A stretch of 64,000 nucleotides of DNA from Thermoleophilia bacterium (GCA_020848615.1 JADLHW010000011.1:41799-105798), one strand, 5' to 3'. Positions 1 through 64,000 are shown, counted from the stretch's first letter. The notes: generated by a model not told the origin, from the sequence alone. Program-made: numbers and translations.

Positions 1-1
1 C

Positions 2-409
2 GACAACAAGTTCCTGCCCATCTGGATCGGGAGCTCCGAGGCCACCGCCATCCTCATGCGGTTGCAGGGCGTCGAGACCCCGCGGCCCATGACGCACGAC
101 CTCCTGTCGAACGTGGTGGCCGGGCTGGACGCCGAGATCGCCCGCATCACGGTCACCGAGCTGCGGGACAACACGTTCTTCGCGCTCATCACGCTCCGGG
201 TGAAGACCACGGAGATCGAGATCGACTCCCGCCCGTCCGACGCCCTGGCGCTGGCGGTGCGGGCCAACGCCCCGATCTACGTGGCCGACCGCGTGATCGA
301 GGAGAGCGCCCTCGACATCGCCGAGGGGCAGCTGGGCGAGACCGAGGACGTGGTGGAGGCCTTCAAGGCGTTCCTCGACGAGGTGAACCCCGAGGACTTC
401 GCCGGCTGA
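2..409 (+). CDS. Bifunctional nuclease (BFN/DUF151) domain protein, 5' truncated
   Basis: The reading frame is open from base 2, so the ORF-track ATG at 56 is internal and the true start lies left of the window. The visible part begins DNKFLPIWIGSSEATAI, which is the typical BFN (DUF151) core, followed by PRPMTHDLL and the RPSDALALAVR motif that is characteristic of this family. It ends with an acidic helix. Family members are small proteins described as having DNase and RNase activity; the role here is inferred from the family only. It is convergent with the chorismate mutase gene, separated by 3 bases. Confidence 0.85.
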   Translation, partial: DNKFLPIWIGSSEATAILMRLQGVETPRPMTHDLLSNVVAGLDAEIARITVTELRDNTFFALITLRVKTTEIEIDSRPSDALALAVRANAPIYVADRVIEESALDIAEGQLGETEDVVEAFKAFLDEVNPEDFAG

Positions 410-412
410 GCC

Positions 413-709
413 TCAGGCGGCCGGGTCGCCCGCGCCGGTCTCGCGCTTGGTGAGGTCCAGCACCGCGTCGTAGATGCGGTCCAGGCCGTCCGGGGACACG
501 GGGCCGCGGTTCGCCCCCTGCAGGTAGGAGTGCATCCAGCGCTCCCGCTCGGGGTCGACGAACGGGATGCCCTGCGAGGTCTTGTAGTCGCGCAGGCGCC
601 TGACCAGGGTGACCCGCTGGTTCAGCAGCGTGAGCAGCTTGAGGTCGGTGTCGATGATCGCGTCGCGCATCTGGCGCACGACGTATTCGACGTTGGGGTC
701 CGTCGCCAC
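413..709 (-). CDS. Chorismate mutase, AroQ class (monofunctional)
   Basis: A 98-residue all-helical protein. The segment MRDAIIDTDLKLLTLLNQRVTLVRRLRDYK matches the first long helix of AroQ-type chorismate mutases (Arg near the start, D-x-x-L-L-x-L-L-x-x-R), followed by GIPFVDPERE, which resembles the P-x-x-D-P-x-R-E turn before the second helix. It would convert chorismate to prephenate for Phe/Tyr synthesis. I chose the GTG at 709; the ORF track extends to 760, but that extension is Pro/Gly-rich and lies where the tatA promoter would be expected. No obvious Shine-Dalgarno sequence is visible, so the start is uncertain. Confidence 0.7.
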   Translation of the reverse strand: MATDPNVEYVVRQMRDAIIDTDLKLLTLLNQRVTLVRRLRDYKTSQGIPFVDPERERWMHSYLQGANRGPVSPDGLDRIYDAVLDLTKRETGAGDPAA

Positions 710-802
710 GCCGCGGACGGTACCAGGCGGCCCCCGCCCGGGTGGCCCGGATCCCGGCACCGGGCTACGCTACGGGCTCACCGACCCGGGACGGCATCCG
801 CG

Positions 803-1102
803 TTGATCGACTTCTCCCCCATCCAGATCCTCATCGTGCTGGCGATCGCCCTCATCGTGTTCGGGCCGCGCAAGCTGCCGGAGATGGCGAAGAGCGTGGG
901 CAAGGGCGTCCGCGAGTTCAAGGCCAGCATCTCGATGGACGAGCCGCCGCGGGCGGCCGAGCCGCGGGCGACGGCCACCGCCGGCGAGCCGGTGACGGCC
1001 ACCGAGCCCGCCGAGGCCTCCCCCGGGGACGAGGACGGGGACGGGGACGTCCTCGAGGGCGTGCTGCTCCCGGGTGACGAGCAGCCCCCGGACGCGCGCT
1101 AG
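803..1102 (+). CDS. tatA: Sec-independent translocase subunit TatA
   Basis: About 99 residues, starting at TTG (LIDFSPIQILIVLAIALIVFGPRKLPEMAKSVGKG). A short N-terminal membrane helix is followed by the FGPxKLPE hinge and an amphipathic helix, then an acidic low-complexity tail, which is the standard TatA/E architecture. TatA multimers form the pore used to export folded twin-arginine substrates. The long ORF-track entry starting at 530 is an artefact, because residues upstream of the TTG lack family similarity and overlap the antisense chorismate mutase. The gene lies 6 bases upstream of tatC and is probably co-transcribed. A TACGCT element near 767 could be a -10 box. Confidence 0.88.
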   Translation: MIDFSPIQILIVLAIALIVFGPRKLPEMAKSVGKGVREFKASISMDEPPRAAEPRATATAGEPVTATEPAEASPGDEDGDGDVLEGVLLPGDEQPPDAR

Positions 1103-1108
1103 CCCCTC

Positions 1109-1915
1109 GTGCCGAGGCTGCCCCTCGGGCTGCGGACCATCGGGTCCCACGAGCGCCTCTCGGTGGTCGACCACCTGGAGGAGCTCCGCCGCCGCATCCT
1201 GGTGTCGCTGGTCACCCTGGTGGCGGCGTTCGCGATCACGTTCGTGCTGCGTGAGCACATCGTCGACCTGCTCAAGCAGCCCCTGCCCGCGGAGTACGAG
1301 GACCGCGGCCTCATCACCCTGTCGCCCACCGAGCCGTTCTTCACCATCCTGAAGGTCTGCATCTGGACGGCGATCCTGCTGGCGCTCCCGGTGTGGCTGT
1401 ACCAGCTGTACGCGTTCGTCGTCCCGGCCGTGGCGGATCAGAGCCGGCGGCGGATGCTCGCGGTGGTCGCGGGCGTGAGCACCCTGTTCGTCGGGGGCGT
1501 GGCGTTCGGGTTCTTCGTGGTCCTGCCCGTCGCGCTGCAGTTCTTCCTGAACTTCGGCGACGACCTGTTCAGCACCCAGATCCGCGCCGGCGAGTACTTC
1601 GGGTTCGCCACGACCCTGCTGCTGGCCTCGGGCCTGGTGTTCGAGGTGCCCGTCGCCATGCTGGCCTTCGCGCGGATGGGTGTCGTCACCGCCCAGGTCT
1701 ACCGGCGGCAGTGGCGCATCGCGGTGGTGATCATCGCGGCCGTCGCGGCGCTGCTGCCCGGCGGCGACCCGCTGAGCATGATGCTGCTGATGGCGCCGAT
1801 GCTGGTGCTGTACGTCTTCGGGATCTGGCTGTCGTCGATGTTCGGCGGCACGCCGATCTGGGACCGCGCCACCTGGACCGAGGGCGGGGAGCCGGAGGGC
1901 GGCTCCCCCTCCTAG
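1109..1915 (+). CDS. tatC: Sec-independent translocase subunit TatC
   Basis: A 268-residue, GTG-initiated polytopic membrane protein. The N-terminal HLEELRRRIL motif (here VVDHLEELRRRILVSL) and the FxxxLKV-like PTEPFFTILKVCIW segment are TatC hallmarks, and about six membrane spans follow. TatC recognises the twin-arginine signal peptide and recruits TatA. The gene directly follows tatA, so the minimal TatA-TatC translocase is encoded here. Its TAG stop overlaps the TAG stop of the convergent ABC ATPase gene through a shared CTAG (1912-1915). Confidence 0.95.
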   Translation: MPRLPLGLRTIGSHERLSVVDHLEELRRRILVSLVTLVAAFAITFVLREHIVDLLKQPLPAEYEDRGLITLSPTEPFFTILKVCIWTAILLALPVWLYQLYAFVVPAVADQSRRRMLAVVAGVSTLFVGGVAFGFFVVLPVALQFFLNFGDDLFSTQIRAGEYFGFATTLLLASGLVFEVPVAMLAFARMGVVTAQVYRRQWRIAVVIIAAVAALLPGGDPLSMMLLMAPMLVLYVFGIWLSSMFGGTPIWDRATWTEGGEPEGGSPS

Positions 1916-2838
1916 CCCTCCCGCAGGGAGCGGCCGGTGAGGCGCAGGAACACGTCCTCCAGGGTCGCGCGGCGCGCGGCCTGCAGCTCGCCGCCGATCC
2001 CGGCGGCCCGCAGGCGGGCGTGCAGCGCCTCCGCGTCGTCCCCGGCGAGCTGCACCAGGTCGCCCTCCACCTGGATCCCGGCGTCCGCGAGGTCGGGAAG
2101 GGCCCGTAGGCGGGCGATGTCGGCGGGTCCCATGCGCAGCTCCAGCACCTCGCGGCCCACCTCCGCGCGGATGAGGCCGGCGGGGCGTCCCTCACGCACG
2201 ACGTGGCCGTGGTCCATCACCACGAGCCGGTCGCACAGCTGCTCCGCCTCGTCCATGTAGTGGGTGGTGAGGACGAGGGTGACGCCGCGGCGCCGCAGCT
2301 CGCGCAGGCGCTCCCACACGACGTGCCGGGCCTGGGGATCCAGGCCCGTGGTGGGCTCGTCCAGCAGCACGAGCTCCGGCCGGTTCACCAGGGCCCGGGC
2401 GATCTGCAGGCGCCGCTTCATGCCGCCCGAGAGGCGCTCCACGGCCTCGCCGGCCCGGTCCGCGAGGGCGACGAGCTCGAGCAGCTCGTCGGCACGGGCG
2501 CGCGCCTCCGCCGCCGGAATGGAGAAGTACCGTGCGTACACCAGCAGGTTCTCGCGGACGGTGAGTTCCAGGTCCAGCGTGATTTCCTGGCCCACCACGC
2601 CGATCCGGTGCTTCAGGGCCCGCGGGGAGTCCGCGGGGTCCAGGCCCAGCACCCGCAGGTCGCCGCCGTCGCGGGGCGACAGGCAGCACAACATGCGCAT
2701 GGTGGTGGACTTGCCGGCGCCGTTCGGCCCCAGCAGGCCGAAGCACTCGCCGGTGCGCACCGTGAAGTCGACGGCGTCGACGGCGACGCGCGGGCCGTAG
2801 CGCTTGGTGAGGCCGGCGGCGGCCACGGCGTGGGTCAC
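1912..2838 (-). CDS. ABC transporter ATP-binding protein, DrrA/CcmA-like
   Basis: 308 residues from a GTG start in a GTGA overlap with the upstream gene. The ATPase is intact: Walker A GPNGAGKST, signature LSGGMKRRL, Walker B LVLLDEPTTGLDP, and an H-loop in TTHYMDEA. A roughly 90-residue C-terminal domain follows, typical of DrrA-type exporters of lipids, antibiotics or polysaccharides. It is the last gene of the glycan operon. No ABC permease gene is present beside it, since the next gene is the convergent tatC, so its membrane partner must be encoded elsewhere. The substrate cannot be assigned. Confidence 0.88.
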   Translation of the reverse strand: MTHAVAAAGLTKRYGPRVAVDAVDFTVRTGECFGLLGPNGAGKSTTMRMLCCLSPRDGGDLRVLGLDPADSPRALKHRIGVVGQEITLDLELTVRENLLVYARYFSIPAAEARARADELLELVALADRAGEAVERLSGGMKRRLQIARALVNRPELVLLDEPTTGLDPQARHVVWERLRELRRRGVTLVLTTHYMDEAEQLCDRLVVMDHGHVVREGRPAGLIRAEVGREVLELRMGPADIARLRALPDLADAGIQVEGDLVQLAGDDAEALHARLRAAGIGGELQAARRATLEDVFLRLTGRSLREG

Positions 2839-4316
2839 CGGGCCTCCGGCACGTCGCGGGGCCACCGCAGGATGGTGGCGGCCCCCACCCTGGCGACCAC
2901 CTCGAGCCGGTCCCACGGCACGCGGCCGCGGAACGCGACCCGGAAGCGGCTCCAGTTGGACGGCCAGCCCGGCCGCACGGCGACCGGCGCGTCGATGACG
3001 TAGGCCCCGCGGTGGGCGGCGACGTCGGGCAGGGGGTCCACCACGTCGCGGCGCGCCCGCTCCGCGGACGTGAGGAACGCCGGGTCGTCGGCGTCGGGCA
3101 CCCCGAGCCGCCCGTCGGCGAGGTACGCCTGGATCTTCGACATCCAGGTGTGGCTCTCGGCCAGCACCGGCGCCCGGGGCAGGTCGCGCAGCCGGTGGAC
3201 GACCCGGTCCAGGAGGACCACGTCGGTGCCGCGCGCCTCCCGGGCCGGCAGCGGCGCGAGCGCCAGCAGGGCGGCCAGCACCGCGATCGCGGCCGGCGCG
3301 GCCGAGGCCGCCCCGGGCAGCCGCTCGGCGGCGAGCGCCACCAGGATCGCGGCCGGGATGCTGGCCAGCAGCAGGAACCGCGAGGACTTCGCGAGGTTCG
3401 GGAGGGTCCCGAGCTCCAGGTACAGGGCGGCCCACGCGAGCCACGCGGCCGGCAGCAGCGCCCGCCGGTCCCGCCGCACGGCGACCGCCACCACGGCGGC
3501 GGCGACCACGGGCAGCAGCAGGAACAGCATGCTGCGCGGCGCGAGCGCCCCCTCCAGGAGGCGCCGGGCATACGTCTCGCCCCACGACCACGCCTCCACC
3601 GGGTTCCGTGTGCGCGACGCCCCCGCCGTGCCCGTGAGCGGGGCGGTCGGGTCGCCGCCGGCCGCGGCCATCGCCGCCACCGCCAGGAGCGGCCCCGTCG
3701 CCAGGCCCGCGGCACCCCATGCGAGCGCCCTGCGGCCGCCGCCCCATCCGGCGAGCACCACCATGGGCGCCATCACCAGCGCCATCTCACGGGCCGACCA
3801 GGCCATCGCCAGCAGGAGGCCGGCGGCGAACGCCCAGCGCGCCGACCCGCGCCGTGCCCCCAGGGCCGCCCACACCGCCAGCGCGATGAAGGCGGGCATC
3901 ACGGCGTCCGGGCGCAGGCGCGTGGCCATCAGCGCCTCGAGCGGCGTCACGGCGACCACCGCCGCGGCGATCAGGCCGGCCCGGGGACCGGCGAGCCTGC
4001 GGGCCACCAGATGGGCGGCCAGCACGGCCAGCAGCGAGCAGGCGAGCGGCCAGGCCACCGCCGTGACGTCGTCGGCCCCGAACAGCCGGAACAGGCCCGC
4101 GACGGGCCACAGGAACACGATGCGCGTGCCGAACCACTCGGCCGCGCCCTCGGGGGGGAAGCCGTTGGCGAGGTTCTGCGCCACCTGGACGTAGCGGCCG
4201 TCGTCGCCCAGGTGGGCGAACTGGACGCCGCCGAACGCCCAGATCCGCAGCGCCGCCGCACCGGCGAGGACCGCCAACACGGCGGCGGCCTCCGCCGCGC
4301 GGGCCCGGCGGGTCAT
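2835..4316 (-). CDS. GT39/ArnT-like polytopic glycosyltransferase
   Basis: 493 residues starting at ATG in an ATGA overlap with the flippase gene. The N-terminal membrane helix is followed by FAHLGDDGRYVQVAQNLANG, resembling the acidic DD/DE loop of GT-C enzymes of the PMT/ArnT type, then about ten hydrophobic spans and a soluble C-terminal domain. Such enzymes transfer sugars from polyprenyl-phosphate donors on the outer membrane face. Its position between a flippase and an ABC ATPase in the glycan operon supports a role in cell-surface glycosylation. The acceptor is unknown. Confidence 0.75.
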   Translation of the reverse strand: MTRRARAAEAAAVLAVLAGAAALRIWAFGGVQFAHLGDDGRYVQVAQNLANGFPPEGAAEWFGTRIVFLWPVAGLFRLFGADDVTAVAWPLACSLLAVLAAHLVARRLAGPRAGLIAAAVVAVTPLEALMATRLRPDAVMPAFIALAVWAALGARRGSARWAFAAGLLLAMAWSAREMALVMAPMVVLAGWGGGRRALAWGAAGLATGPLLAVAAMAAAGGDPTAPLTGTAGASRTRNPVEAWSWGETYARRLLEGALAPRSMLFLLLPVVAAAVVAVAVRRDRRALLPAAWLAWAALYLELGTLPNLAKSSRFLLLASIPAAILVALAAERLPGAASAAPAAIAVLAALLALAPLPAREARGTDVVLLDRVVHRLRDLPRAPVLAESHTWMSKIQAYLADGRLGVPDADDPAFLTSAERARRDVVDPLPDVAAHRGAYVIDAPVAVRPGWPSNWSRFRVAFRGRVPWDRLEVVARVGAATILRWPRDVPEAR

Positions 4317-5878
4317 CCGGCGGGCGCGGGCCTGCGCCGGCGCACCAGGGCCGTCACCGCACCGCCCGCCTCCCGCAGCTCCGGCCGCGCCAGGATCCGC
4401 GCGGCGGCGAGGTACGTGAGCACGCCCAGGGCGACCTTCGCCGCCAGCGGCCACACCAGGGCGAGACCCTTCCGGTGGTCGGTGGGCAGCACCTCGTCGG
4501 CCGCGAGCACCACCACCAGCAGCGGGACCGCGCAGGCCAGCAGGCGCGCCTGCTGGCGCGCCAGGCGCACCGGGCTGAACGCGCCGAAGCGCCGGTCCAC
4601 GTACCAGCCGTAGTGGAGGAGGTTCACGGTGACCCCGATGAGGGTGGCCGCCGCGATCCCCCGCAGGCCGAAGGGGCCGACCAGGACGACGTCCAGGGCG
4701 CACGTGACGACCACGCTCACGGTGGTGGCCACGAACACCGCGCGCTGGAGGTTCGCCGCGGCCAGGGCGCGGTTGAGGAAGATCGACAGGAAGTTCGCGT
4801 AGATCGCGAGCGAGTAGAACACCAGCGGCTCCGAGGTGCCGGAGACGCACTCGGGGTTCGTGTCGCACTTGCCGTGGCCGAGCAGCAGCTGGGCCGTCTC
4901 CCGCGAGTAGACCGCCAGCAGGAGCGCCGCCGGGACTCCGACCAGGCCCAGGATCCCGCAGATCCGGTGGATGCCCTTCGCGGCGGCGTCGTCGCGGCCC
5001 TGGGCCACCATCCGCGCCACCAGCGGGAACAGCGGGGTGAGGAAGGGCACCAGGAGCGCGGCGCGCGGGGCCGACCCGAGGCTGTTGGCGTACGCCAGCT
5101 GGGTGACCTTGCCCTCGTCGAGGGTGTTCGCGAGGAACCGGTCGAAGAAGCTGTTGACCTGCTGGATGAGGGAGGCGCCCATCACCGGGACCGCGGCCAG
5201 CGCGACGGCGCCCAGGCGGGGATGCCGGAAGGCGGGCCGCACCCGCTCCTTTCGGGCGACCCGCACGAACTGCGGGAGCTGCAGGAGCACCTGGAAGAGG
5301 GCGCCGATCACCAGGCCCCACGCGGCCGCCTCGATTCCGAGCGACCCCTGGCCGGCGATGACACCCGCCATGATCCCCAGGTTGAACGCGACGCCCACGG
5401 CGGCGGGGACGCCGAACCGGTCGTGGAGCTGCAGCAGGGCCGTGAAGAGGGCCGAGATCCCCTGCAACAGCAGCCCGGGCGCCATGATGCGCACCAGCTC
5501 CTGCGTGAGGACGCCGGTGCGGCCCTCCGCGTCGAACAGCGCCGACGGGACCTCGGGGAAGACCGCGACCAGCGCCGCGAGGAGGATGAGGCCCATCCCC
5601 ACCCACCCGGCGATCGCCCACACCAGGCGCCACGCGGACGCGTTGCCGGCGGTCTCCCGCTCCTGGGAGAAGACCGGGATGACGACGGTGACCAGCGCGT
5701 ACAGCAGGACCGCGCCGACCACGTTCACCAGCAGCAGGGCGTTCATGAACGCGTCGGTGCCGCTGTCCGACCCGTAGTAGCCGGCCAGGACGATCTCACG
5801 GCCCAGGCCCAGGAACCGCGAGAGCAGGCCGAACAGGGCGACCGCGAAGGCCGCGCGGGCGAGGCGCGTGGCGGTCAG
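4313..5878 (-). CDS. MurJ/MviN-type lipid-linked oligosaccharide flippase
   Basis: About 521 residues with some 14 predicted membrane spans. The start LTATRLARAAFAVALFGLLSRFLGLGREIVLAGYYG matches the MviN/MurJ N-terminus (the 'SRxLGxxRE' motif), and PAxGVAFNLG plus the QQVNSFFDRFLAN loop also fit the family. It may flip lipid II or a polymer repeat unit; the glycan context favours the latter (Wzx-like). There is no ATG, GTG or TTG near the conserved N-terminus. The only sensible start is a CTG at 5878 in a CTGA overlap with the preceding stop, with GGAAGG 7 bases upstream. The first in-frame ATG lies more than 40 residues inside the conserved region. Confidence 0.85.
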   Translation of the reverse strand: MTATRLARAAFAVALFGLLSRFLGLGREIVLAGYYGSDSGTDAFMNALLLVNVVGAVLLYALVTVVIPVFSQERETAGNASAWRLVWAIAGWVGMGLILLAALVAVFPEVPSALFDAEGRTGVLTQELVRIMAPGLLLQGISALFTALLQLHDRFGVPAAVGVAFNLGIMAGVIAGQGSLGIEAAAWGLVIGALFQVLLQLPQFVRVARKERVRPAFRHPRLGAVALAAVPVMGASLIQQVNSFFDRFLANTLDEGKVTQLAYANSLGSAPRAALLVPFLTPLFPLVARMVAQGRDDAAAKGIHRICGILGLVGVPAALLLAVYSRETAQLLLGHGKCDTNPECVSGTSEPLVFYSLAIYANFLSIFLNRALAAANLQRAVFVATTVSVVVTCALDVVLVGPFGLRGIAAATLIGVTVNLLHYGWYVDRRFGAFSPVRLARQQARLLACAVPLLVVVLAADEVLPTDHRKGLALVWPLAAKVALGVLTYLAAARILARPELREAGGAVTALVRRRRPAPAG

Positions 5879-7158
5879 CGCGCCGCCTTCCGCGGGGTGA
5901 ACGCCGTGAGGGAGCGGACGCCGGTGAGCACCAGGGTGCCCTCCGCCCCGACCGCCGGCGAGTACCGGCCCTCGGGGTGGGTGAACACCACCTCGCCGGT
6001 CGTGACGTCCAGGCCCACGGTGCGCCCCCGGGCCGGGACCCGCGCAAGGGTGGAGTACCAGACGACGTCGCCGATCACCGACGGCGCCCCGGAGATGCGC
6101 TCGCCCGCGTCGTGCGCCCAGCGGACCCGGCCGGTGACGGCGTCCAGCGCGTACAGCCTGCGGTCGTAGCTCCCCACGAACACGGTGCGGCGGGACACGG
6201 CCGCGCTCGAGTAGATGAAGTCGCCGACCACGCGCACCCACGCCACCCGGCCGTCCCGGGCCGACAGCGCGAGCATGCGGCCGTTGACGTTGCCGACGTA
6301 GACGCGCCCGTAGGCCACCGCGGGGCCGGCGTAGAACCGGCCGGCGTCCCTGAACCTGGGGCCGGGGCTCGTCGTCCGCCACACCTCGCGGCCGTCGCGC
6401 TTCGCGTACGCCGCGACGGTGCCACCGTAGTCGCCCACCACCACGGCGTCGCCGGTCTCGGCGACGCTGCTCTTCACGTCGCCCTTCGCGCGCGCGGTCC
6501 ACACGATTCTGCGGCTCCGCAGGGAGAACCGCATCACGCGGCCGTCGAGCGTGCCGATGTACACGCCGTCGCCGATCACCAGGGGCGAGCTCTCGCTCGC
6601 CGAGCCGAACCGCTTGCGCCAGCGGATCGCGCCGGTGGCCGGGTCGAGCGCCAGCAGATCCCCGCGGGTGGTGGTGAGAAGGGCCAGTGCGGGGGTCGTG
6701 GCGGGGCCGGAGGCCCCCGGGCGGATGCCGGTGAGCGCGGGCGAGGAGGCCACCGTGCCGCCCAGCCGGGTGCGCCACAGGACACGGCCGGTCACCAGGT
6801 CCACGGCCATCGCCAGCCCGCGGTTCGTGCCCACGATCACGCGCCCGTCGCCGATGACCGGCGGGAACTCCAGCAGCGACCCGCCGTCCACCCGCCAGGC
6901 GCGCCGGTACGGGGGCCGCAGCGCGAGATCGGGGTTCGCGCGGGAACGGCTCGCATCGAACCCGAACTCCGGCCAGGAGCCGGTGCCGGCGTCCTCCGGG
7001 GGCGCCTCCTGCGGCACGAACCCGCTGGTGCCGCCCTCCACGCTGCCCTCGTCGAACCAGCCGTCCCGCACGGCGAGGCCCGCGAGGCCGAGGCCGCCGA
7101 CCACGACGACCGCGGCGCCGCCCGCGGCGATGAGGACCCGCCTACCGGGCCGGCGCAC
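5875..7158 (-). CDS. Membrane-anchored PQQ-type beta-propeller protein
   Basis: 427 residues. An N-terminal membrane anchor (VLIAAGGAAVVVVGGLGLAGLAV) precedes repeated units of the type G-x-V-x-W-x-x-x-L/xxSSP-x-x-x-G-x-V-Y-I/V-G, as in PQQ enzyme-like (BamB-like) propellers. Examples are VASSPALTG, SSPLVIGDGVYIG and KSSVAETGDAVVVG. No dehydrogenase active-site residues are evident, so it is more likely a scaffold or binding protein outside the membrane. The GTG start overlaps the end of the paralogous upstream gene by 17 bases. It probably acts at the surface with the glycan machinery; this is inference. Confidence 0.75.
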   Translation of the reverse strand: MRRPGRRVLIAAGGAAVVVVGGLGLAGLAVRDGWFDEGSVEGGTSGFVPQEAPPEDAGTGSWPEFGFDASRSRANPDLALRPPYRRAWRVDGGSLLEFPPVIGDGRVIVGTNRGLAMAVDLVTGRVLWRTRLGGTVASSPALTGIRPGASGPATTPALALLTTTRGDLLALDPATGAIRWRKRFGSASESSPLVIGDGVYIGTLDGRVMRFSLRSRRIVWTARAKGDVKSSVAETGDAVVVGDYGGTVAAYAKRDGREVWRTTSPGPRFRDAGRFYAGPAVAYGRVYVGNVNGRMLALSARDGRVAWVRVVGDFIYSSAAVSRRTVFVGSYDRRLYALDAVTGRVRWAHDAGERISGAPSVIGDVVWYSTLARVPARGRTVGLDVTTGEVVFTHPEGRYSPAVGAEGTLVLTGVRSLTAFTPRKAAR

Positions 7159-8545
7159 GGTACGCGTCGATGGTTCGCACGCCGATCACATAGACGGTGC
7201 GTCCCGCCGCCACGGCCGGCGAGTACCGCCCGTCGTCGCCGCGGAAGCGGACCCGGCCCGTTGCCGTCGCCAGCCCCCAGGTGCGCCTGGCCTGCCCCGG
7301 GGCCGCCAGCACCGCCGTGTAGACGGTGTCGCCCACCACGGTGGCGGAGCCCGAGATGCGCCCGCCCACGGCGAAGCTCCACCGCACCGCGCCGGTGCGG
7401 AGGTCCAGCGCCCGGAAGGCGCCGCCGTAGTCCCCGATGAACACCGTGCCGCGGGCGATGGCGGGGCTCGCGTACACGTAGGCGCCCGTCGCGTGGCGCC
7501 ACAGGATGCCGCCGGTGCGGGCGTCCACGCACACGACCTGGCCGCCCACGTCGCCGATCACGATGCGGTTGCCGCTCACCCCGGGGCCGCCGTACAGGCG
7601 GGCGCCCACGTCGGTGCTCCAGGCGCGACGCCCGGTGCGCGCGTTCACGGCGGTGATCACGCCGGAGTAGTCCCCGAACACCACGTTGGGACCGGCCTTG
7701 GCGGCGCTGCCCTTGATGTCGGCGCCGGCCCGGTACGTCCACCGGGGTTTGCCGTTGCGGAGGTTCAGGGCCGTGAGCGTCCCGTTCCAGGCGCCGAAGT
7801 ACGCGGTGTCCTCGATGACGAGCGGGGAGCTCTCGATGGGGCTCCCGCCGTTCGAGTACTCCCACAGCCGGGTGCCGGTGGTGAGCCGGTACGCGGTGAA
7901 CACCCCGTCCATGGAGGTGATGTACGCGCGGCGCCCGCCGATGGCGGGGGACGACGCGATGTAGCTGCGCCGCTTCTGCGTCCACAGCTGCCGGCCGGTG
8001 CGCGCGTCGATGCCGAACACCCGGCCGGCGTTGTTGCCCACCACCAGCACGCCGTCCTTCACGGCGGGGGGGAACTCCAGCAGGCGCTTGCCGTCGAAGC
8101 GCCACGCCCGGCGCACCGATCCCGCGACGGGGGCCCGCACGTTCGGGTTGAAGCGCGTGCGCTGCGCGTTCACGCCGTACTCCGGGCTCTGCAGGCGCTG
8201 GTCGTACATCCGCACCGTGGCGCGCCGGCCCGTCACGTCCGCTGCGCCGGCCGACCACCCGGTCCTGCGGGCGCGCACCAGCGTGGTCCCCTCCGGCACC
8301 GTCGCGGTGCCGTCCCGGCCGGTCACCAGGCGCTCACCCGTGCGACCCGCCGGCCCCACGGGGGCGACGGTCACGCCGGCGACGGGGGTCCCGAGGTCGC
8401 CGTCGACGACCCGCACGGTGATGCCCGCGGGCTCGGCGGTGGTGGGCGTGGGGGCGGGGTCGTCGCCCCCGCCGCCGCCGCAGCCGGCGAGGCCGGCCGC
8501 GAAGAGGAGCGCGAGGCCCGCCCGGGCGCTACGCCCGGCCCGCAT
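7142..8545 (-). CDS. PQQ-type beta-propeller lipoprotein
   Basis: 467 residues with a lipoprotein signal: basic start MRAGRSARAG, hydrophobic stretch, then lipobox LAGC followed by a glycine run. Next comes a small domain (ITVRVVDGDLGTPVAGVTVAPVG...) resembling a carboxypeptidase-regulatory-like Ig fold, then seven or so propeller blades with SSP/GxVYxG/GxxxW motifs. It aligns blade by blade with the downstream neighbour, for example LEFPPAVKDGVLVVGNNAG against LEFPPVIGDGRVIVGTNRG, so the two look like a tandem duplication with different membrane anchors. The ATG at 8545 overlaps the end of the Wzz-like gene by 17 bases. Confidence 0.8.
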   Translation of the reverse strand: MRAGRSARAGLALLFAAGLAGCGGGGGDDPAPTPTTAEPAGITVRVVDGDLGTPVAGVTVAPVGPAGRTGERLVTGRDGTATVPEGTTLVRARRTGWSAGAADVTGRRATVRMYDQRLQSPEYGVNAQRTRFNPNVRAPVAGSVRRAWRFDGKRLLEFPPAVKDGVLVVGNNAGRVFGIDARTGRQLWTQKRRSYIASSPAIGGRRAYITSMDGVFTAYRLTTGTRLWEYSNGGSPIESSPLVIEDTAYFGAWNGTLTALNLRNGKPRWTYRAGADIKGSAAKAGPNVVFGDYSGVITAVNARTGRRAWSTDVGARLYGGPGVSGNRIVIGDVGGQVVCVDARTGGILWRHATGAYVYASPAIARGTVFIGDYGGAFRALDLRTGAVRWSFAVGGRISGSATVVGDTVYTAVLAAPGQARRTWGLATATGRVRFRGDDGRYSPAVAAGRTVYVIGVRTIDAYRAPAR

Positions 8546-9368
8546 CGGCTGCGCGGGCCGCGGGGCTCCCCCGCCAGACGAAGGTCGCGAGGATGCCCAG
8601 TGCGAACGCGATGAGGCCGGCGAGCACGATCGACTGGAGCCGCTTGGGGCCGGTGCCGGAGCTGCTCGCCCGCTCCGCCCTGGTGAGCGCCTGCGGGGCC
8701 TCCACCTGGTCGGCCTTGCGCAGCAGCACCTCCTGGTCGGAGGCCTCCTGGCGGGCGTCGTCCAGCTGCTGGACCGCGGAGGTGAGCGCGAGCTGGATGA
8801 GGTCGGCCTGGCCCGTCGGGGCGGACGCCAGGCGCGTGCGCAGCTTCGCGGCGTCCGCGATGAGCCCGTCCACCTCCCTGCGGCTGCGGGCCACCTGGGC
8901 CTCGTAGACCCTCCGGGTGTCCCGGTATGCCTCGCCGACGTCGGCGAGGACGTTGTCCGCGTAGGCGTTCGCGATCTCCACCGCGAGCTTGCGGTTCTTG
9001 TCGGTGGACGTGACGGTGAGGATCGTCGGCAGGTTCCCGGAGGTGCCGCTCACCCGGGGCGCGGTGAGCGTCACGGCGCTCCGCACCCGGCCGGGCGTGG
9101 TGCCCGCGGCGTCCGCGACCTTCCGGACGATCGCATCGCTGTCGAGTGCCAGCGGGGCGACCGTGGGGTTCGTGAACGGCGTCTGCACGGGGACGCCGGC
9201 GATCGTCGTCGCCTGTCCCAGGTACACCCGCGCGGTGGCCGTGTACTCGGGCGAACGGGCGACGGAGAGGAGGATCCCGACGGCGATGCCGACGACGGTG
9301 GCGATGAGGATGAGCCAGCGGCCGCTCCACGCGACGCGCAGGTAGTCCCGGAGGGTGACGTCGTTCAC
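8529..9368 (-). CDS. Wzz/GumC-like polysaccharide chain-length determinant protein
   Basis: 279 residues with two membrane helices bracketing a mostly helical extracytoplasmic region, as in Wzz co-polymerases. The first helix is LILIATVVGIAVGILLSV and the last is SIVLAGLIAFALGILATFVW. PEYTATARVYLG after the first helix matches the usual Wzz strand, and the coiled-coil-like middle contains EAQVARSRREVDGL. No tyrosine-kinase domain is attached. It would set polymer length with the Wzy proteins of this locus. I chose GTG 9368 (VNDVTLRDYLRVAW); the ORF-track extension reads through a strong hairpin. A TAAAGT sequence ending 8 bases upstream of the GTG could be a -10 box giving a leaderless transcript. 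Confidence 0.8.
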   Translation of the reverse strand: MNDVTLRDYLRVAWSGRWLILIATVVGIAVGILLSVARSPEYTATARVYLGQATTIAGVPVQTPFTNPTVAPLALDSDAIVRKVADAAGTTPGRVRSAVTLTAPRVSGTSGNLPTILTVTSTDKNRKLAVEIANAYADNVLADVGEAYRDTRRVYEAQVARSRREVDGLIADAAKLRTRLASAPTGQADLIQLALTSAVQQLDDARQEASDQEVLLRKADQVEAPQALTRAERASSSGTGPKRLQSIVLAGLIAFALGILATFVWRGSPAARAADAGRA

Positions 9369-9383
9369 GGTCGGCGACTTTAC

Positions 9384-9421
9384 TTGAGAACTCCCGGGGC
9401 GGTTGCCCCGGGAGTTCCCAA
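9384..9421 (-). promoter_or_regulatory. Strong 17-bp hairpin upstream of the Wzz-like gene
   Basis: TTGAGAACTCCCGGGGC, loop GGTT, GCCCCGGGAGTTCCCAA. The inner 13 pairs are perfect. The only irregular pair (9387/9418) is A-C when read on the plus strand but U-G, a legal wobble, in minus-strand RNA, so selection seems to act on the minus-strand transcript. It lies in the 264-base gap between the sugar transferase stop (9633) and the Wzz-like start (9368). It could terminate or attenuate the upstream glycan transcript, or protect an mRNA end. No U-tract follows. The rest of the gap (9422-9632) shows no gene I can support. Confidence 0.65.
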
Positions 9422-9632
9422 TGGCTTCCCGTTGCCAGCTCGACTCGCGCAGGCGTCGCCCATGCGCGCGCTTGGCGCCGTTGGCCCCGGGAACCACGCC
9501 GTGCGGCCGCCGGGAACTGACTCCGGGTCGCCGTCCATGGCTCCCGTCATGTCACCCTCGCCGTCCGCAGGGGCCGCCCTGCCCCCGCCGGGATCGGCGT
9601 CCTCGCGGGTACGGGCGGTCGCCTCCCGCGCA

Positions 9633-10289
9633 TCAGCTCGATGACGGGTCTCGGTGCGGTCTCTCGGGGAGGTCGAAGGCGGGGGCGGCGTCGCGGTACT
9701 GGTTGTCGCTGCGCCGCAGGAGCATGAGGGCGGTGCGGGCGATGATCGCCAGGTCCCGGCGCATGCTCCAGCGCTCGATGTAGGTGATGTCGATCTCGAT
9801 GCGCTCCGACCAGGGGATCAGCTGACGGCCGGTCACCTGGGCCAGGCCGGTCACGCCGGGCCGGGCCAGGAGGCGCCGGCGCTGATGGTCGGTGTACCGC
9901 TCCACCTGCTCCGGGACGGTGGGCCGGGGGCCCACGAGGCTCATGTCGCCGCGCACCACGTTCACCAGCTGCGGGAGCTCGTCGAGGGAGGTCCTGCGCA
10001 GGATCCGCCCGACGCCCGTGATGCGGCTGTCGTTCGAGACGACCCGGATGCCGGCGCCCATCTGCTGGGCCCCCACGACCATGGTGCGGAACTTCAGGAC
10101 CTGGAAGGGCCGGCCACCCTCGCCGATGCGGGTCTGCCGGAACAGGGCGGGGCCGGGGGAGTCGCGGCGCACCCACAGGGCGATCCCCGCCATCACCGGG
10201 CTCGCCGCGACCAGGAGCGGCACGGCCACCGCGAGGTCGAGGGCCCGCTTGGCGCGGCCGCCGACGGGGTCGCTGAGGGGCGTGCTCAT
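9633..10289 (-). CDS. Undecaprenyl-phosphate sugar-1-phosphate transferase (bacterial sugar transferase family)
   Basis: 218 residues, ATG in an ATGA overlap. It has a single N-terminal membrane-inserted helix (RALDLAVAVPLLVAASPVMAGIALWVRRDSPGPALFRQTRIG) and the family motifs VLKFRTM, RRTSLDELPQLVNVVRGDMSLVGPRPT and RPGVTGLAQVTGR. This is the minimal PglC-type catalytic unit, transferring a sugar phosphate from a UDP-sugar to undecaprenyl phosphate to start a repeat unit. It directly follows a GT4 gene. A second, full-length WbaP-like enzyme is encoded at 50902. The specific sugar cannot be read from the sequence. Confidence 0.9.
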   Translation of the reverse strand: MSTPLSDPVGGRAKRALDLAVAVPLLVAASPVMAGIALWVRRDSPGPALFRQTRIGEGGRPFQVLKFRTMVVGAQQMGAGIRVVSNDSRITGVGRILRRTSLDELPQLVNVVRGDMSLVGPRPTVPEQVERYTDHQRRRLLARPGVTGLAQVTGRQLIPWSERIEIDITYIERWSMRRDLAIIARTALMLLRRSDNQYRDAAPAFDLPERPHRDPSSS

Positions 10290-11497
10290 GCCGCGGACTC
10301 CACCACGCCGACGAACCGCTTCGCCAGCACCCGCCGGTCGTAGCGGTCCAGTGCGACCGCCAGGCCCCGCCGGCCCATCGCTTTGCGCCCGGGGTCGTCC
10401 GCGAGGGCCGCGATGGCGTCGGCCATCGCCCGGGCGTCCTCCGGGGGCGTGCACACGCCGCAACCCGCCTCGCGGATGAGGCGGGTGAGCTCGCCCTCGG
10501 GGGCGGACGCCAGGATGGGCCGGGCCGCCGCCATGTAGTCGAACACCTTGTTCGGCAGGGCCCCGGCGAACAGGTCGCGGTCCTGGTACGGGAGCAGGCA
10601 CACGTCGGCGCGGGCGATGACGGCCGGGACCTCCCGCTTCGGCACGGAGTCGGCGAACACCACGTTCGGCAGCTCCATCCGGGCGGCCTGCTCCACCAGC
10701 CGGGCCTTCTGGTCGCCGCCGCCCACCAGCACCACCCGGATCTCCGGCCGGCCGCGCAGCAGGTCCGCGGCCTCCAGGACCGTGCCGAGGCTGCTGTACG
10801 TGCCGTGGTTGCCCACGTACATCGCCACGACCGCGTCGTCGGGCACCCCGGGGATCGCCGCGGGGGCCTGCTCGCCGCCGGCCTCGTCCAGGTCCACCCC
10901 GTTGGTGATGAGCGTGACCTTCCGCTCCGGCACGCCCTTGGCGATGATGCCGTCGCGGATCCCCTCGGTGAGGGCGATGATGCGGTCGGCCCGCCGGTAG
11001 CAGAAGCGCTCCAGCCGGGTGGCGGCGGCGATCGTGGCGCGATCGTTGACCAGCCCCATCGTCACGGCGGAGTCCGGCCACAGGTCACGGATCTCCAGCA
11101 CGAACGGGGCGCGGCGCACCATCGCCAGCACCGCCGCGGCGCCGGCGGCGGGAAGGGACGGGGACGAGGCGACCACGACCTTGGGCTTCGGGACGCGGGT
11201 CATCGCGACCGACGCCCACCAGGCGAAGCTCGCGTAGTTGCCCAGGCGGGAGCGCAGGTCGCGGCCGTAGCCGGGGGTCGAGTAGACGCGCCACATGTCG
11301 AGGCCGTCCTCGGTCTCCCGCACGATCCTCCGGCCGGCGTAGCGCTCGGGGATCGTGCGCTCCTTGTGCTGCACGTACGAGGTGACCACCGACACCTCGT
11401 GGCCGGCCTGCGCGAGTGCGCGGGTGTGCTGCCAGTGGCGCACGCCGCCCGGCTGGTTCGCCGAGACGAAGTACTGCGACACGTACAGGACGCGCAT
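10286..11497 (-). CDS. GT4 glycosyltransferase, WbuB/WcaI-like
   Basis: 403 residues. MRVLYVSQYFVSANQPGGVRHWQHTRALAQAGHEVSVVTS is the typical start of a GT-B/GT4 enzyme of the WbuB type, and the C-terminal half contains VAMYVGNHGTYSSL, VVLVGGGDQKARL, LPNKVFDYMAAARPIL and EAGCGVCTPPED, which form the nucleotide-sugar site. EIRDLWPDSAV is characteristic of the WbuB subgroup. It probably adds a sugar to the lipid-linked repeat unit. The ATG at 11497 overlaps the stop of the upstream gene by one base (TGATG), and its own stop overlaps the sugar transferase start, so the genes are translationally coupled. Confidence 0.88.
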   Translation of the reverse strand: MRVLYVSQYFVSANQPGGVRHWQHTRALAQAGHEVSVVTSYVQHKERTIPERYAGRRIVRETEDGLDMWRVYSTPGYGRDLRSRLGNYASFAWWASVAMTRVPKPKVVVASSPSLPAAGAAAVLAMVRRAPFVLEIRDLWPDSAVTMGLVNDRATIAAATRLERFCYRRADRIIALTEGIRDGIIAKGVPERKVTLITNGVDLDEAGGEQAPAAIPGVPDDAVVAMYVGNHGTYSSLGTVLEAADLLRGRPEIRVVLVGGGDQKARLVEQAARMELPNVVFADSVPKREVPAVIARADVCLLPYQDRDLFAGALPNKVFDYMAAARPILASAPEGELTRLIREAGCGVCTPPEDARAMADAIAALADDPGRKAMGRRGLAVALDRYDRRVLAKRFVGVVESAA

Positions 11498-13848
11498 CAG
11501 CGAACCCCCAGCAGGTCGGCGTAGAAGGTGGTGAGCCGCCCCGCCTGCGCCTCGAACGCCAGGCCGTCGAGGAACGCCCGGCGGCCGGCGGCGCCCATGC
11601 GGGCGGCCTCCTCCGGGTCGCCCAGCAGCCGGTCGATGGCGGCCGCGTGGGCGGCGGGGTCGTCGGGCGGCACGAGGATGCCGCAGCCGGCGGCGCGCAC
11701 GATCATCGCCATCCGCCCGATGTCGCTCGCCACCACGGGCCGGCCGGCGGCCATGGCCTCCACCAGCTTGGTGGGGACCGCGCGGGCGTAGTTGCCGTGC
11801 CGGGTGAGGGGGATCCAGGCCACGGCGGCGCCGGCGAGGAGCCCCGCCACCTCGCTGTGGTCCACCACTCCGAGCAGGGTCACGTTGTCCGGCACCGGGC
11901 CGGGCTCGCCGGGTCCGGCGAGCACCAGGCGGGCGCCGGGGGCGGTGACCATCGGGAACGCCTCGATCATGAGCGGCAGGCCGCGCAGGGGTCCCAGCCC
12001 GCCGACGTACAGCACCACCGGCTCGGTGGCCGGGGCGGGTTCCGGGAAGGCGTCGCCCCATGGCGCGTTGGTGACCGAGGTGGCGACCCGGGCGCCGGCG
12101 GCCGCGAACCGCGCGGCGAGGTCCCCGTTCACGCCCACCACGCCGTCCAGGCGGGCGGCCATGGCGAGCTCGGCGCGGGCGGCCGCCCAGGCGAGGGGCA
12201 CGCGCACCGGCGCGGGGAGCCAGCGCTTGGTGCGGACGGTCTCACCCAGGTACTCGTGGACGTCGTAGACCACGGGGGTGCCGGAGGTGCGGGCGAGCCA
12301 GAGGGCCGCGGGCAGCAGCTCCGGGTCGTGCACGTGGAAGACGTCGGCCCCGGCCTTCCGTGCGCGGGCGGCCATGCGCCAGCCCGCCGCGAGGCGCCTG
12401 CCGCGGCGCAGCCGGTCCCCGCACGCCAGCACGCGGGCGCCGGCACCGGCGCGTGCCGCCGCGGCGGCCTCCTTGTGCAGGATCCGGACGTCGCGCGGGC
12501 GGTGCACCGTGGTGAGGTGCAGGATCCGCCGCCCCGACAGGTCGGCGCCCCCCGGCACGGGCTGCGGGCTCACCGGCCCCAGGTCCGCGCCGCGCGCGGC
12601 CAGGTCGTCCAGCAGGGTCTCCCACAGGGGGCCGTACCCGGGGGCGCGGTCGTCGGTGAGGTAGGTGTTGTGCCACAGCAGGCAGGCGGCACCGCCCGCG
12701 CGCCGCACTCGGTCGAGCACGGAAAGCGCCCGCTCACGGGCATCTTCGGCGTCGAGCTTGAGGTACGAGTGCAGGGTGGTGTCCATCACCGCCAGCGGCA
12801 CCAGGCGCAGGTCCGCGGGGCGCTCCTCGCCCATCACCCAGGGCCGGAACGGGCGGGCGATGCCGGCGGCGAACCCCGGGGTCTCCGCCCAGCCGAGGCT
12901 GGAGTCGTACGCCACCCCGGCGTCCTCCAGCCACCGCACGGTCTCGTGGTAGCGGAACCGCAGGTAGTGGTAGCGCACGCCCGCCACGCCGCCGCCCACC
13001 TCGGCCCGGAACGCCTCCAGCTCGGCCTTCAGCGCCCGGCCGTCCTCGGACGACGCGAACGAGGCGTGCAGGCCCACCTCGCCGCCGGCGGCGCGCACGG
13101 CGCGGGCCATGTCCGCCCGCGTGGCCTCATAGACCGCCCGCGGGGTGCCGTCCAGCCGGTGCGCGTTGCGCCCGATGAGGTACACGGTGGAGGCCAGGCC
13201 GCGGCGGCCGGTGGTCCACAGCAGCTCCGGGATGTTGTCCCACGGGTCCGGCCCGGCCAGCGTGCGCAGCGCCCGCGCCGGGTTGCGCCGGGCGATCCCC
13301 GCCAGCTGCTTCGGGCCCTTCCGGCGCACCCGGTCGATGTCGTGCGTGAGGAACACCGACCAGCCGCGCGGCTCCGGGCGGCCCAGGGCCCCGCGCAGCA
13401 GGGCGATGTAGCCCTCCACCGGGGGTTCCTCGGGGTCCAGGCCCATCCGGGCGAACGTGGTCTCGGCGGACGGCAGCCGGCCGAACCGGTCGCGCTGCGG
13501 CACGCACCACTCGTCCCACCGGGCGAGCAGGTGGAAGGCGCTCGCCACGACGTCCCCGGGAATGGGCAGCGTGGCGTCGCGCAGCGGGAACAGGAACGCG
13601 AGGTTGCCCACCCGGTGCGCGGCGGGCCCCGGGAAGGCCTCCCGGCCCTCGAAGAACGCCTGCGCCACGGGATCGGCGGGGATCCACACCGCACCGTCGT
13701 CCGGCGTGCGCGGGCCGTACACCAGCTCGGCGGGGCCGTCGGTGAACACGCCCTCCTCGCCCAGCGCCTCGGCGAGGATGCCCAGCACCCAGCGGGCGCG
13801 CGGGACGAAGCGGTCCGGGCATGCCTCGATGCGGACGGTGAGGCTCAC
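11497..13848 (-). CDS. Fusion of polysaccharide deacetylase-like domain and GT4 glycosyltransferase
   Basis: 783 residues from a GTG in a GTGA overlap. Residues about 1-430 resemble polysaccharide deacetylase-family proteins of glycan clusters: LTHDIDRVRRK (residues 168-178) supplies the metal-binding HD pair, with GEVGLHASFASSED, GVRYHYLRF and LLWHNTYL downstream. From about 437 a GT4 enzyme begins (RRILHLTTVHRPRDVRI), with VFHVHDPELLPAALW, VVLYVGGLGPLRGLP and VPTKLVEAMAAGRPVVAS. No stop or frameshift separates the halves, and the joint is a short Pro/Gly-rich stretch. One chain may thus both de-N- or O-acylate and glycosylate the same intermediate; this is inference. Confidence 0.85.
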   Translation of the reverse strand: MSLTVRIEACPDRFVPRARWVLGILAEALGEEGVFTDGPAELVYGPRTPDDGAVWIPADPVAQAFFEGREAFPGPAAHRVGNLAFLFPLRDATLPIPGDVVASAFHLLARWDEWCVPQRDRFGRLPSAETTFARMGLDPEEPPVEGYIALLRGALGRPEPRGWSVFLTHDIDRVRRKGPKQLAGIARRNPARALRTLAGPDPWDNIPELLWTTGRRGLASTVYLIGRNAHRLDGTPRAVYEATRADMARAVRAAGGEVGLHASFASSEDGRALKAELEAFRAEVGGGVAGVRYHYLRFRYHETVRWLEDAGVAYDSSLGWAETPGFAAGIARPFRPWVMGEERPADLRLVPLAVMDTTLHSYLKLDAEDARERALSVLDRVRRAGGAACLLWHNTYLTDDRAPGYGPLWETLLDDLAARGADLGPVSPQPVPGGADLSGRRILHLTTVHRPRDVRILHKEAAAAARAGAGARVLACGDRLRRGRRLAAGWRMAARARKAGADVFHVHDPELLPAALWLARTSGTPVVYDVHEYLGETVRTKRWLPAPVRVPLAWAAARAELAMAARLDGVVGVNGDLAARFAAAGARVATSVTNAPWGDAFPEPAPATEPVVLYVGGLGPLRGLPLMIEAFPMVTAPGARLVLAGPGEPGPVPDNVTLLGVVDHSEVAGLLAGAAVAWIPLTRHGNYARAVPTKLVEAMAAGRPVVASDIGRMAMIVRAAGCGILVPPDDPAAHAAAIDRLLGDPEEAARMGAAGRRAFLDGLAFEAQAGRLTTFYADLLGVR

Positions 13849-15014
13849 TCGCCGCCCCCGCCGCGCCGCAGCATGCGCCCGTAGGACCGCACGGCCGGCC
13901 GGGGGTCCCGCAGGGACGCCACGCCGTCCACCAGCGGCGGGCGCAGCGACCGCGCGAACGCCCCGGCGCTCCAGGCGCCCCGGCGGATCTCCCGCGCGCT
14001 GGCGGCGACGTGCTTGGGCAGCAGCGCCCAGTGCCGGCCGGAGCGGTGCCCGCCGGTCCAGTGCCGCGTCTCGCCGATCGCGTCCAGGTAGCAGGCGTAC
14101 GGGATGTTCACGCCGCTGGCGGTGGCCAGCGAGATCCACAGCCAGGACCGGGGGTTCACCTCGATCAGGTGGTCGCGCCCGTCCCTGGGGTCGCGCTTGA
14201 CCTCCACCTGGGAGATCCCGTGGAAGCCCAGCTCGTCCAGCAGCGCGTGGCAGCGCTCGGCGAACGCGGGGTCCCAGTGCGCCTCGGCGCTGCGGGCCGT
14301 GCCGAACTGCGGCGGCCACTGCCGGAGCTTGCGCCCCGTGAACGAGGCGATGCGCCCGCCGTCCGCCGCGCGGTAGCTGCCGAGGGTCCACAGCTGCTCA
14401 TCGCCACCCGGGATGACCTCCTGGATCTGCGGACCGTACGGGGCGGCGTCCTCCCAGCGGCGGCGCAACTCCTCCGCGTCGTCGCAGCGCATCACCTGCA
14501 CCCTGAAGCGCCGCCGGAACTCCGGGGCGTAGCGGGGCTTGAGGATGACGGGGTACCGCAGGCCGGCGTCGGCGACGGCCCGCACGGGGTCGGCGTCCTC
14601 GGCGGGGTCCGTGGTGCCGGGGCGCGGGAACCCGATGCGCCGCGCGGCGGCGTGCTGGCCGCCCTTGTCCATGATCACCCGCATGCGGTCCCACTCCGTC
14701 CACGGGCGCCGCAGCACGGCGTCCACCTCGGCCTCGCGCGGCCCGATGGCGGCGATGGCCTCGTCGTGGGTGGGGAACAGCACGGGCCGGTCCCCCAGCT
14801 GCCGGCCGATGGCCAGCAGGTCGTCCACGAACCGGTCGGGCTCGGTGAGCGGGTCGGCGGTGTGCGCGGCGTGGGCGTACCGGGACGCCTTGCCCAGGGC
14901 CTCCGGGTCGTGGTCGGCGGCCAGCACGCGCACGCCCTCGGCGGCCAGGGACCGGATGATCCCCAGGCTGTTGGGCCCCGAGGCCTGCAGGACGATGGCG
15001 GCGGGGCGGCTCAC
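13845..15014 (-). CDS. ATP-grasp ligase of the COG3919 type (glycan cluster)
   Basis: 389 residues, GTG in a GTGA overlap. The N-terminal Rossmann-like half (AIVLQASGPNSLGIIRSLAAEGVRVLAADHD) and the ATP-grasp core (YPVILKPRYAPEF..., IQEVIPGGDEQLW, GISQVEVKRDPRDGRDHLIEVNPRSW) match predicted ATP-dependent carboligases that commonly sit in surface-polysaccharide clusters. IEVNPR is the metal/ATP-binding strand. The likely chemistry is ligation of an amine or amino acid to a carboxylate, perhaps decorating a sugar acid, but substrate identity is unknown. It is translationally coupled to genes on both sides. Confidence 0.8.
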   Translation of the reverse strand: MSRPAAIVLQASGPNSLGIIRSLAAEGVRVLAADHDPEALGKASRYAHAAHTADPLTEPDRFVDDLLAIGRQLGDRPVLFPTHDEAIAAIGPREAEVDAVLRRPWTEWDRMRVIMDKGGQHAAARRIGFPRPGTTDPAEDADPVRAVADAGLRYPVILKPRYAPEFRRRFRVQVMRCDDAEELRRRWEDAAPYGPQIQEVIPGGDEQLWTLGSYRAADGGRIASFTGRKLRQWPPQFGTARSAEAHWDPAFAERCHALLDELGFHGISQVEVKRDPRDGRDHLIEVNPRSWLWISLATASGVNIPYACYLDAIGETRHWTGGHRSGRHWALLPKHVAASAREIRRGAWSAGAFARSLRPPLVDGVASLRDPRPAVRSYGRMLRRGGGGE

Positions 15015-16207
15015 GCCACCAGCTCGGCGTACAGCTCGGCGTTCCGCCGGGCGTTGGCCGCCCACGTGTACTCGTCGCGCCCCACCTCCAGCGCCCGGGT
15101 GGCCATCCGATCCCGGGCACCCGGCTCGTCGAGCATGCGCTGCATCGCGGCGGCGAGGGCCTCCGCGTCGCCGGCCGGCACCAGCAGGCCCGTGTCGCCG
15201 TCGCGCACGATCTCCGGCGTGCCGTCCACCGCGGTGGCGACCACCGGCCGGCCGCAGTTCAGGGCCTCGCAGCACACGGTGGGCAGGCCCTCGGAGTGGC
15301 TGGGCAGCACGAAGAACTCCCCGGCGGCCATGTACCAGGCCACGTCGTCGTGCGGGATCTTCCCCACGAACCGGACGCGGCCGGCGATCCCCAGCTCCCG
15401 GGCCCGGGCCTCCAGCGGCTCCCGCAGCTCCCCGATGCCACCCGCCACCAGCAGCGGGGCGCCGCCCTCGCGGTGCGCGGCCAGCAGGCCCATGGCCTCC
15501 ACCAGCACGTCCACGCCCTTGCGCGGCACCAGCTTGCCCACGTAGGTCACCACGCGCTCGTCCTGCGGGAGCCCCAGCCGGTCGCGGGCCTCCGCCATGT
15601 CGTGCGGCATGAACACGCCCGTGTCGGCGCCGTTGGCGACCACCCGCACGGGGCGCCGGGGCGTGCCGCACGACTCCGCCTCGGCCCGGATCGCGCGGCT
15701 CACCGTGACGATCTGGTCGATGGACTCCACGGCCTGCCGCACCCGCTCGCGCAGCGCGCGGCTTCGCGCCGGCAGGTCGATCACGTCCGCGCGGTGGGCG
15801 GTGGCCAGCACCGGCACGCCCAGCTCCGCGCCCACGCGGGCCGCGGCCCAGCCGTCCGGCACCAGCATGTGGGCGTGGATCACCTGGAACGGCCAGCGCG
15901 CGTGAATGCGCTTGAGTGGCCCGCGGATGGCCCACCGCATGGCGTCGGCGTTCCGGGCGCCCAGCCGTGCACCGGGGAGGGTGAGCTTGCGCGGGTAGAT
16001 GACCGGCACGCCGTCGATGACGTCCGTGCCGGGGACGTCGTGGTACGCGCTCCAGCGGTCCAGGAACGGCGGCGCCCAGCCCTTGGGCGACATGACCCGC
16101 ACGTCGTGGCCCAGGTCCCGCAGGGCCCGCACCTGCTCGTGCACGAAGATCCCGGCGGTGGGGTTCACGGCGCTGGGGTACATGTGGCTGAGCATCAGGA
16201 TCCTCAG
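15011..16207 (-). CDS. GT4 glycosyltransferase with apparent CTG start
   Basis: 398 residues if started at CTG 16207. Family features are PTAGIFVHEQVRALRDLGHDV, VIHAHMLVPDG, VVTYVGKLVPRKGVDVLVEAM, FFVLPSHSEGLPTVCCEALNCGRPVVAT and GDTGLLVPAGD, including the E-x7-E nucleotide-sugar motif. The N-terminus LRILMLSHMYPS aligns exactly with the paralogue at 18746, which reads VRIVCLSNMYPS from GTG, so the CTG, placed in a CTGA overlap with GGAGGG 8 bases upstream, is the homologous start. An ATG four codons downstream, with GAGG before it, is a possible alternative but would remove part of the first beta strand. Confidence 0.85.
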   Translation of the reverse strand: MRILMLSHMYPSAVNPTAGIFVHEQVRALRDLGHDVRVMSPKGWAPPFLDRWSAYHDVPGTDVIDGVPVIYPRKLTLPGARLGARNADAMRWAIRGPLKRIHARWPFQVIHAHMLVPDGWAAARVGAELGVPVLATAHRADVIDLPARSRALRERVRQAVESIDQIVTVSRAIRAEAESCGTPRRPVRVVANGADTGVFMPHDMAEARDRLGLPQDERVVTYVGKLVPRKGVDVLVEAMGLLAAHREGGAPLLVAGGIGELREPLEARARELGIAGRVRFVGKIPHDDVAWYMAAGEFFVLPSHSEGLPTVCCEALNCGRPVVATAVDGTPEIVRDGDTGLLVPAGDAEALAAAMQRMLDEPGARDRMATRALEVGRDEYTWAANARRNAELYAELVA

Positions 16208-17661
16208 GGGAGCGTCCCTCCGTTGTCGCGGGCGCGCTGGGCCAGCGCGACGGCAAGCATGCCGAGCCCGAACGTGATCCACATGGGGGCGAAGTGGATG
16301 ACGCTCGACGGCCCGAGGCTCCCGATGGTGAAGCCGGCCAGCGAGGTCGCGCCGGCGAGGGCCATGTACCGCACCAGCGGGTCGGCGGTGAGCCGCGCCT
16401 CCCGCAGCTGGCGGGTGAGCAGGAACCCGAAGAAGCAGATGTAGAGGCCCAGCCCCACCAGGCCGAGGTTCACCGTGACCTCCAGCCACCAGTTGTGGAG
16501 GTTCGCGACCCCGGGGAAGTCCCGCAGGGACCGCACGCGCACGTCGGCGTTGCCCGCGCCCACGCCGATCCCGCCCGTCTCGTGGACGAGCCCGAGGCCG
16601 TCCGACAGCAGGTTGGAGCGCACCGCGCCGGACCCCAGCCCGGTGTCGACCTGCTCCCTGAGCAGGGAGAAGTCGAACTTGGTGACCGCCCGGTCCGGCA
16701 GCTTGATCACCCCCGACCCCTGGATGGAGGGCACCACCAGCGCCACGGCGAGCGCGGCGATGACCGCGGCGGAGATCGCGCGCCCGCGCTGCCGGTGGTC
16801 GGTGCCCGCGAACAGCAGCAGGGTGATGAGGACGATCCCGGTGGCGGCGATGTTCGCCTTGCTGCCCGTGTAGAGCAGCGCCATCAGCGCGGCCCCGCTC
16901 CCCGCGAGGCCCAGCGCGCGCAGGCGGACGTCCCGGAACACGATGGGCAGCACCAGCAGGTACGGGAGCGTGAGGGTGAGGTAGGTCGCGAGGTTGTTCT
17001 CGTTGCCGAACACCGACGTCGCGGCGAACGCGACATCCTGCGACTTCCCGGCGAGCCGGGAGGTGGGCAGCCGGATGCCCGCGACGATCTCCAGCAGGGA
17101 GATCACGCTCACCACCGCGAACGCGATGCCGAGGATCGCCAGCAGCCGCACCGCGCGCGTCCGGGTGGCGAACGCCACCGGGATCGCCAGCGCCAGGCCG
17201 CCCATCATCGCCAGGAACAGCGTCCAGCGGAGGGCCGCGACGTCGTCCTGCGCCCACGCCACCGACATCGCCGACCACAGGACCATGAGCCCGAGCAGGG
17301 CGCCGGGCACGGCGACCGCCCGGCTCACGCGGATGGCGCCGCCCATGAGCAGGTACCCCAGGGTCCCGAGGGCCAGCGTCACGATCATGATGCGGAACAG
17401 GAACAGCCACGGCGCCTGCGGCACCGCCAGGTTGGGCCCCGCGATCGCGGCGAGGGCGGTGACGGTGGTGAAGCCCACCGCGAGCCGCGGCAGGGGCGTG
17501 CGCCGCACCGCCACGACAAGGGCGGCGAGCAGGGTGAACGCGACGCCGGCGGGGGCGGAGAGCACCGTGAGCGCGGCGCCGGCGGCGGCGAGGAGGCCCG
17601 CTCCGAGCACCGGGCCGCGGGGCGGCGCGAGCCCGCCGGCGGGTGGTGCCTGGCCGGTCAT
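16204..17661 (-). CDS. O-antigen ligase/polymerase family membrane protein (Wzy_C), copy 1
   Basis: 485 residues with about 12 hydrophobic spans. The region ending in GIGVGAGNADVRVRSLRDFPGVANLHNWWLEVTVNLGLVGLGLY is the Wzy_C-type extracytoplasmic loop, where a conserved HN (NLHNWWLE) is followed by the GxxGLxL helix. Such proteins polymerise lipid-linked repeat units or ligate them to an acceptor. ATG start in an ATGA overlap with the upstream GT4. With a second family member at 18743, one may act as polymerase and the other as a ligase; sequence alone does not decide which. Confidence 0.85.
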   Translation of the reverse strand: MTGQAPPAGGLAPPRGPVLGAGLLAAAGAALTVLSAPAGVAFTLLAALVVAVRRTPLPRLAVGFTTVTALAAIAGPNLAVPQAPWLFLFRIMIVTLALGTLGYLLMGGAIRVSRAVAVPGALLGLMVLWSAMSVAWAQDDVAALRWTLFLAMMGGLALAIPVAFATRTRAVRLLAILGIAFAVVSVISLLEIVAGIRLPTSRLAGKSQDVAFAATSVFGNENNLATYLTLTLPYLLVLPIVFRDVRLRALGLAGSGAALMALLYTGSKANIAATGIVLITLLLFAGTDHRQRGRAISAAVIAALAVALVVPSIQGSGVIKLPDRAVTKFDFSLLREQVDTGLGSGAVRSNLLSDGLGLVHETGGIGVGAGNADVRVRSLRDFPGVANLHNWWLEVTVNLGLVGLGLYICFFGFLLTRQLREARLTADPLVRYMALAGATSLAGFTIGSLGPSSVIHFAPMWITFGLGMLAVALAQRARDNGGTLP

Positions 17662-18746
17662 CGGCGAGGGAGGCTACCAGCGGCATCCTCGCGGGCCGCG
17701 GCCGCCAGGATGTCGGCGACACGCCCGGCCTGGGTGGTCAGCGCATGGCCCTCGGCAACGGCTCGGCAGGCGGCCGGGTCCGGCGGATGCGCGAGCTTCT
17801 CCGCGAGCGCCGCGGCGAGCGCCGCGGGGTCGCCCGGGGCCACCACGGCGCCCGGCCCGCCGTCCGGCACCACCTCGCGTGCGCCCCCGATCGCGGTGGT
17901 CATGACGGGCCGGCCGCACGCGAGGCCCTCCAGGGCCGCCACCCCCAGCGGCTCCACGCGGCTCACCATGGACAGGACGTCGGCGGCGGCGAGCCAGGCG
18001 GGCACCTCGTCGTGGGGCAGGGCGCCGGGCGTGATGACGGCGTCGCCGGGCAGGCCCAGCCGCAGCGCCCCGGCGCGCACCGCGCCCGCGAGGGGCCCGT
18101 CGCCGACGAACGCCACCCGCGTCGCCGGGTGCACGGCGCGCAGCCGGGCGACGGCCTGCAGCAGGTTCAGGGGGTCCTTGCGTTCGGTGAGCCCGCCCAC
18201 GGCGAGCACGAGGGGCCCGTCGCCGGGCAGCCCCAGCCGGGCCCGCGCCGCCTCCCGGCCGGCCGGGACGAACCGGTCCAGGTCGACCCCCATGTCCACC
18301 ACGTGCACCGGCGGCAGCGGGTCCAGCTGCTCGCGCAGCCGCCCGGCGAGGTACTCGCTCACCGCGATGAGGGCCGAGCAGGAGCGCAGGCTGCGGGCCG
18401 TCGCGCGCCGCACCGGCCCCCGGGCGAGGTTCGCGACGTCGCCGCCGTGGGCGGTGACGACCCACGGCACGCCGGTGATGCGGTGGGAGGCGGCCGCCAG
18501 GGCCCCGGTGGGGAACAGGTAGTGGGCGTACACGACGTCCGCGCCGCGCGCGGCGCGGACCGCCCGGGCGAGCAGCACCGCGTACTTGGCGGGGGTGCGC
18601 ACCGCGCCGGCCGCGCGCGTGGTGATCGCCACGCGGTCCACGTCGTGGCCCCGCGCCGCCAGGGCGTCGCACATGTCCCGGACGAAGGCGCCGTAGTCGG
18701 GGGCCTCCGGGGAGGGGTACATGTTGCTGAGGCAGACGATCCTCAC
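17658..18746 (-). CDS. GT4 glycosyltransferase
   Basis: 362 residues from GTG (VRIVCLSNMYPSPEAPDYGAFVRDMCDALAARGHDVD) in a GTGA overlap. GT-B features include VVYAHYLFPTG, VVTAHGGDVANLARG, LVLAVGGLTERKDPLNLLQAV, VAFVGDGPL and PLGVAALEGLACGRPVMTT with the E-x7-E motif spacing. The N-terminal YPSPEAPDYGAF parallels YPSAVNPTAGIF of the copy at 15011, so the two GT4s are paralogues. It is flanked on both sides by Wzy-like genes, consistent with repeat-unit assembly. Donor and acceptor are unknown. Confidence 0.87.
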   Translation of the reverse strand: MRIVCLSNMYPSPEAPDYGAFVRDMCDALAARGHDVDRVAITTRAAGAVRTPAKYAVLLARAVRAARGADVVYAHYLFPTGALAAASHRITGVPWVVTAHGGDVANLARGPVRRATARSLRSCSALIAVSEYLAGRLREQLDPLPPVHVVDMGVDLDRFVPAGREAARARLGLPGDGPLVLAVGGLTERKDPLNLLQAVARLRAVHPATRVAFVGDGPLAGAVRAGALRLGLPGDAVITPGALPHDEVPAWLAAADVLSMVSRVEPLGVAALEGLACGRPVMTTAIGGAREVVPDGGPGAVVAPGDPAALAAALAEKLAHPPDPAACRAVAEGHALTTQAGRVADILAAAAREDAAGSLPRR

Positions 18747-20296
18747 GCGGTCGGCACGCCCTCCGGGCCGGCTTGCGGGCGCTTGGCGACCGCCCCGGCC
18801 GCGCCCGCCATGACCATCGCGCCGGCGGTGAGCGCCCACAGGAACGGGTCCTCGAAGAACCCGGCGTAGAACAGCGCGTGCAGGAGGATGCCGCACACCA
18901 GCGCCAGGATCGTCCAGATCGCCCAGCGCTCGGGATCGCGCGCCAGGCGCGCGCCGTCGGCGAGGTTGCGCCACAGGCGGATCCCCAGCCACACGAACAG
19001 CCCGAAGCCCACCGCCCCGAGCTCCGACAGCACGGTCACCGGGGTGTTGTGGCTGATCACCACCCGCACCCGCTTCTGCTCGGCGGGGGTGAGGATGGCC
19101 TCGTAGCGGTTCTCGAAGCCGCCGAGTCCCGCCCCGTGCACCGGGGCCTCCTGCCAGATCTCGACCCCCCCGCGGATGAGGTCGAAGCGGCCCTCGCTCA
19201 CCTTCTCCAGGCGCCCGGAGTCGGTCACCACCTTGCGGACGTTCTTCGACGCCGTGAACGCCCCCAGCGCGAGGACGGCCAGGGTGGCGCCGCCCACCGC
19301 GAGGGTGCGGCGCGCGCCGAACGCCCGCCACGACATGAGGGCCAGGGCGAGCATGAGCATGAGGCAGCTGGACCGCGAGAACGTGACCGCCAGGCCGGCG
19401 CACAGCGGCACCAGCAGCACGACGGCGACCACGATCTCGCGGGGGCGGGGCCGCAGCCACGCCACGGCGACGATCGCGACGATCGCGACCACCAGGTACC
19501 GGCCCAGGATGTTCGGGTCGTAGAAGATCGCGTTCGACCGGAAGAACCGGCTGTACACGTTCGCCTGCTGCAGCCGCACGTTCAGGAAGATGTCGCGGGC
19601 CGCGTACTGGTACACCGCGAGCACGGCCACCGGCACCGCCAGGCACACCGTCGACCAGGCGAGCGCCCGCAGCGCCCGCCCGTGCCGCCACAGGGCCACC
19701 ACCACGAGGTACAGGAGCGTGAACGGCACGTAGAAGAAGACGAGCTTCACGGCCGCCTCCTCCGGGTCCACGCTCCACACGCAGGAGGCCAGGGCGTACA
19801 CGAGGAACGCCGCCAGCGGGATGTCGAGGAGCGTGGACGGCTCGTCCGCCGCGGTGAAGCGCCCGCGCAGGCGTCCCCACAGGAACGCGGCGGCCCCCAC
19901 GGCGATCACCACGTAGAGGGGCAGCAGCAGGTTGCGGTCGTCGCCGCCGATGGGCACCGGGATCCGCACCGGCAGGGCCAGGCCGAGGGCGACGAACCAC
20001 GCCGTGGGCCAGCGCAGCGTGAGGCGCACCGCGACGGCGGACAGCACGAGCACCGCGGCGATCCCCGCCACCGCGGCGGCGGCGCCCGCGGGGGTGGTGA
20101 GCCGGTCGGTGACGCGCTGCCCCTCGCCGTCGGGCAGGAGGGTCGCCGCGAGGGCCGCCCAGGCGGCCACCAGGAGCACGAGCCCCGCCAGGCGCCGCGC
20201 GGTGGGCGGGATCCGCGGCACCGGCACGAACAGCAGGGCGACGCCGGCCGCGGCCGCGCCGGACGCGATCTCGCGGGTGATCTCGGAGACGCTCAA
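18743..20296 (-). CDS. O-antigen ligase/polymerase family membrane protein (Wzy_C), copy 2
   Basis: 517 residues, about 12 hydrophobic spans. The Wzy_C signature region is GRFDLIRGGVEIWQEAPVHGAGLGGFENRYEAI...VVISHNTPVTVLSELGAVGFGLFVW, with the conserved H-N pair and the preceding 'GxGxGxF' loop. Start is a TTG at 20296 lying in a TTGA overlap with the upstream stop and preceded by GGAAGG. No ATG or GTG in this frame lies close upstream. Its presence a few genes from copy 1 gives the cluster two polymerase/ligase-type enzymes. Confidence 0.85.
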   Translation of the reverse strand: MSVSEITREIASGAAAAGVALLFVPVPRIPPTARRLAGLVLLVAAWAALAATLLPDGEGQRVTDRLTTPAGAAAAVAGIAAVLVLSAVAVRLTLRWPTAWFVALGLALPVRIPVPIGGDDRNLLLPLYVVIAVGAAAFLWGRLRGRFTAADEPSTLLDIPLAAFLVYALASCVWSVDPEEAAVKLVFFYVPFTLLYLVVVALWRHGRALRALAWSTVCLAVPVAVLAVYQYAARDIFLNVRLQQANVYSRFFRSNAIFYDPNILGRYLVVAIVAIVAVAWLRPRPREIVVAVVLLVPLCAGLAVTFSRSSCLMLMLALALMSWRAFGARRTLAVGGATLAVLALGAFTASKNVRKVVTDSGRLEKVSEGRFDLIRGGVEIWQEAPVHGAGLGGFENRYEAILTPAEQKRVRVVISHNTPVTVLSELGAVGFGLFVWLGIRLWRNLADGARLARDPERWAIWTILALVCGILLHALFYAGFFEDPFLWALTAGAMVMAGAAGAVAKRPQAGPEGVPTA

Positions 20297-21321
20297 CGGG
20301 GGCCTTCCGGGGCGATGAGCGCGCGGCCGCCGCGGACGTCGGCGACCAGCCACAGGGCGCTCGCCGGGATGCCGGGGGGCAGCCGCAGGACGGCGTCTCC
20401 GGCGGTGGTGCGGACGGCGCGCGCGACGCGCGGGCCCAGCACCCGCAGCCCCCCGCCGGGCGTCCCCGCGCGGCGGTACAGGCGCAGCGTCACCCGGGTG
20501 CGCGCCGGGTAGGCGGCGCCCGCGGCGGTGCGCAGGCGCACGCGGACATCGGTGCCGGGACGCCCCGGCCGGGTGACGCGGCCGACGGCGTTGCCGATCC
20601 AGCACGTCCGGCGCACGGACGTGGCGTTGCGCGCGGCGTCGGCCGCGCGGATCTCGAGCGTCACCAGGCCGGGGGTGATCGCGCCGCCGTCCCGGCGGGT
20701 GCCGTCCCACGACCACCGGGCGGTGCGGCCGTCGCGCACGGGCCGGGGCCCCGAGGCGCGCAGGATGCCGGCGCCGTCCGCCGTGAGCGCCGCGAAGGTG
20801 ATCTGGGCGTCACCGTCCGGCACCGCGGTGACCAGGCACTGGGCGGGCGCCGAGAGGTCGGCGAGCCCCGCCGAGGCGGCCTCCGCCACGGCCAGGGCCG
20901 GTCCGGTGCGGTCGATCACGATGCGCCGGCTGGTGCGGAACACCTTCTCGCCGGCCTTGGCCCGCAGCCGCAGGGAGTAGATGCCGTCGGGGGCGTCCTC
21001 GCCCGCGTCGGTCCTCCCGCCCCACGAGGCGCGGAACCAGCCGCGGCGCACGGGGGTGTCGGTTTCCAGGGTCCGCACCGTGGTGCCGTCGCTCGACACC
21101 ACCTCCAGCAGCGTGATGGTGCCGGGCACGCGCATCCGCACGGAGATGCGGGCGACCTCGCGGTGGCCGTCGCCGTTGGGGCTGATGAGGCGGGAGCCCG
21201 AGAACCGCGTGACGATGGGCGGGGGCGTGGGGAACGCGAACGGCAGCAGGAACACGCCGAGGGCGAACACGAACAGCGCGAGCATGCCCCCGCCGACGAC
21301 CGCCCGGCCGCGTCTGCCCAC
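20293..21321 (-). CDS. Exported FlgD-like Ig domain protein
   Basis: About 342 residues. A membrane anchor or signal (MLALFVFALGVFLLPFAF) is followed by RFSGSRLISPNGDGHREVARISVRM, a signature of FlgD/CHU_C-type Ig-like domains found in exported proteins, then further beta-rich Ig-like units (DGIYSLRLRAKAGEKVFRTSRRIVIDRTGP, LVTLEIRAADAARNATSV). Its role is unknown; membership of the glycan operon suggests a surface scaffold. I chose GTG 21321. A CTG at 21339 overlapping the previous stop would add six residues but lacks a Shine-Dalgarno sequence. Confidence 0.65.
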   Translation of the reverse strand: MGRRGRAVVGGGMLALFVFALGVFLLPFAFPTPPPIVTRFSGSRLISPNGDGHREVARISVRMRVPGTITLLEVVSSDGTTVRTLETDTPVRRGWFRASWGGRTDAGEDAPDGIYSLRLRAKAGEKVFRTSRRIVIDRTGPALAVAEAASAGLADLSAPAQCLVTAVPDGDAQITFAALTADGAGILRASGPRPVRDGRTARWSWDGTRRDGGAITPGLVTLEIRAADAARNATSVRRTCWIGNAVGRVTRPGRPGTDVRVRLRTAAGAAYPARTRVTLRLYRRAGTPGGGLRVLGPRVARAVRTTAGDAVLRLPPGIPASALWLVADVRGGRALIAPEGPR

Positions 21322-21335
21322 GATGCGGTCCGCGC

Positions 21336-22106
21336 TCAGACGGGCCGGAAGCCCACGCAGACGTAGAACCCGAAGCGGCCCACCGGCGTGGTGGAGAGGG
21401 CGGCCTCGGCCTTCCTGGGCGCGGCGTACCGGTACAGGCGGCCGATCTGGGAGCCCACCCTGCCGCCGGGCCGGAAGAAGATCCCCCGGCGGCTCACCAC
21501 CGCCAGGCCCGCGGACGCGCCGTGCGCCTCCAGGTCGCCCCAGCTCTGCCAGTTGTCCACCGGCGCCAGGTTCATGGTGATCCGCAGCCATGGGGCGCGC
21601 TCGGCCACCCAGCGGCGCGCGCCGGGCAGCGAGTGGCGGTTGGGCGTGGAGATCACCAGCAGGCCGCCGGGCGCGAGGCGCTCGCGCAGTGCCCGCAGGC
21701 AGGCGCGCGGGTCCTCGAGGTGCTCCAGGACGTCCGTGAGCGTGATGAGCTCGTACGTGCCCTCCGGCGGCTCGTACGCGCTGCCGGTCTCGGCGCGCAG
21801 CCGTTCCGCGACGCCCAGGTCGTTCAGCCGCTGCCGGGTGATCGCGATCGAGTCGGGCGACAGGTCGATGCCGACCCCCGAGAAGCCGCGGCCCGCGAGC
21901 TGCTCCAGCAGGAACCCGGTGCCGCACCCCACGTCGAGGACGCGCGGCGGCCCGCCGCCGGCGGCGGCGCGGGGCGCGAGCTCGTCGATGGTGCCGAGCA
22001 CCAGCGACATGCGGCTCTGCAGGTGCCAGTTCTGCCCCTCGACCGCGTACAGACGCGGCGCGATGCGGTCGTAGTAGGCCTGGACGTGCTGAAGGCGGTC
22101 ACTCAA
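21336..22106 (-). CDS. SAM-dependent methyltransferase (class I)
   Basis: 256 residues. Motif I is VLDVGCGTGFLLEQLAGRG, followed by GVGIDLSPDSI, ELITLTDVLEHLEDP and LAPGGLLVISTPNRHSL, the classic order of a Methyltransf_11/23-type enzyme. The C-terminal part (RRGIFFRPGGRVGSQIGRLYRY) is less conserved. The start is TTG 22106 in a TTGA overlap, with AGGAG 8 bases before it. In a glycan operon it probably methylates a sugar or a lipid-linked intermediate, but small-molecule substrates elsewhere cannot be excluded. Confidence 0.85.
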   Translation of the reverse strand: MSDRLQHVQAYYDRIAPRLYAVEGQNWHLQSRMSLVLGTIDELAPRAAAGGGPPRVLDVGCGTGFLLEQLAGRGFSGVGIDLSPDSIAITRQRLNDLGVAERLRAETGSAYEPPEGTYELITLTDVLEHLEDPRACLRALRERLAPGGLLVISTPNRHSLPGARRWVAERAPWLRITMNLAPVDNWQSWGDLEAHGASAGLAVVSRRGIFFRPGGRVGSQIGRLYRYAAPRKAEAALSTTPVGRFGFYVCVGFRPV

Positions 22107-23245
22107 GGAAGCCACTCCTGTGGCACCGGGGCGGCGCCGGCGACCCGGGCGAAGGTGTCCCAGGCGGGTTTGCGGGTGAGGTCTGCGTGCAGGAGCCCTC
22201 CGGTCCAACTGGGGTTGTCCTGGAGGTTGAACCAGACCGTGACGGCCACGCGGGGGGTGCGGTCCGCGATGTCGAAGGTCTGCGTGAGCCACCGCGCCTG
22301 CTGGGGTTCGCTGACGAAGTAGCGGTGGAAGCGGTTGTACGAGGTGTGGTAGCCGGTCTCGGTCACGTACACCGGCATGCCCGGCCGCAGCTTATCCAGC
22401 AGCGGGGTGAGCTGTTCGAGCGACCTCCAGCTGGGGAAGAAGAATGCCCGGTCCGGGGCACCGATGGGGTAGAGGTGCTGGCTCCACGCGTCGATGCGGA
22501 TCGCGTTCGCCCGCAGCGCGGAGATGATGCTCCCCACGCTCACGCTCTCGGAGCCGGTGCGGCACGTCTTCCCCCGGTCGTCGGTGCTCCCGGCGGGCCC
22601 GGCGACGCCCCCCACCACGATCGCATCCGGGTTCGCGCGGCGGATCTCGCGGGCGGCGACGTCCACCAGCGCCGCGTAGCCGCGCGCGGCGACCGGGACG
22701 TACCGGCTCCGCGGGCCGCGCCGGCACTGCGGCGTCCAGAACTGCTCGATGTTCGGCTCGTTCCACACCTCGATGCGCCTCACCTCGGGGAGGGGGGCCG
22801 CAGCGGCGGAGTCGCGCCAGGTGCCGGAGTAGCGGCGGGCGATGGCGCCGGCGAACGCCCCGGCCTCCGCGGCGCGCGGCGCGGCGTTGGGCGCCCCGGA
22901 CGCCGATGCCCATGCCGGGGTGGAGTAGTAGTCCAGGATCACGCCGATCCCGCGCTGCGCGAGGCCCCGCATGATCTGGTCGTACACCGACCAGTCGTAG
23001 GCGGGGTCCCCGGGGTTCGTGGGGTCCGCCGGCCGGGACCGGGCGACGCGGCTCCACAGGACGTCGACGCGGGTCACGCGCGTGCCGGTCGAGGCGAGCA
23101 GGTCCAGGCGCGCGACGAGCGGCGCCCCGGTGAGGTTCGGCAGGCGGTCGTCCTGCAGGGCCACCACGGAGGCGGGCGCCGGACCGGCGAGCGCCAGGCC
23201 CGCCACGGCGGCGACGGCGGCCCATGCCGCCAGGAGGCGCCTCAC
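22103..23245 (-). CDS. Secreted clan-A glycoside hydrolase (GH39/GH5-like)
   Basis: 380 residues with a Sec-type signal peptide (MRRLLAAWAAVAAVAGLALAGPAPAS). TIM-barrel features include VTRVDVLWSRV, the acid/base motif IEVWNEPN, and the candidate nucleophile strand PVYVTETGYHTS, giving the paired glutamates of retaining clan-A hydrolases. It would act outside the cell, perhaps trimming or releasing the polymer made by this locus, as hydrolases in Wzy-type clusters often do. GTG start in a GTGA overlap with the upstream secreted protein. Confidence 0.82.
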   Translation of the reverse strand: MRRLLAAWAAVAAVAGLALAGPAPASVVALQDDRLPNLTGAPLVARLDLLASTGTRVTRVDVLWSRVARSRPADPTNPGDPAYDWSVYDQIMRGLAQRGIGVILDYYSTPAWASASGAPNAAPRAAEAGAFAGAIARRYSGTWRDSAAAAPLPEVRRIEVWNEPNIEQFWTPQCRRGPRSRYVPVAARGYAALVDVAAREIRRANPDAIVVGGVAGPAGSTDDRGKTCRTGSESVSVGSIISALRANAIRIDAWSQHLYPIGAPDRAFFFPSWRSLEQLTPLLDKLRPGMPVYVTETGYHTSYNRFHRYFVSEPQQARWLTQTFDIADRTPRVAVTVWFNLQDNPSWTGGLLHADLTRKPAWDTFARVAGAAPVPQEWLP

Positions 23246-24342
23246 CGCGTCACCCGCGCCAGCCGCGCGACGGTCCACCGGCCCGGCTTGCCGCCGCGGC
23301 GGATCACGACGCGCTCGAACCACGCGACGCGATCGCCGTCCACGGCGATCGCGGCCACCGGGCCGCGCGCCTGGGCCACCCGGGCCACCGGGCCGGCGCG
23401 CGCGGCGAGGATGCGGCGGCCGTCGGCGACGGCCACGGCGCCCCCGCCCACGGCCACGCGCGGCAGGGACGTGCCCCGCCACACGGTGCGCACCGTGCCC
23501 GAGGCCACCTCCAGCGTCCTGACGCTCGCGACGCGGCCCGTCCGCACCAGCGCGGCGACGGTGCCGGGGGCGGCCCACACGCGCAGCACCCGCCCGCCGA
23601 ACCGCGTGTCGGCCACGTCCGTGACGCCCGTGTCGGCCGGCGCGCCGTGGCGCACCACGCCGGTGGCGGGATCCTCGGTCCATGCCACCACGCCGTCCGC
23701 GATCGCCGCGAGCCCGCCGCTCGGCCGCCCGGCGAACGGGACGGCGGTGCGGCTCTCGTCGAGGTCGTCGGGGTTCGCCAGCAGGCCCGGGGACGCCGAC
23801 ACCAGCGCCACGTCCCCGTCGGCCGACCGCATGAGCATCCGCACCCGCGTGCCGTCCAGGCCCGCCGCGAGCGCCCGCTGCGCGCCGCTGCGCCCGTCGC
23901 TCTCCACCACCACCTCGATGCCGGACGCCGGGCAGCACCACACCACCGGCGGCGCGAAGCCGTGCGCCCCGGGCAGCACGACGCTCGCGCCGTCCGTGCC
24001 CGTCGCCAGGCGCGCCCCCGACTGGCTGCCGATGCTGTTGCGGATCGCCAGGCGGGTGTCGAACGCGGCGCGGGTGAACCGCCGCCGTCCCGCCGCGAGC
24101 CCCACGCCCACCAGGTCGGTCTTGTGGTACGTGAACTCGACGGGCCCGAGGCCGCCCCCGGCCAGGCGGCGGCGCACCCGCACGGTCTCGGTGTCCAGCG
24201 CCAGCAGGTCCGTCCCCGTGAGGGCCGCCGCGGAGATCTCGTTCCACTTCTCGAGGGGGGCGGTGGGCGCCTGCGCCGCCGCGGGCGCCGCGCCCCAGGC
24301 GAGCAGCGCGAGGCACGGCGCCGCCAGGGCGGCGCGCCGCAT
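23242..24342 (-). CDS. Secreted beta-propeller-like protein of unknown function
   Basis: 366 residues with a clear signal peptide (MRRAALAAPCLALLAWGAAPAAAQA). The mature part is beta-rich with repeated hydrophobic strands and Gly-Asp turns (VAVGGGAVAVADGRRILAAR, PVAAIAVDGDRVAWFERV, GGLAAIADGVVAWTEDP), similar to a degenerate propeller. I recognise no catalytic motif and would not assign a function. It precedes the glycoside hydrolase gene by a GTGA overlap, so the two secreted products are probably made together. The ATG at 24342 is followed by a good signal sequence, which supports this start. Confidence 0.65.
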   Translation of the reverse strand: MRRAALAAPCLALLAWGAAPAAAQAPTAPLEKWNEISAAALTGTDLLALDTETVRVRRRLAGGGLGPVEFTYHKTDLVGVGLAAGRRRFTRAAFDTRLAIRNSIGSQSGARLATGTDGASVVLPGAHGFAPPVVWCCPASGIEVVVESDGRSGAQRALAAGLDGTRVRMLMRSADGDVALVSASPGLLANPDDLDESRTAVPFAGRPSGGLAAIADGVVAWTEDPATGVVRHGAPADTGVTDVADTRFGGRVLRVWAAPGTVAALVRTGRVASVRTLEVASGTVRTVWRGTSLPRVAVGGGAVAVADGRRILAARAGPVARVAQARGPVAAIAVDGDRVAWFERVVIRRGGKPGRWTVARLARVTR

Positions 24343-24356
24343 CCGGCCGGGCTGGG

Positions 24357-25490
24357 TCAGGAGGCGACCGCCCGTAGGTCCGTCAGCGCCTCGCCCAGCA
24401 GGCCCTCGCTCGCCGCCGCCAGCGACGGGTCGGCCAGGGGCGTCATGTTCACGACCTGCAGGTGCCGGGCCCCCGCGGCCACGATGGCGGCCAGGCGGGC
24501 GGCGACGGTGGCGGGCGTGCCGGCCACCACGGTGTCGAGCACGACCTCGCCCGGCACCTCCCCGGCCAGGCGCAGGGCGTCGGCCCGGGACAGGTCCGTG
24601 GGCCGGAACCGCGTGAGCCCGAACACCCCCGCGCCCAGGGGGTGCACCGCCCCGCGGGCCGCGAAGGTCTCCGACGGCGCGGTGAGCGCGATGAACCGCA
24701 GGAGGGTGGACCGTGCGACGGCCGTGCGGGCGGTGTCGTCGTCCTCGGCGAGCACGACCCGGGTGTACCCGCCCGCGGTCACCGCACCCGCGCGGCCGGC
24801 CGCCGCCGCGGCGGCCTCCACCACCCCCAGCATCGCCGCGTACCGGCCGGGGTCCGTGGCGAGGGGCATCCATCCGTCGGCCATGCGCCCGGCCAGTGCC
24901 AGGCCCTTCGGCCGGTGGGCGGCCACCCACACCGGCGGCGGCGCGGCGCCGAAGGGCCGCAGGCCCACCGCGGCGCCGCGCAGCACCACGTGCTCGCCCT
25001 CGAAGTCCACCTCGTCCGGGGTGGAGAACAGCAGGCGGATGACCTGGAGGGCCTCGTCGAGGCGCGCGAGCGGCCGCTCGTTGCGCAGGCCGAGGGGCGC
25101 GAGGTTGAGCTCCTCGCCGGTGCCCACCCCCAGGATGAAGCGGCCGCGGGTGACATGGTCGAGCGTGAGCGCGGTCTGGGCCAGGGCCGCCGGGTGCCGC
25201 CGCACCGTGTCGGTGACGCCCACGCCCAGGCGGATGGCGTCCGTGGCGCCGGCGGCGGCCGCGACCATCGCGAAGGGGTCCATCCACACGTGCGGGCTGG
25301 GCTGCGCGGCGGCCATCGGCACGAGGTCCGGCGTCCAGATGGACGCGGGGAACCAGTGCAGCAGGTGGTCCGCCCACCACACCGCGTCGAACCCCTGCTC
25401 CTGCCGGCGGGCGACCGCCGCCAGGACGGCGTCCACCGGCGGCCGCACGGGGGCGGCGGCCGAGATCTGCAGCGCGTGCTCCCCGCTCAT
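24357..25490 (-). CDS. LLM-class (F420-dependent type) oxidoreductase
   Basis: 377 residues. The TIM-barrel luciferase-like fold is shown by GFDAVWWADHLLHW near the N-terminus, IRLGVGVTDTVRRHPAALAQTALTLDHVTRGRFILGVGTGEELN and the C-terminal VVAGTPATVAARLAAIVAAGARHLQVVN. These patterns fit Mer/Fgd-like F420-dependent enzymes better than FMN monooxygenases, although the cofactor is inferred. Substrate unknown. It sits 14 bases upstream of the secreted protein gene and 38 bases downstream of moaC, so it may belong to either transcription unit. Confidence 0.82.
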   Translation of the reverse strand: MSGEHALQISAAAPVRPPVDAVLAAVARRQEQGFDAVWWADHLLHWFPASIWTPDLVPMAAAQPSPHVWMDPFAMVAAAAGATDAIRLGVGVTDTVRRHPAALAQTALTLDHVTRGRFILGVGTGEELNLAPLGLRNERPLARLDEALQVIRLLFSTPDEVDFEGEHVVLRGAAVGLRPFGAAPPPVWVAAHRPKGLALAGRMADGWMPLATDPGRYAAMLGVVEAAAAAAGRAGAVTAGGYTRVVLAEDDDTARTAVARSTLLRFIALTAPSETFAARGAVHPLGAGVFGLTRFRPTDLSRADALRLAGEVPGEVVLDTVVAGTPATVAARLAAIVAAGARHLQVVNMTPLADPSLAAASEGLLGEALTDLRAVAS

Positions 25491-25528
25491 CGGGCGGAAG
25501 GCTACCCGCGGCCCGTGCCCCGGGCCAT

Positions 25529-25987
25529 TCAGGCGGGCGCGGCCTTCTGCTTGGACACCAGCTCGACGCGCTCGATCACGGGGCCCGGGTCGATGCCCTT
25601 CACCAGGTCGTAGACGTTCAGCGCCGCCACCGACGCCGCGGTGAGGGCCTCCATCTCCACCCCGGTGCGCGCGGTGGTCTCCACCGTCGCGTGCACCGTG
25701 ACCACCCCGTCCGCGGCGATGTCCACCTCCACCGACGCCCCGTCGATGGGCAGCGGGTGGCACAGGAACACCAGCTCCGGCGTGCGCTTGGCGGCGGCGA
25801 TGCCGGCCAGCCGGGCCACCGCCCCCACGTCGCCCTTCGGCACGCGGCCCTCGGTGATCGCCGCGGCGGTCTCGGGGGCCACGCGGACCACCGACCGGGC
25901 GACGGCCCGGCGCAGCACGACGGGCTTGTGCCCCACGCCCACCATGCGGGCCTGCCCCCGCTCGTCGATGTGGGTGAGCTCACCCAT
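25529..25987 (-). CDS. moaC: Cyclic pyranopterin monophosphate synthase MoaC
   Basis: 152 residues, close to the usual family length. Diagnostic motifs are LTHIDERGQARMVGVGHKP, KGDVGAVARLAGIAAAKRTPELVFLCHPLPI (the LCHPL active-site loop) and GVEMEALTAASVAALNVYDLVKGID. The enzyme converts the 3',8-cyclo-dGTP product of MoaA to cyclic pyranopterin monophosphate in molybdenum cofactor synthesis. The ATG overlaps the end of the otsA-like gene by 8 bases. No other Mo-cofactor gene is present in this window, so its grouping with sugar genes is probably not functional. Confidence 0.95.
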   Translation of the reverse strand: MGELTHIDERGQARMVGVGHKPVVLRRAVARSVVRVAPETAAAITEGRVPKGDVGAVARLAGIAAAKRTPELVFLCHPLPIDGASVEVDIAADGVVTVHATVETTARTGVEMEALTAASVAALNVYDLVKGIDPGPVIERVELVSKQKAAPA

Positions 25988-27458
25988 GCGCCACCTCCGC
26001 CCGTTTCTCCTCGATGTCCGCCTGCTGGGCCGCCAGCCACTTGCCCACGTCGTTCTCGCGCACGATCCGCTTGATCTGGGCCAGGCGGGCGGCGCGCTCG
26101 TCCTGCGGCATGGTGAGGGCCTGGTACAGCGCGGCCGCCTGGTCCTCGATGTCGAACGGGTTCACCGACAGCGCGAACGACCCCAGCTCCTCGTGGCTCC
26201 CCACGTTCTCGCTCAGGAGGAGCACCCCGTCGCGTTCGTTCACCAGGGGACCCTCCTTGGCGACGAGGTTCATCCCGTCGTAGATGGAGTTCACCATCAG
26301 CACGTCGAAGTGCTTGTACGCGGCCACCGCCCGGGCCATGCTCGACTCGATCCGCAGGTCGATGGGCATCCAGTCGGTGTTGCCGTGCTTGGTGTTGATG
26401 AACGACACCACCTCGCGGATCTTCTCGAGGTACTCGACGTACTCGGGGATGTCCTGCCGGGACGGCTGGAGCATCGCGAAGAACGTGATGCGCTCGGCGA
26501 GCTCCGGGTGGTCGTCCAACATCGCGTCGAACGCCTTGAACCCCCGGATGGCGTTCTTGGAGAGGTCGGCCCGGTCGATGCGCACCACCAGGTGCATGCG
26601 CCGCCGCCGCAGGATCGGCGCCTCCTCCTCGGCCACCTCCTCCGAGGACGCGAGCGCCTCGAACGCCGGCGCGTCCACGGAGATCGGGTAGGACCGCACC
26701 CACACCTCCCGGCCCTCCCAGCGCACCATCCGGCGGTCGTAGTCCACCCGCACGTCCAGCAGGTCCTCCACGCACAGCAGGAAGTTCCGGGCGTAGCGGG
26801 CGGTGTGGAACGCGACGATGTCGTTCGCCAGGAGCCCCCGGACCACGGCCTCCCGGATGTGCGGCGGCAGCACCCGCCAGTAGTCCGGCTGCGTCCACGG
26901 GATGTGCACGAAGAAGTGCAGGAAGGCGTCGGGATGGGTGAGGCGGATGATCTCCGGGGCCGTGTACAGGTGGTAGTCGTGGAGCATCACCAGCGCGTCG
27001 GGGCGGCGCTGCAGCTCGTCGGACACGGCGGCGGCGAACAGGCGGTTCGCGACCTGGTAGCCCAGGTCCCACGCCTCGAGCTCCTGGCGGCGGATGTCCG
27101 GGACGTTCGAGAGGTCCCACAGGTAGTGCTGGACGAACCACATCATCGGGTTCGAGATGACGTTGTAGTGCCGGTCGTAGGTCGCGTCGTCCATCACCAC
27201 GAACCGGCCGAGGGTGTCGGCGCCGTGGCCCGGGATGGTGAAGCACCCGTCCTCGGCGTCGCGCTGCACCTGGACGTCCTCGGGGGTCATCGCCGCGGAG
27301 ATCCACAGGGCGGGGGTGATCTCGGTGAGGCCCTTCAGGGCGGACACGAGCCCGCCGCCGCCCTGGGTGGAGGTCCACTCGCCGTTCGGCCCCGTGCCGA
27401 ACGTGAGCGGGCCCCGGTTCGACACCAGGATCACCCGGCCGTCGTCGCCGGGGCGCAC
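25980..27458 (-). CDS. otsA: Trehalose-6-phosphate synthase-like GT20 glycosyltransferase
   Basis: 492 residues from GTG 27458, which has GGGGGGA 6 bases upstream. GT20 landmarks: VILVSNRGP, GGGLVSALKGL, VMLHDYHLY, FFVHIPW, the R-x-D...K phosphate-binding pattern in RIDRADLSKNAIRGFKAF, and YDGMNLVAKEGPLV. It would join NDP-glucose to glucose-6-phosphate. No OtsB phosphatase domain is fused or adjacent. The LSENVGSHEELG stretch differs somewhat from classic OtsA, so a related GT20 activity such as glucosylglycerol-phosphate synthesis is possible. It lies 20 bases downstream of the treT-like gene. Confidence 0.82.
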   Translation of the reverse strand: MRPGDDGRVILVSNRGPLTFGTGPNGEWTSTQGGGGLVSALKGLTEITPALWISAAMTPEDVQVQRDAEDGCFTIPGHGADTLGRFVVMDDATYDRHYNVISNPMMWFVQHYLWDLSNVPDIRRQELEAWDLGYQVANRLFAAAVSDELQRRPDALVMLHDYHLYTAPEIIRLTHPDAFLHFFVHIPWTQPDYWRVLPPHIREAVVRGLLANDIVAFHTARYARNFLLCVEDLLDVRVDYDRRMVRWEGREVWVRSYPISVDAPAFEALASSEEVAEEEAPILRRRRMHLVVRIDRADLSKNAIRGFKAFDAMLDDHPELAERITFFAMLQPSRQDIPEYVEYLEKIREVVSFINTKHGNTDWMPIDLRIESSMARAVAAYKHFDVLMVNSIYDGMNLVAKEGPLVNERDGVLLLSENVGSHEELGSFALSVNPFDIEDQAAALYQALTMPQDERAARLAQIKRIVRENDVGKWLAAQQADIEEKRAEVAHG

Positions 27459-27478
27459 GGCGTGTCCCCCCGTCCCCG

Positions 27479-28714
27479 TCAGTTCACGAGCCGATTGATG
27501 ACGCCCAGCCAGTCGCGCAGGTACCGGGGGGTGAGGAAGTCGTGGCGCACGTGCTGCTTGCCGCGGCGGGCCATGGTGCGGGCCTCCTCCGGGTCGTCCA
27601 GCACGCGCAGGATCCGGTCGGCGCACTCGTCGGGGCTGTTCACCAGCCAGCCGGTCTGGCCGTCGACGATCTGCAGGGGGATGCCCCCCACGTTGCCGCC
27701 GATGGTGGGCCGGGCCTTCCACAGGCCCTCCGTCACGGTGAGGCCGAAGCCCTCCCGGATGGACTTCTGCAGCACCACCGCGGCGTGCGTCTGGAACGCG
27801 TTGACCTCCACCCCGCCCACGTTGTTGAGGTTGGACAGGATGTAGATGTCCGGATCGCCGTCGGCGTAATCCACGGTGCGGTTGTAGAAGTCCCAGCCCT
27901 CGGGGTCGTCGGTGGCCATCGAGCCCACCAGGGCCAGCTGGATGCCGGGGTACCGGCGCTTCACCACCCGGTACGCGTCGATGACCCCCAGCGGGTCCTT
28001 CCACGGGTCGAACCGCGAGACCTGCAGGATGAGCGGCCGCTCGGCGTCCAGGCCGAACTGGTTGACGATGTACGCGGAGTCCTCCGCGGACAGCGCCATG
28101 TTCTTCGGGGCGAGGGGGTCGATCGCCGGGGGCATGATCACCGGGTCGGGGATGTCCCCGGACGGCACGTACTGCGCCATGTGGAACACGGTCATGTCGT
28201 GCGCGCAGATCATGGGGCGCAGGAACTCGAGGACGTCCGGGTTGGGCGTGGAGAGGTCGATGTGGCACCGCCACACCCATTTCGCGGACTCGCTGAGCGG
28301 GCTGTGCTGCCGGATGCCCGCGGGCTGCGGGTCGTGGATGATCATCACGTCGTACTCGCCGTCGAGCCCGCCGGCGTTCAGGACGTTGTAGCGCTCGAAG
28401 ATGCGCCGCTCGTCCTCGGTGATGCCGCGCTCGTCGCCCTGCAGCGCGTTGTGCATCGCCTTGGTGACGTTGAAGAACTCCTCGCGGCCGAACATGACCT
28501 TCCAGTCGGCCCTGAGCCCGACGTCGTTCATGAGCGGCACGAGGCTGTACATGATCTCCGCGACCCCGCCGCCGAAGCTGGTCGCGTTGACGTGGCACAC
28601 CCGCACGCCCTGGACGGCGGCCGCGAGTTCGCGGATCTCGGCCATGAGCTCACGGGAGATGATCGAGTGGTAGTCGGCGAGGGACTTGTGGCCGACGTTG
28701 ACCATGCGTAGCAC
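27479..28714 (-). CDS. Trehalose synthase TreT-like GT4 glycosyltransferase
   Basis: 411 residues from GTG 28714; the ORF-track start at 28807 adds a low-complexity extension. VCHVNATSFGGGVAEIMYSLVPLMNDVGLRADWKVMFG matches TreT-type trehalose glycosyltransferring synthases, as do VMIIHDPQPAGI, WRCHIDLSTPN, LQVSRFDPWKDPLGVIDAYR and SIREGFGLTVTEGLWKARPTIGG. TreT makes trehalose directly from NDP-glucose and glucose. GCAGAGG about 8 bases upstream of the GTG supports the start. With the neighbouring GT20 gene it forms a compatible-solute or trehalose-glycan pair. Confidence 0.85.
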   Translation of the reverse strand: MLRMVNVGHKSLADYHSIISRELMAEIRELAAAVQGVRVCHVNATSFGGGVAEIMYSLVPLMNDVGLRADWKVMFGREEFFNVTKAMHNALQGDERGITEDERRIFERYNVLNAGGLDGEYDVMIIHDPQPAGIRQHSPLSESAKWVWRCHIDLSTPNPDVLEFLRPMICAHDMTVFHMAQYVPSGDIPDPVIMPPAIDPLAPKNMALSAEDSAYIVNQFGLDAERPLILQVSRFDPWKDPLGVIDAYRVVKRRYPGIQLALVGSMATDDPEGWDFYNRTVDYADGDPDIYILSNLNNVGGVEVNAFQTHAAVVLQKSIREGFGLTVTEGLWKARPTIGGNVGGIPLQIVDGQTGWLVNSPDECADRILRVLDDPEEARTMARRGKQHVRHDFLTPRYLRDWLGVINRLVN

Positions 28715-28956
28715 TGGGGCGACCTCTGCGGCGGGCGGGACACGTGCGGGGTCGATGCCGTCCGGGCACGGACGCGCCGAGTCTAGTCCTCGCCGGGGTC
28801 GCCACAACCGCCCCAGGGGCGACGGATCGCCCGCGGCCGACTACCCTTCGGGCCGACCCGCGCCGCCGCGCGGGTCATCCTCCGTACGCGGGCCCGCAGG
28901 ATGCGGGCCGAAGCTCTGCGGCCAGGAGGGCCCGCCGCACCGACCCCGCACACCGC
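28715..28956. promoter_or_regulatory. Divergent intergenic region with hairpin and one repeat copy
   Basis: 242 bases between the minus-strand treT-like gene and the plus-strand M28-like gene. It must hold promoters for both directions, but I could not identify convincing -35/-10 pairs. GACCCGCG-CCGCCG-CGCGGGTC (28855-28876) forms an 8-bp hairpin, and the first copy of a 44-base repeat follows (28891-28934). No RNA family was recognised. Confidence 0.5.
28891..28934 (+). repeat. Interspersed ~44-bp repeat, copy 1
   Basis: GGCCCGCAGGATGCGGGCCGAAGCTC...CGGCCAGGAGGGCCCG. It is nearly identical to the copy at 30699-30743 (four base differences or indels by eye). The outer GGGCCC elements can pair with each other. 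The two copies flank the M28-like gene. In this copy the embedded AGGAGG lies too far (27 bases) from the TTG start to act as its ribosome binding site. Confidence 0.65.
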
Positions 28957-30747
28957 TTGCTCAACGCCAGGCTCTACCGAACCGCATGGCTCGTCGCGGG
29001 CGTCGCGATCATCGTGGCCCTGCTGACGCTGCAGTCGCGCCCGGCCCCGCCGGAGCCGGACGTCCCGTTCGCCGTGGACGGGGCGGTGGTGCGCGACGCC
29101 GCCGGGCGCCTGGAGGGGGTCGCGCCGCTGCGCGTGCCCGGGTCCCAGGACGACATCGACGCGGCCCAGTGGATGCAGGAGCAGCTGGCCGGCATCCCGG
29201 GGGCGGGCGGCGCGGCGCCGGACCGCAGCCGCGTGGGCCGGCAGGAGTTCGTCGCCCGGTACGGCCGCACCCTGGTGCAGCTCACCAACGTGTACCTGGT
29301 GGTGCCGGGCGGCACCGGCACCGGCTCGCGGGACGGGATCGTCGTGGTCGCGCCCCGCGACACCCCGCCGCGCATCCGGGCGGGGGCGACGTCCTCGGCG
29401 CTGCTGGTCGAGATGGCCCGCCTGTGGGCCACCAGCAGCCACGAGCGGCCCATGCTGTTCGTCTCGACCGACGGCAGCACGGTGGGGAACGCCGGCATCC
29501 GGTGGTTCCTGTCCCGCTTCTCGGACTTCCGCATCGGGGCGGTGGTCGTGCTGGACGCCGCCGCGGACGGCACCGGCCGCGGCATCGACATCTGGAGCCG
29601 GGGCCGCGACGGCCGGCAGGCGCTGGGCCTGGAGTCCATCGCCCGCACCGCCCTGGAGCGCGGCGGCATGGAGCCGGCCCCGCACGACGGCCTGTGGACC
29701 CAGCTGGCGCGGATGGCGGTGCCCGGGTCGTTCGGCGACCAGGCGCCGGCGGTCGCCGCGGGCAGCCCGGCGGTCCCCCTCGCCGCCCGCCCGGACGGGC
29801 CGCCGGTGTACCGGGACCTTCCGGACGCCGAGCGGATCTCGCTGATGGGCGAGGCCGCGATGGGCCTGCTGGGCACCCTCGACCAGGTGGACGCCATCCC
29901 GGGGCCCTCGCGGTCCGTGGTGCTCGCCGACCGCGAGCTGTCGGCCGGCGTCCTGCGGATCGTGATCCTGCTGCTGGTCCTGCCGCTGATCGTCGCGGCG
30001 GTGGACGCCCTGGCCCGGCTGCGCCGCGCCGGCGTCCGCCTGCGGCCGGGCCTGCGGGCCCTGCTGTGGCGCGCGGTGCCGCTGGCGGCCGCGGCGGTCG
30101 TGCTGCACCTGCTGGGCGTGGCGGGCCTCGTGCCGGGCGCGTCGGCGGGCGCGCCGCCGCTCCCCGGCGACGTCCCGCTCACCGCGCGCGGCGGGCTGGC
30201 CCTGGGCATCACCGCGGTGGTGGCCGTCGCGGCCTGGCTGGGCACCCGGGCGCGCGCCCGGGGCGCGGGCGCCGCCCCAGCCGGCGAGGCCGCCGCGGGG
30301 CTCGTGGCGCTGGCCGCGGTGAGCGCCGCCGCGTGGGCGCTCCGTCCGTCCGTCCTGCTGCTGCTGCTCCCCGCGGCGCACGCGGTGCTCATCGCGACCG
30401 CGGTGCCGCGCCGGTGGCAGGTGTCCGCCTGCGCCGCGGCGGCGGCGCTGCCCCTGGTGGGCCTGGCGTTCGTGACCGGCGGCCAGGTGGACCGCGACCC
30501 GCTGTTCGGCGCGTGGTACCTGGTGGCCACCACGGCGGAGGGCGCGCGCGGCGTGCTGGGCCCCGCGTTCGGGCTGGCCATGATCGCGTGCATGTGGTCG
30601 ATGGCCGCCCTGGTGGTGCTGCGCGCCCGGAAGGGCCTCGTGGCCGCGCGCCCGCCGGTGCGGCGCCGCCGTCCCCCGCAGGCCCCGCGCGGCGCGAGGG
30701 CCCCGCAGGATGCGAGCCGAGGCTCCGCGGCCAGGAGGGCCCGGTGA
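28957..30747 (+). CDS. Membrane protein with degenerate M28-peptidase-like domain
   Basis: About 596 residues. An N-terminal anchor (TAWLVAGVAIIVALLTLQ) leads to a lumenal domain resembling M28 aminopeptidases: VYLVVPGG...GIVVVAPRDTPPRIRAGATSSALLVEMARLW and PMLFVSTDGSTVGNAGIRWFLS. Zinc-binding positions appear lost: the HxD element reads APRDT, the bridging Asp region reads RAGATSSA and the EE pair reads DGS, so it is probably not an active peptidase. About seven C-terminal membrane spans follow, as in GAA1-like proteins. The TTG at 28957 is the only suitable start; the ORF-track ATG at 28744 would read through the intergenic region. It leads an operon with two glycosyltransferases. Confidence 0.65.
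   Translation: MLNARLYRTAWLVAGVAIIVALLTLQSRPAPPEPDVPFAVDGAVVRDAAGRLEGVAPLRVPGSQDDIDAAQWMQEQLAGIPGAGGAAPDRSRVGRQEFVARYGRTLVQLTNVYLVVPGGTGTGSRDGIVVVAPRDTPPRIRAGATSSALLVEMARLWATSSHERPMLFVSTDGSTVGNAGIRWFLSRFSDFRIGAVVVLDAAADGTGRGIDIWSRGRDGRQALGLESIARTALERGGMEPAPHDGLWTQLARMAVPGSFGDQAPAVAAGSPAVPLAARPDGPPVYRDLPDAERISLMGEAAMGLLGTLDQVDAIPGPSRSVVLADRELSAGVLRIVILLLVLPLIVAAVDALARLRRAGVRLRPGLRALLWRAVPLAAAAVVLHLLGVAGLVPGASAGAPPLPGDVPLTARGGLALGITAVVAVAAWLGTRARARGAGAAPAGEAAAGLVALAAVSAAAWALRPSVLLLLLPAAHAVLIATAVPRRWQVSACAAAAALPLVGLAFVTGGQVDRDPLFGAWYLVATTAEGARGVLGPAFGLAMIACMWSMAALVVLRARKGLVAARPPVRRRRPPQAPRGARAPQDASRGSAARRAR
30699..30743 (+). repeat. Interspersed ~44-bp repeat, copy 2
   Basis: GGCCCCGCAGGATGCGAGCC...CGGCCAGGAGGGCCCG, a near copy of 28891-28934. 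It lies inside the 3' end of the M28-like coding region, and its AGGAGG is placed 5 bases before the GTG start of the next gene, so here the repeat supplies the ribosome binding site. Confidence 0.65.
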
Positions 30748-31703
30748 CCGACGCCCCCGCCGCGGCGCTCGCGGTGTCGGTGGTCATCCCGGTCTACGAC
30801 GAGGCGGAGTCCGTGGAGCCGCTGGCCGCCGAGCTGCTGCCCGTGCTGCGCGGCCTGGGCCGGCCGTTCGAGGTGGTGTTCGTGGACGCCGGGTCCCGGG
30901 ACGGCGGCGGCGACCGGCTGGTGGCCCTCGCCGGGCGGGAGCCCGAGGTGGTGGTGGTGCGCCTGCGCAGGAACTTCGGCAAGGCGGAGGCGCTCATGGC
31001 CGGGTTCGGCGTGGCGCGCGGGGAGGTCATCATCACCATGGACGGGGACCTCCAGGACGACCCCGCCGAGATCCCGCGCATGCTGGACGCCCTGGACGGC
31101 GGCCTGGACCTGGTGAGCGGCTGGAAGGCCGATCGCCAGGACCCGGTGGGCAAGCGGCTGCCCTCGAAGGTCTTCAACGGGGTCACCCGCAGGGTCAGCG
31201 GCGTCCCGCTGCACGACCTCAACTGCGGCTTCAAGGCGTACCGGGCGGACTGCGTGCGCGCCCTGGCGATCGCCGGCGACCAGTACCGCTACATCCCGGT
31301 GCTCGCCGCGTACGAGGGCTTCCGGGTGGGCGAGATCCCCGTGAACCACCGGGCCCGGCGGCACGGGAGGAGCAAGTACGGCCTGGAGCGGTACGCCCGG
31401 GGCCTGCTGGACCTGCTCACCATCACCTTCCTGGGCCGGTACCGGCACCGCCCCATGCACCTGTTCGGCGGGGTGGGCCTGGTGATGCTGTTCGTGGGCC
31501 TGCTGGTCTCGGCGTACCTCAGCGTGCTGCGGTTCCTGGGGCACGGCATCGGCAACCGGCCGCTGCTGCTGCTGGGCGTGCTGCTCATCCTGGTGGGCAT
31601 CCAGCTGCTCACCTTCGGGCTGCTGTCGGAGATGATCCAGCGCCAGCATGCGCGCTCCCGGGAGGACGACGCCGCGGCCCGCGTGCGCGACGTCGTGCGG
31701 TAG
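30744..31703 (+). CDS. GT2 glycosyltransferase, DPM1/polyprenyl-phosphate type with C-terminal membrane helices
   Basis: 319 residues from GTG in a GTGA overlap. The N-terminal GT-A domain contains VSVVIPVYDEAESVEPL, the DxD-like VIITMDGDLQDDP, GWKADRQDP and DLNCGFKAYR. Two or so C-terminal membrane helices follow (LFGGVGLVMLFVGLLVSAYL, LLLLGVLLILVGIQLLTFGLL). This is the layout of polyprenyl-phosphate mannose/glucose synthases such as GtrB/DPM relatives, which make the lipid donor used by GT-C enzymes; PIG-V-like and GT39-like enzymes in this window would be suitable users. Confidence 0.88.
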   Translation: MTDAPAAALAVSVVIPVYDEAESVEPLAAELLPVLRGLGRPFEVVFVDAGSRDGGGDRLVALAGREPEVVVVRLRRNFGKAEALMAGFGVARGEVIITMDGDLQDDPAEIPRMLDALDGGLDLVSGWKADRQDPVGKRLPSKVFNGVTRRVSGVPLHDLNCGFKAYRADCVRALAIAGDQYRYIPVLAAYEGFRVGEIPVNHRARRHGRSKYGLERYARGLLDLLTITFLGRYRHRPMHLFGGVGLVMLFVGLLVSAYLSVLRFLGHGIGNRPLLLLGVLLILVGIQLLTFGLLSEMIQRQHARSREDDAAARVRDVVR

Positions 31704-31705
31704 CC

Positions 31706-32929
31706 GTGCGCCTGCTGTGGGTGGGCACGTACGAGCGGGACTACCCGCGCGGCAGGGTGCTGCGGGAGGGCCTGCGGGAGCTGGGCCACGTGGTGGTGCA
31801 GTGCCACCGGCCCGTGTGGGAGCGCACCACCCACAAGGCCGGGTCGTTCCTGCGGCTGCCGTCGCTGGCGGGCTCCGGCGCGCGGTACGCCGCGGGCTGG
31901 GCGGGGGTGCTGCGCGAGGAGCGCGCGGCGGGCCCCGCGGACGTGGTGGTGGCCGGGTACCCGGCGCAGCCCGACGCCCTGCCGGCGCACCTGGTGGCCC
32001 GCCGCCGCGGGGTGCCGCTGGTGGCCGACATGATGATCGCGTTCGGCGACACGCTGGCCGGTGACCGCGGACGGGCCGGCGGCGTGGCGGCCAGGGCCCT
32101 GGCGGGTCTCGACCGGTCGCTGGTGCGGGCCGCCGACCTGCTGGTCGCCGACACCGCGTGCAACGCCGAGTGGATCGTGCGGAACCTCGGGGCCCGGCCC
32201 GACCGGGTGGCCGTCGTGCCGGTGGGCGCCGAGCCGGAGGTGTTCGCCCCGGCGCCGGAGCCGCCCGGGCCGCCGGTCGCCCTGTTCGTGGGCAAGCTGG
32301 CGCCCCTGCACGGCCTGGGGGTGGTGCTGGCCGCCGCCCGCATGCCGGGCACCCCGGCGGTGCGGATCGTGGGCGACGGCCAGCTGGGCGGCTGGCTGGC
32401 GGCGGAGCTGGCGCGCGACCGACCGCCGGGCCTGGAGCACGTGCCGTGGATCCCGTACGCCCGCCTGGGCGAGGCGCTGGCGGCGTCGCACATCTGCCTG
32501 GGCGTGTTCGGGGGCAGCGACAAGGCCGGCCGGGTGGTGCCGAACAAGGTGTGGCAGGCGATGGCGGTGGGCCGCGCGGTGGTGACCGCGGACACGCCGG
32601 GCGTGCGGGAGGTCCTCACCGACGGCGTGGACGCGCTGCTGGTGCCTCCCGGCGACCCGCGGGCGCTCGCCGCCGCGCTGGCGCGGCTGGCGGCCGACGC
32701 CGCGTTGCGGCGCCGGCTGGGCGCCGCGGCCCGGGCCCGCTACCTGGAGCTGGGCGCGCCGCCGGTGGTCGCCGAGCGCCTGGTGTCGGCGATCCGGTCG
32801 GTCACGCTCTCGGCGAACGCGTCCGCCGCGGCGGGGCTGAGCGCGACGAACAGCGAGGGCTCGACGAGCTCGAGCTCCAGCACCACCGGGTCCCCGCCGG
32901 GCCCCGGCACCACGTCCACCCGGGCGTAG
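31706..32929 (+). CDS. GT4 glycosyltransferase with Ser/Thr-rich tail overlapping the antisense gene
   Basis: 407 residues from GTG 31706, two bases after the GT2 stop. VRLLWVGTYERDYPRGRVLREGLRELGH opens a GT-B fold. VALFVGKLAPLHGLGVVLAA, VRIVGDGQLG, VPNKVWQAMAVGRAVVTADTPGVREVL and GVDALLVPPGDPRAL are the GT4 C-terminal landmarks. The fold should end near RLVSAIRS (about 32805); the last 40 residues (ASAAAGLSATNSEGSTSSSSSTTGSPPG) are low complexity because they are read antisense through the convergent ATP-grasp gene. The overlap is 190 bases. Confidence 0.82.
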   Translation: MRLLWVGTYERDYPRGRVLREGLRELGHVVVQCHRPVWERTTHKAGSFLRLPSLAGSGARYAAGWAGVLREERAAGPADVVVAGYPAQPDALPAHLVARRRGVPLVADMMIAFGDTLAGDRGRAGGVAARALAGLDRSLVRAADLLVADTACNAEWIVRNLGARPDRVAVVPVGAEPEVFAPAPEPPGPPVALFVGKLAPLHGLGVVLAAARMPGTPAVRIVGDGQLGGWLAAELARDRPPGLEHVPWIPYARLGEALAASHICLGVFGGSDKAGRVVPNKVWQAMAVGRAVVTADTPGVREVLTDGVDALLVPPGDPRALAAALARLAADAALRRRLGAAARARYLELGAPPVVAERLVSAIRSVTLSANASAAAGLSATNSEGSTSSSSSTTGSPPGPGTTSTRA

Positions 32930-33633
32930 AGCGGCACCGGGCCGGGCACGGCGGCCAGCGCGGCGGCCGCCAGCGCCCGCTCGGCGGGCGTGGGCTCCCG
33001 GGCGGAGATGTCCTCCTCCAGGTAGATCCCGCCCACGACGTCCTTCGGGCCGGCGAGCATCGGCCCCTTGCGGAACGCGTGGGTGAGGCGCCCGGCGATG
33101 TGCACCAGCCCGGTCTCGCCGGACGCGTCCACTCCGTCCAGGTAGGGCTGCACCATGGCCGTGCGGCCCGAGGCGTGCAGGTGCGCCACGTGCGCGCGGG
33201 CCGCCGCGGCGTCCGCGCAGCGCAGGGCGTCCATCGAGCCGGCGCCCACCGAGGGCTTCACCACGACCTCGCCGTCCGGGATCACCGGGTCCTCGCCCGG
33301 CGCGGCGAAGACGGTGGGGACGGTGGGCACGCCGCGGGCCGCCAGGTCGCCGAGGTACCGCTTGTCGAGCGCCCAGGCCACCAGGTCCGGCGGGTTCCAC
33401 AGCGGCGCGACGGCCGCCGTGGCCCGCACCCACGCCAGGAAGGCCTCGTGGCGGTCCATGTAGTTCCACGGTGAGCGCAGCACCACCGCGCCGAACGACT
33501 CCCAGGCGACCGCCGGGTCGTCCCACGACGGCAGCTCGGCCGTCGCGCCGCGGGCGGCGAGGGCCGCCGCCAGGAGCGGCAGATCCTCGTCGTGGTCCCG
33601 CGCGGCATCACAGGTCACCAGGGCCACGCGCAC
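32740..33633 (-). CDS. ATP-grasp ligase (RimK/glutathione synthetase-like, DcsG-type)
   Basis: 297 residues from GTG. RVALVTCDAARDHDEDLPLLAAALAARGATAELPSWDD, AVVLRSPWNYMDRHEAFLAWV, LWNPPDLVAWALDKRYLGDLAARGVPTVPT and VVVKPSVGAGSMDALR match ATP-grasp proteins related to O-ureidoserine cyclo-ligase. ELELVEPSLFVAL is the terminal metal-binding strand of the fold, and it lies inside the region overlapped by the convergent GT4 gene, so the overlap is real coding sequence for this gene. It is monocistronic on the minus strand and its substrate is unknown. Confidence 0.8.
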   Translation of the reverse strand: MRVALVTCDAARDHDEDLPLLAAALAARGATAELPSWDDPAVAWESFGAVVLRSPWNYMDRHEAFLAWVRATAAVAPLWNPPDLVAWALDKRYLGDLAARGVPTVPTVFAAPGEDPVIPDGEVVVKPSVGAGSMDALRCADAAAARAHVAHLHASGRTAMVQPYLDGVDASGETGLVHIAGRLTHAFRKGPMLAGPKDVVGGIYLEEDISAREPTPAERALAAAALAAVPGPVPLYARVDVVPGPGGDPVVLELELVEPSLFVALSPAAADAFAESVTDRIADTRRSATTGGAPSSR

Positions 33634-33681
33634 CCGCCCAGCCTACCGCCCGCCCGCGGGGCGGGCGTCTATGGTGCAGGG

Positions 33682-34452
33682 GTGTCCCGCCCGCCGGTCC
33701 ACGTCGAGGCCCACGCCTGGGGCGACGCCCCCGACCTGTACGGGCCCCGGCACGACTACCGCGAGTCGCTGGTGATGCGGCGGGTGCGGCGCATCGCCGT
33801 GCCCGGGGGACGCGCGCTGGACGCCGGCGCCGGCGCGGGCAGCCTGGCGGCGAAGCTCGCCACGGCGGGGTTCCGGGTGACGGCCGTGGACGGCAGCGCC
33901 GCGTTCGCCGGGCGCCTCGCCGCGGTCCTGGCGGCGGCCCCCGGCGGCCCGCACGAGGCCCTGCACGGCGACATGACCGCGCTGCCGGTGCCGGGCGCCG
34001 CGCTCGACCTGGTCACCTGCTGCGAGGTGCTGGAGCACCTGGAGGACGACGCCGCGGCGGCCCGGGAGCTGTTCCGGGTGCTGCGCCCCGGCGGTGCGCT
34101 GCTGGTGACCGTGCCCGCCGGCCCGGGGCGCATGGACTGGACCGATGCGTGGGCGGGGCACTTCCGCCGGTACGACGCGGCCGGCCTGCGGCGTCTCCTG
34201 GGCGACGCCGGCTTCGGGGCGGTGGACGTGCGCGGCTGGGGCTTCCCCTTCACCGGGCTGTACCACCGGCACGTGTACTCCCGGCTCCTGCGCCGGCGGC
34301 TGGACCGCGGCGACGCCGGGCTGGGGGGCGCGGCCGGCGGGGCCACCGGCGCGGCCGCCCGCGTGCTGCGCGGCGTCCTGGAGCTCGACACCCCCTTCAC
34401 GGGCCGCTTCCCCGGGTGGTTCGGGCTCATCGCGACCGCGCGGCGCCCGTGA
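33682..34452 (+). CDS. SAM-dependent methyltransferase (class I)
   Basis: 256 residues from GTG 33682; the ORF-track start at 33592 lies antisense inside the ATP-grasp gene. Motif I is ALDAGAGAGSLAAKLATAGFRVTAVDGS, then LDLVTCCEVLEHLEDD, VLRPGGALLVTVPAGPG and FRRYDAAGLRRLLGDAGF. These are typical of Methyltransf_11-like enzymes acting on small molecules or lipids. It begins a five-gene plus-strand operon of membrane glycosylation genes connected by GTGA overlaps, so a lipid-linked sugar substrate is a reasonable guess. Confidence 0.85.
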   Translation: MSRPPVHVEAHAWGDAPDLYGPRHDYRESLVMRRVRRIAVPGGRALDAGAGAGSLAAKLATAGFRVTAVDGSAAFAGRLAAVLAAAPGGPHEALHGDMTALPVPGAALDLVTCCEVLEHLEDDAAAARELFRVLRPGGALLVTVPAGPGRMDWTDAWAGHFRRYDAAGLRRLLGDAGFGAVDVRGWGFPFTGLYHRHVYSRLLRRRLDRGDAGLGGAAGGATGAAARVLRGVLELDTPFTGRFPGWFGLIATARRP

Positions 34453-35381
34453 CCGACGGCGGCGCGGCCGCCGCCCCGCCCCGGCGGGCCCTGCGGCGCA
34501 CGGCGGGCCTGCTGGCGGGCGTCCTGGCGCTGGGGTTCCTGGCCTACGTGCTGGTGGACGGGTGGTCCGCGGTGCGGGCGCGCGACTGGGACCCGGACTG
34601 GGGCCTCCTGGCGGCGTGCGCCGCGGTGCTCGGCCTGTTCTACCTGGCGAGCGGCGCGGGGTACCTGGGGGTGCTGGAGTCGCTCACCGAGCACCGCCCG
34701 CCGCGCCGCCGCATGCTCGCCATCTGGGCGCTGTCGCTGCTGGGCCGCTACGTGCCGGGGTCGGTGGTGATGGTGGCCGGGCGGATGGAGCTCGCCCGGG
34801 ACCGCGGCGTGCCCCGCCGGGTCACGCTCACCGCCATCGTGTACGAGCAGGCCCTGGGGGTCGGGACGGCCGCGGCCGCGGCCGCCGCCTGGGTGCTCGT
34901 GTACGGCGATGTGGGGCCGTCGTGGCTGTCATGGCTCGTGGTCGCCCTGCCGCTGGGCCTGGTGCTCCTGCATCCGCGCGTCATGGGGCCGGCCAGCGCC
35001 TGGGCGCTCGCGAGGGCGCGTCGCGAGCCCCTGGCCCGGCTCATCCCGCCGGGGCGGGTCCTGCTGCTCGCCGGCTGGTACCTGGGCACCGCCGCGCTGC
35101 TCGCCGTGGGGATCTGGCTGTTCGTGCGCGGCCTCGGGGGGCCGGGGACCGGCTCCGTGCCGTTCGTGGGCGGCGCGTTCCTGTTCGCCTTCGCGGTCTC
35201 GATGCTCGCGGTGGTCGTGCCCTCCGGGCTGGGCATCCGCGACGGGGCGTTCGCCCTGGCGCTGTCCCAGCACGTGCCCGGCGGGGTGGCCGTCGCGCTG
35301 TCGGTGGGATCGCGGCTGGCCCTCACCGTGGTGGAGGTCGCCGTGGTGGGCGCGACCCTCCTGGCGGCGAGGCGCACGTGA
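34449..35381 (+). CDS. Lysylphosphatidylglycerol synthase TM region-like membrane protein
   Basis: 310 residues with about eight membrane spans. The LPG_synthase_TM (UPF0104) family is suggested by SLLGRYVPGSVVMVAGRMELARDRGVPRRVTLTAIVYEQALGVG, by the GLxIRDGAFALAL loop (VVVPSGLGIRDGAF) and by a final SRLALTVVEV helix. Proteins of this family occur as flippase domains or stand-alone integral proteins in lipid and glycan loci; no enzymatic domain is attached here. GTG in a GTGA overlap with the methyltransferase. Confidence 0.8.
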   Translation: MTDGGAAAAPPRRALRRTAGLLAGVLALGFLAYVLVDGWSAVRARDWDPDWGLLAACAAVLGLFYLASGAGYLGVLESLTEHRPPRRRMLAIWALSLLGRYVPGSVVMVAGRMELARDRGVPRRVTLTAIVYEQALGVGTAAAAAAAWVLVYGDVGPSWLSWLVVALPLGLVLLHPRVMGPASAWALARARREPLARLIPPGRVLLLAGWYLGTAALLAVGIWLFVRGLGGPGTGSVPFVGGAFLFAFAVSMLAVVVPSGLGIRDGAFALALSQHVPGGVAVALSVGSRLALTVVEVAVVGATLLAARRT

Positions 35382-36898
35382 CCGGTGGCACGGAGGTGCG
35401 CCCGCCGGTGCCCGCCCACCGGCCGCCGCGGCGCCCCCTGGACCGGCCGCTGGCGGCGGTGTGGGGGCTCATGGCCCTGTTCTCCGGCGTGTTCTGCTGG
35501 CTGGCCCTGCGCCGGTACGACGCGTTCTGGACCGGCCGGTTCGACCTGGGGAACATGGTGCAGGCCGTGTGGGCGTCCGCCCACGGGCACCCCCTGGAGG
35601 TCACGAACACCGCGGGCGTGCAGTTCATCCGCCTGGGCGCCCACGTGGACCCCATCCTGGTGGCGTTCGCCCCCCTGTGGCGCATCTGGCCGGACCCCCG
35701 GATGCTGCTCATCGCCCAGGTGCTCATCGTGGCCGCGGGCGCCGTCCCGGTGTTCCTGCTGGCCCGCCGGTGGTTGGTCGACGACCGCCTGGCGGTGGCG
35801 TTCGCCGCGGTCTACCTGCTGTACCCGCCCGTCCAGTGGCTGGTGGTCACCGAGTTCCATCCGGTCGCCCTCGCGACGCCGCTGCTGCTGTTCTGCATCT
35901 GGGCGGTCGAGGAGCACCGGCCCTGGTGGCTCGCGGTGTGCGCGCCGCTGGCGGCGCTCACCAAGGAGCAGGTGGGGCTGTCGCTGGCGCTGCTCGGCCT
36001 CTGGGCGTTCGTGCGGCACCGCCGCCGGTGGACCGCCGCGCTGCTGGCCGGGGGCGGCACCGCGTGGACGGCGTTCTGCGTGGCGGTGGTCATCCCCCAC
36101 CACTCCCCCACCGGCGGCAGCCCGTTCATCAACCGGTACGCGGATCTCGGGGAGAGCCAGTCGGAGGTGGTCAAGACCCTGGTCACCCGGCCGTGGGAGG
36201 CCGTGGAGGTGGCGCTGGGGTGGGGGCGGTTCACCTACCTGCTCGCGCTGGTGCTGCCGCTGCTGTTGCTGTCGTTCCTCGCGCCGCTGCTGGCGCTCGG
36301 CGCCCTGCCGGACCTGGGCCTCAACCTGCTGGCGCGTTATTGGCCCCAGTACTCGGTGCAGTACCAGTACACGGCCACGATCATCCCGTTCCTGATGGCG
36401 GCGGCCATCCTCGGGCTGGCGCGCCTGCGCGCGATGCGCCTGCCCCCGCCCGCGGCCCGCGCCGCGGCGGCGTCGGGCCCCCTGGCGGCGCTGCTGGTGG
36501 CCGCGGCCGTGGCGGGCGGCTGGTCGCAGGGCCCGCTGCCGTTCTGGAGGCACGTCCCCGGCGGCTCGTCCTCGCGGGCCCAGGAGTACACCGTCACGAA
36601 TCACGCGCGGGTGCAGGCCCGCGCCGTGGCCCTCGTGCCGGACGACCCCGACGTGGCGGTGTCGGTGAGCAACCTCATGGGCGCGAGGGTCTCGGCGCGC
36701 CGCGTCGTCTACACGTGGCCGGTCGTCAAGGACGCCACGTGGGTGCTGGTCGACGAGCGCCGGCCGTTCCTCGCCGACCGCCTCTCCACGCGGGAGCACC
36801 GGCTGCTGGTCGCCTCGCTACGCGCCGACCGGCGGTTCGCGCTCGTCTTCGACGAGGACGGCGTGCTGGTGTTCCACCGCGTCGGGCCGGCCCGGTGA
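35378..36898 (+). CDS. DUF2079 polytopic membrane protein, GT-C-like
   Basis: 506 residues, about ten membrane spans plus a C-terminal soluble part. RYDAFWTGRFDLGNMVQAVWASAHGHPLEVT and AGVQFIRLGAHVDPILVAFAPLWRIWPDP are the conserved DUF2079 N-terminal loops, where the acidic D of 'FDLGN' resembles GT-C catalytic loops; EQVGLSLALLGLWA follows. The family has no firmly known function but resembles polyprenyl-dependent glycosyltransferases. GTG in a GTGA overlap; coupled to genes on both sides. Confidence 0.82.
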   Translation: MTGGTEVRPPVPAHRPPRRPLDRPLAAVWGLMALFSGVFCWLALRRYDAFWTGRFDLGNMVQAVWASAHGHPLEVTNTAGVQFIRLGAHVDPILVAFAPLWRIWPDPRMLLIAQVLIVAAGAVPVFLLARRWLVDDRLAVAFAAVYLLYPPVQWLVVTEFHPVALATPLLLFCIWAVEEHRPWWLAVCAPLAALTKEQVGLSLALLGLWAFVRHRRRWTAALLAGGGTAWTAFCVAVVIPHHSPTGGSPFINRYADLGESQSEVVKTLVTRPWEAVEVALGWGRFTYLLALVLPLLLLSFLAPLLALGALPDLGLNLLARYWPQYSVQYQYTATIIPFLMAAAILGLARLRAMRLPPPAARAAAASGPLAALLVAAAVAGGWSQGPLPFWRHVPGGSSSRAQEYTVTNHARVQARAVALVPDDPDVAVSVSNLMGARVSARRVVYTWPVVKDATWVLVDERRPFLADRLSTREHRLLVASLRADRRFALVFDEDGVLVFHRVGPAR

Positions 36899-37341
36899 CC
36901 CCGCGCGCCGTCGCAGCCGCCGGCGCGGTCGCCGGCGCGGCGACCGCCGTGGGACCGCTCCTGGGCTGGTTCCGCTTCCGGCCGTCCGGGGGCGAGGTGG
37001 CGGTGTCCGGGCTCGACGCCTCGGGGGCGCTGTGGGTGGTCGCGCTGCTGGGGGTCGTCGCGGCGGGCCTGGCGGCGGCGTTCGTGCGCCGGCCGCTGCC
37101 CGAGGCGGCCCGCGTGGTGGGCGGCGCGCTCACCGCCCTGGGCGCCGCGGCGGCCGCGTGGAGCGCGTGGGTCGCCGGGCGGGCGTCCGTGGAGCTCACC
37201 GCGGGGTCCGGGTCCGACCGCATCGTGTTCGACCTGCGTCCCCACCTGCTGTGGCCGGCGGTCGCAACGCCGGCGGCGGCGGCGGCGGTCGCCGTGGCGG
37301 GCCTCCTGATCGCCCGTCCCCGCGTGCGGTGGCCGTGGTGA
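36895..37341 (+). CDS. Small integral membrane protein, unknown
   Basis: 148 residues with four hydrophobic segments: AVAGAATAVGPLLGW, LWVVALLGVVAAGLAAAF, VVGGALTALGAAAAAWSAW and LLWPAVATPAAAAAVAVAGLLI. No motif recognised. The polar loop ASVELTAGSGSDRIVFDLRPH separates the third and fourth spans. GTG in GTGA overlaps at both ends, so it is an integral part of the operon rather than a spurious frame. It could be an accessory subunit of the adjacent GT-C-like proteins; this is inference from position. Confidence 0.6.
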   Translation: MTPRAVAAAGAVAGAATAVGPLLGWFRFRPSGGEVAVSGLDASGALWVVALLGVVAAGLAAAFVRRPLPEAARVVGGALTALGAAAAAWSAWVAGRASVELTAGSGSDRIVFDLRPHLLWPAVATPAAAAAVAVAGLLIARPRVRWPW

Positions 37342-38480
37342 GGGAGGGCACCCGCACCCCGCTGGCGGCGTGGGCGGCGTCCCGCGCGCTGGTGCTGGGC
37401 CTGGCGGTGGCGGGGTCGCTGCTGTGGGGACCGCCCGAGCGCGGCGTCGCGGACTCCGTGCCGCGGGCCCTGTCGCTGCTCGGGGGGTGGGACACCACCT
37501 GGTACCTGGACATCGCCGCCAACGGGTACGACACGTTCACCCCGCTCGTCGGCACCTTCTTCACGAACTTCGCGTTCTTCCCGCTGCTGCCGGCGCTCAT
37601 GGCCACGGCCTCCGCGGCGGGGCTCAACCCGTTCGCCGTCGCGGTCGTGGTGTCGAACCTCGCCTTCCTGGCGGCGCTCGCGGGGATCCACCGCCTGGGC
37701 ACCGCCCGGTTCGGTGCCCGGCGCGGGGCGCTGGCCACCTGGGTGGCCGCCCTCGCCCCGGTCTCGGTCTACGCGTCGCTGGCGTACACGGAGGCGATCG
37801 TGCTGGCGCTCGCGGTGGCCGCCGCCCTCGTGGCGTTGCGCGGATGGTGGCTCGCCGCGGGCCTCATCGCCGCGCCGGCCGCCCTTGCGCGGCCGCCGGG
37901 CTTCCTGGTGGCGGTGCTGGTCATCGCCCTGGCCCTCTCGTCGGACGGGCGGACCGCCGTGCGGCTGCGCCGGGCCGTGGCGGGCGGGCTGCCCGCGGGC
38001 GTCGCGCTCGCCGGGTTCCTGGCATGGATGCAGGCGGCGCGCGGGTCGTGGCGGCTGCCGCTGGACGCGCAGGTGGCATGGGAGCGCGGCCCCGTCGGCG
38101 TCGGGCTGGTCACGAACCTGCCGGGCGAGGTCGTCGACGTGCTGGGGCAACTGGTGCACCCGGCCACGGCCACGTGGACGGCGACGGTGCGCGACGTGGG
38201 CTTCACGGTCGTCTACGCGCTGCTGCTGTGGCGGCTCCGGCGCATGTCGGGCACGTGGCGCGACCCGTGGGTGGTGTTCAGCGCGCTGTGCCTGGCGCTG
38301 CCGTTCTCGAGCGGCAGCTTCACGTCGATGGCGCGGTTCGGGCTGCTGGCGTTCCCGCTGGCGTGGGCCGCGGCCGACTGGATCGCCGAGGGCGGCGAGC
38401 GCCGTGCGCGGAACACCGCCCTGCTGTCGGTGGCGGTGACGGCGCTGCTCGTCGCTCAGCTGCTCATCCGCTCGCCGTAG
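37338..38480 (+). CDS. PIG-V-like mannosyltransferase family GT-C protein
   Basis: 380 residues with about nine membrane spans. LLGGWDTTWYLDIAANGYDTFTP is the diagnostic 'WDxxWYLxIAxxGY' first lumenal loop of PIG-V/GPI mannosyltransferase II-related bacterial proteins, followed by NFAFFPLLPALM. These enzymes use polyprenyl-phosphate mannose; the GT2 at 30744 could supply such a donor. Two GTG codons are adjacent (37335, 37338); the second gives the GTGA overlap used throughout this operon. The 3' end overlaps the convergent EEP gene by 17 bases. Confidence 0.83.
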   Translation: MREGTRTPLAAWAASRALVLGLAVAGSLLWGPPERGVADSVPRALSLLGGWDTTWYLDIAANGYDTFTPLVGTFFTNFAFFPLLPALMATASAAGLNPFAVAVVVSNLAFLAALAGIHRLGTARFGARRGALATWVAALAPVSVYASLAYTEAIVLALAVAAALVALRGWWLAAGLIAAPAALARPPGFLVAVLVIALALSSDGRTAVRLRRAVAGGLPAGVALAGFLAWMQAARGSWRLPLDAQVAWERGPVGVGLVTNLPGEVVDVLGQLVHPATATWTATVRDVGFTVVYALLLWRLRRMSGTWRDPWVVFSALCLALPFSSGSFTSMARFGLLAFPLAWAAADWIAEGGERRARNTALLSVAVTALLVAQLLIRSP

Positions 38481-39324
38481 CCGCGGCCACCGCGCAGGCC
38501 ACGGGGTCGTGGTCCGAGACCTCCACCTCGATGCCCCCCACGCGCACGCGCCGTCGCCCGGGCTCCCACGCGCGCTCGGCCTCCACGACCTCCAGGCCCC
38601 GCACCAGGATGCGGTCGATCCCCACCCGGGGGTCCGCCGGGGGGCCGCCCAGGCCGGCGTCGTGCAGGAGCTCCATGAGCGGATCCGACGGACCCGTGTT
38701 GAGGTCGCCGCCCAGGATCACCGGCCCGTCGCCGGCGCCCAACCACGCCGCCAGCCGCCCCAGCTCGAGCTCCCGGTGCCATCCCACCCGCGCGCCGTGC
38801 AGGTGCGTGCACGCGAGCACGCAGGCGGTGCCGTCCGGCAGGGCGGCGTCCACCGCCACCGCGCGGCGCGGCTCGGCCAGCCACCGCCGGAGTTCGCGGG
38901 GGTTCCCGTCCCCGTGGCGGCGTGCGCGGGCGAGCACCTCGCGGGGCGGGTTGAGGCGCAGGGCGCGCGCCGGCCCCAGGGGACGCAGGCGGGGGCCCAG
39001 CAGCAGGACGTTCGCGTTGCCCTCGTGGGACCTCCACAGGTCCGGGGCGGCGGCGCCCAGGCGCCCGCGCAGCCATACGCCCCCCACGTGCGGGCCCGTC
39101 AGCACCGACCAGCCCCGGGCGGCCCCGGCCCCGGCGGCGAGCGCCGGGATGGCCAGGGGCGGCACCTCCTGCAGCATCACCGCATCGGCCGCGGCCCCGG
39201 CCAGCAGCGACGCGATCCGGAGCGTGTGCTTGCGGTTGACGTGGCCCAGGCCGTCGGTCGGGCGTGCGCCGGCGTCCCGGCAGTGGAAGACGTTCCAGGT
39301 GAGGATCCGGACCGGGCTGCGCAC
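38464..39324 (-). CDS. Endonuclease/exonuclease/phosphatase family protein
   Basis: 286 residues from GTG 39324. The EEP fold is shown in order by VRILTWNVFHCRD, VMLQEVPPLA (catalytic Glu), ACTHLHGARVGWHRE, VILGGDLNTGPSDP (D-x-N) and EVEVSDHDPVACAV (terminal SDHxPV). No signal peptide is seen, so it is probably cytoplasmic. Substrates in this family include DNA, sphingomyelin and phosphoinositides, so a specific activity cannot be assigned. The ORF-track start at 39561 overlaps the divergent small gene and lacks family similarity. Confidence 0.87.
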   Translation of the reverse strand: MRSPVRILTWNVFHCRDAGARPTDGLGHVNRKHTLRIASLLAGAAADAVMLQEVPPLAIPALAAGAGAARGWSVLTGPHVGGVWLRGRLGAAAPDLWRSHEGNANVLLLGPRLRPLGPARALRLNPPREVLARARRHGDGNPRELRRWLAEPRRAVAVDAALPDGTACVLACTHLHGARVGWHRELELGRLAAWLGAGDGPVILGGDLNTGPSDPLMELLHDAGLGGPPADPRVGIDRILVRGLEVVEAERAWEPGRRRVRVGGIEVEVSDHDPVACAVAAATASG

Positions 39325-39393
39325 GCGATGAGCTTCGCACAGGGACGTGCGGCCACTTGCGCCGGGACGGCCCCGCCCGGCACGATCCCGCGG

Positions 39394-39612
39394 ATGCCGA
39401 CCCCCAGCCCCAGGGGCGCGGCGGCACCCCGCATCCCCGGCGCCTGGTCGGTCGCATACTGGGTCGCCGCCGTGCTGGTCTACGCCGGACTCGGCACGCA
39501 GCTCCCGCAGGCCGTGTTCCTGGGCTTCTGGCAGTGCACGCCGTACCTGCTGTTCTTCCACTGGCTGCGGCCGCGGCTGCTGGGCGCGATGGCCCGCGGG
39601 CGCCCCGCGTGA
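39394..39612 (+). CDS. Small membrane protein, unknown
   Basis: 72 residues from ATG 39394. After a Pro-rich start it has hydrophobic segments SVAYWVAAVLVYAGLG and AVFLGFWQCTPYLLFFHWLRPRLLGAM. The stop overlaps the GTG of the following gene (GTGA), which supports it as real and translationally coupled. It is hidden in the ORF track inside a longer antisense-derived frame. No family recognised. Confidence 0.55.
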   Translation: MPTPSPRGAAAPRIPGAWSVAYWVAAVLVYAGLGTQLPQAVFLGFWQCTPYLLFFHWLRPRLLGAMARGRPA

Positions 39613-40340
39613 GCTGGGCGGCGCACGACCTCGAGCCGTACCTCATGCGGGCCAAGCTCGGCGGGGCGGTGAGCATCCCGTTCCTGCTGCTGGGCTCCTA
39701 CTCGCCGGACATCCTCACCAAGTGGGCCGTGTACGGCCTGGACTTCTCCGGCGGCCACAAGCTGGTGAGCGACCCCGTGCAGCTGCACCGCGGGTTCCCC
39801 GGCGTGGGCTTCACCCACTCGCTGCTCTTCGGCGTGGTGGTCGGCCTGCTCATCCTGTGGACCTCCAAGAGCCGCATGTGGGCGCTCTCGTTCATCCTGG
39901 GCAACTGGGCGCACGTCCTGTCGGACACCCTCGACTCCGTGGGCACCATGGTCCTCTGGCCGCTCACGGACTGGCACCTGCACCTGGACGCCTGGGAGTA
40001 CGTGGGCCAGGCGGGCCGCCGCACCGACGCCATCGCGTACTACACGTCCCTCGGCGGCGTGTGGGACGTCATGTGGGCCGTGTGGCTGCTGTGGAACTGG
40101 CGGACCCTCACCACCGAGCACTTCCGCAACGAGATCTACCCCAAGGACCATTTCTGGCACTGGCTCGGCCGCCGGGCGTCCGAGTCCGTGATGCTCACGG
40201 TCTACCGGGCCAGCGCGTTCTTCGGGATCGCCTCGATCCTCGGCTGGTACCTGTGGGCGCTCGCCGTGAACGATCTCCACGCCGCGCTGGACTGGAGTCT
40301 CGGCGGGCCCCAGTGGGCCCCGCGCATCGGCCCGCCGTAA
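39609..40340 (+). CDS. Membrane-bound metal-dependent hydrolase, YdjM-like
   Basis: 243 residues from GTG 39609. HRGFPGVGFTHSLLFGVVVGLLI and FILGNWAHVLSDTLDSVGTMVLWPL match the PF04307-type family, with the HxxxTHS and HxxxD metal-ligand patterns next to membrane helices. Later hydrophobic segments include SAFFGIASILGWYLWALAV. The physiological substrate is unknown; relatives are linked to membrane stress. The gene is followed by a strong bidirectional terminator. Confidence 0.78.
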   Translation: MSWAAHDLEPYLMRAKLGGAVSIPFLLLGSYSPDILTKWAVYGLDFSGGHKLVSDPVQLHRGFPGVGFTHSLLFGVVVGLLILWTSKSRMWALSFILGNWAHVLSDTLDSVGTMVLWPLTDWHLHLDAWEYVGQAGRRTDAIAYYTSLGGVWDVMWAVWLLWNWRTLTTEHFRNEIYPKDHFWHWLGRRASESVMLTVYRASAFFGIASILGWYLWALAVNDLHAALDWSLGGPQWAPRIGPP

Positions 40341-40345
40341 CGGTG

Positions 40346-40375
40346 GCGGGGCCGGCCCGGCAGGGCCGGCCCCGC
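40346..40375. terminator. Bidirectional terminator hairpin
   Basis: GCGGGGCCGGCCC, loop GGCA, GGGCCGGCCCCGC: a perfect 13-bp stem in the 44-base gap between two convergent stops (40340 on plus, 40385 on minus). There is no clear U-tract on either strand, as is common in high-GC genomes. Confidence 0.8.
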
Positions 40376-40384
40376 GCGGTGCGT

Positions 40385-42061
<1,677 letters not shown>

Positions 42062-42232
42062 GTGCGGAACCTCCCGGTCGTGGACCCGCGGGCACCGGCG
42101 GGTCCGGCCAACCTCCCGAACCGACCCGAGGCGCGTCAACCGCAGAAACCGCATGACCTGCCGTATCGCGCAGCGGAAGTTGGCAAATGCTGCATCTCTG
42201 GGCCCGTCGAGTCGACCGGCCATACGAAACGA
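42062..42232 (-). promoter_or_regulatory. Upstream region of the subtilase gene
   Basis: 171 bases between the convergently oriented transcription end of the PBP operon and the subtilase start, all on the minus strand. It contains a less GC-rich patch near 42150-42230 and a 7-bp hairpin GGACCCG...CGGGTCC (42082-42105) in the likely leader. I could not settle on a promoter. Confidence 0.35.
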
Positions 42233-43945
42233 CTAGGACAGGGGCTTCGCGATCGTGAGGGGAGCGCGCTTGGCGGGGGTGAGGGCGCAGCCGCCCTCGT
42301 CGCCCAGGACGGACCGCACGACGCTGCCGATGCCCGGGTCGAAGTCCAGGCGCACCACGCCGGCCCGGGTGACGCGCAGCTGGGTGCCCCAGGGCTCCAG
42401 CGGTGCCGCGCAGGCGCCGGCGCCGCCGCCGGTGATGCGCCAGTACGGGGTGTAGCGCACGCGCACGCGGTACGTGCCGGGCCGGTCGACGTCGATGAGG
42501 ATGCGGCTGGAGGTGAGGCGCAGGACGCGGGCGCTGCGCCGGGGGGTGACGATGGGCGTGGCGTCCGGCAGCTCGTAGACGGTCCATGCCCCCAGGTCGG
42601 CGACCAGCGACAGGCCGGACCGCCCGCTGCGCAGGAGGTCCGCCTCGTTGCGGGCGGTGTAGTCCAGGGGGTCGTCCGGCAACAGCACGTACCGGATGCC
42701 GGTGCGCCGCATCCAGCCCTGGTACGTGCGGGCGGTGAGGCGGTTGTACAGCGGCCGGTTGGTGGGGAAGTCGTCCTGCCGGAACCAGCCGCGGGCGAGG
42801 GGCACGCCGCGGCGGGCGAGGTAGTAGGCCTCCCAGTTGTCGGCCGTCGCGACGACCTCCACGCGGTGGCCCGGGTCGGAGTGCTGCTCCAGGAAGGCGA
42901 TCGCGGGCAGCCAGAACGACTCGTCCGCGGCGCGGGCGGTGTTCGCGGTGCGCCACCCGGCGAGCGCCGGGAGTCCCTGCCACAGAAGGGCCCCGGCGAG
43001 GCACGCGACCACGGCGGCCCGGGGCCGGAAGCCCCGTGCGGCGATGGGGATGAGCAGCATGGGCGCGCCCATGAGCAGCAGCAGCCGGACGACGTTGCCG
43101 CCCATGGGGCTGGAGATCACGAAGGCCGCGCCGGCCAGCAGCGCGTACGACCCGAACAGGGCGAAGATGGCCCGCTGGTCCGGCAGGCCCCGCGCCAGGA
43201 GCATGCCGGCGACGCAGAACGCGGCGATGGCGAGGGCGTCCTTCGGGTCGAAGGGGTACGTCGCGCCCTCGGAGTCGAACGCGCGCATGAGCAGCGCCTG
43301 CAGGCCCATCACCGCGATGACCGCGGTGGCCAGCCACCGGATGCGGGCGGGGCGCCACCACCCCGGCGTGGTGACGGCGACCGATGCCAGCACGATGACC
43401 ATGAACACCAGTGCCAGCGGGTGGGAGAGCGTGGTGAGCAGGGTGAGGGCGGCGGCCGTCCAGAACCGGCCGGTCGCGACGCACGTCAGCGCCACCAGCG
43501 CGACGGCGAAGCCCAGCAGGAACGGGTAGGTGCCGGCGAGGACCCCGAGGGTCAGTCCCACCGCGGCGGCGAGCGACGGCACCGGGGCGAGGTGCGGCCA
43601 GCGCATGTGCATGAGCCGCGAGAAGCTCGCGGCCGCGACGCCGGCCGAGGCGGACACCACGAAGACCGTCCCGAACAGCGCCGACAGCGGGTAGTAGACC
43701 AGGCTGTAGTTCACCTGGCTGTACCGCCCGCCGTACCAGAGGTTGTCCCACAGCTGCCAGCCGTGCTCCCGCCACACCTGGGTCTGGTAGAGGTGCGCCG
43801 CGGCGTCGCCGCCGGGCGGCCCGAGCAGCAGGGCCGCGAGGGCCAGCAGGGCGGCGATCGCCCCGACGTACCGGGGCGTGGCCGCGCGCCGCGCGGCACG
43901 GGCGGCCCGTGCGCGTCGCGATCCCGCGGCCGCGGTGGCGCTCAT
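42233..43945 (-). CDS. Polytopic membrane protein (6-pyruvoyl-tetrahydropterin synthase-related/YfhO-like), unknown
   Basis: 570 residues with a basic Ala-rich N-terminus, about ten membrane spans, and a soluble C-terminal beta-rich domain (RVEVVATADNWEAYYLARRGVPLARGWFRQDDF, GTYRVRVRYTPYWRITGGGAGAC). HLYQTQVWREHGWQLWDNLWYGGRYSQVNYSLVYYPLSALF resembles the first periplasmic loop of GT-C-like proteins with a D/W-rich motif. It may be a glycosyltransferase-like enzyme acting on the cell wall. The ATG overlaps the PBP stop (ATGA), so it is coupled to peptidoglycan synthesis genes. Confidence 0.65.
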   Translation of the reverse strand: MSATAAAGSRRARAARAARRAATPRYVGAIAALLALAALLLGPPGGDAAAHLYQTQVWREHGWQLWDNLWYGGRYSQVNYSLVYYPLSALFGTVFVVSASAGVAAASFSRLMHMRWPHLAPVPSLAAAVGLTLGVLAGTYPFLLGFAVALVALTCVATGRFWTAAALTLLTTLSHPLALVFMVIVLASVAVTTPGWWRPARIRWLATAVIAVMGLQALLMRAFDSEGATYPFDPKDALAIAAFCVAGMLLARGLPDQRAIFALFGSYALLAGAAFVISSPMGGNVVRLLLLMGAPMLLIPIAARGFRPRAAVVACLAGALLWQGLPALAGWRTANTARAADESFWLPAIAFLEQHSDPGHRVEVVATADNWEAYYLARRGVPLARGWFRQDDFPTNRPLYNRLTARTYQGWMRRTGIRYVLLPDDPLDYTARNEADLLRSGRSGLSLVADLGAWTVYELPDATPIVTPRRSARVLRLTSSRILIDVDRPGTYRVRVRYTPYWRITGGGAGACAAPLEPWGTQLRVTRAGVVRLDFDPGIGSVVRSVLGDEGGCALTPAKRAPLTIAKPLS

Positions 43946-46167
43946 GGGGTGGTCGTCGCGGGGGGCGTCGTCGGCGGCGTGGGCGTGGGCGTGGGCGCCG
44001 GCGTGGGCGTGGGTTCGGGGGTGGGGGTGGGCTCCGGCACGGGGGTGGGGGTGGGCTCCGGGACCGGGGTGGGCGTCGGCGTGGGCTCGGGCGGCTGTGA
44101 CGGCTCGATGGGCTGCTGGGGCTCCGGCGGCGGGGCGGCCTTGGTGGTGGTGGCCTTGGTGGTGGTGGGGTCCGGCTCGCTGGCGGCGCTGGTCACCGGG
44201 TCCGGCGCGCGGGTGAACTCACTGCTGAACGACTGCCAGTCCACCGGGTTCTTCGGCAGCGGGAAGTCCGTGAGATCGCACTTGTACCGCGGGTTCTCGA
44301 GCACCTTCTTCATGAACGACGCCCAGATGCGGGCGGGGAAGGACCCGCCGTTCACGCTGATGCCGTGAACCGAGTACATGGACCGCTTGTACCCGGTGTC
44401 GTTGGGGTAACCCACCCAGACGGCCGCGGCGTAGCACGGCGTGTAGCCCACGAACCAGGCGTCCACGAAGTCGTCGGTGGTGCCGGTCTTCCCGGCGACG
44501 TACGGCGCGATGTTCGCCGCGGTGCCGGTGCCGCCCGCGACGTTGGCGCGGAGGATCTTCGTGACCTCGTACGCCACGCCGTCGCTGAAGGCCCGGCGGC
44601 GCTGGATCTTCCCCGGCCGCTTCTGGCCGGTGGGGAGGATGTAGTTCTGCACGCCCGACGGCTCGACCTCGTACCCGCCGTTCGACAGCGCGCTGTAGGC
44701 GGTCGCCATGTCGAGCGGCGTGACGGAACCCGATCCCAGGCCGACCGACGGCACCCGCGGCAGGTTGCGGCTCTTCGGCACGCCCATCGAGTAGGCCGTG
44801 TCCACGACCGTGTTGGGGTCGAGGTCCAGCGTCATCTGCGTGTAGACCGAGTTGTCGGACTTCAGCGTGGCCGCGGACACCGAGATGCGGCCGCTGTACG
44901 AGTTCGAGTAGGTGGAGACCTCGATCTTGCCCCACCGGCGATCGATGAAGTTCAGGGGCTTCGAGACGTAGGAGGTGGAGTACGGGTTGAACCCCTCCTG
45001 GATGAATCGGGTGAGCACGAACGTCTTGAAGGTCGAACCCGGCTGCCGCTTCGCCTGCGTGGCGTAGTTGAACTGCTTGTTGGCGGCGTACTGCTGACTC
45101 GACTGCATCGCCCGGATGTACCCCTTGTGCGAGTCGATCATGACGATCGCGGCCTCGGGGTCGTCGGAGAGTCCGAGGTTCTCGGAGATGGCGTTCCTGG
45201 CGTCGGTCTGGAGCTGCGGATCGATCGTGGTGTTGACCCGGAAGCCGCCCTTCTCGACCTCGCGCTCACCGAAGCTCTCGATGAGCCGCTGGCGGACGTA
45301 CTCGAAGAAGTAGCCCTCGCGCTTGGGCGCCTTGTAGGTGTCGCCGCGCTTGAGCTGCAGACCCGCCTTCTTCGCCCGCTCCGCCCGCTCGCGGGTGATG
45401 AACCCCTGGTCGGCCATGGCGTCGAGCACCAGGTTGCGGCGGGCCTTCGCGGCCTCCTGGTTCCCGAACGGGCTGTACGCCGAGGGCGCCTGCGGGAGCC
45501 CGGCCAGCAGGGCGGCCTGGGGCAGGGTGAGGTCGTCGACGTCGTCGTCGAAGTACGTGAGCGACGCGGCCTGCACGCCGACGGCGTTGTTGCCGTAGAA
45601 GACGCCGTTGAGGTACTTCGTGAGGATCTCGTCCTTGGTGTACTTCTTCTCGTACTGGAGGGCGAGGTACGCCTCCTCCAGCTTGCGCTCGAGCGTCCGG
45701 GAGGCGTTCGTCCCGCCCGGCAGCAGGTTCCGGGCGAGCTGCATCGTGATGGTGGAGCCGCCCTGCCGGCCGCCGCCGACGTTGCGCACCGCGGAGCCCG
45801 CCAGGCGGTAGTAGTCCACGCCGTGGTGGTCGTAGAAGCGCTTGTCCTCGATGGCGACGGTGGCGTCCTTGAGGATCTTGGGGATGCGCGCGCTGCGCAC
45901 CTGGGTGCGGTTGGTGGTGCCGGCGATGGTCCCCAGCAGCCGCCCGTCCCGGTCGTAGATCCGCGTGTTCTGCCCCAGCCGGATCTCCTTCACCGACGCC
46001 TGCTTCTCGCGCAGGTTCGCCGCGACGGAGTCGAGGGCGATGGCCCCCACCAGCACCGTGCCGCCCACGACCACCAGGGACGTGATCCCCAGGATGCGCA
46101 TGCGGTTCGCGCGCCGGCGGCGTGCGTCGCGTCCGCGCTGCAGGCGCCGGGTGCGGGCCCTGCCCAT
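43942..46167 (-). CDS. Class A penicillin-binding protein (transglycosylase-transpeptidase)
   Basis: 741 residues. One N-terminal membrane helix (MRILGITSLVVVGGTVLVGAIAL) follows a basic cytoplasmic tail. The GT51 domain has VAIEDKRFYDHHGVDYYRLAGSAVRN, GGSTITMQLARNLL and KYTKDEILTKYLN. The transpeptidase domain has PGSTFKTF (SxxK), SDNS (SxN) and AGKTGTTDDF (KTG). It polymerises and cross-links peptidoglycan outside the membrane. The last 49 residues are a (P-E/V/T-P-T-P)n tail. ATG 46167 overlaps the preceding stop by one base (TGATG). Confidence 0.96.
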   Translation of the reverse strand: MGRARTRRLQRGRDARRRRANRMRILGITSLVVVGGTVLVGAIALDSVAANLREKQASVKEIRLGQNTRIYDRDGRLLGTIAGTTNRTQVRSARIPKILKDATVAIEDKRFYDHHGVDYYRLAGSAVRNVGGGRQGGSTITMQLARNLLPGGTNASRTLERKLEEAYLALQYEKKYTKDEILTKYLNGVFYGNNAVGVQAASLTYFDDDVDDLTLPQAALLAGLPQAPSAYSPFGNQEAAKARRNLVLDAMADQGFITRERAERAKKAGLQLKRGDTYKAPKREGYFFEYVRQRLIESFGEREVEKGGFRVNTTIDPQLQTDARNAISENLGLSDDPEAAIVMIDSHKGYIRAMQSSQQYAANKQFNYATQAKRQPGSTFKTFVLTRFIQEGFNPYSTSYVSKPLNFIDRRWGKIEVSTYSNSYSGRISVSAATLKSDNSVYTQMTLDLDPNTVVDTAYSMGVPKSRNLPRVPSVGLGSGSVTPLDMATAYSALSNGGYEVEPSGVQNYILPTGQKRPGKIQRRRAFSDGVAYEVTKILRANVAGGTGTAANIAPYVAGKTGTTDDFVDAWFVGYTPCYAAAVWVGYPNDTGYKRSMYSVHGISVNGGSFPARIWASFMKKVLENPRYKCDLTDFPLPKNPVDWQSFSSEFTRAPDPVTSAASEPDPTTTKATTTKAAPPPEPQQPIEPSQPPEPTPTPTPVPEPTPTPVPEPTPTPEPTPTPAPTPTPTPPTTPPATTTP
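43945..44091 (-). repeat. Low-complexity Pro-Thr-Glu repeat encoding the PBP tail
   Basis: Imperfect tandem units of the GTGGGCGTGGGC/GGCTCCGG type encode PEPTPTPTPV-PEPTPTPV-PEPTPTPEPTPTPAPTPTPTP. The repeat is confined to the extracytoplasmic C-terminus of the PBP gene and should be prone to copy-number change. Confidence 0.8.
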
Positions 46168-46643
46168 CAGGAGGCCCCCGCCGCGGGCAGCGGGCGGATG
46201 TTCCACACCACCTGGCCGGTGCGGTAGTCGAGCACGCCGATCATCTGGCGCGGCCCCTTGCGGACGCGGCCGATGACGATCCACGAGAACCGGGACGCGG
46301 GGCGCACGACGGCCCGGGCGGGGTCGGGCGCGGTGCCGCCATCGGGCACCTCGACGCCGAACGGGCCGCGGGTCCACACCAGCCGGACGTCCACGGCGCG
46401 CGCAGGCGGTCCCGTCCAGATCTGGTCGCGGGCCACCGCGAGGGCGCCGTCACGCGAGCCCAGGCGCGCACCGCGCGAGGCGCGGACCGCGTCGGCGACG
46501 AACTCCCATCCCCGCAAGGGGTGCCCAAGGACATGCTCCGTTCCGCCGGGACCGTCCGCGTAGCGGCTGGCGATGAGGGACGGGACCCAGACCGCGATGG
46601 CTGCGCCGGCGAGTGCGGCGCCGAGTGCCGTTCGGCGTCTCAA
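46167..46643 (-). CDS. Membrane-anchored hypothetical protein upstream of the PBP gene
   Basis: 158 residues from TTG 46643, with GAGGAGG about 12 bases upstream. The only hydrophobic segment is TALGAALAGAAIAVWVPSLIAS near the N-terminus; the rest is a soluble extracytoplasmic domain with strands such as VDVRLVWTRGPFGVEVPDGG and MIGVLDYRTGQVVWNIRPL. No family recognised. The TGATG junction with the PBP gene suggests a cell-wall accessory role. A further-upstream GTG (46670) would place the ribosome binding site inside the coding region and is less likely. Confidence 0.6.
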   Translation of the reverse strand: MRRRTALGAALAGAAIAVWVPSLIASRYADGPGGTEHVLGHPLRGWEFVADAVRASRGARLGSRDGALAVARDQIWTGPPARAVDVRLVWTRGPFGVEVPDGGTAPDPARAVVRPASRFSWIVIGRVRKGPRQMIGVLDYRTGQVVWNIRPLPAAGAS

Positions 46644-46704
46644 CGAACCCCGGTTCCTCCTCGGCCGCACGCGCGTCGCGGCCGGGCGGCAGTATAGACC
46701 GGCA

Positions 46705-47460
46705 ATGCCGGATCGCCCGAGTCCCCTTGTCACGACGAACGGTTCGCGCCCGCCCCGCGCGGTCCTCCTGGACGCGATGGGCACGCTGCTCGGGCTCCAT
46801 CCCCCCGTGCCGCGTCTCGCCGCGGCCCTCGCGGCCGCCGGGCACCCCACCCCGGACGAGGCGGTGGCACACGCGCTGCGTGCCGAGATCGCCCACTACA
46901 AGACCCGCATGCACACGGGCGCGGACGCGGCGTCCCTCGCGGCCCTGCACGCCGAGTGCGTGGAGGTGCTGGCCTCCCGCCTGCCGGATCCCCCGCCGCC
47001 CGAGCGGCTGCTGCCGATGCTGCTCGACAGCCTCTCCTTCCACGCCCACCCGGACGCCCTGGCCCTGCTCGACGCGCTGGACGCGCAGGGCATCCCCGCC
47101 GTGGTGGTGAGCAACTGGGACTGGGCGCTGCCCGCCCACCTGGACCGCATCGGGATCCTCGGCCGGTTCGCCGGGGTGGTGGCGAGCGCGTCCGCGGGGG
47201 TGGAGAAGCCCGAGCCGGGGATCTTCGGCATCGCGCTGCGCCTCGCGGGGGCCGAACCGGACGAGGCGGTGCACTGCGGCGACGACCCGGTGTGCGACCT
47301 GCACGGCGCGGCCCGGGCCGGGGTGCGGGGCGTGCTGCTGGACCGCACCGGGCGGTTCCCGCGCGAGTCGCCGCGCATCGCGTCCCTGGTGGACCTGCCC
47401 GGCACGTGGGCCCCGCCGTCAGGCGTTCTGGGCGGCCAGGGCGGGCGCGGCGACCGGTGA
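46705..47460 (+). CDS. HAD-superfamily hydrolase
   Basis: 251 residues from ATG 46705. Motif I is AVLLDAMGTLLGLHPP, where the first Asp is the nucleophile but the second catalytic Asp position is followed by MGT as in the DxxGT subfamily; motif II is VVVSNWD, and motifs III/IV are GVEKPEPGIFGIAL and HCGDDPVCDLHGAARAG. This fits a phosphatase or dehalogenase of the class-I cap subfamily. The ORF-track start at 46573 runs antisense through the neighbouring gene. A TATAGA element about 7 bases upstream of the ATG could be a -10 box for an almost leaderless transcript. Confidence 0.83.
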   Translation: MPDRPSPLVTTNGSRPPRAVLLDAMGTLLGLHPPVPRLAAALAAAGHPTPDEAVAHALRAEIAHYKTRMHTGADAASLAALHAECVEVLASRLPDPPPPERLLPMLLDSLSFHAHPDALALLDALDAQGIPAVVVSNWDWALPAHLDRIGILGRFAGVVASASAGVEKPEPGIFGIALRLAGAEPDEAVHCGDDPVCDLHGAARAGVRGVLLDRTGRFPRESPRIASLVDLPGTWAPPSGVLGGQGGRGDR

Positions 47461-47557
47461 CCGCAGCCCCCGGGGTCCCGCCAGCACGGCCATAGAGCAC
47501 GGTCCCCAGCAGGAACAGGGAGCCGCTCACCAGGTGGCTCGCGCGGATCCCCACGCG
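47419..47557 (-). pseudogene. Possible degenerate small membrane protein gene
   Basis: Downstream of the csoR-like stop the minus strand reads MGIRASHLVSGSLFLLGTVLYG, a convincing single membrane helix, and a second frame continues MAVLAGPRGLRSPVAAPALAAQNA to a TGA at 47419-47421. One frameshift would join the two. It overlaps the C-terminus of the HAD gene. It may be a decayed last gene of the trx-csoR operon or chance; confidence is low. Confidence 0.25.
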
Positions 47558-47578
47558 CTCGACCAGCGCACGGGGTCC

Positions 47579-47863
47579 CTACTTGGCGAGGGCGGCGAAG
47601 CGCATGAACGTCGCCACCGCCTCCTCGAACTGCTCGGTGCAGTCCGTGCCGCCGTCGGCCACGCACGTGCGCAGCCGCTCGGAGATGAGGTGCAGGCCCA
47701 CCTGGTCGAGCGCGGCCTTCACCGCGGACAGCTGGGTGAGGACCTCCCGGCACGCGGCGTCCTGCTCCAGCATGCGCTGCACCCCCCGGAGCTGCCCCTC
47801 GGCGCGGCGGAGCCGCACCAGGAGCTGCTCGCGGGACGCGTCCGGTGCCGCGGAGGTGGACAT
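47579..47863 (-). CDS. CsoR/RcnR-family (DUF156) transcriptional repressor, Cys-Arg-Cys type
   Basis: 94 residues, all helical. LLVRLRRAEGQLRGVQRMLEQDAACREVLTQLSAVKAALDQVGLHLISERLRTCV is the DUF156 fold. Cys38 and Cys67, 29 residues apart, match the two cysteines of CsoR (Cys36/Cys65 in the mycobacterial protein), but the intervening copper-binding His is Arg63 here. A C-x-C pair without His is the pattern of CstR-type persulfide sensors, so sensing of reactive sulfur or oxidants is more likely than copper. It is the last intact gene of the trxB-trxA-fmdB-csoR operon (TGATG overlap with fmdB) and probably represses that operon. Confidence 0.85.
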   Translation of the reverse strand: MSTSAAPDASREQLLVRLRRAEGQLRGVQRMLEQDAACREVLTQLSAVKAALDQVGLHLISERLRTCVADGGTDCTEQFEEAVATFMRFAALAK

Positions 47864-48099
47864 CAGTGCCCGCAGCCGCAGCCGCCGCCGCAGCACCCGC
47901 CGCCGCCCCCGCCGAAGCCGGTCACCGTGGGCGCGGCATCCGACCGCGACGGCCGGGCGGTGACGAAGCCCGTGAACCGCTGCGTGACGTGCGCCGACCC
48001 GCAGCCGGGGCACACGCGGTCCTCGTCCCGCAGGAACCCCTGCCGGAAGCGCTCGAAGTCGGCCGAGCAGTCGTCGCAGGTGAGGTCGTACGTCGGCAC
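47863..48099 (-). CDS. FmdB-family zinc-ribbon protein with Gly/Cys-rich tail
   Basis: 78 residues from GTG 48099 with GGAAGGGAG upstream. The FmdB zinc ribbon is PTYDLTCDDCSADFERFR...VCPGCGSAHVTQRFTGF, with Cys8/Cys11 and Cys30/Cys33. The C-terminus GGGGGGCCGGGCGCGH adds four cysteines and a terminal His and could bind additional metal or form disulfides. FmdB proteins are often called regulatory, but function is unclear. Placement between thioredoxin and a thiol-sensing repressor suggests a redox-responsive role. Confidence 0.8.
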   Translation of the reverse strand: MPTYDLTCDDCSADFERFRQGFLRDEDRVCPGCGSAHVTQRFTGFVTARPSRSDAAPTVTGFGGGGGGCCGGGCGCGH

Positions 48100-48116
48100 C
48101 GTGGTCTCCCTTCCGG

Positions 48117-48440
48117 TCAGTCGCTGAGGCCGAGCTGGCGCTCCAGCTGGGCCTTCGGCATCGCGCCGACGGCCTGCCGCACCACCTGCCCGTGCTCGAA
48201 CAGGGCCAGGAACGGGATGCCCTGCACCCCGTACCTCGCGGCCAGCGCGCCGTGCTGGTCCACGTCGAGCTTGCCCACCACCAGTGAGTCCGAGCGCTCC
48301 TTGGCGATCTGCTCCACCACCGGGGCGATCATGCGGCACGGGCCGCACCACTCCGCCCAGAAGTCGATGAGCACCGGCTTCTCGTTCTCCAGCACCACCG
48401 CCTGGAAGTTGTCGGCGGTGATCTCCATGACGTCGGCCAT
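48117..48440 (-). CDS. trxA: Thioredoxin
   Basis: 107 residues, standard length. DFWAEWCGPCRMIAPVVEQIA carries the WCGPC redox centre (Cys32/Cys35), and VQGIPFLALFEHG contains the cis-Pro loop. It reduces protein disulfides in the cytoplasm using electrons from the thioredoxin reductase encoded 43 bases upstream. The next genes in the operon encode a Cys-rich FmdB protein and the CsoR-family repressor, both candidate redox partners. Confidence 0.95.
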   Translation of the reverse strand: MADVMEITADNFQAVVLENEKPVLIDFWAEWCGPCRMIAPVVEQIAKERSDSLVVGKLDVDQHGALAARYGVQGIPFLALFEHGQVVRQAVGAMPKAQLERQLGLSD

Positions 48441-48483
48441 CGGGGGCGTCCTTTCGTGTGTGCGTGAAGGGTGAGGGGTTCCG

Positions 48484-49443
48484 TCAGGCGCCGGCGGTCT
48501 CGGCGGCCTCGGCGGGCCGGGCGTTCTCCTGCGCCTCGAGCCAGCGCTCGGCGTCGATGGCGGCCTCGCAGCCGCTGCCCGCGGCGGTGATCGCCTGCTT
48601 GTAGACGGTGTCCTGCACGTCGCCGCAGGCGAACACGCCCTCGACGCTGGTGCGGGTGCCGTCGGTGACGATGTAGCCGGCCTCGTCGAGGGCGAGCTGC
48701 CCGGCGAACAGGCCGGTGTTGGGGGTGTGGCCGATCGCGACGAACATGGCGGACGCGGGGATGATCTCGTGCTCGCCGGTGACGGTGTCGCGCACCTTCA
48801 CGCCCTCCACCGCGACGTCGCCCACGACCTCCTCGACCACCGCGTTCCAGCGCACGGCGATCTTGGGGTGCTCCAGCACGCGCTGCACCATGATCTGCGA
48901 GGCGCGGAAGCTGTCGCGGCGGTGCACGACCGTGACCTTGGACGCCATGCGGGCGAGGACCAGGGCCTCCTCCATGGCGGAGTCGCCGCCGCCCACCACG
49001 ACCATCTCCTTCTCGCGGAAGAAGAAGCCGTCACAGGTGGCGCAGGAGGACACCCCGTAGCCGCGCAGGCGGGTCTCGCTCTCGATGCCCAGCCACTTCG
49101 CGGTGGCGCCGGTGCTGATGATCACCGCGTCCGCGCGGTGCTCGCCGTCGTCGGTCCACACGCCGAAGGGCCGCGAGGAGAGATCCACGCGGGTCACGTC
49201 GACGGTCCTCAGGTCGGCCCCGAAGCGCTCGGCCTGGTCCCGGAACATCTGCATGAGCTCGGGACCCTGCACGCCCTGCGGGAAGCCCGGGTAGTTCTCG
49301 ACGTCGGTCGTGGTCATGAGCTGCCCGCCCGCCGCGTATCCCTCGATGGCGAGGGGCGCGAGGCTGGCGCGCGCCGTGTAGATCGCCGCGGTGAGACCCG
49401 CGGGACCCCCGCCGATGATGATGACGTCGTGATGCTCGGGCAC
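48484..49443 (-). CDS. trxB: Thioredoxin reductase
   Basis: 319 residues from GTG 49443 (VPEHHDVIIIGGGPAGLTAAIYTARA), which has GGAGG 4 bases before it. An ATG at 49467 would add eight residues but lies within the operator palindrome. FAD-binding GGGPAG, the redox-active CATC in SSCATCDGFFF, NADPH-binding VVVGGGDSAMEEAL and C-terminal EGVFACGDVQD are all intact. It reduces thioredoxin with NADPH and starts the trxB-trxA-fmdB-csoR operon. Confidence 0.94.
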   Translation of the reverse strand: MPEHHDVIIIGGGPAGLTAAIYTARASLAPLAIEGYAAGGQLMTTTDVENYPGFPQGVQGPELMQMFRDQAERFGADLRTVDVTRVDLSSRPFGVWTDDGEHRADAVIISTGATAKWLGIESETRLRGYGVSSCATCDGFFFREKEMVVVGGGDSAMEEALVLARMASKVTVVHRRDSFRASQIMVQRVLEHPKIAVRWNAVVEEVVGDVAVEGVKVRDTVTGEHEIIPASAMFVAIGHTPNTGLFAGQLALDEAGYIVTDGTRTSVEGVFACGDVQDTVYKQAITAAGSGCEAAIDAERWLEAQENARPAEAAETAGA

Positions 49444-49465
49444 GGATCCTCCGCCAGTCGCTGAC

Positions 49466-49481
49466 ATACCCCGAGGGGTAT
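49466..49481. promoter_or_regulatory. CsoR/CstR-type operator palindrome in front of trxB
   Basis: ATACCCC-GA-GGGGTAT, a perfect 7+2+7 inverted repeat. C-tract/G-tract repeats flanked by A/T are the typical operators of DUF156 repressors, and such a repressor is encoded three genes downstream. A minus-strand TAGGAT (49480-49485) resembles a -10 box with TTCGAC 18 bases upstream, which would place the transcription start inside the palindrome, an efficient position for repression. Confidence 0.72.
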
Positions 49482-49646
49482 CCTACCACCGGTGTCCCGG
49501 ACGGTCGAATCACGCTCCGCATGACGACCGGCCCCGCGGTTCGGGGACGTTCCCACCGTCCCCCGCGGCGTCCCTCGCGCGTCAACCGGGTGTCAACGGC
49601 CCCCGGGCACCGAGCCCCGGGGCACCAGCACACCAGGAGGAGCATC

Positions 49647-49877
49647 ATGCTGCCGGTCAACATGGGCACCGCGGACCGGGCCATCCGGTCGATCATCGTC
49701 GCCCCCGCGCTCATCGTCGTCGCCGCCGCCGTCGGTCCCGTCAGCGCGCTCAGCATCCTGCTGTACGCCCTGGCGGCGATCATGCTCCTCACCAGCGCGG
49801 TCTCGTACTGCCCCCTCTACGCTCCCTTCAGGATGCGCACCACGGCCAAGAACGCCGACACCCCCGCGAGGGCGTGA
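49647..49877 (+). CDS. DUF2892 (YgaP-type) small membrane protein
   Basis: 76 residues from ATG with AGGAGGAG 7 bases upstream. NMGTADRAIRSIIVAPALIVVAA and SILLYALAAIMLLTSAVSYCPLYAPFRM are the two membrane helices and the CPLY motif of the DUF2892 family. These proteins often occur fused or adjacent to rhodaneses, as in YgaP, which links the locus to sulfane-sulfur chemistry. It is divergent from trxB, with the operator in between, and coupled by a GTGA overlap to the sigma factor gene. Confidence 0.85.
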   Translation: MLPVNMGTADRAIRSIIVAPALIVVAAAVGPVSALSILLYALAAIMLLTSAVSYCPLYAPFRMRTTAKNADTPARA

Positions 49878-50674
49878 CGACCGGGCCCCACGGGGATGAC
49901 GGGGCCCTGGACGCCGGCGCCTTCGCGGCGCTCGCGCGCGACCGGGGCCCCGCCCTGTTCCGCATCGCGAACGCGGTGGTGCGGAACCGGGCGGACGCCG
50001 AGGACGTGGTGCAGGAGGCCTTCCTGCGCGCCTGGCGCTCCCGCGACCGGTACCGCGGCGAGGGGCCCGCGGGGGCCTGGCTGGGCCGGATCGTCCACAA
50101 CGTGGCCGTGGAGCGCATCCGCGGGAGCCGCGAGGTGCCGGTGGGCGAGATCGACGAACGCTGGGCCGACGACGCCTACACCGTGGAGGCCGAGCGCGTC
50201 GTCGAGCGCGCGGAGACGATCGAGGAGCTCGAGGACGCCCTCATCCACGTGCCCGCCGACCCGCGGGCCGCGCTGCTGCTGCACGACGTGGAGGGGTTGC
50301 CGGTGTCCGAGGTGGCCCGGATACAGGGCGTCACCGAGGATGCCGCGAAGCTGCGCCTGCGGCGCGGCCGGATGGCGCTGGTGAGCGCGCTGGGCCGCGA
50401 GGACGAGGTGCGCCGCGCCACCGACGGGGTTCCGCTGCGCTGCTGGGACGCCCGGCGCTTCGTGAGCGAGTACATCGACGGGGGCCTGTCACACGAGACC
50501 CGCGGCGCGCTGGAGCGGCACCTCGCCGGGTGCCCCACGTGCCCGCCGCTCTACGCGTCGCTGGTGGGGGTGACGGCCGCCCTCGGGAAGCTGCGCGACA
50601 GCGACCGGGTCGTCCCCGCCGGGCTGGCCGCGCGCCTGGCCGCCGTGACCCGCGGGCGAGGTCCCGGCACGTGA
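49874..50674 (+). CDS. ECF sigma factor with fused C-terminal zinc anti-sigma-like domain
   Basis: 266 residues, GTG in a GTGA overlap. Sigma region 2 is RIANAVVRNRADAEDVVQEAFLRAWRSRDRYRGEGPAGAWLGRIVHNVAVERIR; region 4 is DVEGLPVSEVARIQGVTEDAAKLRLRRGRMALVSAL. From about residue 188 the chain continues as RCWDARRFVSEYIDGGLSHETRGALERHLAGCPTC, a ZAS-type zinc finger (Cys190, His216, Cys220, Cys223) usually found in separate anti-sigma factors. The fusion has no frameshift and could make sigma activity directly sensitive to oxidation or zinc loss; this is inference. Confidence 0.85.
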   Translation: MTTGPHGDDGALDAGAFAALARDRGPALFRIANAVVRNRADAEDVVQEAFLRAWRSRDRYRGEGPAGAWLGRIVHNVAVERIRGSREVPVGEIDERWADDAYTVEAERVVERAETIEELEDALIHVPADPRAALLLHDVEGLPVSEVARIQGVTEDAAKLRLRRGRMALVSALGREDEVRRATDGVPLRCWDARRFVSEYIDGGLSHETRGALERHLAGCPTCPPLYASLVGVTAALGKLRDSDRVVPAGLAARLAAVTRGRGPGT

Positions 50675-50901
50675 CTCAAGGCCCGGGGCGCCGGTCCCGA
50701 TCCTTGTAACGACGGCCCGTCCGTCCGGGCAGCTCCCCGGCGAATCTGGTTGCATGCCGCGCCGAAACCTGGCCATACGGGCAGTTCCCCATCAACTTCC
50801 GGCGTTCGTATGGTGCGTTCTTGCAGGATTCGGCGACGGTGGTGGAGAGGACCCCCCCGGACTCCGGCCATCGATCCCCCGCTGCTTTGGAGGAAATCCT
50901 C
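50675..50901 (+). promoter_or_regulatory. Upstream region of the WbaP-like gene
   Basis: 227 bases after the sigma factor stop. It contains the TTTGGAGGAAATCC ribosome binding site of the next gene at its end. A TTGCAT/CATACG pair with 18-base spacing near 50752-50781 is a weak promoter candidate. I looked for a cyclic-di-GMP riboswitch and did not recognise one. Confidence 0.4.
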
Positions 50902-52422
50902 GTGCTTGACACCAGCTCCGCACGGATGCCTGGTGGACGTGAACCGGCCGCGCCCACGGCGTGGACCCGGTTCGGAGAGCTGACCACCCCCGAACTCCGC
51001 TCCCACGCGCAGGCCCGCCGGGTCACCGCGCTGTGGCTGCTGCTCGCCGATCTGCTCGTGGTGCTCATGGCCACCGTGGTCGTGGACGCCGTGTGCGGCT
51101 GGGCCGGCCTCACGCTGGCCGCCCGGTGGGAGACCGCGATGGTCGTCGCCCTGGCGATCCCGCCGGTCTTCGCGACCCTGGGGCTGTACCGCTCGTCCCA
51201 CTTCACCCTCTCCCCGCTCGACGAGGTCCGCACCGTCGGCACCGGCGTGCTGCTGGTCGCCGTCCTCGCCCTCTCGCTCGGCGTGTTCGTCGCCGACGAC
51301 TACGCGACCCGCGACGACGCCCGCGCCCTGCTGCTGTGGGTGCCGCTGGCCATCCTGGGCGCGCTCACCGTGCGCGCCGGCGCGCGGCGCCTCGCGCCGC
51401 TCGCGATGCCCGACCGGGTGCTCATCGTCGGCGCCGGCGAGATCGGCCAGCGGATGGCCGAGAAGGTCAACGCCGCCGCCGGCCAGGTGCGCGTGGTGGG
51501 CTTCGTCGACGACGAGCCCCTCCCGCTGTCCGACGACCTGTCGCACCTCGCCGTGTACCCCAAGACCATCCGGGACGACGGCATGGAGCGCCTGGGCCTG
51601 GTGGACGCCATCGTGGAGTCCGGGGCGACCCGGCTGGTGCTGGCGTTCTCCCGCCGGTCCGACGAGGACGTCCTGGAGTACATCCGGGACGCCGGCGGCG
51701 TGCCGATCCCCATCTCGATCGTCCCGCGGTACTTCGAGATCACCCCGCCGCACGCGACGGTGTCGGAGCTGCAGGGCTTCCCGCTCATCACGCTCACCAG
51801 CGCGCGCCTGTCCATCGGCGCCCGCCTGGCCAAGCGCGCCATGGACGTCGCCCTCGCGGGCGGCGGGCTGCTCCTGCTCGCGCCCGTGCTGGCGGCGATC
51901 GCCCTCGCGGTGAAGCTCGACTCGCGCGGTCCGGTGTTCTTCCGGCAGGAGCGGGTGGGCTCGCGGGGCCGGGTGTTCCGCATCTGGAAGTTCCGCACCA
52001 TGAACCCGGACGCCGAGGCCAAGCGGTTCGAGCTCGCCCACCTGAACGACATGGAGGGCGGCGGCCCGCTGTTCAAGATCAAGGACGACCCGCGGGTCAC
52101 CCGCGTGGGCCGCTTCCTGCGCAAGACGAGCCTCGACGAGCTCCCCCAGCTGTTCAACGTGGTGGGCGGCTCGATGAGCCTGGTGGGCCCCCGGCCCTTC
52201 GTCACGCACGAGGCCATCCAGATCGGCGGATGGGGCGCCCGGCGCCTGGACCTGGTGCCCGGCATCACCGGCCTGTGGCAGGTCATGGGCCGCAACGACG
52301 TGCCGTTCGAGGAGATGGTGCGCCTCGACTACATGTACGTCACCAACTGGTCGGTGTGGTGGGACCTGCGGCTCCTGCTGCAGACGATCCCGCGCGTGCT
52401 GACCGGCCGCGGCGCCTCCTAG
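50902..52422 (+). CDS. Exopolysaccharide polyprenyl glycosylphosphotransferase (WbaP/CpsE-like)
   Basis: 506 residues from GTG 50902, which has GGAGGA 7 bases upstream; the ORF-track TTG at 50821 is less likely. Four N-terminal membrane helices, a CoA-binding-like Rossmann domain (DRVLIVGAGEIGQRMAEKV...VVGFVDDEP) and the C-terminal sugar transferase domain (IWKFRTMNPDAEAKRFE, RKTSLDELPQLFNVVGGSMSLVGPRP, PGITGLWQVMGR) give the full WbaP layout. It transfers a hexose-1-phosphate to undecaprenyl phosphate. It is separate from the main glycan locus and may start a second polymer. Confidence 0.92.
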   Translation: MLDTSSARMPGGREPAAPTAWTRFGELTTPELRSHAQARRVTALWLLLADLLVVLMATVVVDAVCGWAGLTLAARWETAMVVALAIPPVFATLGLYRSSHFTLSPLDEVRTVGTGVLLVAVLALSLGVFVADDYATRDDARALLLWVPLAILGALTVRAGARRLAPLAMPDRVLIVGAGEIGQRMAEKVNAAAGQVRVVGFVDDEPLPLSDDLSHLAVYPKTIRDDGMERLGLVDAIVESGATRLVLAFSRRSDEDVLEYIRDAGGVPIPISIVPRYFEITPPHATVSELQGFPLITLTSARLSIGARLAKRAMDVALAGGGLLLLAPVLAAIALAVKLDSRGPVFFRQERVGSRGRVFRIWKFRTMNPDAEAKRFELAHLNDMEGGGPLFKIKDDPRVTRVGRFLRKTSLDELPQLFNVVGGSMSLVGPRPFVTHEAIQIGGWGARRLDLVPGITGLWQVMGRNDVPFEEMVRLDYMYVTNWSVWWDLRLLLQTIPRVLTGRGAS

Positions 52423-52450
52423 GCACCCGGCGCACCCGAACGGCCGCGGG

Positions 52451-53008
52451 TCAGGACCCCGCGGCGCGCCACACGAGCCGCTGGCCCACGCTCACGGGCC
52501 GGCGGCACGCGGCGTAGTACACGCGGCCCTCCTCGGCCTCGGCGGCGTCCACGATCCGGACGTCGCGGAGCGTGACGACGCCCCATGCGACGAGCACCCC
52601 GGCCACGACCCCCTCGGCCTCGCCGCCGCCGCCCAGGATGCCCACCAGGAACCCCATGAGCGCGGCGGAGGCGACGAACACGCACACGCCCAGCACGGTG
52701 GCCCAGCCGCGCCAGTCACGGGGGCTGGCCTCCAGCCGCCGGGGGGTGCCGGTCTCCCGGACGGCCTCGGGCAGCCGGGCGCTCGGCAGGGCGCCGTTGC
52801 GCATCCAGGACCGCAGGAGGAAGAAGAACAGGATCGCCGTGGGCACCACGGTGACCCCGGCGGTGAGGAGCCAGCCGGGCAGGTCGCCCTCCGGGTCGCC
52901 GGCCTCGAGGCCGGCCCCGGCGGCGAGCAGCAGCACGCCCACCACGATGAGGGTGCGGGCCCACAGCCGGGACAGGCGGGCGTAACCCCACAGGCGTTCG
53001 TTGCTCAC
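52451..53008 (-). CDS. Integral membrane protein, unknown
   Basis: 185 residues from GTG. Four hydrophobic segments are visible: LIVVGVLLLAAGAGLEAG, WLLTAGVTVVPTAILFFFLL, WATVLGVCVFVASAALMGFLVGILGGGG and VVAGVLVAWGVVTLRDV. A short soluble C-terminal tail (RIVDAAEAEEGRVYYAACRRPVSVGQRLVWRAAGS) follows. I recognise no family. The gene is divergent from the MFS gene at 53068, with only 59 bases between, so the two promoters overlap. Confidence 0.6.
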   Translation of the reverse strand: MSNERLWGYARLSRLWARTLIVVGVLLLAAGAGLEAGDPEGDLPGWLLTAGVTVVPTAILFFFLLRSWMRNGALPSARLPEAVRETGTPRRLEASPRDWRGWATVLGVCVFVASAALMGFLVGILGGGGEAEGVVAGVLVAWGVVTLRDVRIVDAAEAEEGRVYYAACRRPVSVGQRLVWRAAGS

Positions 53009-53067
53009 GGCCGCCGAGCGTACCTCACCCGTGGCGGCGCGGACGGGCCGCGCGTAGCCTGCCCGGC

Positions 53068-54546
53068 GTGACGGTCGCCACCCCCAGCCGCCTGCGGGCG
53101 GCGCGCGCAGCCGTCCGCGCCCGCCGGGGGTACCGGTGGATGGCCCTCGGCGTGGTGGCGATGGGGATGATGCTCTCGGTCGTCAACGTGAGCATCGTCA
53201 ACATCGCGCTGCCCGCGATGGCGGCCGACCTGGGCGTCGACGTGGCGTCGGTGGGGTGGGTGGTCACCGGGTTCCTGGTCACCATGGCGACGCTGCTGCC
53301 CATCGCGGGCCGGGCGGGCGACCTGTGGGGCCGGCGGCGGGTGTTCGCGGCAGGCGTGCTGGTGTGCTCCGCGGCGTCGGTGGGCTGCGCGATGTCGTGG
53401 GACGCGCCGTCCCTGATCGGCTTCCGGGTGCTGCAGGGGGTGGGCGCCTGCGCGATGGCGCCCACGGCCTACAGCTACGCGGCGGAGCTGTTCGCGCCGG
53501 AGGAGCGCGGCGCCGCCCTGGGCGTGCTGGGCGGCATCATGGGGCTCGCGCCGGTCCTGTCGCTGAACCTCGCGGGCGTGCTGGTGAGCACGGCGGGCTG
53601 GCGCAGCGTGTTCTGGTTCACCCCGGTGCTGGGCGTGCTGGTGCTGGCGGGGGCGGCGCTGGTGCTGCAGGAGATGCGCGTCGCCGGCCGCCGGGAGCGC
53701 TTCGACCTGTCCGGCGCCGTGCTCGCCGCCTGTGGCCTGGTGGGCGTGCTGCTCGCCCTCTCCCGGGGCGAGGCGTGGGGCTGGACGTCACCCGCGACGC
53801 TGGGGTTCGCGGTGCTGGGCGTGTCGGGCTGCGCCGGGTTCATCGCCCGGGAGCGGACCGCGGCGGAGCCCATGATCGACCTCGGGCTGTTCCGCCTGCG
53901 CTCGCTGCGGACGGCGAACCTGGCGGCCGGCGCCTCCTCGTCCGCGCTGTTCGGGACCCTCATCCTGCTCCCGTTCTTCCTCGTCGGGGTGCGGGGGTTC
54001 TCGGCCGTGGAGCTCGCCATCGCGATCACCCCGGTCGCCCTGTCGTTCGTGGTGGTGTCGCCGCTCGCCGGACGGGCGATGTCGCACGGCCACGTCCCGT
54101 CGAACGTGCTGGCGTCGGCCGCGCTGCTGCTCGCCGCGTGCGGCACCGTGCTGATGGCCCTCACCGCCGCCAGGGCGAGCTACTGGTGGATCCTCCCCGG
54201 CATGGTCGCGCTCGGCACCGGCCAGGCGGCGGCGACCAGCGCGGTCACCGCCACGGCGATCTCCGAGGTCCCGCGGGAGCGGATCGGGGTGGCCTCCGCC
54301 CTGCCGAACATCTGCCGGTACACCGGTGCCGGCCTGGGCGTCGCCGCCCTGGGCGCCGTGCTGCACGCCGCCCTGCCGGAACGGCTGGAGGGCGTGTCGG
54401 CGGCCGTCGCCCCCGCCGACCGCGGGCTCGTGGCGGACGGGTTCCGCGCGGCGATGATCGTCGCCACGGGCTTCCTGCTGGTCGCCGCCGCCGCGGCGGC
54501 GCGCATGCCGCGCCAGGTGAGCCGCCGCACCGCGGGCACCGCATGA
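53068..54546 (+). CDS. MFS drug:H+ antiporter, DHA2/EmrB-QacA type
   Basis: 492 residues from GTG with about 14 membrane spans. NVSIVNIALPAMAADLG in helix 1, GWVVTGFLVTMATLLPIAGRAGDLWGRRRVF (motif A after helix 2), GFRVLQGVGACAMAP and ALGVLGGIMGLAPVLSLNLAGVLV (motif C) are typical of DHA2 exporters. It should export hydrophobic compounds using the proton gradient. It is translationally coupled (ATGA) to a second MFS gene, forming a two-transporter operon. Confidence 0.88.
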   Translation: MTVATPSRLRAARAAVRARRGYRWMALGVVAMGMMLSVVNVSIVNIALPAMAADLGVDVASVGWVVTGFLVTMATLLPIAGRAGDLWGRRRVFAAGVLVCSAASVGCAMSWDAPSLIGFRVLQGVGACAMAPTAYSYAAELFAPEERGAALGVLGGIMGLAPVLSLNLAGVLVSTAGWRSVFWFTPVLGVLVLAGAALVLQEMRVAGRRERFDLSGAVLAACGLVGVLLALSRGEAWGWTSPATLGFAVLGVSGCAGFIARERTAAEPMIDLGLFRLRSLRTANLAAGASSSALFGTLILLPFFLVGVRGFSAVELAIAITPVALSFVVVSPLAGRAMSHGHVPSNVLASAALLLAACGTVLMALTAARASYWWILPGMVALGTGQAAATSAVTATAISEVPRERIGVASALPNICRYTGAGLGVAALGAVLHAALPERLEGVSAAVAPADRGLVADGFRAAMIVATGFLLVAAAAAARMPRQVSRRTAGTA

Positions 54547-55757
54547 CCCGCGGCTCGTGGACCGCCACGATCGCCCTGCTCATCTTCACGATGGGCACGA
54601 GCATCGTCACCCCCCTGCTCCCGCTCTACCAGCGGGAGTTCCACATGACCGACGTGCAGGTGACGCTGCTGTTCTCCACCTACAGCGGCACCGTCGCCGG
54701 CTCCATGCTCCTGCTGGGCAACGTGAGCGACCGGCACGGCCGCAAGGCGGTGATGATCCCGGCGATGGTGTGCATCAGCCTGGCGTCCCTGGTGCTGGGC
54801 TTCGCGGACTCGGTGCCCCTGCTCTACCTCGGCCGCCTCCTGCAGGGCCTGGCGATCGGGGGATTCCTGGGTGTCGGGTCCGCCCTCATCGTGGACCACG
54901 CGCACATGCACCGGCGGGCGTGGGCGGCGATGGTGGCGGGCCTGGCGTTCCGGCTGGGCTTCGGCCTGGGGCCCGGCCTCGCGGGCGTGGTCGCCGAGCA
55001 CAGCGACGAGCCGATCCACCGCCCGTTCCAGGGCCACCTGCTGCTCATGATCGTCGCCTTCGCGGCGATCCTCGCCACCCCCGAGACGGTGTCCCGCATC
55101 CCGCGCGCCGCCCGGGCCGCCGCGCCGCGGGCGCGCCGCATCCAGGTGGGGGTCCCGGCGGGCCAGTTCCGGGCGTTCGCGCTGTTCCTCGCCCCGGCGG
55201 CGTTCCTGCTGGGGTTCCTGGACGCCACGCTGCTGTCGGTCGTGCCGCTGTACATGGTGCGCGAGCTGGGGGTCACCAACCTGGCGATCGTGGGCCTGGT
55301 GGGGTTCCTGGTGCTGGGCAGCAGCGGCCTCACCCCGCTGCTCGCACGGAACGTGCCCCCGCGCACCGCGGTGCTCATCGGCACCTCGGCCGGCGCGGCG
55401 GCGTCGCTGCTGGTGGTGGCGGCGTCCGGTCTGGACGCGGCGTGGGCCGTGGTGGTGGCCGCGGGGGCCATCGGCCTGCTGAACGGGCTCACCCTGCAGG
55501 GCGGCACCACGATCTGCGGCGTCTCGGTGCCCATCGCCGAGCGCGGCAAGCTCATGTCCGCGCTGTACATGTGCGCGTACTCGGGCACCGTGCCCACCAT
55601 CGGCCTGGGGTACCTGTCGGACGCCATCGGCATCACCCGGGCCCTGGGGGTGTTCACCGCCGGGGCGGTGGCCCTCGCGTTGTTCGTGCGGCTCGTGGGC
55701 GGCCGGGCGTTCCGGGAGGTCGTCCCGTACGCCGAGCCGCGCGTCACGGCCTCGTAG
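54543..55757 (+). CDS. MFS transporter, 12-TM DHA1 type
   Basis: 404 residues from ATG in an ATGA overlap. SIVTPLLPLYQREFHMTDVQVTLLFSTYSGTVAGSMLLLGNVSDRHGRKAVM shows helix 1-2 and motif A (GxxSDRxGRK), followed by LGRLLQGLAIGGFLGVGSALI. The second half has LGFLDATLLSVVPLYMVRELG and GLLNGLTLQGGTTICG. Substrate unknown. Pairing with the DHA2 gene suggests both belong to one efflux response, but no regulator gene is adjacent. Confidence 0.85.
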   Translation: MTRGSWTATIALLIFTMGTSIVTPLLPLYQREFHMTDVQVTLLFSTYSGTVAGSMLLLGNVSDRHGRKAVMIPAMVCISLASLVLGFADSVPLLYLGRLLQGLAIGGFLGVGSALIVDHAHMHRRAWAAMVAGLAFRLGFGLGPGLAGVVAEHSDEPIHRPFQGHLLLMIVAFAAILATPETVSRIPRAARAAAPRARRIQVGVPAGQFRAFALFLAPAAFLLGFLDATLLSVVPLYMVRELGVTNLAIVGLVGFLVLGSSGLTPLLARNVPPRTAVLIGTSAGAAASLLVVAASGLDAAWAVVVAAGAIGLLNGLTLQGGTTICGVSVPIAERGKLMSALYMCAYSGTVPTIGLGYLSDAIGITRALGVFTAGAVALALFVRLVGGRAFREVVPYAEPRVTAS

Positions 55758-55791
55758 GCGGCGGGCGCCCGCGCGCCGCTAACCTGCGGGC

Positions 55792-56805
55792 ATGGATCGC
55801 GATCGCGTCGGCGCGCTGCTCGCCGAATGGGGTGAGCCCGCCTACCGGCTCACCCAGGGCGTGCAGGCGCAGGGTGCCGGGGCGGATACCTGGGAGCAGG
55901 TGAGCTCCATGGGCAAGGCGCTGCGCGCCCGCCTGTCCGGGCACGAGCCCCTGTGGACGCTGCGGCCCGTGGAGCGCCTGGTCTCCCGGGACGGCACCGT
56001 GAAGTGGCGCCTGGAGCTCGCCGACGGCCGCGAGATCGAGATGGTCCTCATCGCGCACGCCCGGGGGCGGCGCACGCTGTGCGTGTCGAGCCAGGTGGGC
56101 TGCGCGCTCGCCTGCCGGTTCTGCGCGACCGGGAGCATGGGGTTCGGCCGGGATCTGACCACCTGGGAGATCGTCGACCAGGCGCTGCTGGCCCGCCGGG
56201 AGGCGGAGGCCGACGGAGCGCGCCTGTCGAACGTCGTGTTCATGGGCATGGGCGAGCCCATGCAGAACCTCGACGCGGTGCTCGCGGCGTCCGAGGAACT
56301 GCATCGGCCGGCGCCCGGGCTGGGCCTGTCGGCCCGCCAGATCGCCATCTCCACCTCCGGCTGGGTGCCCGGCATTCAGCGCCTGGCGGGGTACCCGCTG
56401 CCGCTGCGGCTCGCGATCTCCCTGCACGCGGCCGACGACGAGACCCGCGGGGCGCTCATGCCCGTCAACGCGCGGTTCCCCATCGCGAACCTCATGGCGG
56501 AGTGCCGCCGCTACTGCGACGCGACGGGCCGCCGGGTGTTCATCGAGTACCTGCTCCTCGACGGCGTGAACGACGACCCGGCGGACGCCCGGCGCCTGGC
56601 GAACCACCTGCGCGACGGGCGGTTCCACGTGAACCTCATCGAGTACAACCCCACCGACGGGGGCTTCCGCAGCAGCCGGCCCGAGCGGCGCGAGCGGTTC
56701 CTCATCGCCCTGGAGCGGGCCGGCATCGAGGCGTCGGTGCGGCGCTCCCGCGGCGCGGACGTGGCGGCGGCGTGCGGCCCGCGGGCCGCACGCGCCACGG
56801 CGTGA
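55792..56805 (+). CDS. rlmN: Dual-specificity 23S rRNA/tRNA (adenine-C2) methyltransferase RlmN
   Basis: 337 residues. Radical-SAM cluster ligands Cys104, Cys108 and Cys111 lie in SSQVGCALACRFCATG; NVVFMGMGEPMQN, ISTSGWVPGIQRLA, LAISLHAADDETR and EYLLLDGVNDDPADA are RlmN motifs; the C-terminal catalytic Cys is Cys328 in DVAAACGPR. It methylates A2503 of 23S rRNA and A37 of some tRNAs. Convergent and adjacent (no gap) to the peroxiredoxin gene. Confidence 0.96.
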   Translation: MDRDRVGALLAEWGEPAYRLTQGVQAQGAGADTWEQVSSMGKALRARLSGHEPLWTLRPVERLVSRDGTVKWRLELADGREIEMVLIAHARGRRTLCVSSQVGCALACRFCATGSMGFGRDLTTWEIVDQALLARREAEADGARLSNVVFMGMGEPMQNLDAVLAASEELHRPAPGLGLSARQIAISTSGWVPGIQRLAGYPLPLRLAISLHAADDETRGALMPVNARFPIANLMAECRRYCDATGRRVFIEYLLLDGVNDDPADARRLANHLRDGRFHVNLIEYNPTDGGFRSSRPERRERFLIALERAGIEASVRRSRGADVAAACGPRAARATA

Positions 56806-57264
56806 TCAGCCCGGCGAGCAGGCCGCCACGGCGGCCCGCACGGCCCCGGGGTCCGGGATCTCCAGCGGCGGGCCGTGCTGGGTGGCGGCGACCGTGCCGT
56901 CCGGGGCCACGACGATGACGGCCCGGCCCGAGTGGCCGCGCTCCTCGTTGAACACCCCGTAGGCCTTCGCGACCAGGCCGCGCGGCTGGAAGTCGGACAG
57001 GAACGTGATGTCCTGCGTGCCCAGCTGCTCCGCGAACGCCCGCTGCGACGCGCTGTGGTCCACGCTGATCGCCAGGACCCGCGCACCCTCGCCGTACCCT
57101 CCGGGGCCGAGCTGGGCGAACTGGTTCGTGCACACCCCGCTGAAGGCCAGCGGGAAGAACGCGATGACCACGGGGGCCCCGTGGAGCTCCGACAGGGTCA
57201 CCGTCTCGCCCTCGTGCGACGGCAGCGAAAAGTCAGGGGCCTCCTGACCGACCTCGAGCGCCAT
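56806..57264 (-). CDS. Peroxiredoxin, AhpE-like
   Basis: 152 residues from ATG 57264 with GAGGAGAGG 6 bases upstream; the ORF-track start at 57318 is too long. EVGQEAPDFSLPSHEGETVTLSEL and the active-site loop FFPLAFSGVCTNQF (PxxxSxxC, peroxidatic Cys) match AhpE-type peroxiredoxins. A second Cys occurs near the C-terminus (AACSPG) and may act as a resolving or mixed-disulfide Cys. It reduces peroxides, probably with thioredoxin or mycothiol-type reductants. Confidence 0.9.
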   Translation of the reverse strand: MALEVGQEAPDFSLPSHEGETVTLSELHGAPVVIAFFPLAFSGVCTNQFAQLGPGGYGEGARVLAISVDHSASQRAFAEQLGTQDITFLSDFQPRGLVAKAYGVFNEERGHSGRAVIVVAPDGTVAATQHGPPLEIPDPGAVRAAVAACSPG

Positions 57265-57350
57265 CTCGATCCTCTCCTCGATTGGGGGGTCGAGGGTACC
57301 AGCGGGCCCCGGCGGCACCGGGGGCCATCGGTCGCGATAGGTTTCGGCGC

Positions 57351-57548
57351 ATGAGCGACGATCACGGCGCCCGCCGGCAGCCCGGCGCGGGATGGACGCT
57401 CGGCGCGGGGGGCCTGCCCCGGTCGGTGTGGGCCGGCATGGGGTTCATCCTCGCGGTGCTCGGGGTGGTGCTGCTGGTGTCCGGCTACATCGGGTACGGC
57501 GCGCTCATGCTGGTGGTGGCCGCCGCCGCCGCCGTCAACGTCCCGTGA
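57351..57548 (+). CDS. Small two-helix membrane protein, unknown
   Basis: 65 residues from ATG 57351. A polar N-terminus (MSDDHGARRQPGAGWTLGAGG) precedes SVWAGMGFILAVLGVVLLVSGYIGYGALMLVVAAAAAVNVP, two short hydrophobic helices. The stop overlaps the GTG of the next gene (GTGA). Divergent from the peroxiredoxin gene, so their promoters share an 86-base gap. No family recognised. Confidence 0.6.
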   Translation: MSDDHGARRQPGAGWTLGAGGLPRSVWAGMGFILAVLGVVLLVSGYIGYGALMLVVAAAAAVNVP

Positions 57549-57730
57549 GCCCGCTCCCGCCGGACCCGGAGCTCGTCGCCGACGCCCTGCTGGAGGCCCA
57601 TCCCGACGCCGAGCCGTTCGAGGTGGAGGGGCCGGTGCTGGAGGCCTGGTTCCTGCAGGTCGGCGCGGATCCCGGGGACGCCGCGCTGGTGTCCGCTGCG
57701 CTGCGCGCCTGGGAGGCCCGCAGGACCTAG
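57545..57730 (+). CDS. Small acidic hypothetical protein
   Basis: 61 residues from GTG in a GTGA overlap. Sequence features are DPELVADALLEAHPDAEPFEVEGPVLEAWFLQVGADPGDAALVSAALRAWEARRT, two probable helices with no motif I know. Coupling to the preceding membrane protein supports that it is real. Its TAG shares a CTAG with the convergent lipB stop. Confidence 0.5.
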   Translation: MSPLPPDPELVADALLEAHPDAEPFEVEGPVLEAWFLQVGADPGDAALVSAALRAWEARRT

Positions 57731-58413
57731 CCGATGCCGAGGTCGGCGCCGGCGACGGCCGACAGGCGCAGGCCCAGCCGCTCGCCCAGGGCGTCCGCCA
57801 GGGACGCCTCCACGGCGTCCCGGTCCGGCCGGCCCCCCTCGGCGGCGATGGACGTGCCCGGCACCCCCGGGGCGCCGCACGCGGTCATGAGGGCGAACCA
57901 GTCCAGGTCGGGGTCGCGGTTCAGGGCGAGGCCGTGGGTGGTGATCCCCCCGCTCACCCGGATCCCCACGCTGCCGAGCTTGCGGCCGTCGCGGTAGAGG
58001 CCCATCGCGTCGGCGCCGGGGCCGGCGCCCGTCACGCCGGCGGCCGCGGCGGCGTCCGCCATCGCGCCCACCAGTGCCTCGACGAACGACCGCACCCGGC
58101 CCCTCGGCCGGAGGTCGGCGATGACGTACCCGGTGGTCTGGCCGGGGCCGTGCCAGGTCATCTGGCCACCCCGGTCGATCGCGTGGAACTCCGCGCCCAT
58201 CGCGGCGAGCTGCTCGTCCGAGAGGAACAGGTCGGCGCGCGCGCCGTGCCGGCCGGAGGTGTACACCGGGGGGTGCTCCAGCAGCCACACGACGTCCGGG
58301 ACGTCCCCCGCCGCGCGCGCGGATGCCAGTCGCCGCTGGGCGTCCCATGCCTCCGCGTAGCCGATGCGCGGGGTGTGCACCAGGAGCCCGTCGCGGGCCA
58401 CCGGGACGGTCAC
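57727..58413 (-). CDS. lipB: Octanoyl-[acyl-carrier-protein]:protein transferase LipB
   Basis: 228 residues from GTG 58413 in a GTGA overlap. VVWLLEHPPVYTSGRHG, the GGQMTWHGPGQTTGYVIADL motif, the catalytic Lys in RDGRKLGSVGIRVSGG(I)TTHG and the catalytic Cys in MTACGAPG are all present. It moves octanoate from ACP to lipoyl-domain lysines, the first step of lipoate attachment. It is coupled to the E2-like gene, yet that protein lacks the acceptor lysine, so its real substrates must be encoded elsewhere. Confidence 0.94.
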   Translation of the reverse strand: MTVPVARDGLLVHTPRIGYAEAWDAQRRLASARAAGDVPDVVWLLEHPPVYTSGRHGARADLFLSDEQLAAMGAEFHAIDRGGQMTWHGPGQTTGYVIADLRPRGRVRSFVEALVGAMADAAAAAGVTGAGPGADAMGLYRDGRKLGSVGIRVSGGITTHGLALNRDPDLDWFALMTACGAPGVPGTSIAAEGGRPDRDAVEASLADALGERLGLRLSAVAGADLGIG

Positions 58414-59654
58414 AGCACGAGGGCGTGCGGGCGTTCCAGCAGCGACGCCACCCGGTCGAGCAGGGCTGCCGCGCCCTCCCAGCCCGTGCCCGGGCCGGGG
58501 GTGAGGGTGAGCGTGACCACGCGTCCCGGCATCACCGAGTGCTCGCGCACGACGGGCCGGCGCTGCACGCGCCCCATGGCGATGACCGTCCCGTCGCCCG
58601 GCGGCGGGACGACCCGGTCGGCGCCGCCGGCACTGAGGTCCAGCAGCGTCACCGGGGCGGCGCCCTCGTCCCCGTCGAGGATCGCGGCGGCGATGGCCCC
58701 CACCGACAGCTCGTCGGCGCCGGGCCCCACCACGGGCCCGGCGCCGCCGGTGCGCACCGCGACGGCGGACGCGTCGCCCGCGAGCGCGATGGCGCGGACG
58801 ACCAGGGCGTCCAGGCCGGGTCCGCCGCCCTCGGCGGCGGCGGCGAGGGCATCCCGCAGGCGCAGGAGCTCGGTGACGTCCACGTCGCGGTCCAGCACCG
58901 GGACCGGCCCGGTGGCCGGCCCGGGAGCGGGATCCGGTGGCGGGTCCGGTGCGGGATCGGGCTCCGGGATCGGCGGCACGATGGTGAGCGCGGGCGGCGC
59001 CGGGCGGGGCTCGTCCCCGGGGTCCGGGCCGTCGGTGGCGACATCGCCGCCGGGGACGCCGGGGTCGGATCCGTCCGCCGTGAGGGGCTCGGGCTCGGGC
59101 TCCGGTTCGGCCTCGGCCTCCGGTTCGGGTTCGGGTTCGGGCTCGGGCTCCGGTTCGGGTTCTGGCTCCGGCTGAGGCGCGGCGGGCGGCGGCGGCCCGG
59201 GGGCGCCCAGGCGCGCGGCGGCCGCCTCGACGTCCGCTCGCGAGATGCGGCCCCCCGGGCCCGTGCCGGCAACCGACGACAGGTCGACGCCCAGCTCCTC
59301 GGCCGCCCGGCGGGCGGGGGTGGACACCGGGGGCCCGTCGTGCCCCGGGGCGGCCTGCGCCGTGAACATCCCCATCTGCACCGGGCCGGCGGGTGCGCCC
59401 ACCATCCCGATCGCCTCGCCCACGCCCACCTCGGTGCCCTCCGCCACGCCGTGCAGCAGCTCCCCGGCGGCGGGGGACTCCAGCGCCTCGACGCGGTCCT
59501 CCACGGCGACCTCCGCGATGAGCTCGCCCTCGGCGACCGCCGCCCCGTCGGGCGCGAGCCACCGCAGGAGCACGCCGTCGCGCATGGTCTCGGTGATCCG
59601 CGGCATCAGGATGTCGTCCACCCGGACGATTCTGACATCGCCCCCCGGCGGCAC
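58410..59654 (-). CDS. Degenerate dihydrolipoamide acyltransferase (E2)-like protein
   Basis: 414 residues with three E2 modules. (1) A lipoyl-like domain (ILMPRITETMRDGVLLRWLAPDGAAVAEGELIAEVAVEDRVEAL), where the lipoylated Lys of the DKV motif is Arg54. (2) An intact peripheral-subunit-binding domain (STPARRAAEELGVDLSSVAGTGPGGRISRADV, residues 110-141). (3) After a Pro-Glu linker (162-190), a shortened catalytic-like domain whose end, MGRVQRRPVVREHS...TLTLTPGPGTGWEGAAALLDRV, lacks the DHRxxDG catalytic His and Asp. It should be inactive as an acyltransferase but could still bind E1/E3. GTG start chosen; GTG at 59621 is an alternative. Confidence 0.8.
   Translation of the reverse strand: MPPGGDVRIVRVDDILMPRITETMRDGVLLRWLAPDGAAVAEGELIAEVAVEDRVEALESPAAGELLHGVAEGTEVGVGEAIGMVGAPAGPVQMGMFTAQAAPGHDGPPVSTPARRAAEELGVDLSSVAGTGPGGRISRADVEAAAARLGAPGPPPPAAPQPEPEPEPEPEPEPEPEPEAEAEPEPEPEPLTADGSDPGVPGGDVATDGPDPGDEPRPAPPALTIVPPIPEPDPAPDPPPDPAPGPATGPVPVLDRDVDVTELLRLRDALAAAAEGGGPGLDALVVRAIALAGDASAVAVRTGGAGPVVGPGADELSVGAIAAAILDGDEGAAPVTLLDLSAGGADRVVPPPGDGTVIAMGRVQRRPVVREHSVMPGRVVTLTLTPGPGTGWEGAAALLDRVASLLERPHALVL
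59085..59171 (-). repeat. Pro-Glu repeat linker in the E2-like gene
   Basis: About 29 codons of (Pro-Glu)n with one Ala-Glu-Ala-Glu interruption, encoded by CCCGAGCCCGAA-type units. It forms a stiff, charged linker between the subunit-binding and C-terminal domains. Confidence 0.85.
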
Positions 59655-59655
59655 G

Positions 59656-60168
59656 TCAGCCGGGCAGGTGCAGGTGCCGCTCCACGAGGGTCACGTCCCG
59701 CCATTCCCCGGCGATGCGGCCATGGCCGCGGTGGGTGCCCACCACCGAGAACCCGTGGCTCGCGGCCAGCGCCAGGCCCGGCGCGTTGTGCGGCAGGATC
59801 ATCCCCACCAGCTTCCAGTAGCCGTGTCCCGGCGCGCTGGCGATGAGGTGCTCCAGCAGATCGGCGCCCACGCCGGCGCCCCGGGCGTCGCGGGCGACGT
59901 ACACGGTGTACTCGGCCACCCCGGCGTACCAGGGCCGGTGCGAGAAGGGCGCCAGGGCCGACCAGCCGGCGACACGGCCGCCCAGCTCGGCGCAGTACAC
60001 GGGGGCGTTCCCCGGGCGGGCCGCGAGCCAGCGGCGGCGCTCGTCCTCCGGATGGGGCCCGGTGGCGAAGGTCGCGGTCCCGTCCCCGATGCCCTCGTCG
60101 TAGATGGCCCCGATGGCGCCGGCGTCGGCGGGCTGGGCGGGGCGGATGCGGAGATCGGGCGTGCTCAC
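59656..60168 (-). CDS. GNAT-family N-acetyltransferase, phosphinothricin acetyltransferase-like
   Basis: 170 residues from GTG 60168, the usual length of this subgroup. LRIRPAQPADAGAIGAIYDEGI, GWSALAPFSHRPWYAGVAEYTVYVARDARGAGVGADLLEHLIASA (acetyl-CoA P-loop RGAGVG) and HGFSVVGTHRGHGRIAGEWRDVTLVERHL match the Pat/MnaT group that acetylates amino-acid amines, such as methionine sulfoximine-like compounds. The E-x-T-V-Y-V strand supplies the catalytic region. The ORF-track extension to 61830 is antisense to znuAB. Confidence 0.87.
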   Translation of the reverse strand: MSTPDLRIRPAQPADAGAIGAIYDEGIGDGTATFATGPHPEDERRRWLAARPGNAPVYCAELGGRVAGWSALAPFSHRPWYAGVAEYTVYVARDARGAGVGADLLEHLIASAPGHGYWKLVGMILPHNAPGLALAASHGFSVVGTHRGHGRIAGEWRDVTLVERHLHLPG

Positions 60169-60205
60169 GGCTCGGCGGCAGTGTGCCACAGCCGGGGACG
60201 CCCGC

Positions 60206-60231
60206 TTGGCAATTCTGGTAGTCATTCCCAA
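60206..60231. promoter_or_regulatory. Zur/Fur-type operator candidate upstream of znuA
   Basis: TTGGCAATTCTGGTAGTCATTCCCAA: half-sites TTGGnAAT and ATTnCCAA form an inverted repeat around a 10-base centre. It lies 21 bases before the znuA GTG start in the divergent znuA/GNAT gap, and a Fur-family regulator closes the operon. This is the local arrangement expected for zinc-repressed uptake genes. Confidence 0.6.
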
Positions 60232-60252
60232 CAAGCGCCGCCCGGAGTGACC

Positions 60253-61173
60253 GTGACCCGCACCGCCCGTTCCCCGTACATCGCCGTCCTGACGGCCCTG
60301 CTGCTGGCCGTCCTGGCGGTCGCGGGGTGCGGCGGCGGCTCGGACGGCGGGTCCGGCGGGCCCCGGATCGCGGTGACCACCAGCGTGCTCGGGTCCGTGG
60401 TGCGGGAGCTGGTGGGCGACCGGGCCGAGGTGCGGGTGATCATGCCCAACGGCACCGACCCCCACGAGTTCCAGCCGTCGGCGAGGGACGCCGCGCGCCT
60501 CCGGCAGGCGGACCTGGTGGTGGTGAACGGCCTCGGTCTGGAGGAGTCGCTGGAGGATCCCCTCGCCGAGGCCCGGTCGGCGGGCGTGCCGGTGTTCACC
60601 GCCGGCGACCACGTGGACGTCCGCCGGTTCGGGCAGGGCGAGGCCACCGACGACGGCGCGGGCGCCGACGACCCCCACCTCTGGATGGACCCCGGGCAGA
60701 TGGAGCGGGTGGTGGCGGCGCTCGCGCCGGCCGTGGCCGACGCGACGGGCGTCGACGTCTCGGCGACCGCGACCTCCCTCGAGCGGCGCCTGTCGGCGCT
60801 GTCGGGCGAGCTCGCCGCCCGGGCGCGGACCATCCCGCCGGCCCGCCGCCTGCTGGTGACCGGCCACGAGTCGATGGGGTACTTCGCCCGGGCATACGGG
60901 TTCACCCTGGTGGGCGCGATCGTCCCGTCGCTGTCCTCCCAGGCGCAGGCGTCCGCGTCGTCGCTCGCGGAGCTGCGGGCGCGGATGACGGCGCGGGGCG
61001 TGCCGGTGATCTTCACCGAGGCGGGTACGCCGTCCGCGGTCGCCGAGGCGGTGGGCGACGCCACCGGTGCGCGCGTGGTGGAGGTGGCGACCCACACCCT
61101 CCCGGACGACGGCTCCTACCTCACGTTCATGCGCGACGTGATGGACCGGGTCGTCGCGGGCCTGCGGCCGTAG
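60253..61173 (+). CDS. znuA: Zinc ABC transporter substrate-binding lipoprotein ZnuA
   Basis: 306 residues from GTG 60253, with GGAG 5 bases upstream (GTG 60247 is the alternative). Lipoprotein signal ends in LAVAGC. Metal-site residues of the cluster A-I family are visible: His in PNGTDPHEF, His in DDPHLWMDP, His in VTGHESMGYFARAYG and the acidic FTEAGTPS. An acidic loop (GEATDDGAGADD) stands where other ZnuAs have a His-rich loop. It captures Zn(II) outside the membrane for ZnuBC. Confidence 0.92.
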   Translation: MTRTARSPYIAVLTALLLAVLAVAGCGGGSDGGSGGPRIAVTTSVLGSVVRELVGDRAEVRVIMPNGTDPHEFQPSARDAARLRQADLVVVNGLGLEESLEDPLAEARSAGVPVFTAGDHVDVRRFGQGEATDDGAGADDPHLWMDPGQMERVVAALAPAVADATGVDVSATATSLERRLSALSGELAARARTIPPARRLLVTGHESMGYFARAYGFTLVGAIVPSLSSQAQASASSLAELRARMTARGVPVIFTEAGTPSAVAEAVGDATGARVVEVATHTLPDDGSYLTFMRDVMDRVVAGLRP

Positions 61174-61182
61174 GGTGCCGGC

Positions 61183-62022
61183 GTGACGTCCCTCGCCGAG
61201 CCGTTCACGGACCCGTTCCTGCAGCGCGCCCTGGTGGCGGGCGTCCTGGTCGCGCTCGCCGCCGCGGTGGTGGGCACGTTCGTGGTGCTGCGCGGCCTGG
61301 CGTTCATCGGCGACGCCCTCGCCCACGGCGTCCTGCCCGGCATCGCCGTGGCCCTCCTCGCCGGCGGCCCCGGCATGGCGGGGGCCCTGGTGGGCGCCGG
61401 GGTGATGATCGGCGGCGTCACCCTCGTGACGCGCTCCTCGCGACTGTCCGGCGACACCGCGATCGGCCTGCTGTTCGTGGGGATGCTGTCGCTGGGCGTG
61501 GTGATCGTGTCCCGGTCGGCGAGCTTCACGGGCGATCTCACGCGCATCCTGTTCGGCGACGTCCTGGGCATCGGGTGGGACGACATCCAACTGCAGGCCG
61601 TGGTGACCCTCGCCGTGCTGGGCATCGCCGCCGTCTTCGCGCGGCCGTTCCTGCTGCTGTGCATCGACGCCGAGTCGGCGACCGTCGCCGGCTTCCGGGC
61701 GTCGCGGTACCACGCCCTCATGCTCGCCCTCATCGCGGTGACCGTCGTCGTGTCGTTCCAGGCGGTCGGCACGCTGCTGGTGTTCGGGATGCTGGTGGCG
61801 CCGCCCGCCACCGCGGCGCTGTTCGCGCACCGCGCGGGCACGATGATGGTCATCGCGGGGGTCATCGGGGCGGTGTCGGTGTGGGCGGGCCTCGCCCTCT
61901 CCTACGCGTACGACCTGGCCGCGGGCGCGAGCATCGTGCTGGTGCAGGTGGCGGTGTTCTTCGCGGCCCTCACGGCGAGCACCGTGGTGGAGCGCCGGGT
62001 GCCCGCGGGGGCGGCGTCGTGA
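61183..62022 (+). CDS. znuB: Zinc ABC transporter permease ZnuB
   Basis: 279 residues from GTG, about eight membrane spans. GTFVVLRGLAFIGDALAHGVLPGIAVALL is the conserved ABC-3 family region, followed by DTAIGLLFVGMLSLGVVIVSRS, the cytoplasmic LCIDAESATVAGFRASRYHAL coupling region and GTLLVFGMLVAPPATAALF. It forms the zinc channel with the ATPase encoded next. Coupled to znuC by a GTGA overlap. Confidence 0.93.
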   Translation: MTSLAEPFTDPFLQRALVAGVLVALAAAVVGTFVVLRGLAFIGDALAHGVLPGIAVALLAGGPGMAGALVGAGVMIGGVTLVTRSSRLSGDTAIGLLFVGMLSLGVVIVSRSASFTGDLTRILFGDVLGIGWDDIQLQAVVTLAVLGIAAVFARPFLLLCIDAESATVAGFRASRYHALMLALIAVTVVVSFQAVGTLLVFGMLVAPPATAALFAHRAGTMMVIAGVIGAVSVWAGLALSYAYDLAAGASIVLVQVAVFFAALTASTVVERRVPAGAAS

Positions 62023-62810
62023 GCGACGCCGTGCGGGCCGAGGGCGTGGCGGTGGGCTGGGATGGCCGCGCGGTGGTGGAGGGCATCACGCTGTCGGTCG
62101 CACCGGGCACGACCCTGGCGATCGTCGGCACCAACGGGTCGGGGAAGTCCACGTTCCTGCGCACGCTGGTGGGACTGCAGCCGCCGCTGGGCGGGACCCT
62201 GGAGGTGCTGGGGGACGCTCCGGGTGCCCAGCCGGCCCGGGTGGCGTACGTGGGGCAGTTCCACCCGCAGGGCTTCGTGCTGCCGTTGCGTGTGCGCGAC
62301 GTGGTGGCGATGGGGCGCTTCCCGCGGCTCGGGCTGCTGGGCCGCCCCGGCCCGGGGGACCGCGCCATGGTGGAGGAGGCCCTGGGGCGCATGGACATCC
62401 TGCCGCTGGCGCGCCGGGCGCTGCGCGAGCTGTCCGGGGGGCAGCGCCAGCGGGCGTACGTGGCCCAGGCCCTCGCGCAGCGCGCCGACCTGCTGGTGCT
62501 CGACGAGCCGGCGTCCGGCCTGGACCCCGCGGCGCGCGAGCTCCTCACCCGGGCGCTGGACGACGAGCGCGCCCGCGGCGCGGCGGTCATCCACAGCACG
62601 CACGACGTCCGCGAGGCCATGCTCGCCGACCAGGCCCTGCTGATGGCCGGGCGCGTGGTCGCGGTGGGCCCGCCCGCCCGGGCGGTGTCGCGGGAGGCGG
62701 TCATCGCCACGTTCGGCCTCGTGCTGGGCGACCTCCCGGACGGCACGCCCATCGCCCTCGACCCGGGCCACGCGCACGGCCACCACGACCCGCACGACCA
62801 CCACCACTGA
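62019..62810 (+). CDS. znuC: Zinc ABC transporter ATP-binding protein ZnuC with His-rich tail
   Basis: 263 residues, GTG in a GTGA overlap. Walker A GTNGSGKST, signature LSGGQRQRA, Walker B LLVLDEPASGLDP and the H-loop STHDVREAM are intact. The C-terminus GHAHGHHDPHDHHH contains eight histidines and could bind zinc on the cytoplasmic side, perhaps as a sensor or buffer; such tails are known on some zinc transporter ATPases. It energises ZnuB. Confidence 0.93.
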   Translation: MSDAVRAEGVAVGWDGRAVVEGITLSVAPGTTLAIVGTNGSGKSTFLRTLVGLQPPLGGTLEVLGDAPGAQPARVAYVGQFHPQGFVLPLRVRDVVAMGRFPRLGLLGRPGPGDRAMVEEALGRMDILPLARRALRELSGGQRQRAYVAQALAQRADLLVLDEPASGLDPAARELLTRALDDERARGAAVIHSTHDVREAMLADQALLMAGRVVAVGPPARAVSREAVIATFGLVLGDLPDGTPIALDPGHAHGHHDPHDHHH

Positions 62811-63190
62811 TGGGCCTGCGACTGCACCGCACCCCGGGGGAGCTGGCCGTGGTGCGCCTGGCGGCGGACGCCGCGGCGCCCGCGTGGGCGGCGGGCGGGT
62901 TCGTGTCGGTCACCCGCACGGACGCGGAGCTGTCGGTGGTGTGCGACGCGTCGGCGGTGCCCGAGACGTCCGCCGCCTCCGAGCGCGGCTGGCGGCGCCT
63001 GGAGGTGCGCGGCCCCCTGGACCTCGGGCTCACCGGCGTGCTGGCCGCAATCGCGGCGCCCCTCGCCGAGGCGGGTGTGCCGGTCTTCGTGATCTCCACG
63101 TACGACACCGACCACGTCCTGGTGCGGGCCGACCGGCTGGCCGACGCGGAGGCGGCGCTGCGCGCCGCCGGGCACGAGGTGGACGCGTGA
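62810..63190 (+). CDS. ACT-domain protein (CASTOR/DUF2241-like) between znuC and zur
   Basis: 126 residues, ATG in a TGATG overlap. MGLRLHRTPGELAVVRLAADAAAPAWAAGGFVSVTRTDAELSVVCDASAVP and RRLEVRGPLDLGLTGVLAAIAAPLAEAGVPVFVISTYDTDHVLVRADRL match the small tandem-ACT proteins whose second half carries the SxYDTDxxLV signature. They may bind amino acids. No link to zinc is known to me; conserved overlaps on both sides show it is part of the zinc operon transcript. Confidence 0.85.
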   Translation: MGLRLHRTPGELAVVRLAADAAAPAWAAGGFVSVTRTDAELSVVCDASAVPETSAASERGWRRLEVRGPLDLGLTGVLAAIAAPLAEAGVPVFVISTYDTDHVLVRADRLADAEAALRAAGHEVDA

Positions 63191-63681
63191 CCGCCCCGCA
63201 CCAGGATGCGCCGTCGGCGGGGTGGCTGGACCATGCCCGCACCGAGCTCGCCCGCGCGGGTCACCGCGCCGGCGGCGCCCGCACCGCGGTGCTCGAGCAG
63301 CTGGCGGGGGCGGGGTGCTGCCAGACCGCCCAGGAGATCCACGACCTGCTGCGCGGCACGGACCGGCGGCGGGTGGGGATCGCCTCGGTGTACCGGGTGC
63401 TCGACCAGCTGGTGGGCCTGCACCTGGTCACGAAGATCGAGTTCGGCGACGGGGTGTCCCGGTTCGAGGCCGCCCAGCCGGGCGGCCACCATCACCACCA
63501 CGTGGTCTGCACCGGGTGCGGGCGCGTCGACCCGTTCGAGGACCGGGACCTGGAGCGTGCCATCGCCGGCAGCGGGCGCCGCACGGGCTTCGAGGTGACC
63601 GACCACGACGTGGTCCTGCGGGGCCGCTGCCCGGACTGCGCCGGTTCACGGGGTGCGGGGGAGGTCAGTCCTCCGGGGTGA
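63187..63681 (+). CDS. zur: Fur-family zinc uptake regulator (Zur-like)
   Basis: 164 residues, GTG in a GTGA overlap. The winged-helix part is GHRAGGARTAVLEQLAGAGCCQTAQEIHDLLRGTDRRRVGIASVYRVLDQLVGLHLVTKIEFGDGVSRFE. The metal domain has HHHHHVVCTGCGRVDPFED with one CxxC and ends with the second, CPDC. Assignment to Zur instead of Fur rests on its place in the znuABC operon and the upstream inverted repeat. It would repress the operon when zinc is plentiful. Its last codons overlap the permease remnant by 17 bases. Confidence 0.85.
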   Translation: MTAPHQDAPSAGWLDHARTELARAGHRAGGARTAVLEQLAGAGCCQTAQEIHDLLRGTDRRRVGIASVYRVLDQLVGLHLVTKIEFGDGVSRFEAAQPGGHHHHHVVCTGCGRVDPFEDRDLERAIAGSGRRTGFEVTDHDVVLRGRCPDCAGSRGAGEVSPPG

Positions 63682-63871
63682 ACTGGATGGCGTTCCGCCG
63701 GCGTGCGAGCTGCGACAGGGCCACGGCCAGCACGAGGGCGCCTCCGTAGAACAGCTGCTGGATGAACGTGTCCACGCCGAGCTGCTGGAGCCCGGTGATC
63801 CCCGTGGCCAGGAAGTACACGGCGACCACCGCGCCGAACGGGTTGAACCGCCCCGGCTGGATCGTCGTCGC
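63665..63871 (-). pseudogene. C-terminal remnant of an ABC sugar transporter permease
   Basis: The minus strand reads TTIQPGRFNPFGAVVAVYFLATGITGLQQLGVDTFIQQLFYGGALVLAVALSQLARRR and ends NAIQFTPED-stop. This matches the last two membrane helices of RbsC-type sugar permeases. Upstream of about 63871 the similarity stops and the frame has no start codon, so it is a truncated leftover. It is missing from the ORF track because it lacks a start. Confidence 0.65.
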
Positions 63872-63961
63872 CCCCCGGGGGCTCGGCCCGGCAGGCGAAG
63901 CCGCGCGGCCTCGTCTACGTTTCGGGTGGTCCCTCCACCGACACGACCGTAGGAGCCGCCG

Positions 63962-64000
63962 ATGGCCGCCGACCGCGATCCCGATCCCAAGCTCGCCGAG
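63962..64000 (+). CDS. Start of an unidentified gene, 3' truncated
   Basis: ATG 63962 is preceded by AGGAG with a 6-base spacer. The visible 13 codons read MAADRDPDPKLAE. The product cannot be named from this. The preceding 90 bases, between the permease remnant and this start, would hold its promoter. Confidence 0.5.
   Translation, partial: MAADRDPDPKLAE

Follow-up and report, generated by a model that had tools for sequence, protein, structure and literature searches.

Thioredoxin operons are known under the control of SigR-RsrA, OxyR or Spx. SigR-RsrA of Streptomyces is like the locus described here in exerting thiol-redox control over a trxBA operon (PMC3961337), but it is a sigma/anti-sigma system and not a DUF156 repressor. 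The copper-sensing CsoR of Streptomyces lividans and Mycobacterium tuberculosis does share the fold and the RLxR/EGQ DNA-binding motif with the repressor described here, whereas it differs in its C-H-C site, in its copper-efflux targets and, in S. lividans, in a TAC-N9-GTA operator (PMC3902906). CstR of Staphylococcus, Enterococcus and Streptococcus pneumoniae is like our repressor a DUF156 protein with two cysteines at C38 and C67 and no His. The targets of CstR are sulfurtransferase, CoA-persulfide reductase or SQR genes, whereas those predicted here are trxBA. The spacing is also CstR-like, since the one Firmicutes relative in which a site was found (L160) carries a TAC-N8-GTA-type operator. 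Unlike CstR, the repressors of the Miltoncostaeaceae have a dispensable C38 and an extra conserved cysteine, C75, and they fall in a separate group of a tree whose deep nodes are weak.

Two further systems are of interest for comparison. ScCsoR (SCO0620) of Streptomyces coelicolor, which senses sulfane sulfur, is likewise an actinobacterial non-copper CsoR with two cysteines and the operator ATACC-N6-GGTAT (PMC7533328), but it controls a persulfide dioxygenase, a rhodanese and a sulfite exporter, and in this family a PDO-linked CsoR exists as a distinct paralogue, found in a relative (L100). TTHA1953 of Thermus thermophilus binds DNA best with its two cysteines reduced and represses the thioredoxin gene soxW along with sox genes (PMC10318464). 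It thus resembles our repressor as a CsoR-family protein with a thioredoxin target, but differs in its distant sox regulon, in an operator lacking G/C tracts, and in that SoxW is a thioredoxin of the Sox pathway and not trxB-trxA. A literature search, from which subscription papers were mostly absent, returned no CsoR-family repressor on a cytoplasmic trxB-trxA, the nearest case being TTHA1953 on the sox cluster (PMC10318464). What is new is the way in which a known sensor family, a known type of operator and a known target system are combined, together with the arrangement of the cysteines.

The window analysed here, a stretch of 64,000 nucleotides, comes from a Miltoncostaeaceae-like genome of the Thermoleophilia, whose nearest public relatives are metagenome genomes of the Miltoncostaeaceae/Miltoncostaeales. 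It contains a trxB-trxA-fmdB-csoR operon that spans 49443-47579 on the minus strand, with the following features in and around it:

47579..47863, minus strand: csoR-family (DUF156) repressor with C38, R63, C67 and C75 (PF02583 88.3 bits, cut-off 22.8)
47863..48099, minus strand: fmdB, FmdB zinc-ribbon protein with a Cys/Gly/His tail (TIGR02605 40 bits, PF09723 44 bits)
48117..48440, minus strand: trxA, thioredoxin with a WCGPC active site (TIGR01068 121 bits, cut-off 96.8)
48484..49443, minus strand: trxB, thioredoxin reductase with a GTG start (TIGR01292 403 bits, cut-off 343)
49466..49481, no strand assigned: predicted operator, perfect 16-bp palindrome of the TAC-N8-GTA type (from uniqueness, phylogenetic footprint and spacing)
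49480..49488, minus strand: extended -10, TGG-TAGGAT, its last two bases within the operator (from the sequence)
49504..49509, minus strand: weak -35-like TTCGAC, 18 bp from the -10 (from the sequence, by inference)
49647..49877, plus strand: DUF2892 / YgaP-like transmembrane protein, the divergent neighbour (PF11127 54 bits)
49874..50674, plus strand: ECF sigma factor with a C-terminal zf-HC2, H-x3-C-x2-C (PF04542, PF08281, PF13490)

The genes are tightly packed, with gaps of 43 bp between trxB and trxA and 17 bp between trxA and fmdB, and an overlap of 1 bp between fmdB and csoR. The trxB start is most likely the GTG at 49443, which is preceded by GGAGGA; the ATG at 49467 given in the ORF list is an unlikely start because it sits inside the palindrome. 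Profiles and coordinates confirmed all four genes of the operon proposed in an earlier sequence-only reading, and the Cys-rich FmdB tail noted there was borne out as CCGGGCGCGH; a Cys/His-rich tail is conserved in relatives. A genome-wide search with the TIGR01292 profile yielded a single TrxB above cut-off, that of the operon; the genome has no other canonical thioredoxin reductase. The MshC model gave nothing above cut-off in the genome (best match 232 bits against a cut-off of 485, probably CysRS), and there was accordingly no evidence for mycothiol. Given the sole canonical TrxB and the lack of an MshC above cut-off, most of the thiol reduction in the cell probably falls to this operon.

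The palindrome ATACCCC-GA-GGGGTAT, previously claimed to mark the start of the operon, was recovered in perfect form at 49466-49481. The exact pattern TACCCCNNGGGGTA (12 specified bases) was found once in the 3.64-Mb genome, and the absence of a second exact site genome-wide speaks against a wider regulon. About one match per 64-kb window is expected by chance when up to 3 mismatches are allowed, and therefore only the perfect palindrome counts. Since the -10 overlaps the palindrome, a bound repressor would cover both the -10 and the start region.

For the comparative analysis, we used 36 further genomes of the same family, belonging to 12 genera by whole-genome placement, and a few more from a class-wide sample. 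The order trxB-trxA-fmdB-csoR, on one strand and with short gaps, was present in all 38 family loci fetched, including one (L085) that starts inside trxA at a contig end. The operator, an element of 16-17 bp, preceded trxB in 31 of the 31 promoters with a linked csoR and enough upstream sequence, and the proposal thus survived the check, suggested at the outset, of looking for the gene order and the palindrome in related genomes. At most 3 mismatches were seen within 150 bp of trxB in 30 of these promoters, while the site in G005 is located at -218. Matches with 0-1 mismatch were found in 17 of the 31 trxB promoters versus none of 9,235 control stretches taken from these loci, where matches with up to 3 mismatches occurred at a frequency of 0.7%. 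The -10 (TGNTANNAT) is fused directly to ACCC in most genera other than g9, the genus in which the operator has the variant form TACCGG-N-GGGGTA with N9 spacing and sometimes lies over the ribosome-binding site.

A few genomes deviated from this pattern. The contig of G003 stops within trxA and has the operator, no trxB was found in the draft genome G016 (490 contigs), and an apparent trxA-fmdB fusion in L075 is an artefact, with a TAG stop between the two genes. In G011, trxB-trxA occupy the syntenic site without fmdB and csoR, and there is no operator within 500 bp; csoR and the operator have been lost together in this one family member. Given the family-wide conservation of operon and operator and their joint loss in G011, trxB-trxA-fmdB is most likely under the control of this repressor, exerted at the predicted palindrome, which lends support to the original suggestion that thioredoxin reductase and thioredoxin are its targets.

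The repressor belongs to DUF156 both by PF02583 and by its three-helix fold. The helices predicted at residues 11-33, 38-69 and 75-93 (monomer model, mean pLDDT 85) match those of InrS, CsoR and CstR chains, and 4adz is among the closest PDB entries in both sequence and fold. In helix 1, the residues R17, R20, E22, G23, Q24 and R26 of the RLxR-x-EGQ DNA-binding motif were invariant in an alignment of 35 sequences. The trx-linked repressors of the family formed a monophyletic clade (SH 0.906), while the S. pneumoniae CstR was placed in a separate Firmicutes group; the clade of CsoRs without the His had an SH value of 0.71 and the deep nodes were weak.

Cys38, Cys67 and Arg63 were all found as previously described. 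R63 aligns with the copper-ligand His of CsoR, and this position was occupied by R, Q, E, G, S or K, and never by H, in 34 orthologues. C67 was kept in 38 of 38 orthologues and C75, the third cysteine of the repressor, in 37 of 38 (33 of 34 in the residue table plus 4 read later). C38, at the start of helix 2 (position X), is present in the window protein and was replaced by P, A or T in 6 of the 38 orthologues (6 of the 34 in the residue table). These six belong to two distinct groups in the CsoR tree, so C38 was apparently lost at least twice; the operator was retained where readable in the orthologues without C38. The loss of C38 alongside retention of C67 and C75 argues against the CstR-type C38/C67 pair as the general sensing device that the sequence-only reading had taken it to be. 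In the monomer model, C67 is close to where helix 2 ends and helix 3 opens with C75; the five-residue loop between them makes an intramolecular link sterically plausible. The CsoR of G005 has Cys67 alone and its operator is kept, and a Cys67-Cys75 disulfide cannot therefore be the mechanism in every species.

RcnR and InrS are marked by His ligands, either at positions Y and Z or at the N-terminus. The window repressor has R63 and C67 at the ligand positions, no N-terminal His and a score of 24 bits with the RcnR model (cut-off 138), and nickel/cobalt sensing is rejected on residues and neighbours. Formaldehyde sensing is rejected on the same grounds: FrmR is characterised by Pro2, Cys35 and a neighbouring frmA (PMC5016687), whereas residue 2 is Ser here, there is no frmA in the operon and the FrmR model scored 39 bits against a cut-off of 133.

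The features of a copper-sensing CsoR are likewise missing, with no Cys-His-Cys site in the trx-linked repressor and no copper efflux or chaperone genes next to it. The genome encodes three further CsoRs, two of which are of the C-H-C type and are located beside an HMA-domain protein (L015) and an HMA-containing copper-type P-type ATPase (L016). The promoters of these two paralogues carry TAC-N9-GTA sites, as expected of copper-sensing CsoRs, unlike the TAC-N8-GTA operator at trxB. Among the loci read here, promoters of His-type CsoRs had 20 N9 versus 1 N8 sites and those of non-His CsoRs 25 N8 versus 8 N9 sites (Fisher p = 1.7e-7, uncorrected for kinship). The single His-type N8 promoter (L119) falls in the non-His clade by tree, and N9 at trxB within the family was mainly seen where the genome has one CsoR only (g9, G020), with G001 as the one exception. 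N8 spacing thus appears to be typical of non-His CsoRs, and the published sites agree, with TAC-X9-GTA for the copper CsoR of S. lividans (PMC3902906) and N8 for ScCsoR (PMC7533328). The early assessment that the repressor does not respond to copper is in line with the absence of the copper-site His from all orthologues read, the copper genes adjoining the His-type CsoRs and the difference in spacing. CsoR-type operators are alike, so a copper-type paralogue could bind the predicted trx site; the spacing speaks against this, yet relatives of genus g9 have N9 at trxB.

A linkage between CsoR and thioredoxin genes was also observed outside the family. In another Thermoleophilia family (f4), csoR is located directly before trxB in four genomes (L099, L221, L225, L235) and the operator lies on the -10 of csoR. 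In three genomes of f51 (L265-L267), the operator immediately precedes trxA-fmdB, flanked in L265 by a TTGACA and a TATAAT, and the csoR there is convergent and has its own operator. The order is csoR-PIN/TPR-trxB-trxA with the operator before csoR in f68 and f69 (L269, L157), and in f76 (L268) an fmdB near csoR carries the operator. All of these non-family CsoRs are without the His and most have C38/C67; C75 is missing in most of them, and the one from f69 has it. The linkage is repeated in the Actinomycetota, in varied arrangements and with the same operator, and chance neighbourhood is an unlikely cause, judged informally from small lineage counts.

The prediction that the thioredoxin system is controlled through thiols and not through copper is well supported by these comparisons, and we consider it probable that the operon is self-regulated, with the DUF156 protein acting as a thiol-sensing repressor. 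In the reduced cell, a CsoR-type tetramer would occupy ATACCCC-GA-GGGGTAT over the end of the -10 and repress trxB-trxA-fmdB-csoR. Oxidation or sulfuration of Cys67, linked to Cys75 of the same subunit or, where present, to Cys38 of the neighbouring subunit, would lead to release, as suggested by the invariance of this thiol. More thioredoxin reductase and thioredoxin would then be made and damaged thiols reduced; thioredoxin probably reduces the repressor too, and repression would return by negative feedback. DNA binding, thiol-triggered release, the Cys67/Cys75 switch and the reduction of the repressor by thioredoxin are steps that we infer, and disulfide, electrophile or sulfane-sulfur stress are candidates for the natural effector. 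Nothing in the operon or its conserved context favours sulfane sulfur over the other two.

A broader proposal, which we advance tentatively and hold at slightly less than an even chance, is that non-copper CsoR control of thioredoxin is a recurrent circuit of the Actinomycetota, that sensing in the Miltoncostaeaceae has moved from C38/C67 to C67/C75 with thioredoxin resetting its own repressor, and that N8 versus N9 spacing separates non-copper from copper CsoRs in one cell. CsoR-family control of trxB-trxA would, if true, be nature's equivalent of the artificial CstR-trxA-trxB loop in E. coli and a new target class for the DUF156 family. It would let one test how a sensor's chemistry can move from one cysteine pair to another, and operator spacing would provide a simple sequence rule by which genomic CsoR targets could be sorted into copper and non-copper ones. 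Such control would also suggest a self-correcting loop, in which thiol damage turns on its own repair, in a little-studied actinobacterial family.

A CstR-like function, with persulfide or polysulfide cross-linking Cys38 to Cys67' between subunits, the repressor being released and TrxB-TrxA reducing sulfane sulfur to H2S, is somewhat unlikely. The window protein does have C38 and C67 without the His, the same pair is retained in other trx-linked CsoRs, and the operator spacing is that of the ScCsoR site ATACC-N6-GGTAT (PMC7533328). By analogy with the artificial CstR-controlled loop in E. coli, in which TrxA and TrxB lowered sulfane sulfur (PMC6831875), sulfane sulfur is a credible effector. 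Against this reading stand the C38 losses with the operator kept where readable, the confinement of the DUF2892 neighbour to one genus, and the lack of sulfur-oxidation genes: profile searches found no sulfurtransferase, SQR, PDO or sulfite-export gene in the trx operon, and the genome yielded no close persulfide dioxygenase. The specific role in sulfane-sulfur sensing assigned by the sequence-only reading was thus not upheld, as the operon has no rhodanese, dioxygenase or SQR gene and the PDO-linked CsoR of L100 is a separate paralogue.

Two thiols can bind Cu(I), Zn or Hg. A metal sensor, in which Cu(I), Zn or another thiophilic metal on Cys67 and Cys75 or Cys38 frees the operator, the FmdB tail buffers metal and thioredoxin repairs the damage, would fit a mostly metal-sensing DUF156 family, the Cys/His-rich FmdB tail and two or three thiols able to bind soft metals. 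We regard it as unlikely, given that the copper-ligand His was never seen in the clade, that dedicated C-H-C CsoRs adjoin cop genes in the same genome, that the operon is without a transporter and that its operator has N8 where copper-type sites have N9. The same holds, somewhat more strongly, for housekeeping autorepression, in which the repressor would keep expression of the thioredoxin operon constant without responding to any specific signal: csoR is indeed the last gene of the operon that it appears to repress, and G011 lives without it, but an invariant Cys67 and a nearly invariant Cys75, next to a variable C38 and residue 63, point to selection on thiol chemistry. Binding of the palindrome by another regulator, one of the copper-type CsoR paralogues, with the trx-linked csoR as a passenger, is very improbable despite the resemblance among CsoR operators and the three other CsoRs in the genome, since family genomes that gave only one CsoR-family match still have the operator, G011 has lost it along with csoR, and the operators of the paralogues are spaced differently.

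The sequence-only reading had included the divergent DUF2892-sigma operon in the same module as the thiol-sensing repressor. Both genes are present as described and overlap by GTGA, but the pair was found only in G001, the sole other member of the genus, and is absent elsewhere in the family, which rules it out as part of a conserved module. Different genes stand upstream of trxB in other genera, and in L065, L070 and L071 the coding tail before trxB resembles, by eye, the window gene at 52451-53008, 3 kb away. On the other side of the operon, the genes 3' of csoR in the family loci are not co-directional, and a convergent HAD hydrolase recurs there.

The spacing of the predicted CsoR operators tracks the type of sensor, as seen at the copper-gene-linked loci L015 and L016 of the window genome and at L082, L100, L158, L221-L240, L265 and other loci. 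Predicted operators of His-type (copper) CsoRs have the form TAC-N9-GTA, and those of non-His CsoRs are mostly TAC-N8-GTA. Two loci from the family of the window genome were as follows.

L100, G014:C285: second CsoR paralogue, of C-A-C type, linked to an apparent persulfide dioxygenase
L287, G011:C58:20500-26500: family member that has lost fmdB, csoR and the operator

At L100, two TACCCC-N2-GGGGTA sites are located near a metallo-beta-lactamase-fold gene, which resembles persulfide dioxygenases. In other actinobacterial families, predicted CsoR-type sites lie at or near the start of an open frame of about 1000 aa close to a non-His csoR (L271, L273, L274, L275 and L284); by eye, its N-terminal part looks like an FAD-linked oxidoreductase.

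Despite its losses, L287 retains trxB-trxA at the syntenic place. In genus g9 of the same family (L077, L084, L090-L092 and L094), a variant predicted operator lies 18 bp 5' of the trxB start and takes in the ribosome-binding GGAGG. The FmdB tails end family-wide (L064-L096) in CCGGxCGCG(H) or HAHGGGCGCGxH, suggestive, as sequence motifs, of a metal- or thiol-related role.

The overlapping DUF2892 and ECF sigma gene pair is confined to the window's genus. An apparent homologue of the 52451-53008 protein, itself without a Pfam match, ends immediately 5' of trxB in L065, L070 and L071, whereas in the window's genus this gene is 3 kb from trxB, so that the DUF2892-sigma pair and a sugar transferase gene were probably inserted between them. 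The ECF sigma factor (49874-50674) carries a zf-HC2 zinc-finger (H-x3-C-x2-C) at its own C-terminus, similar to the kind found in anti-sigma factors.
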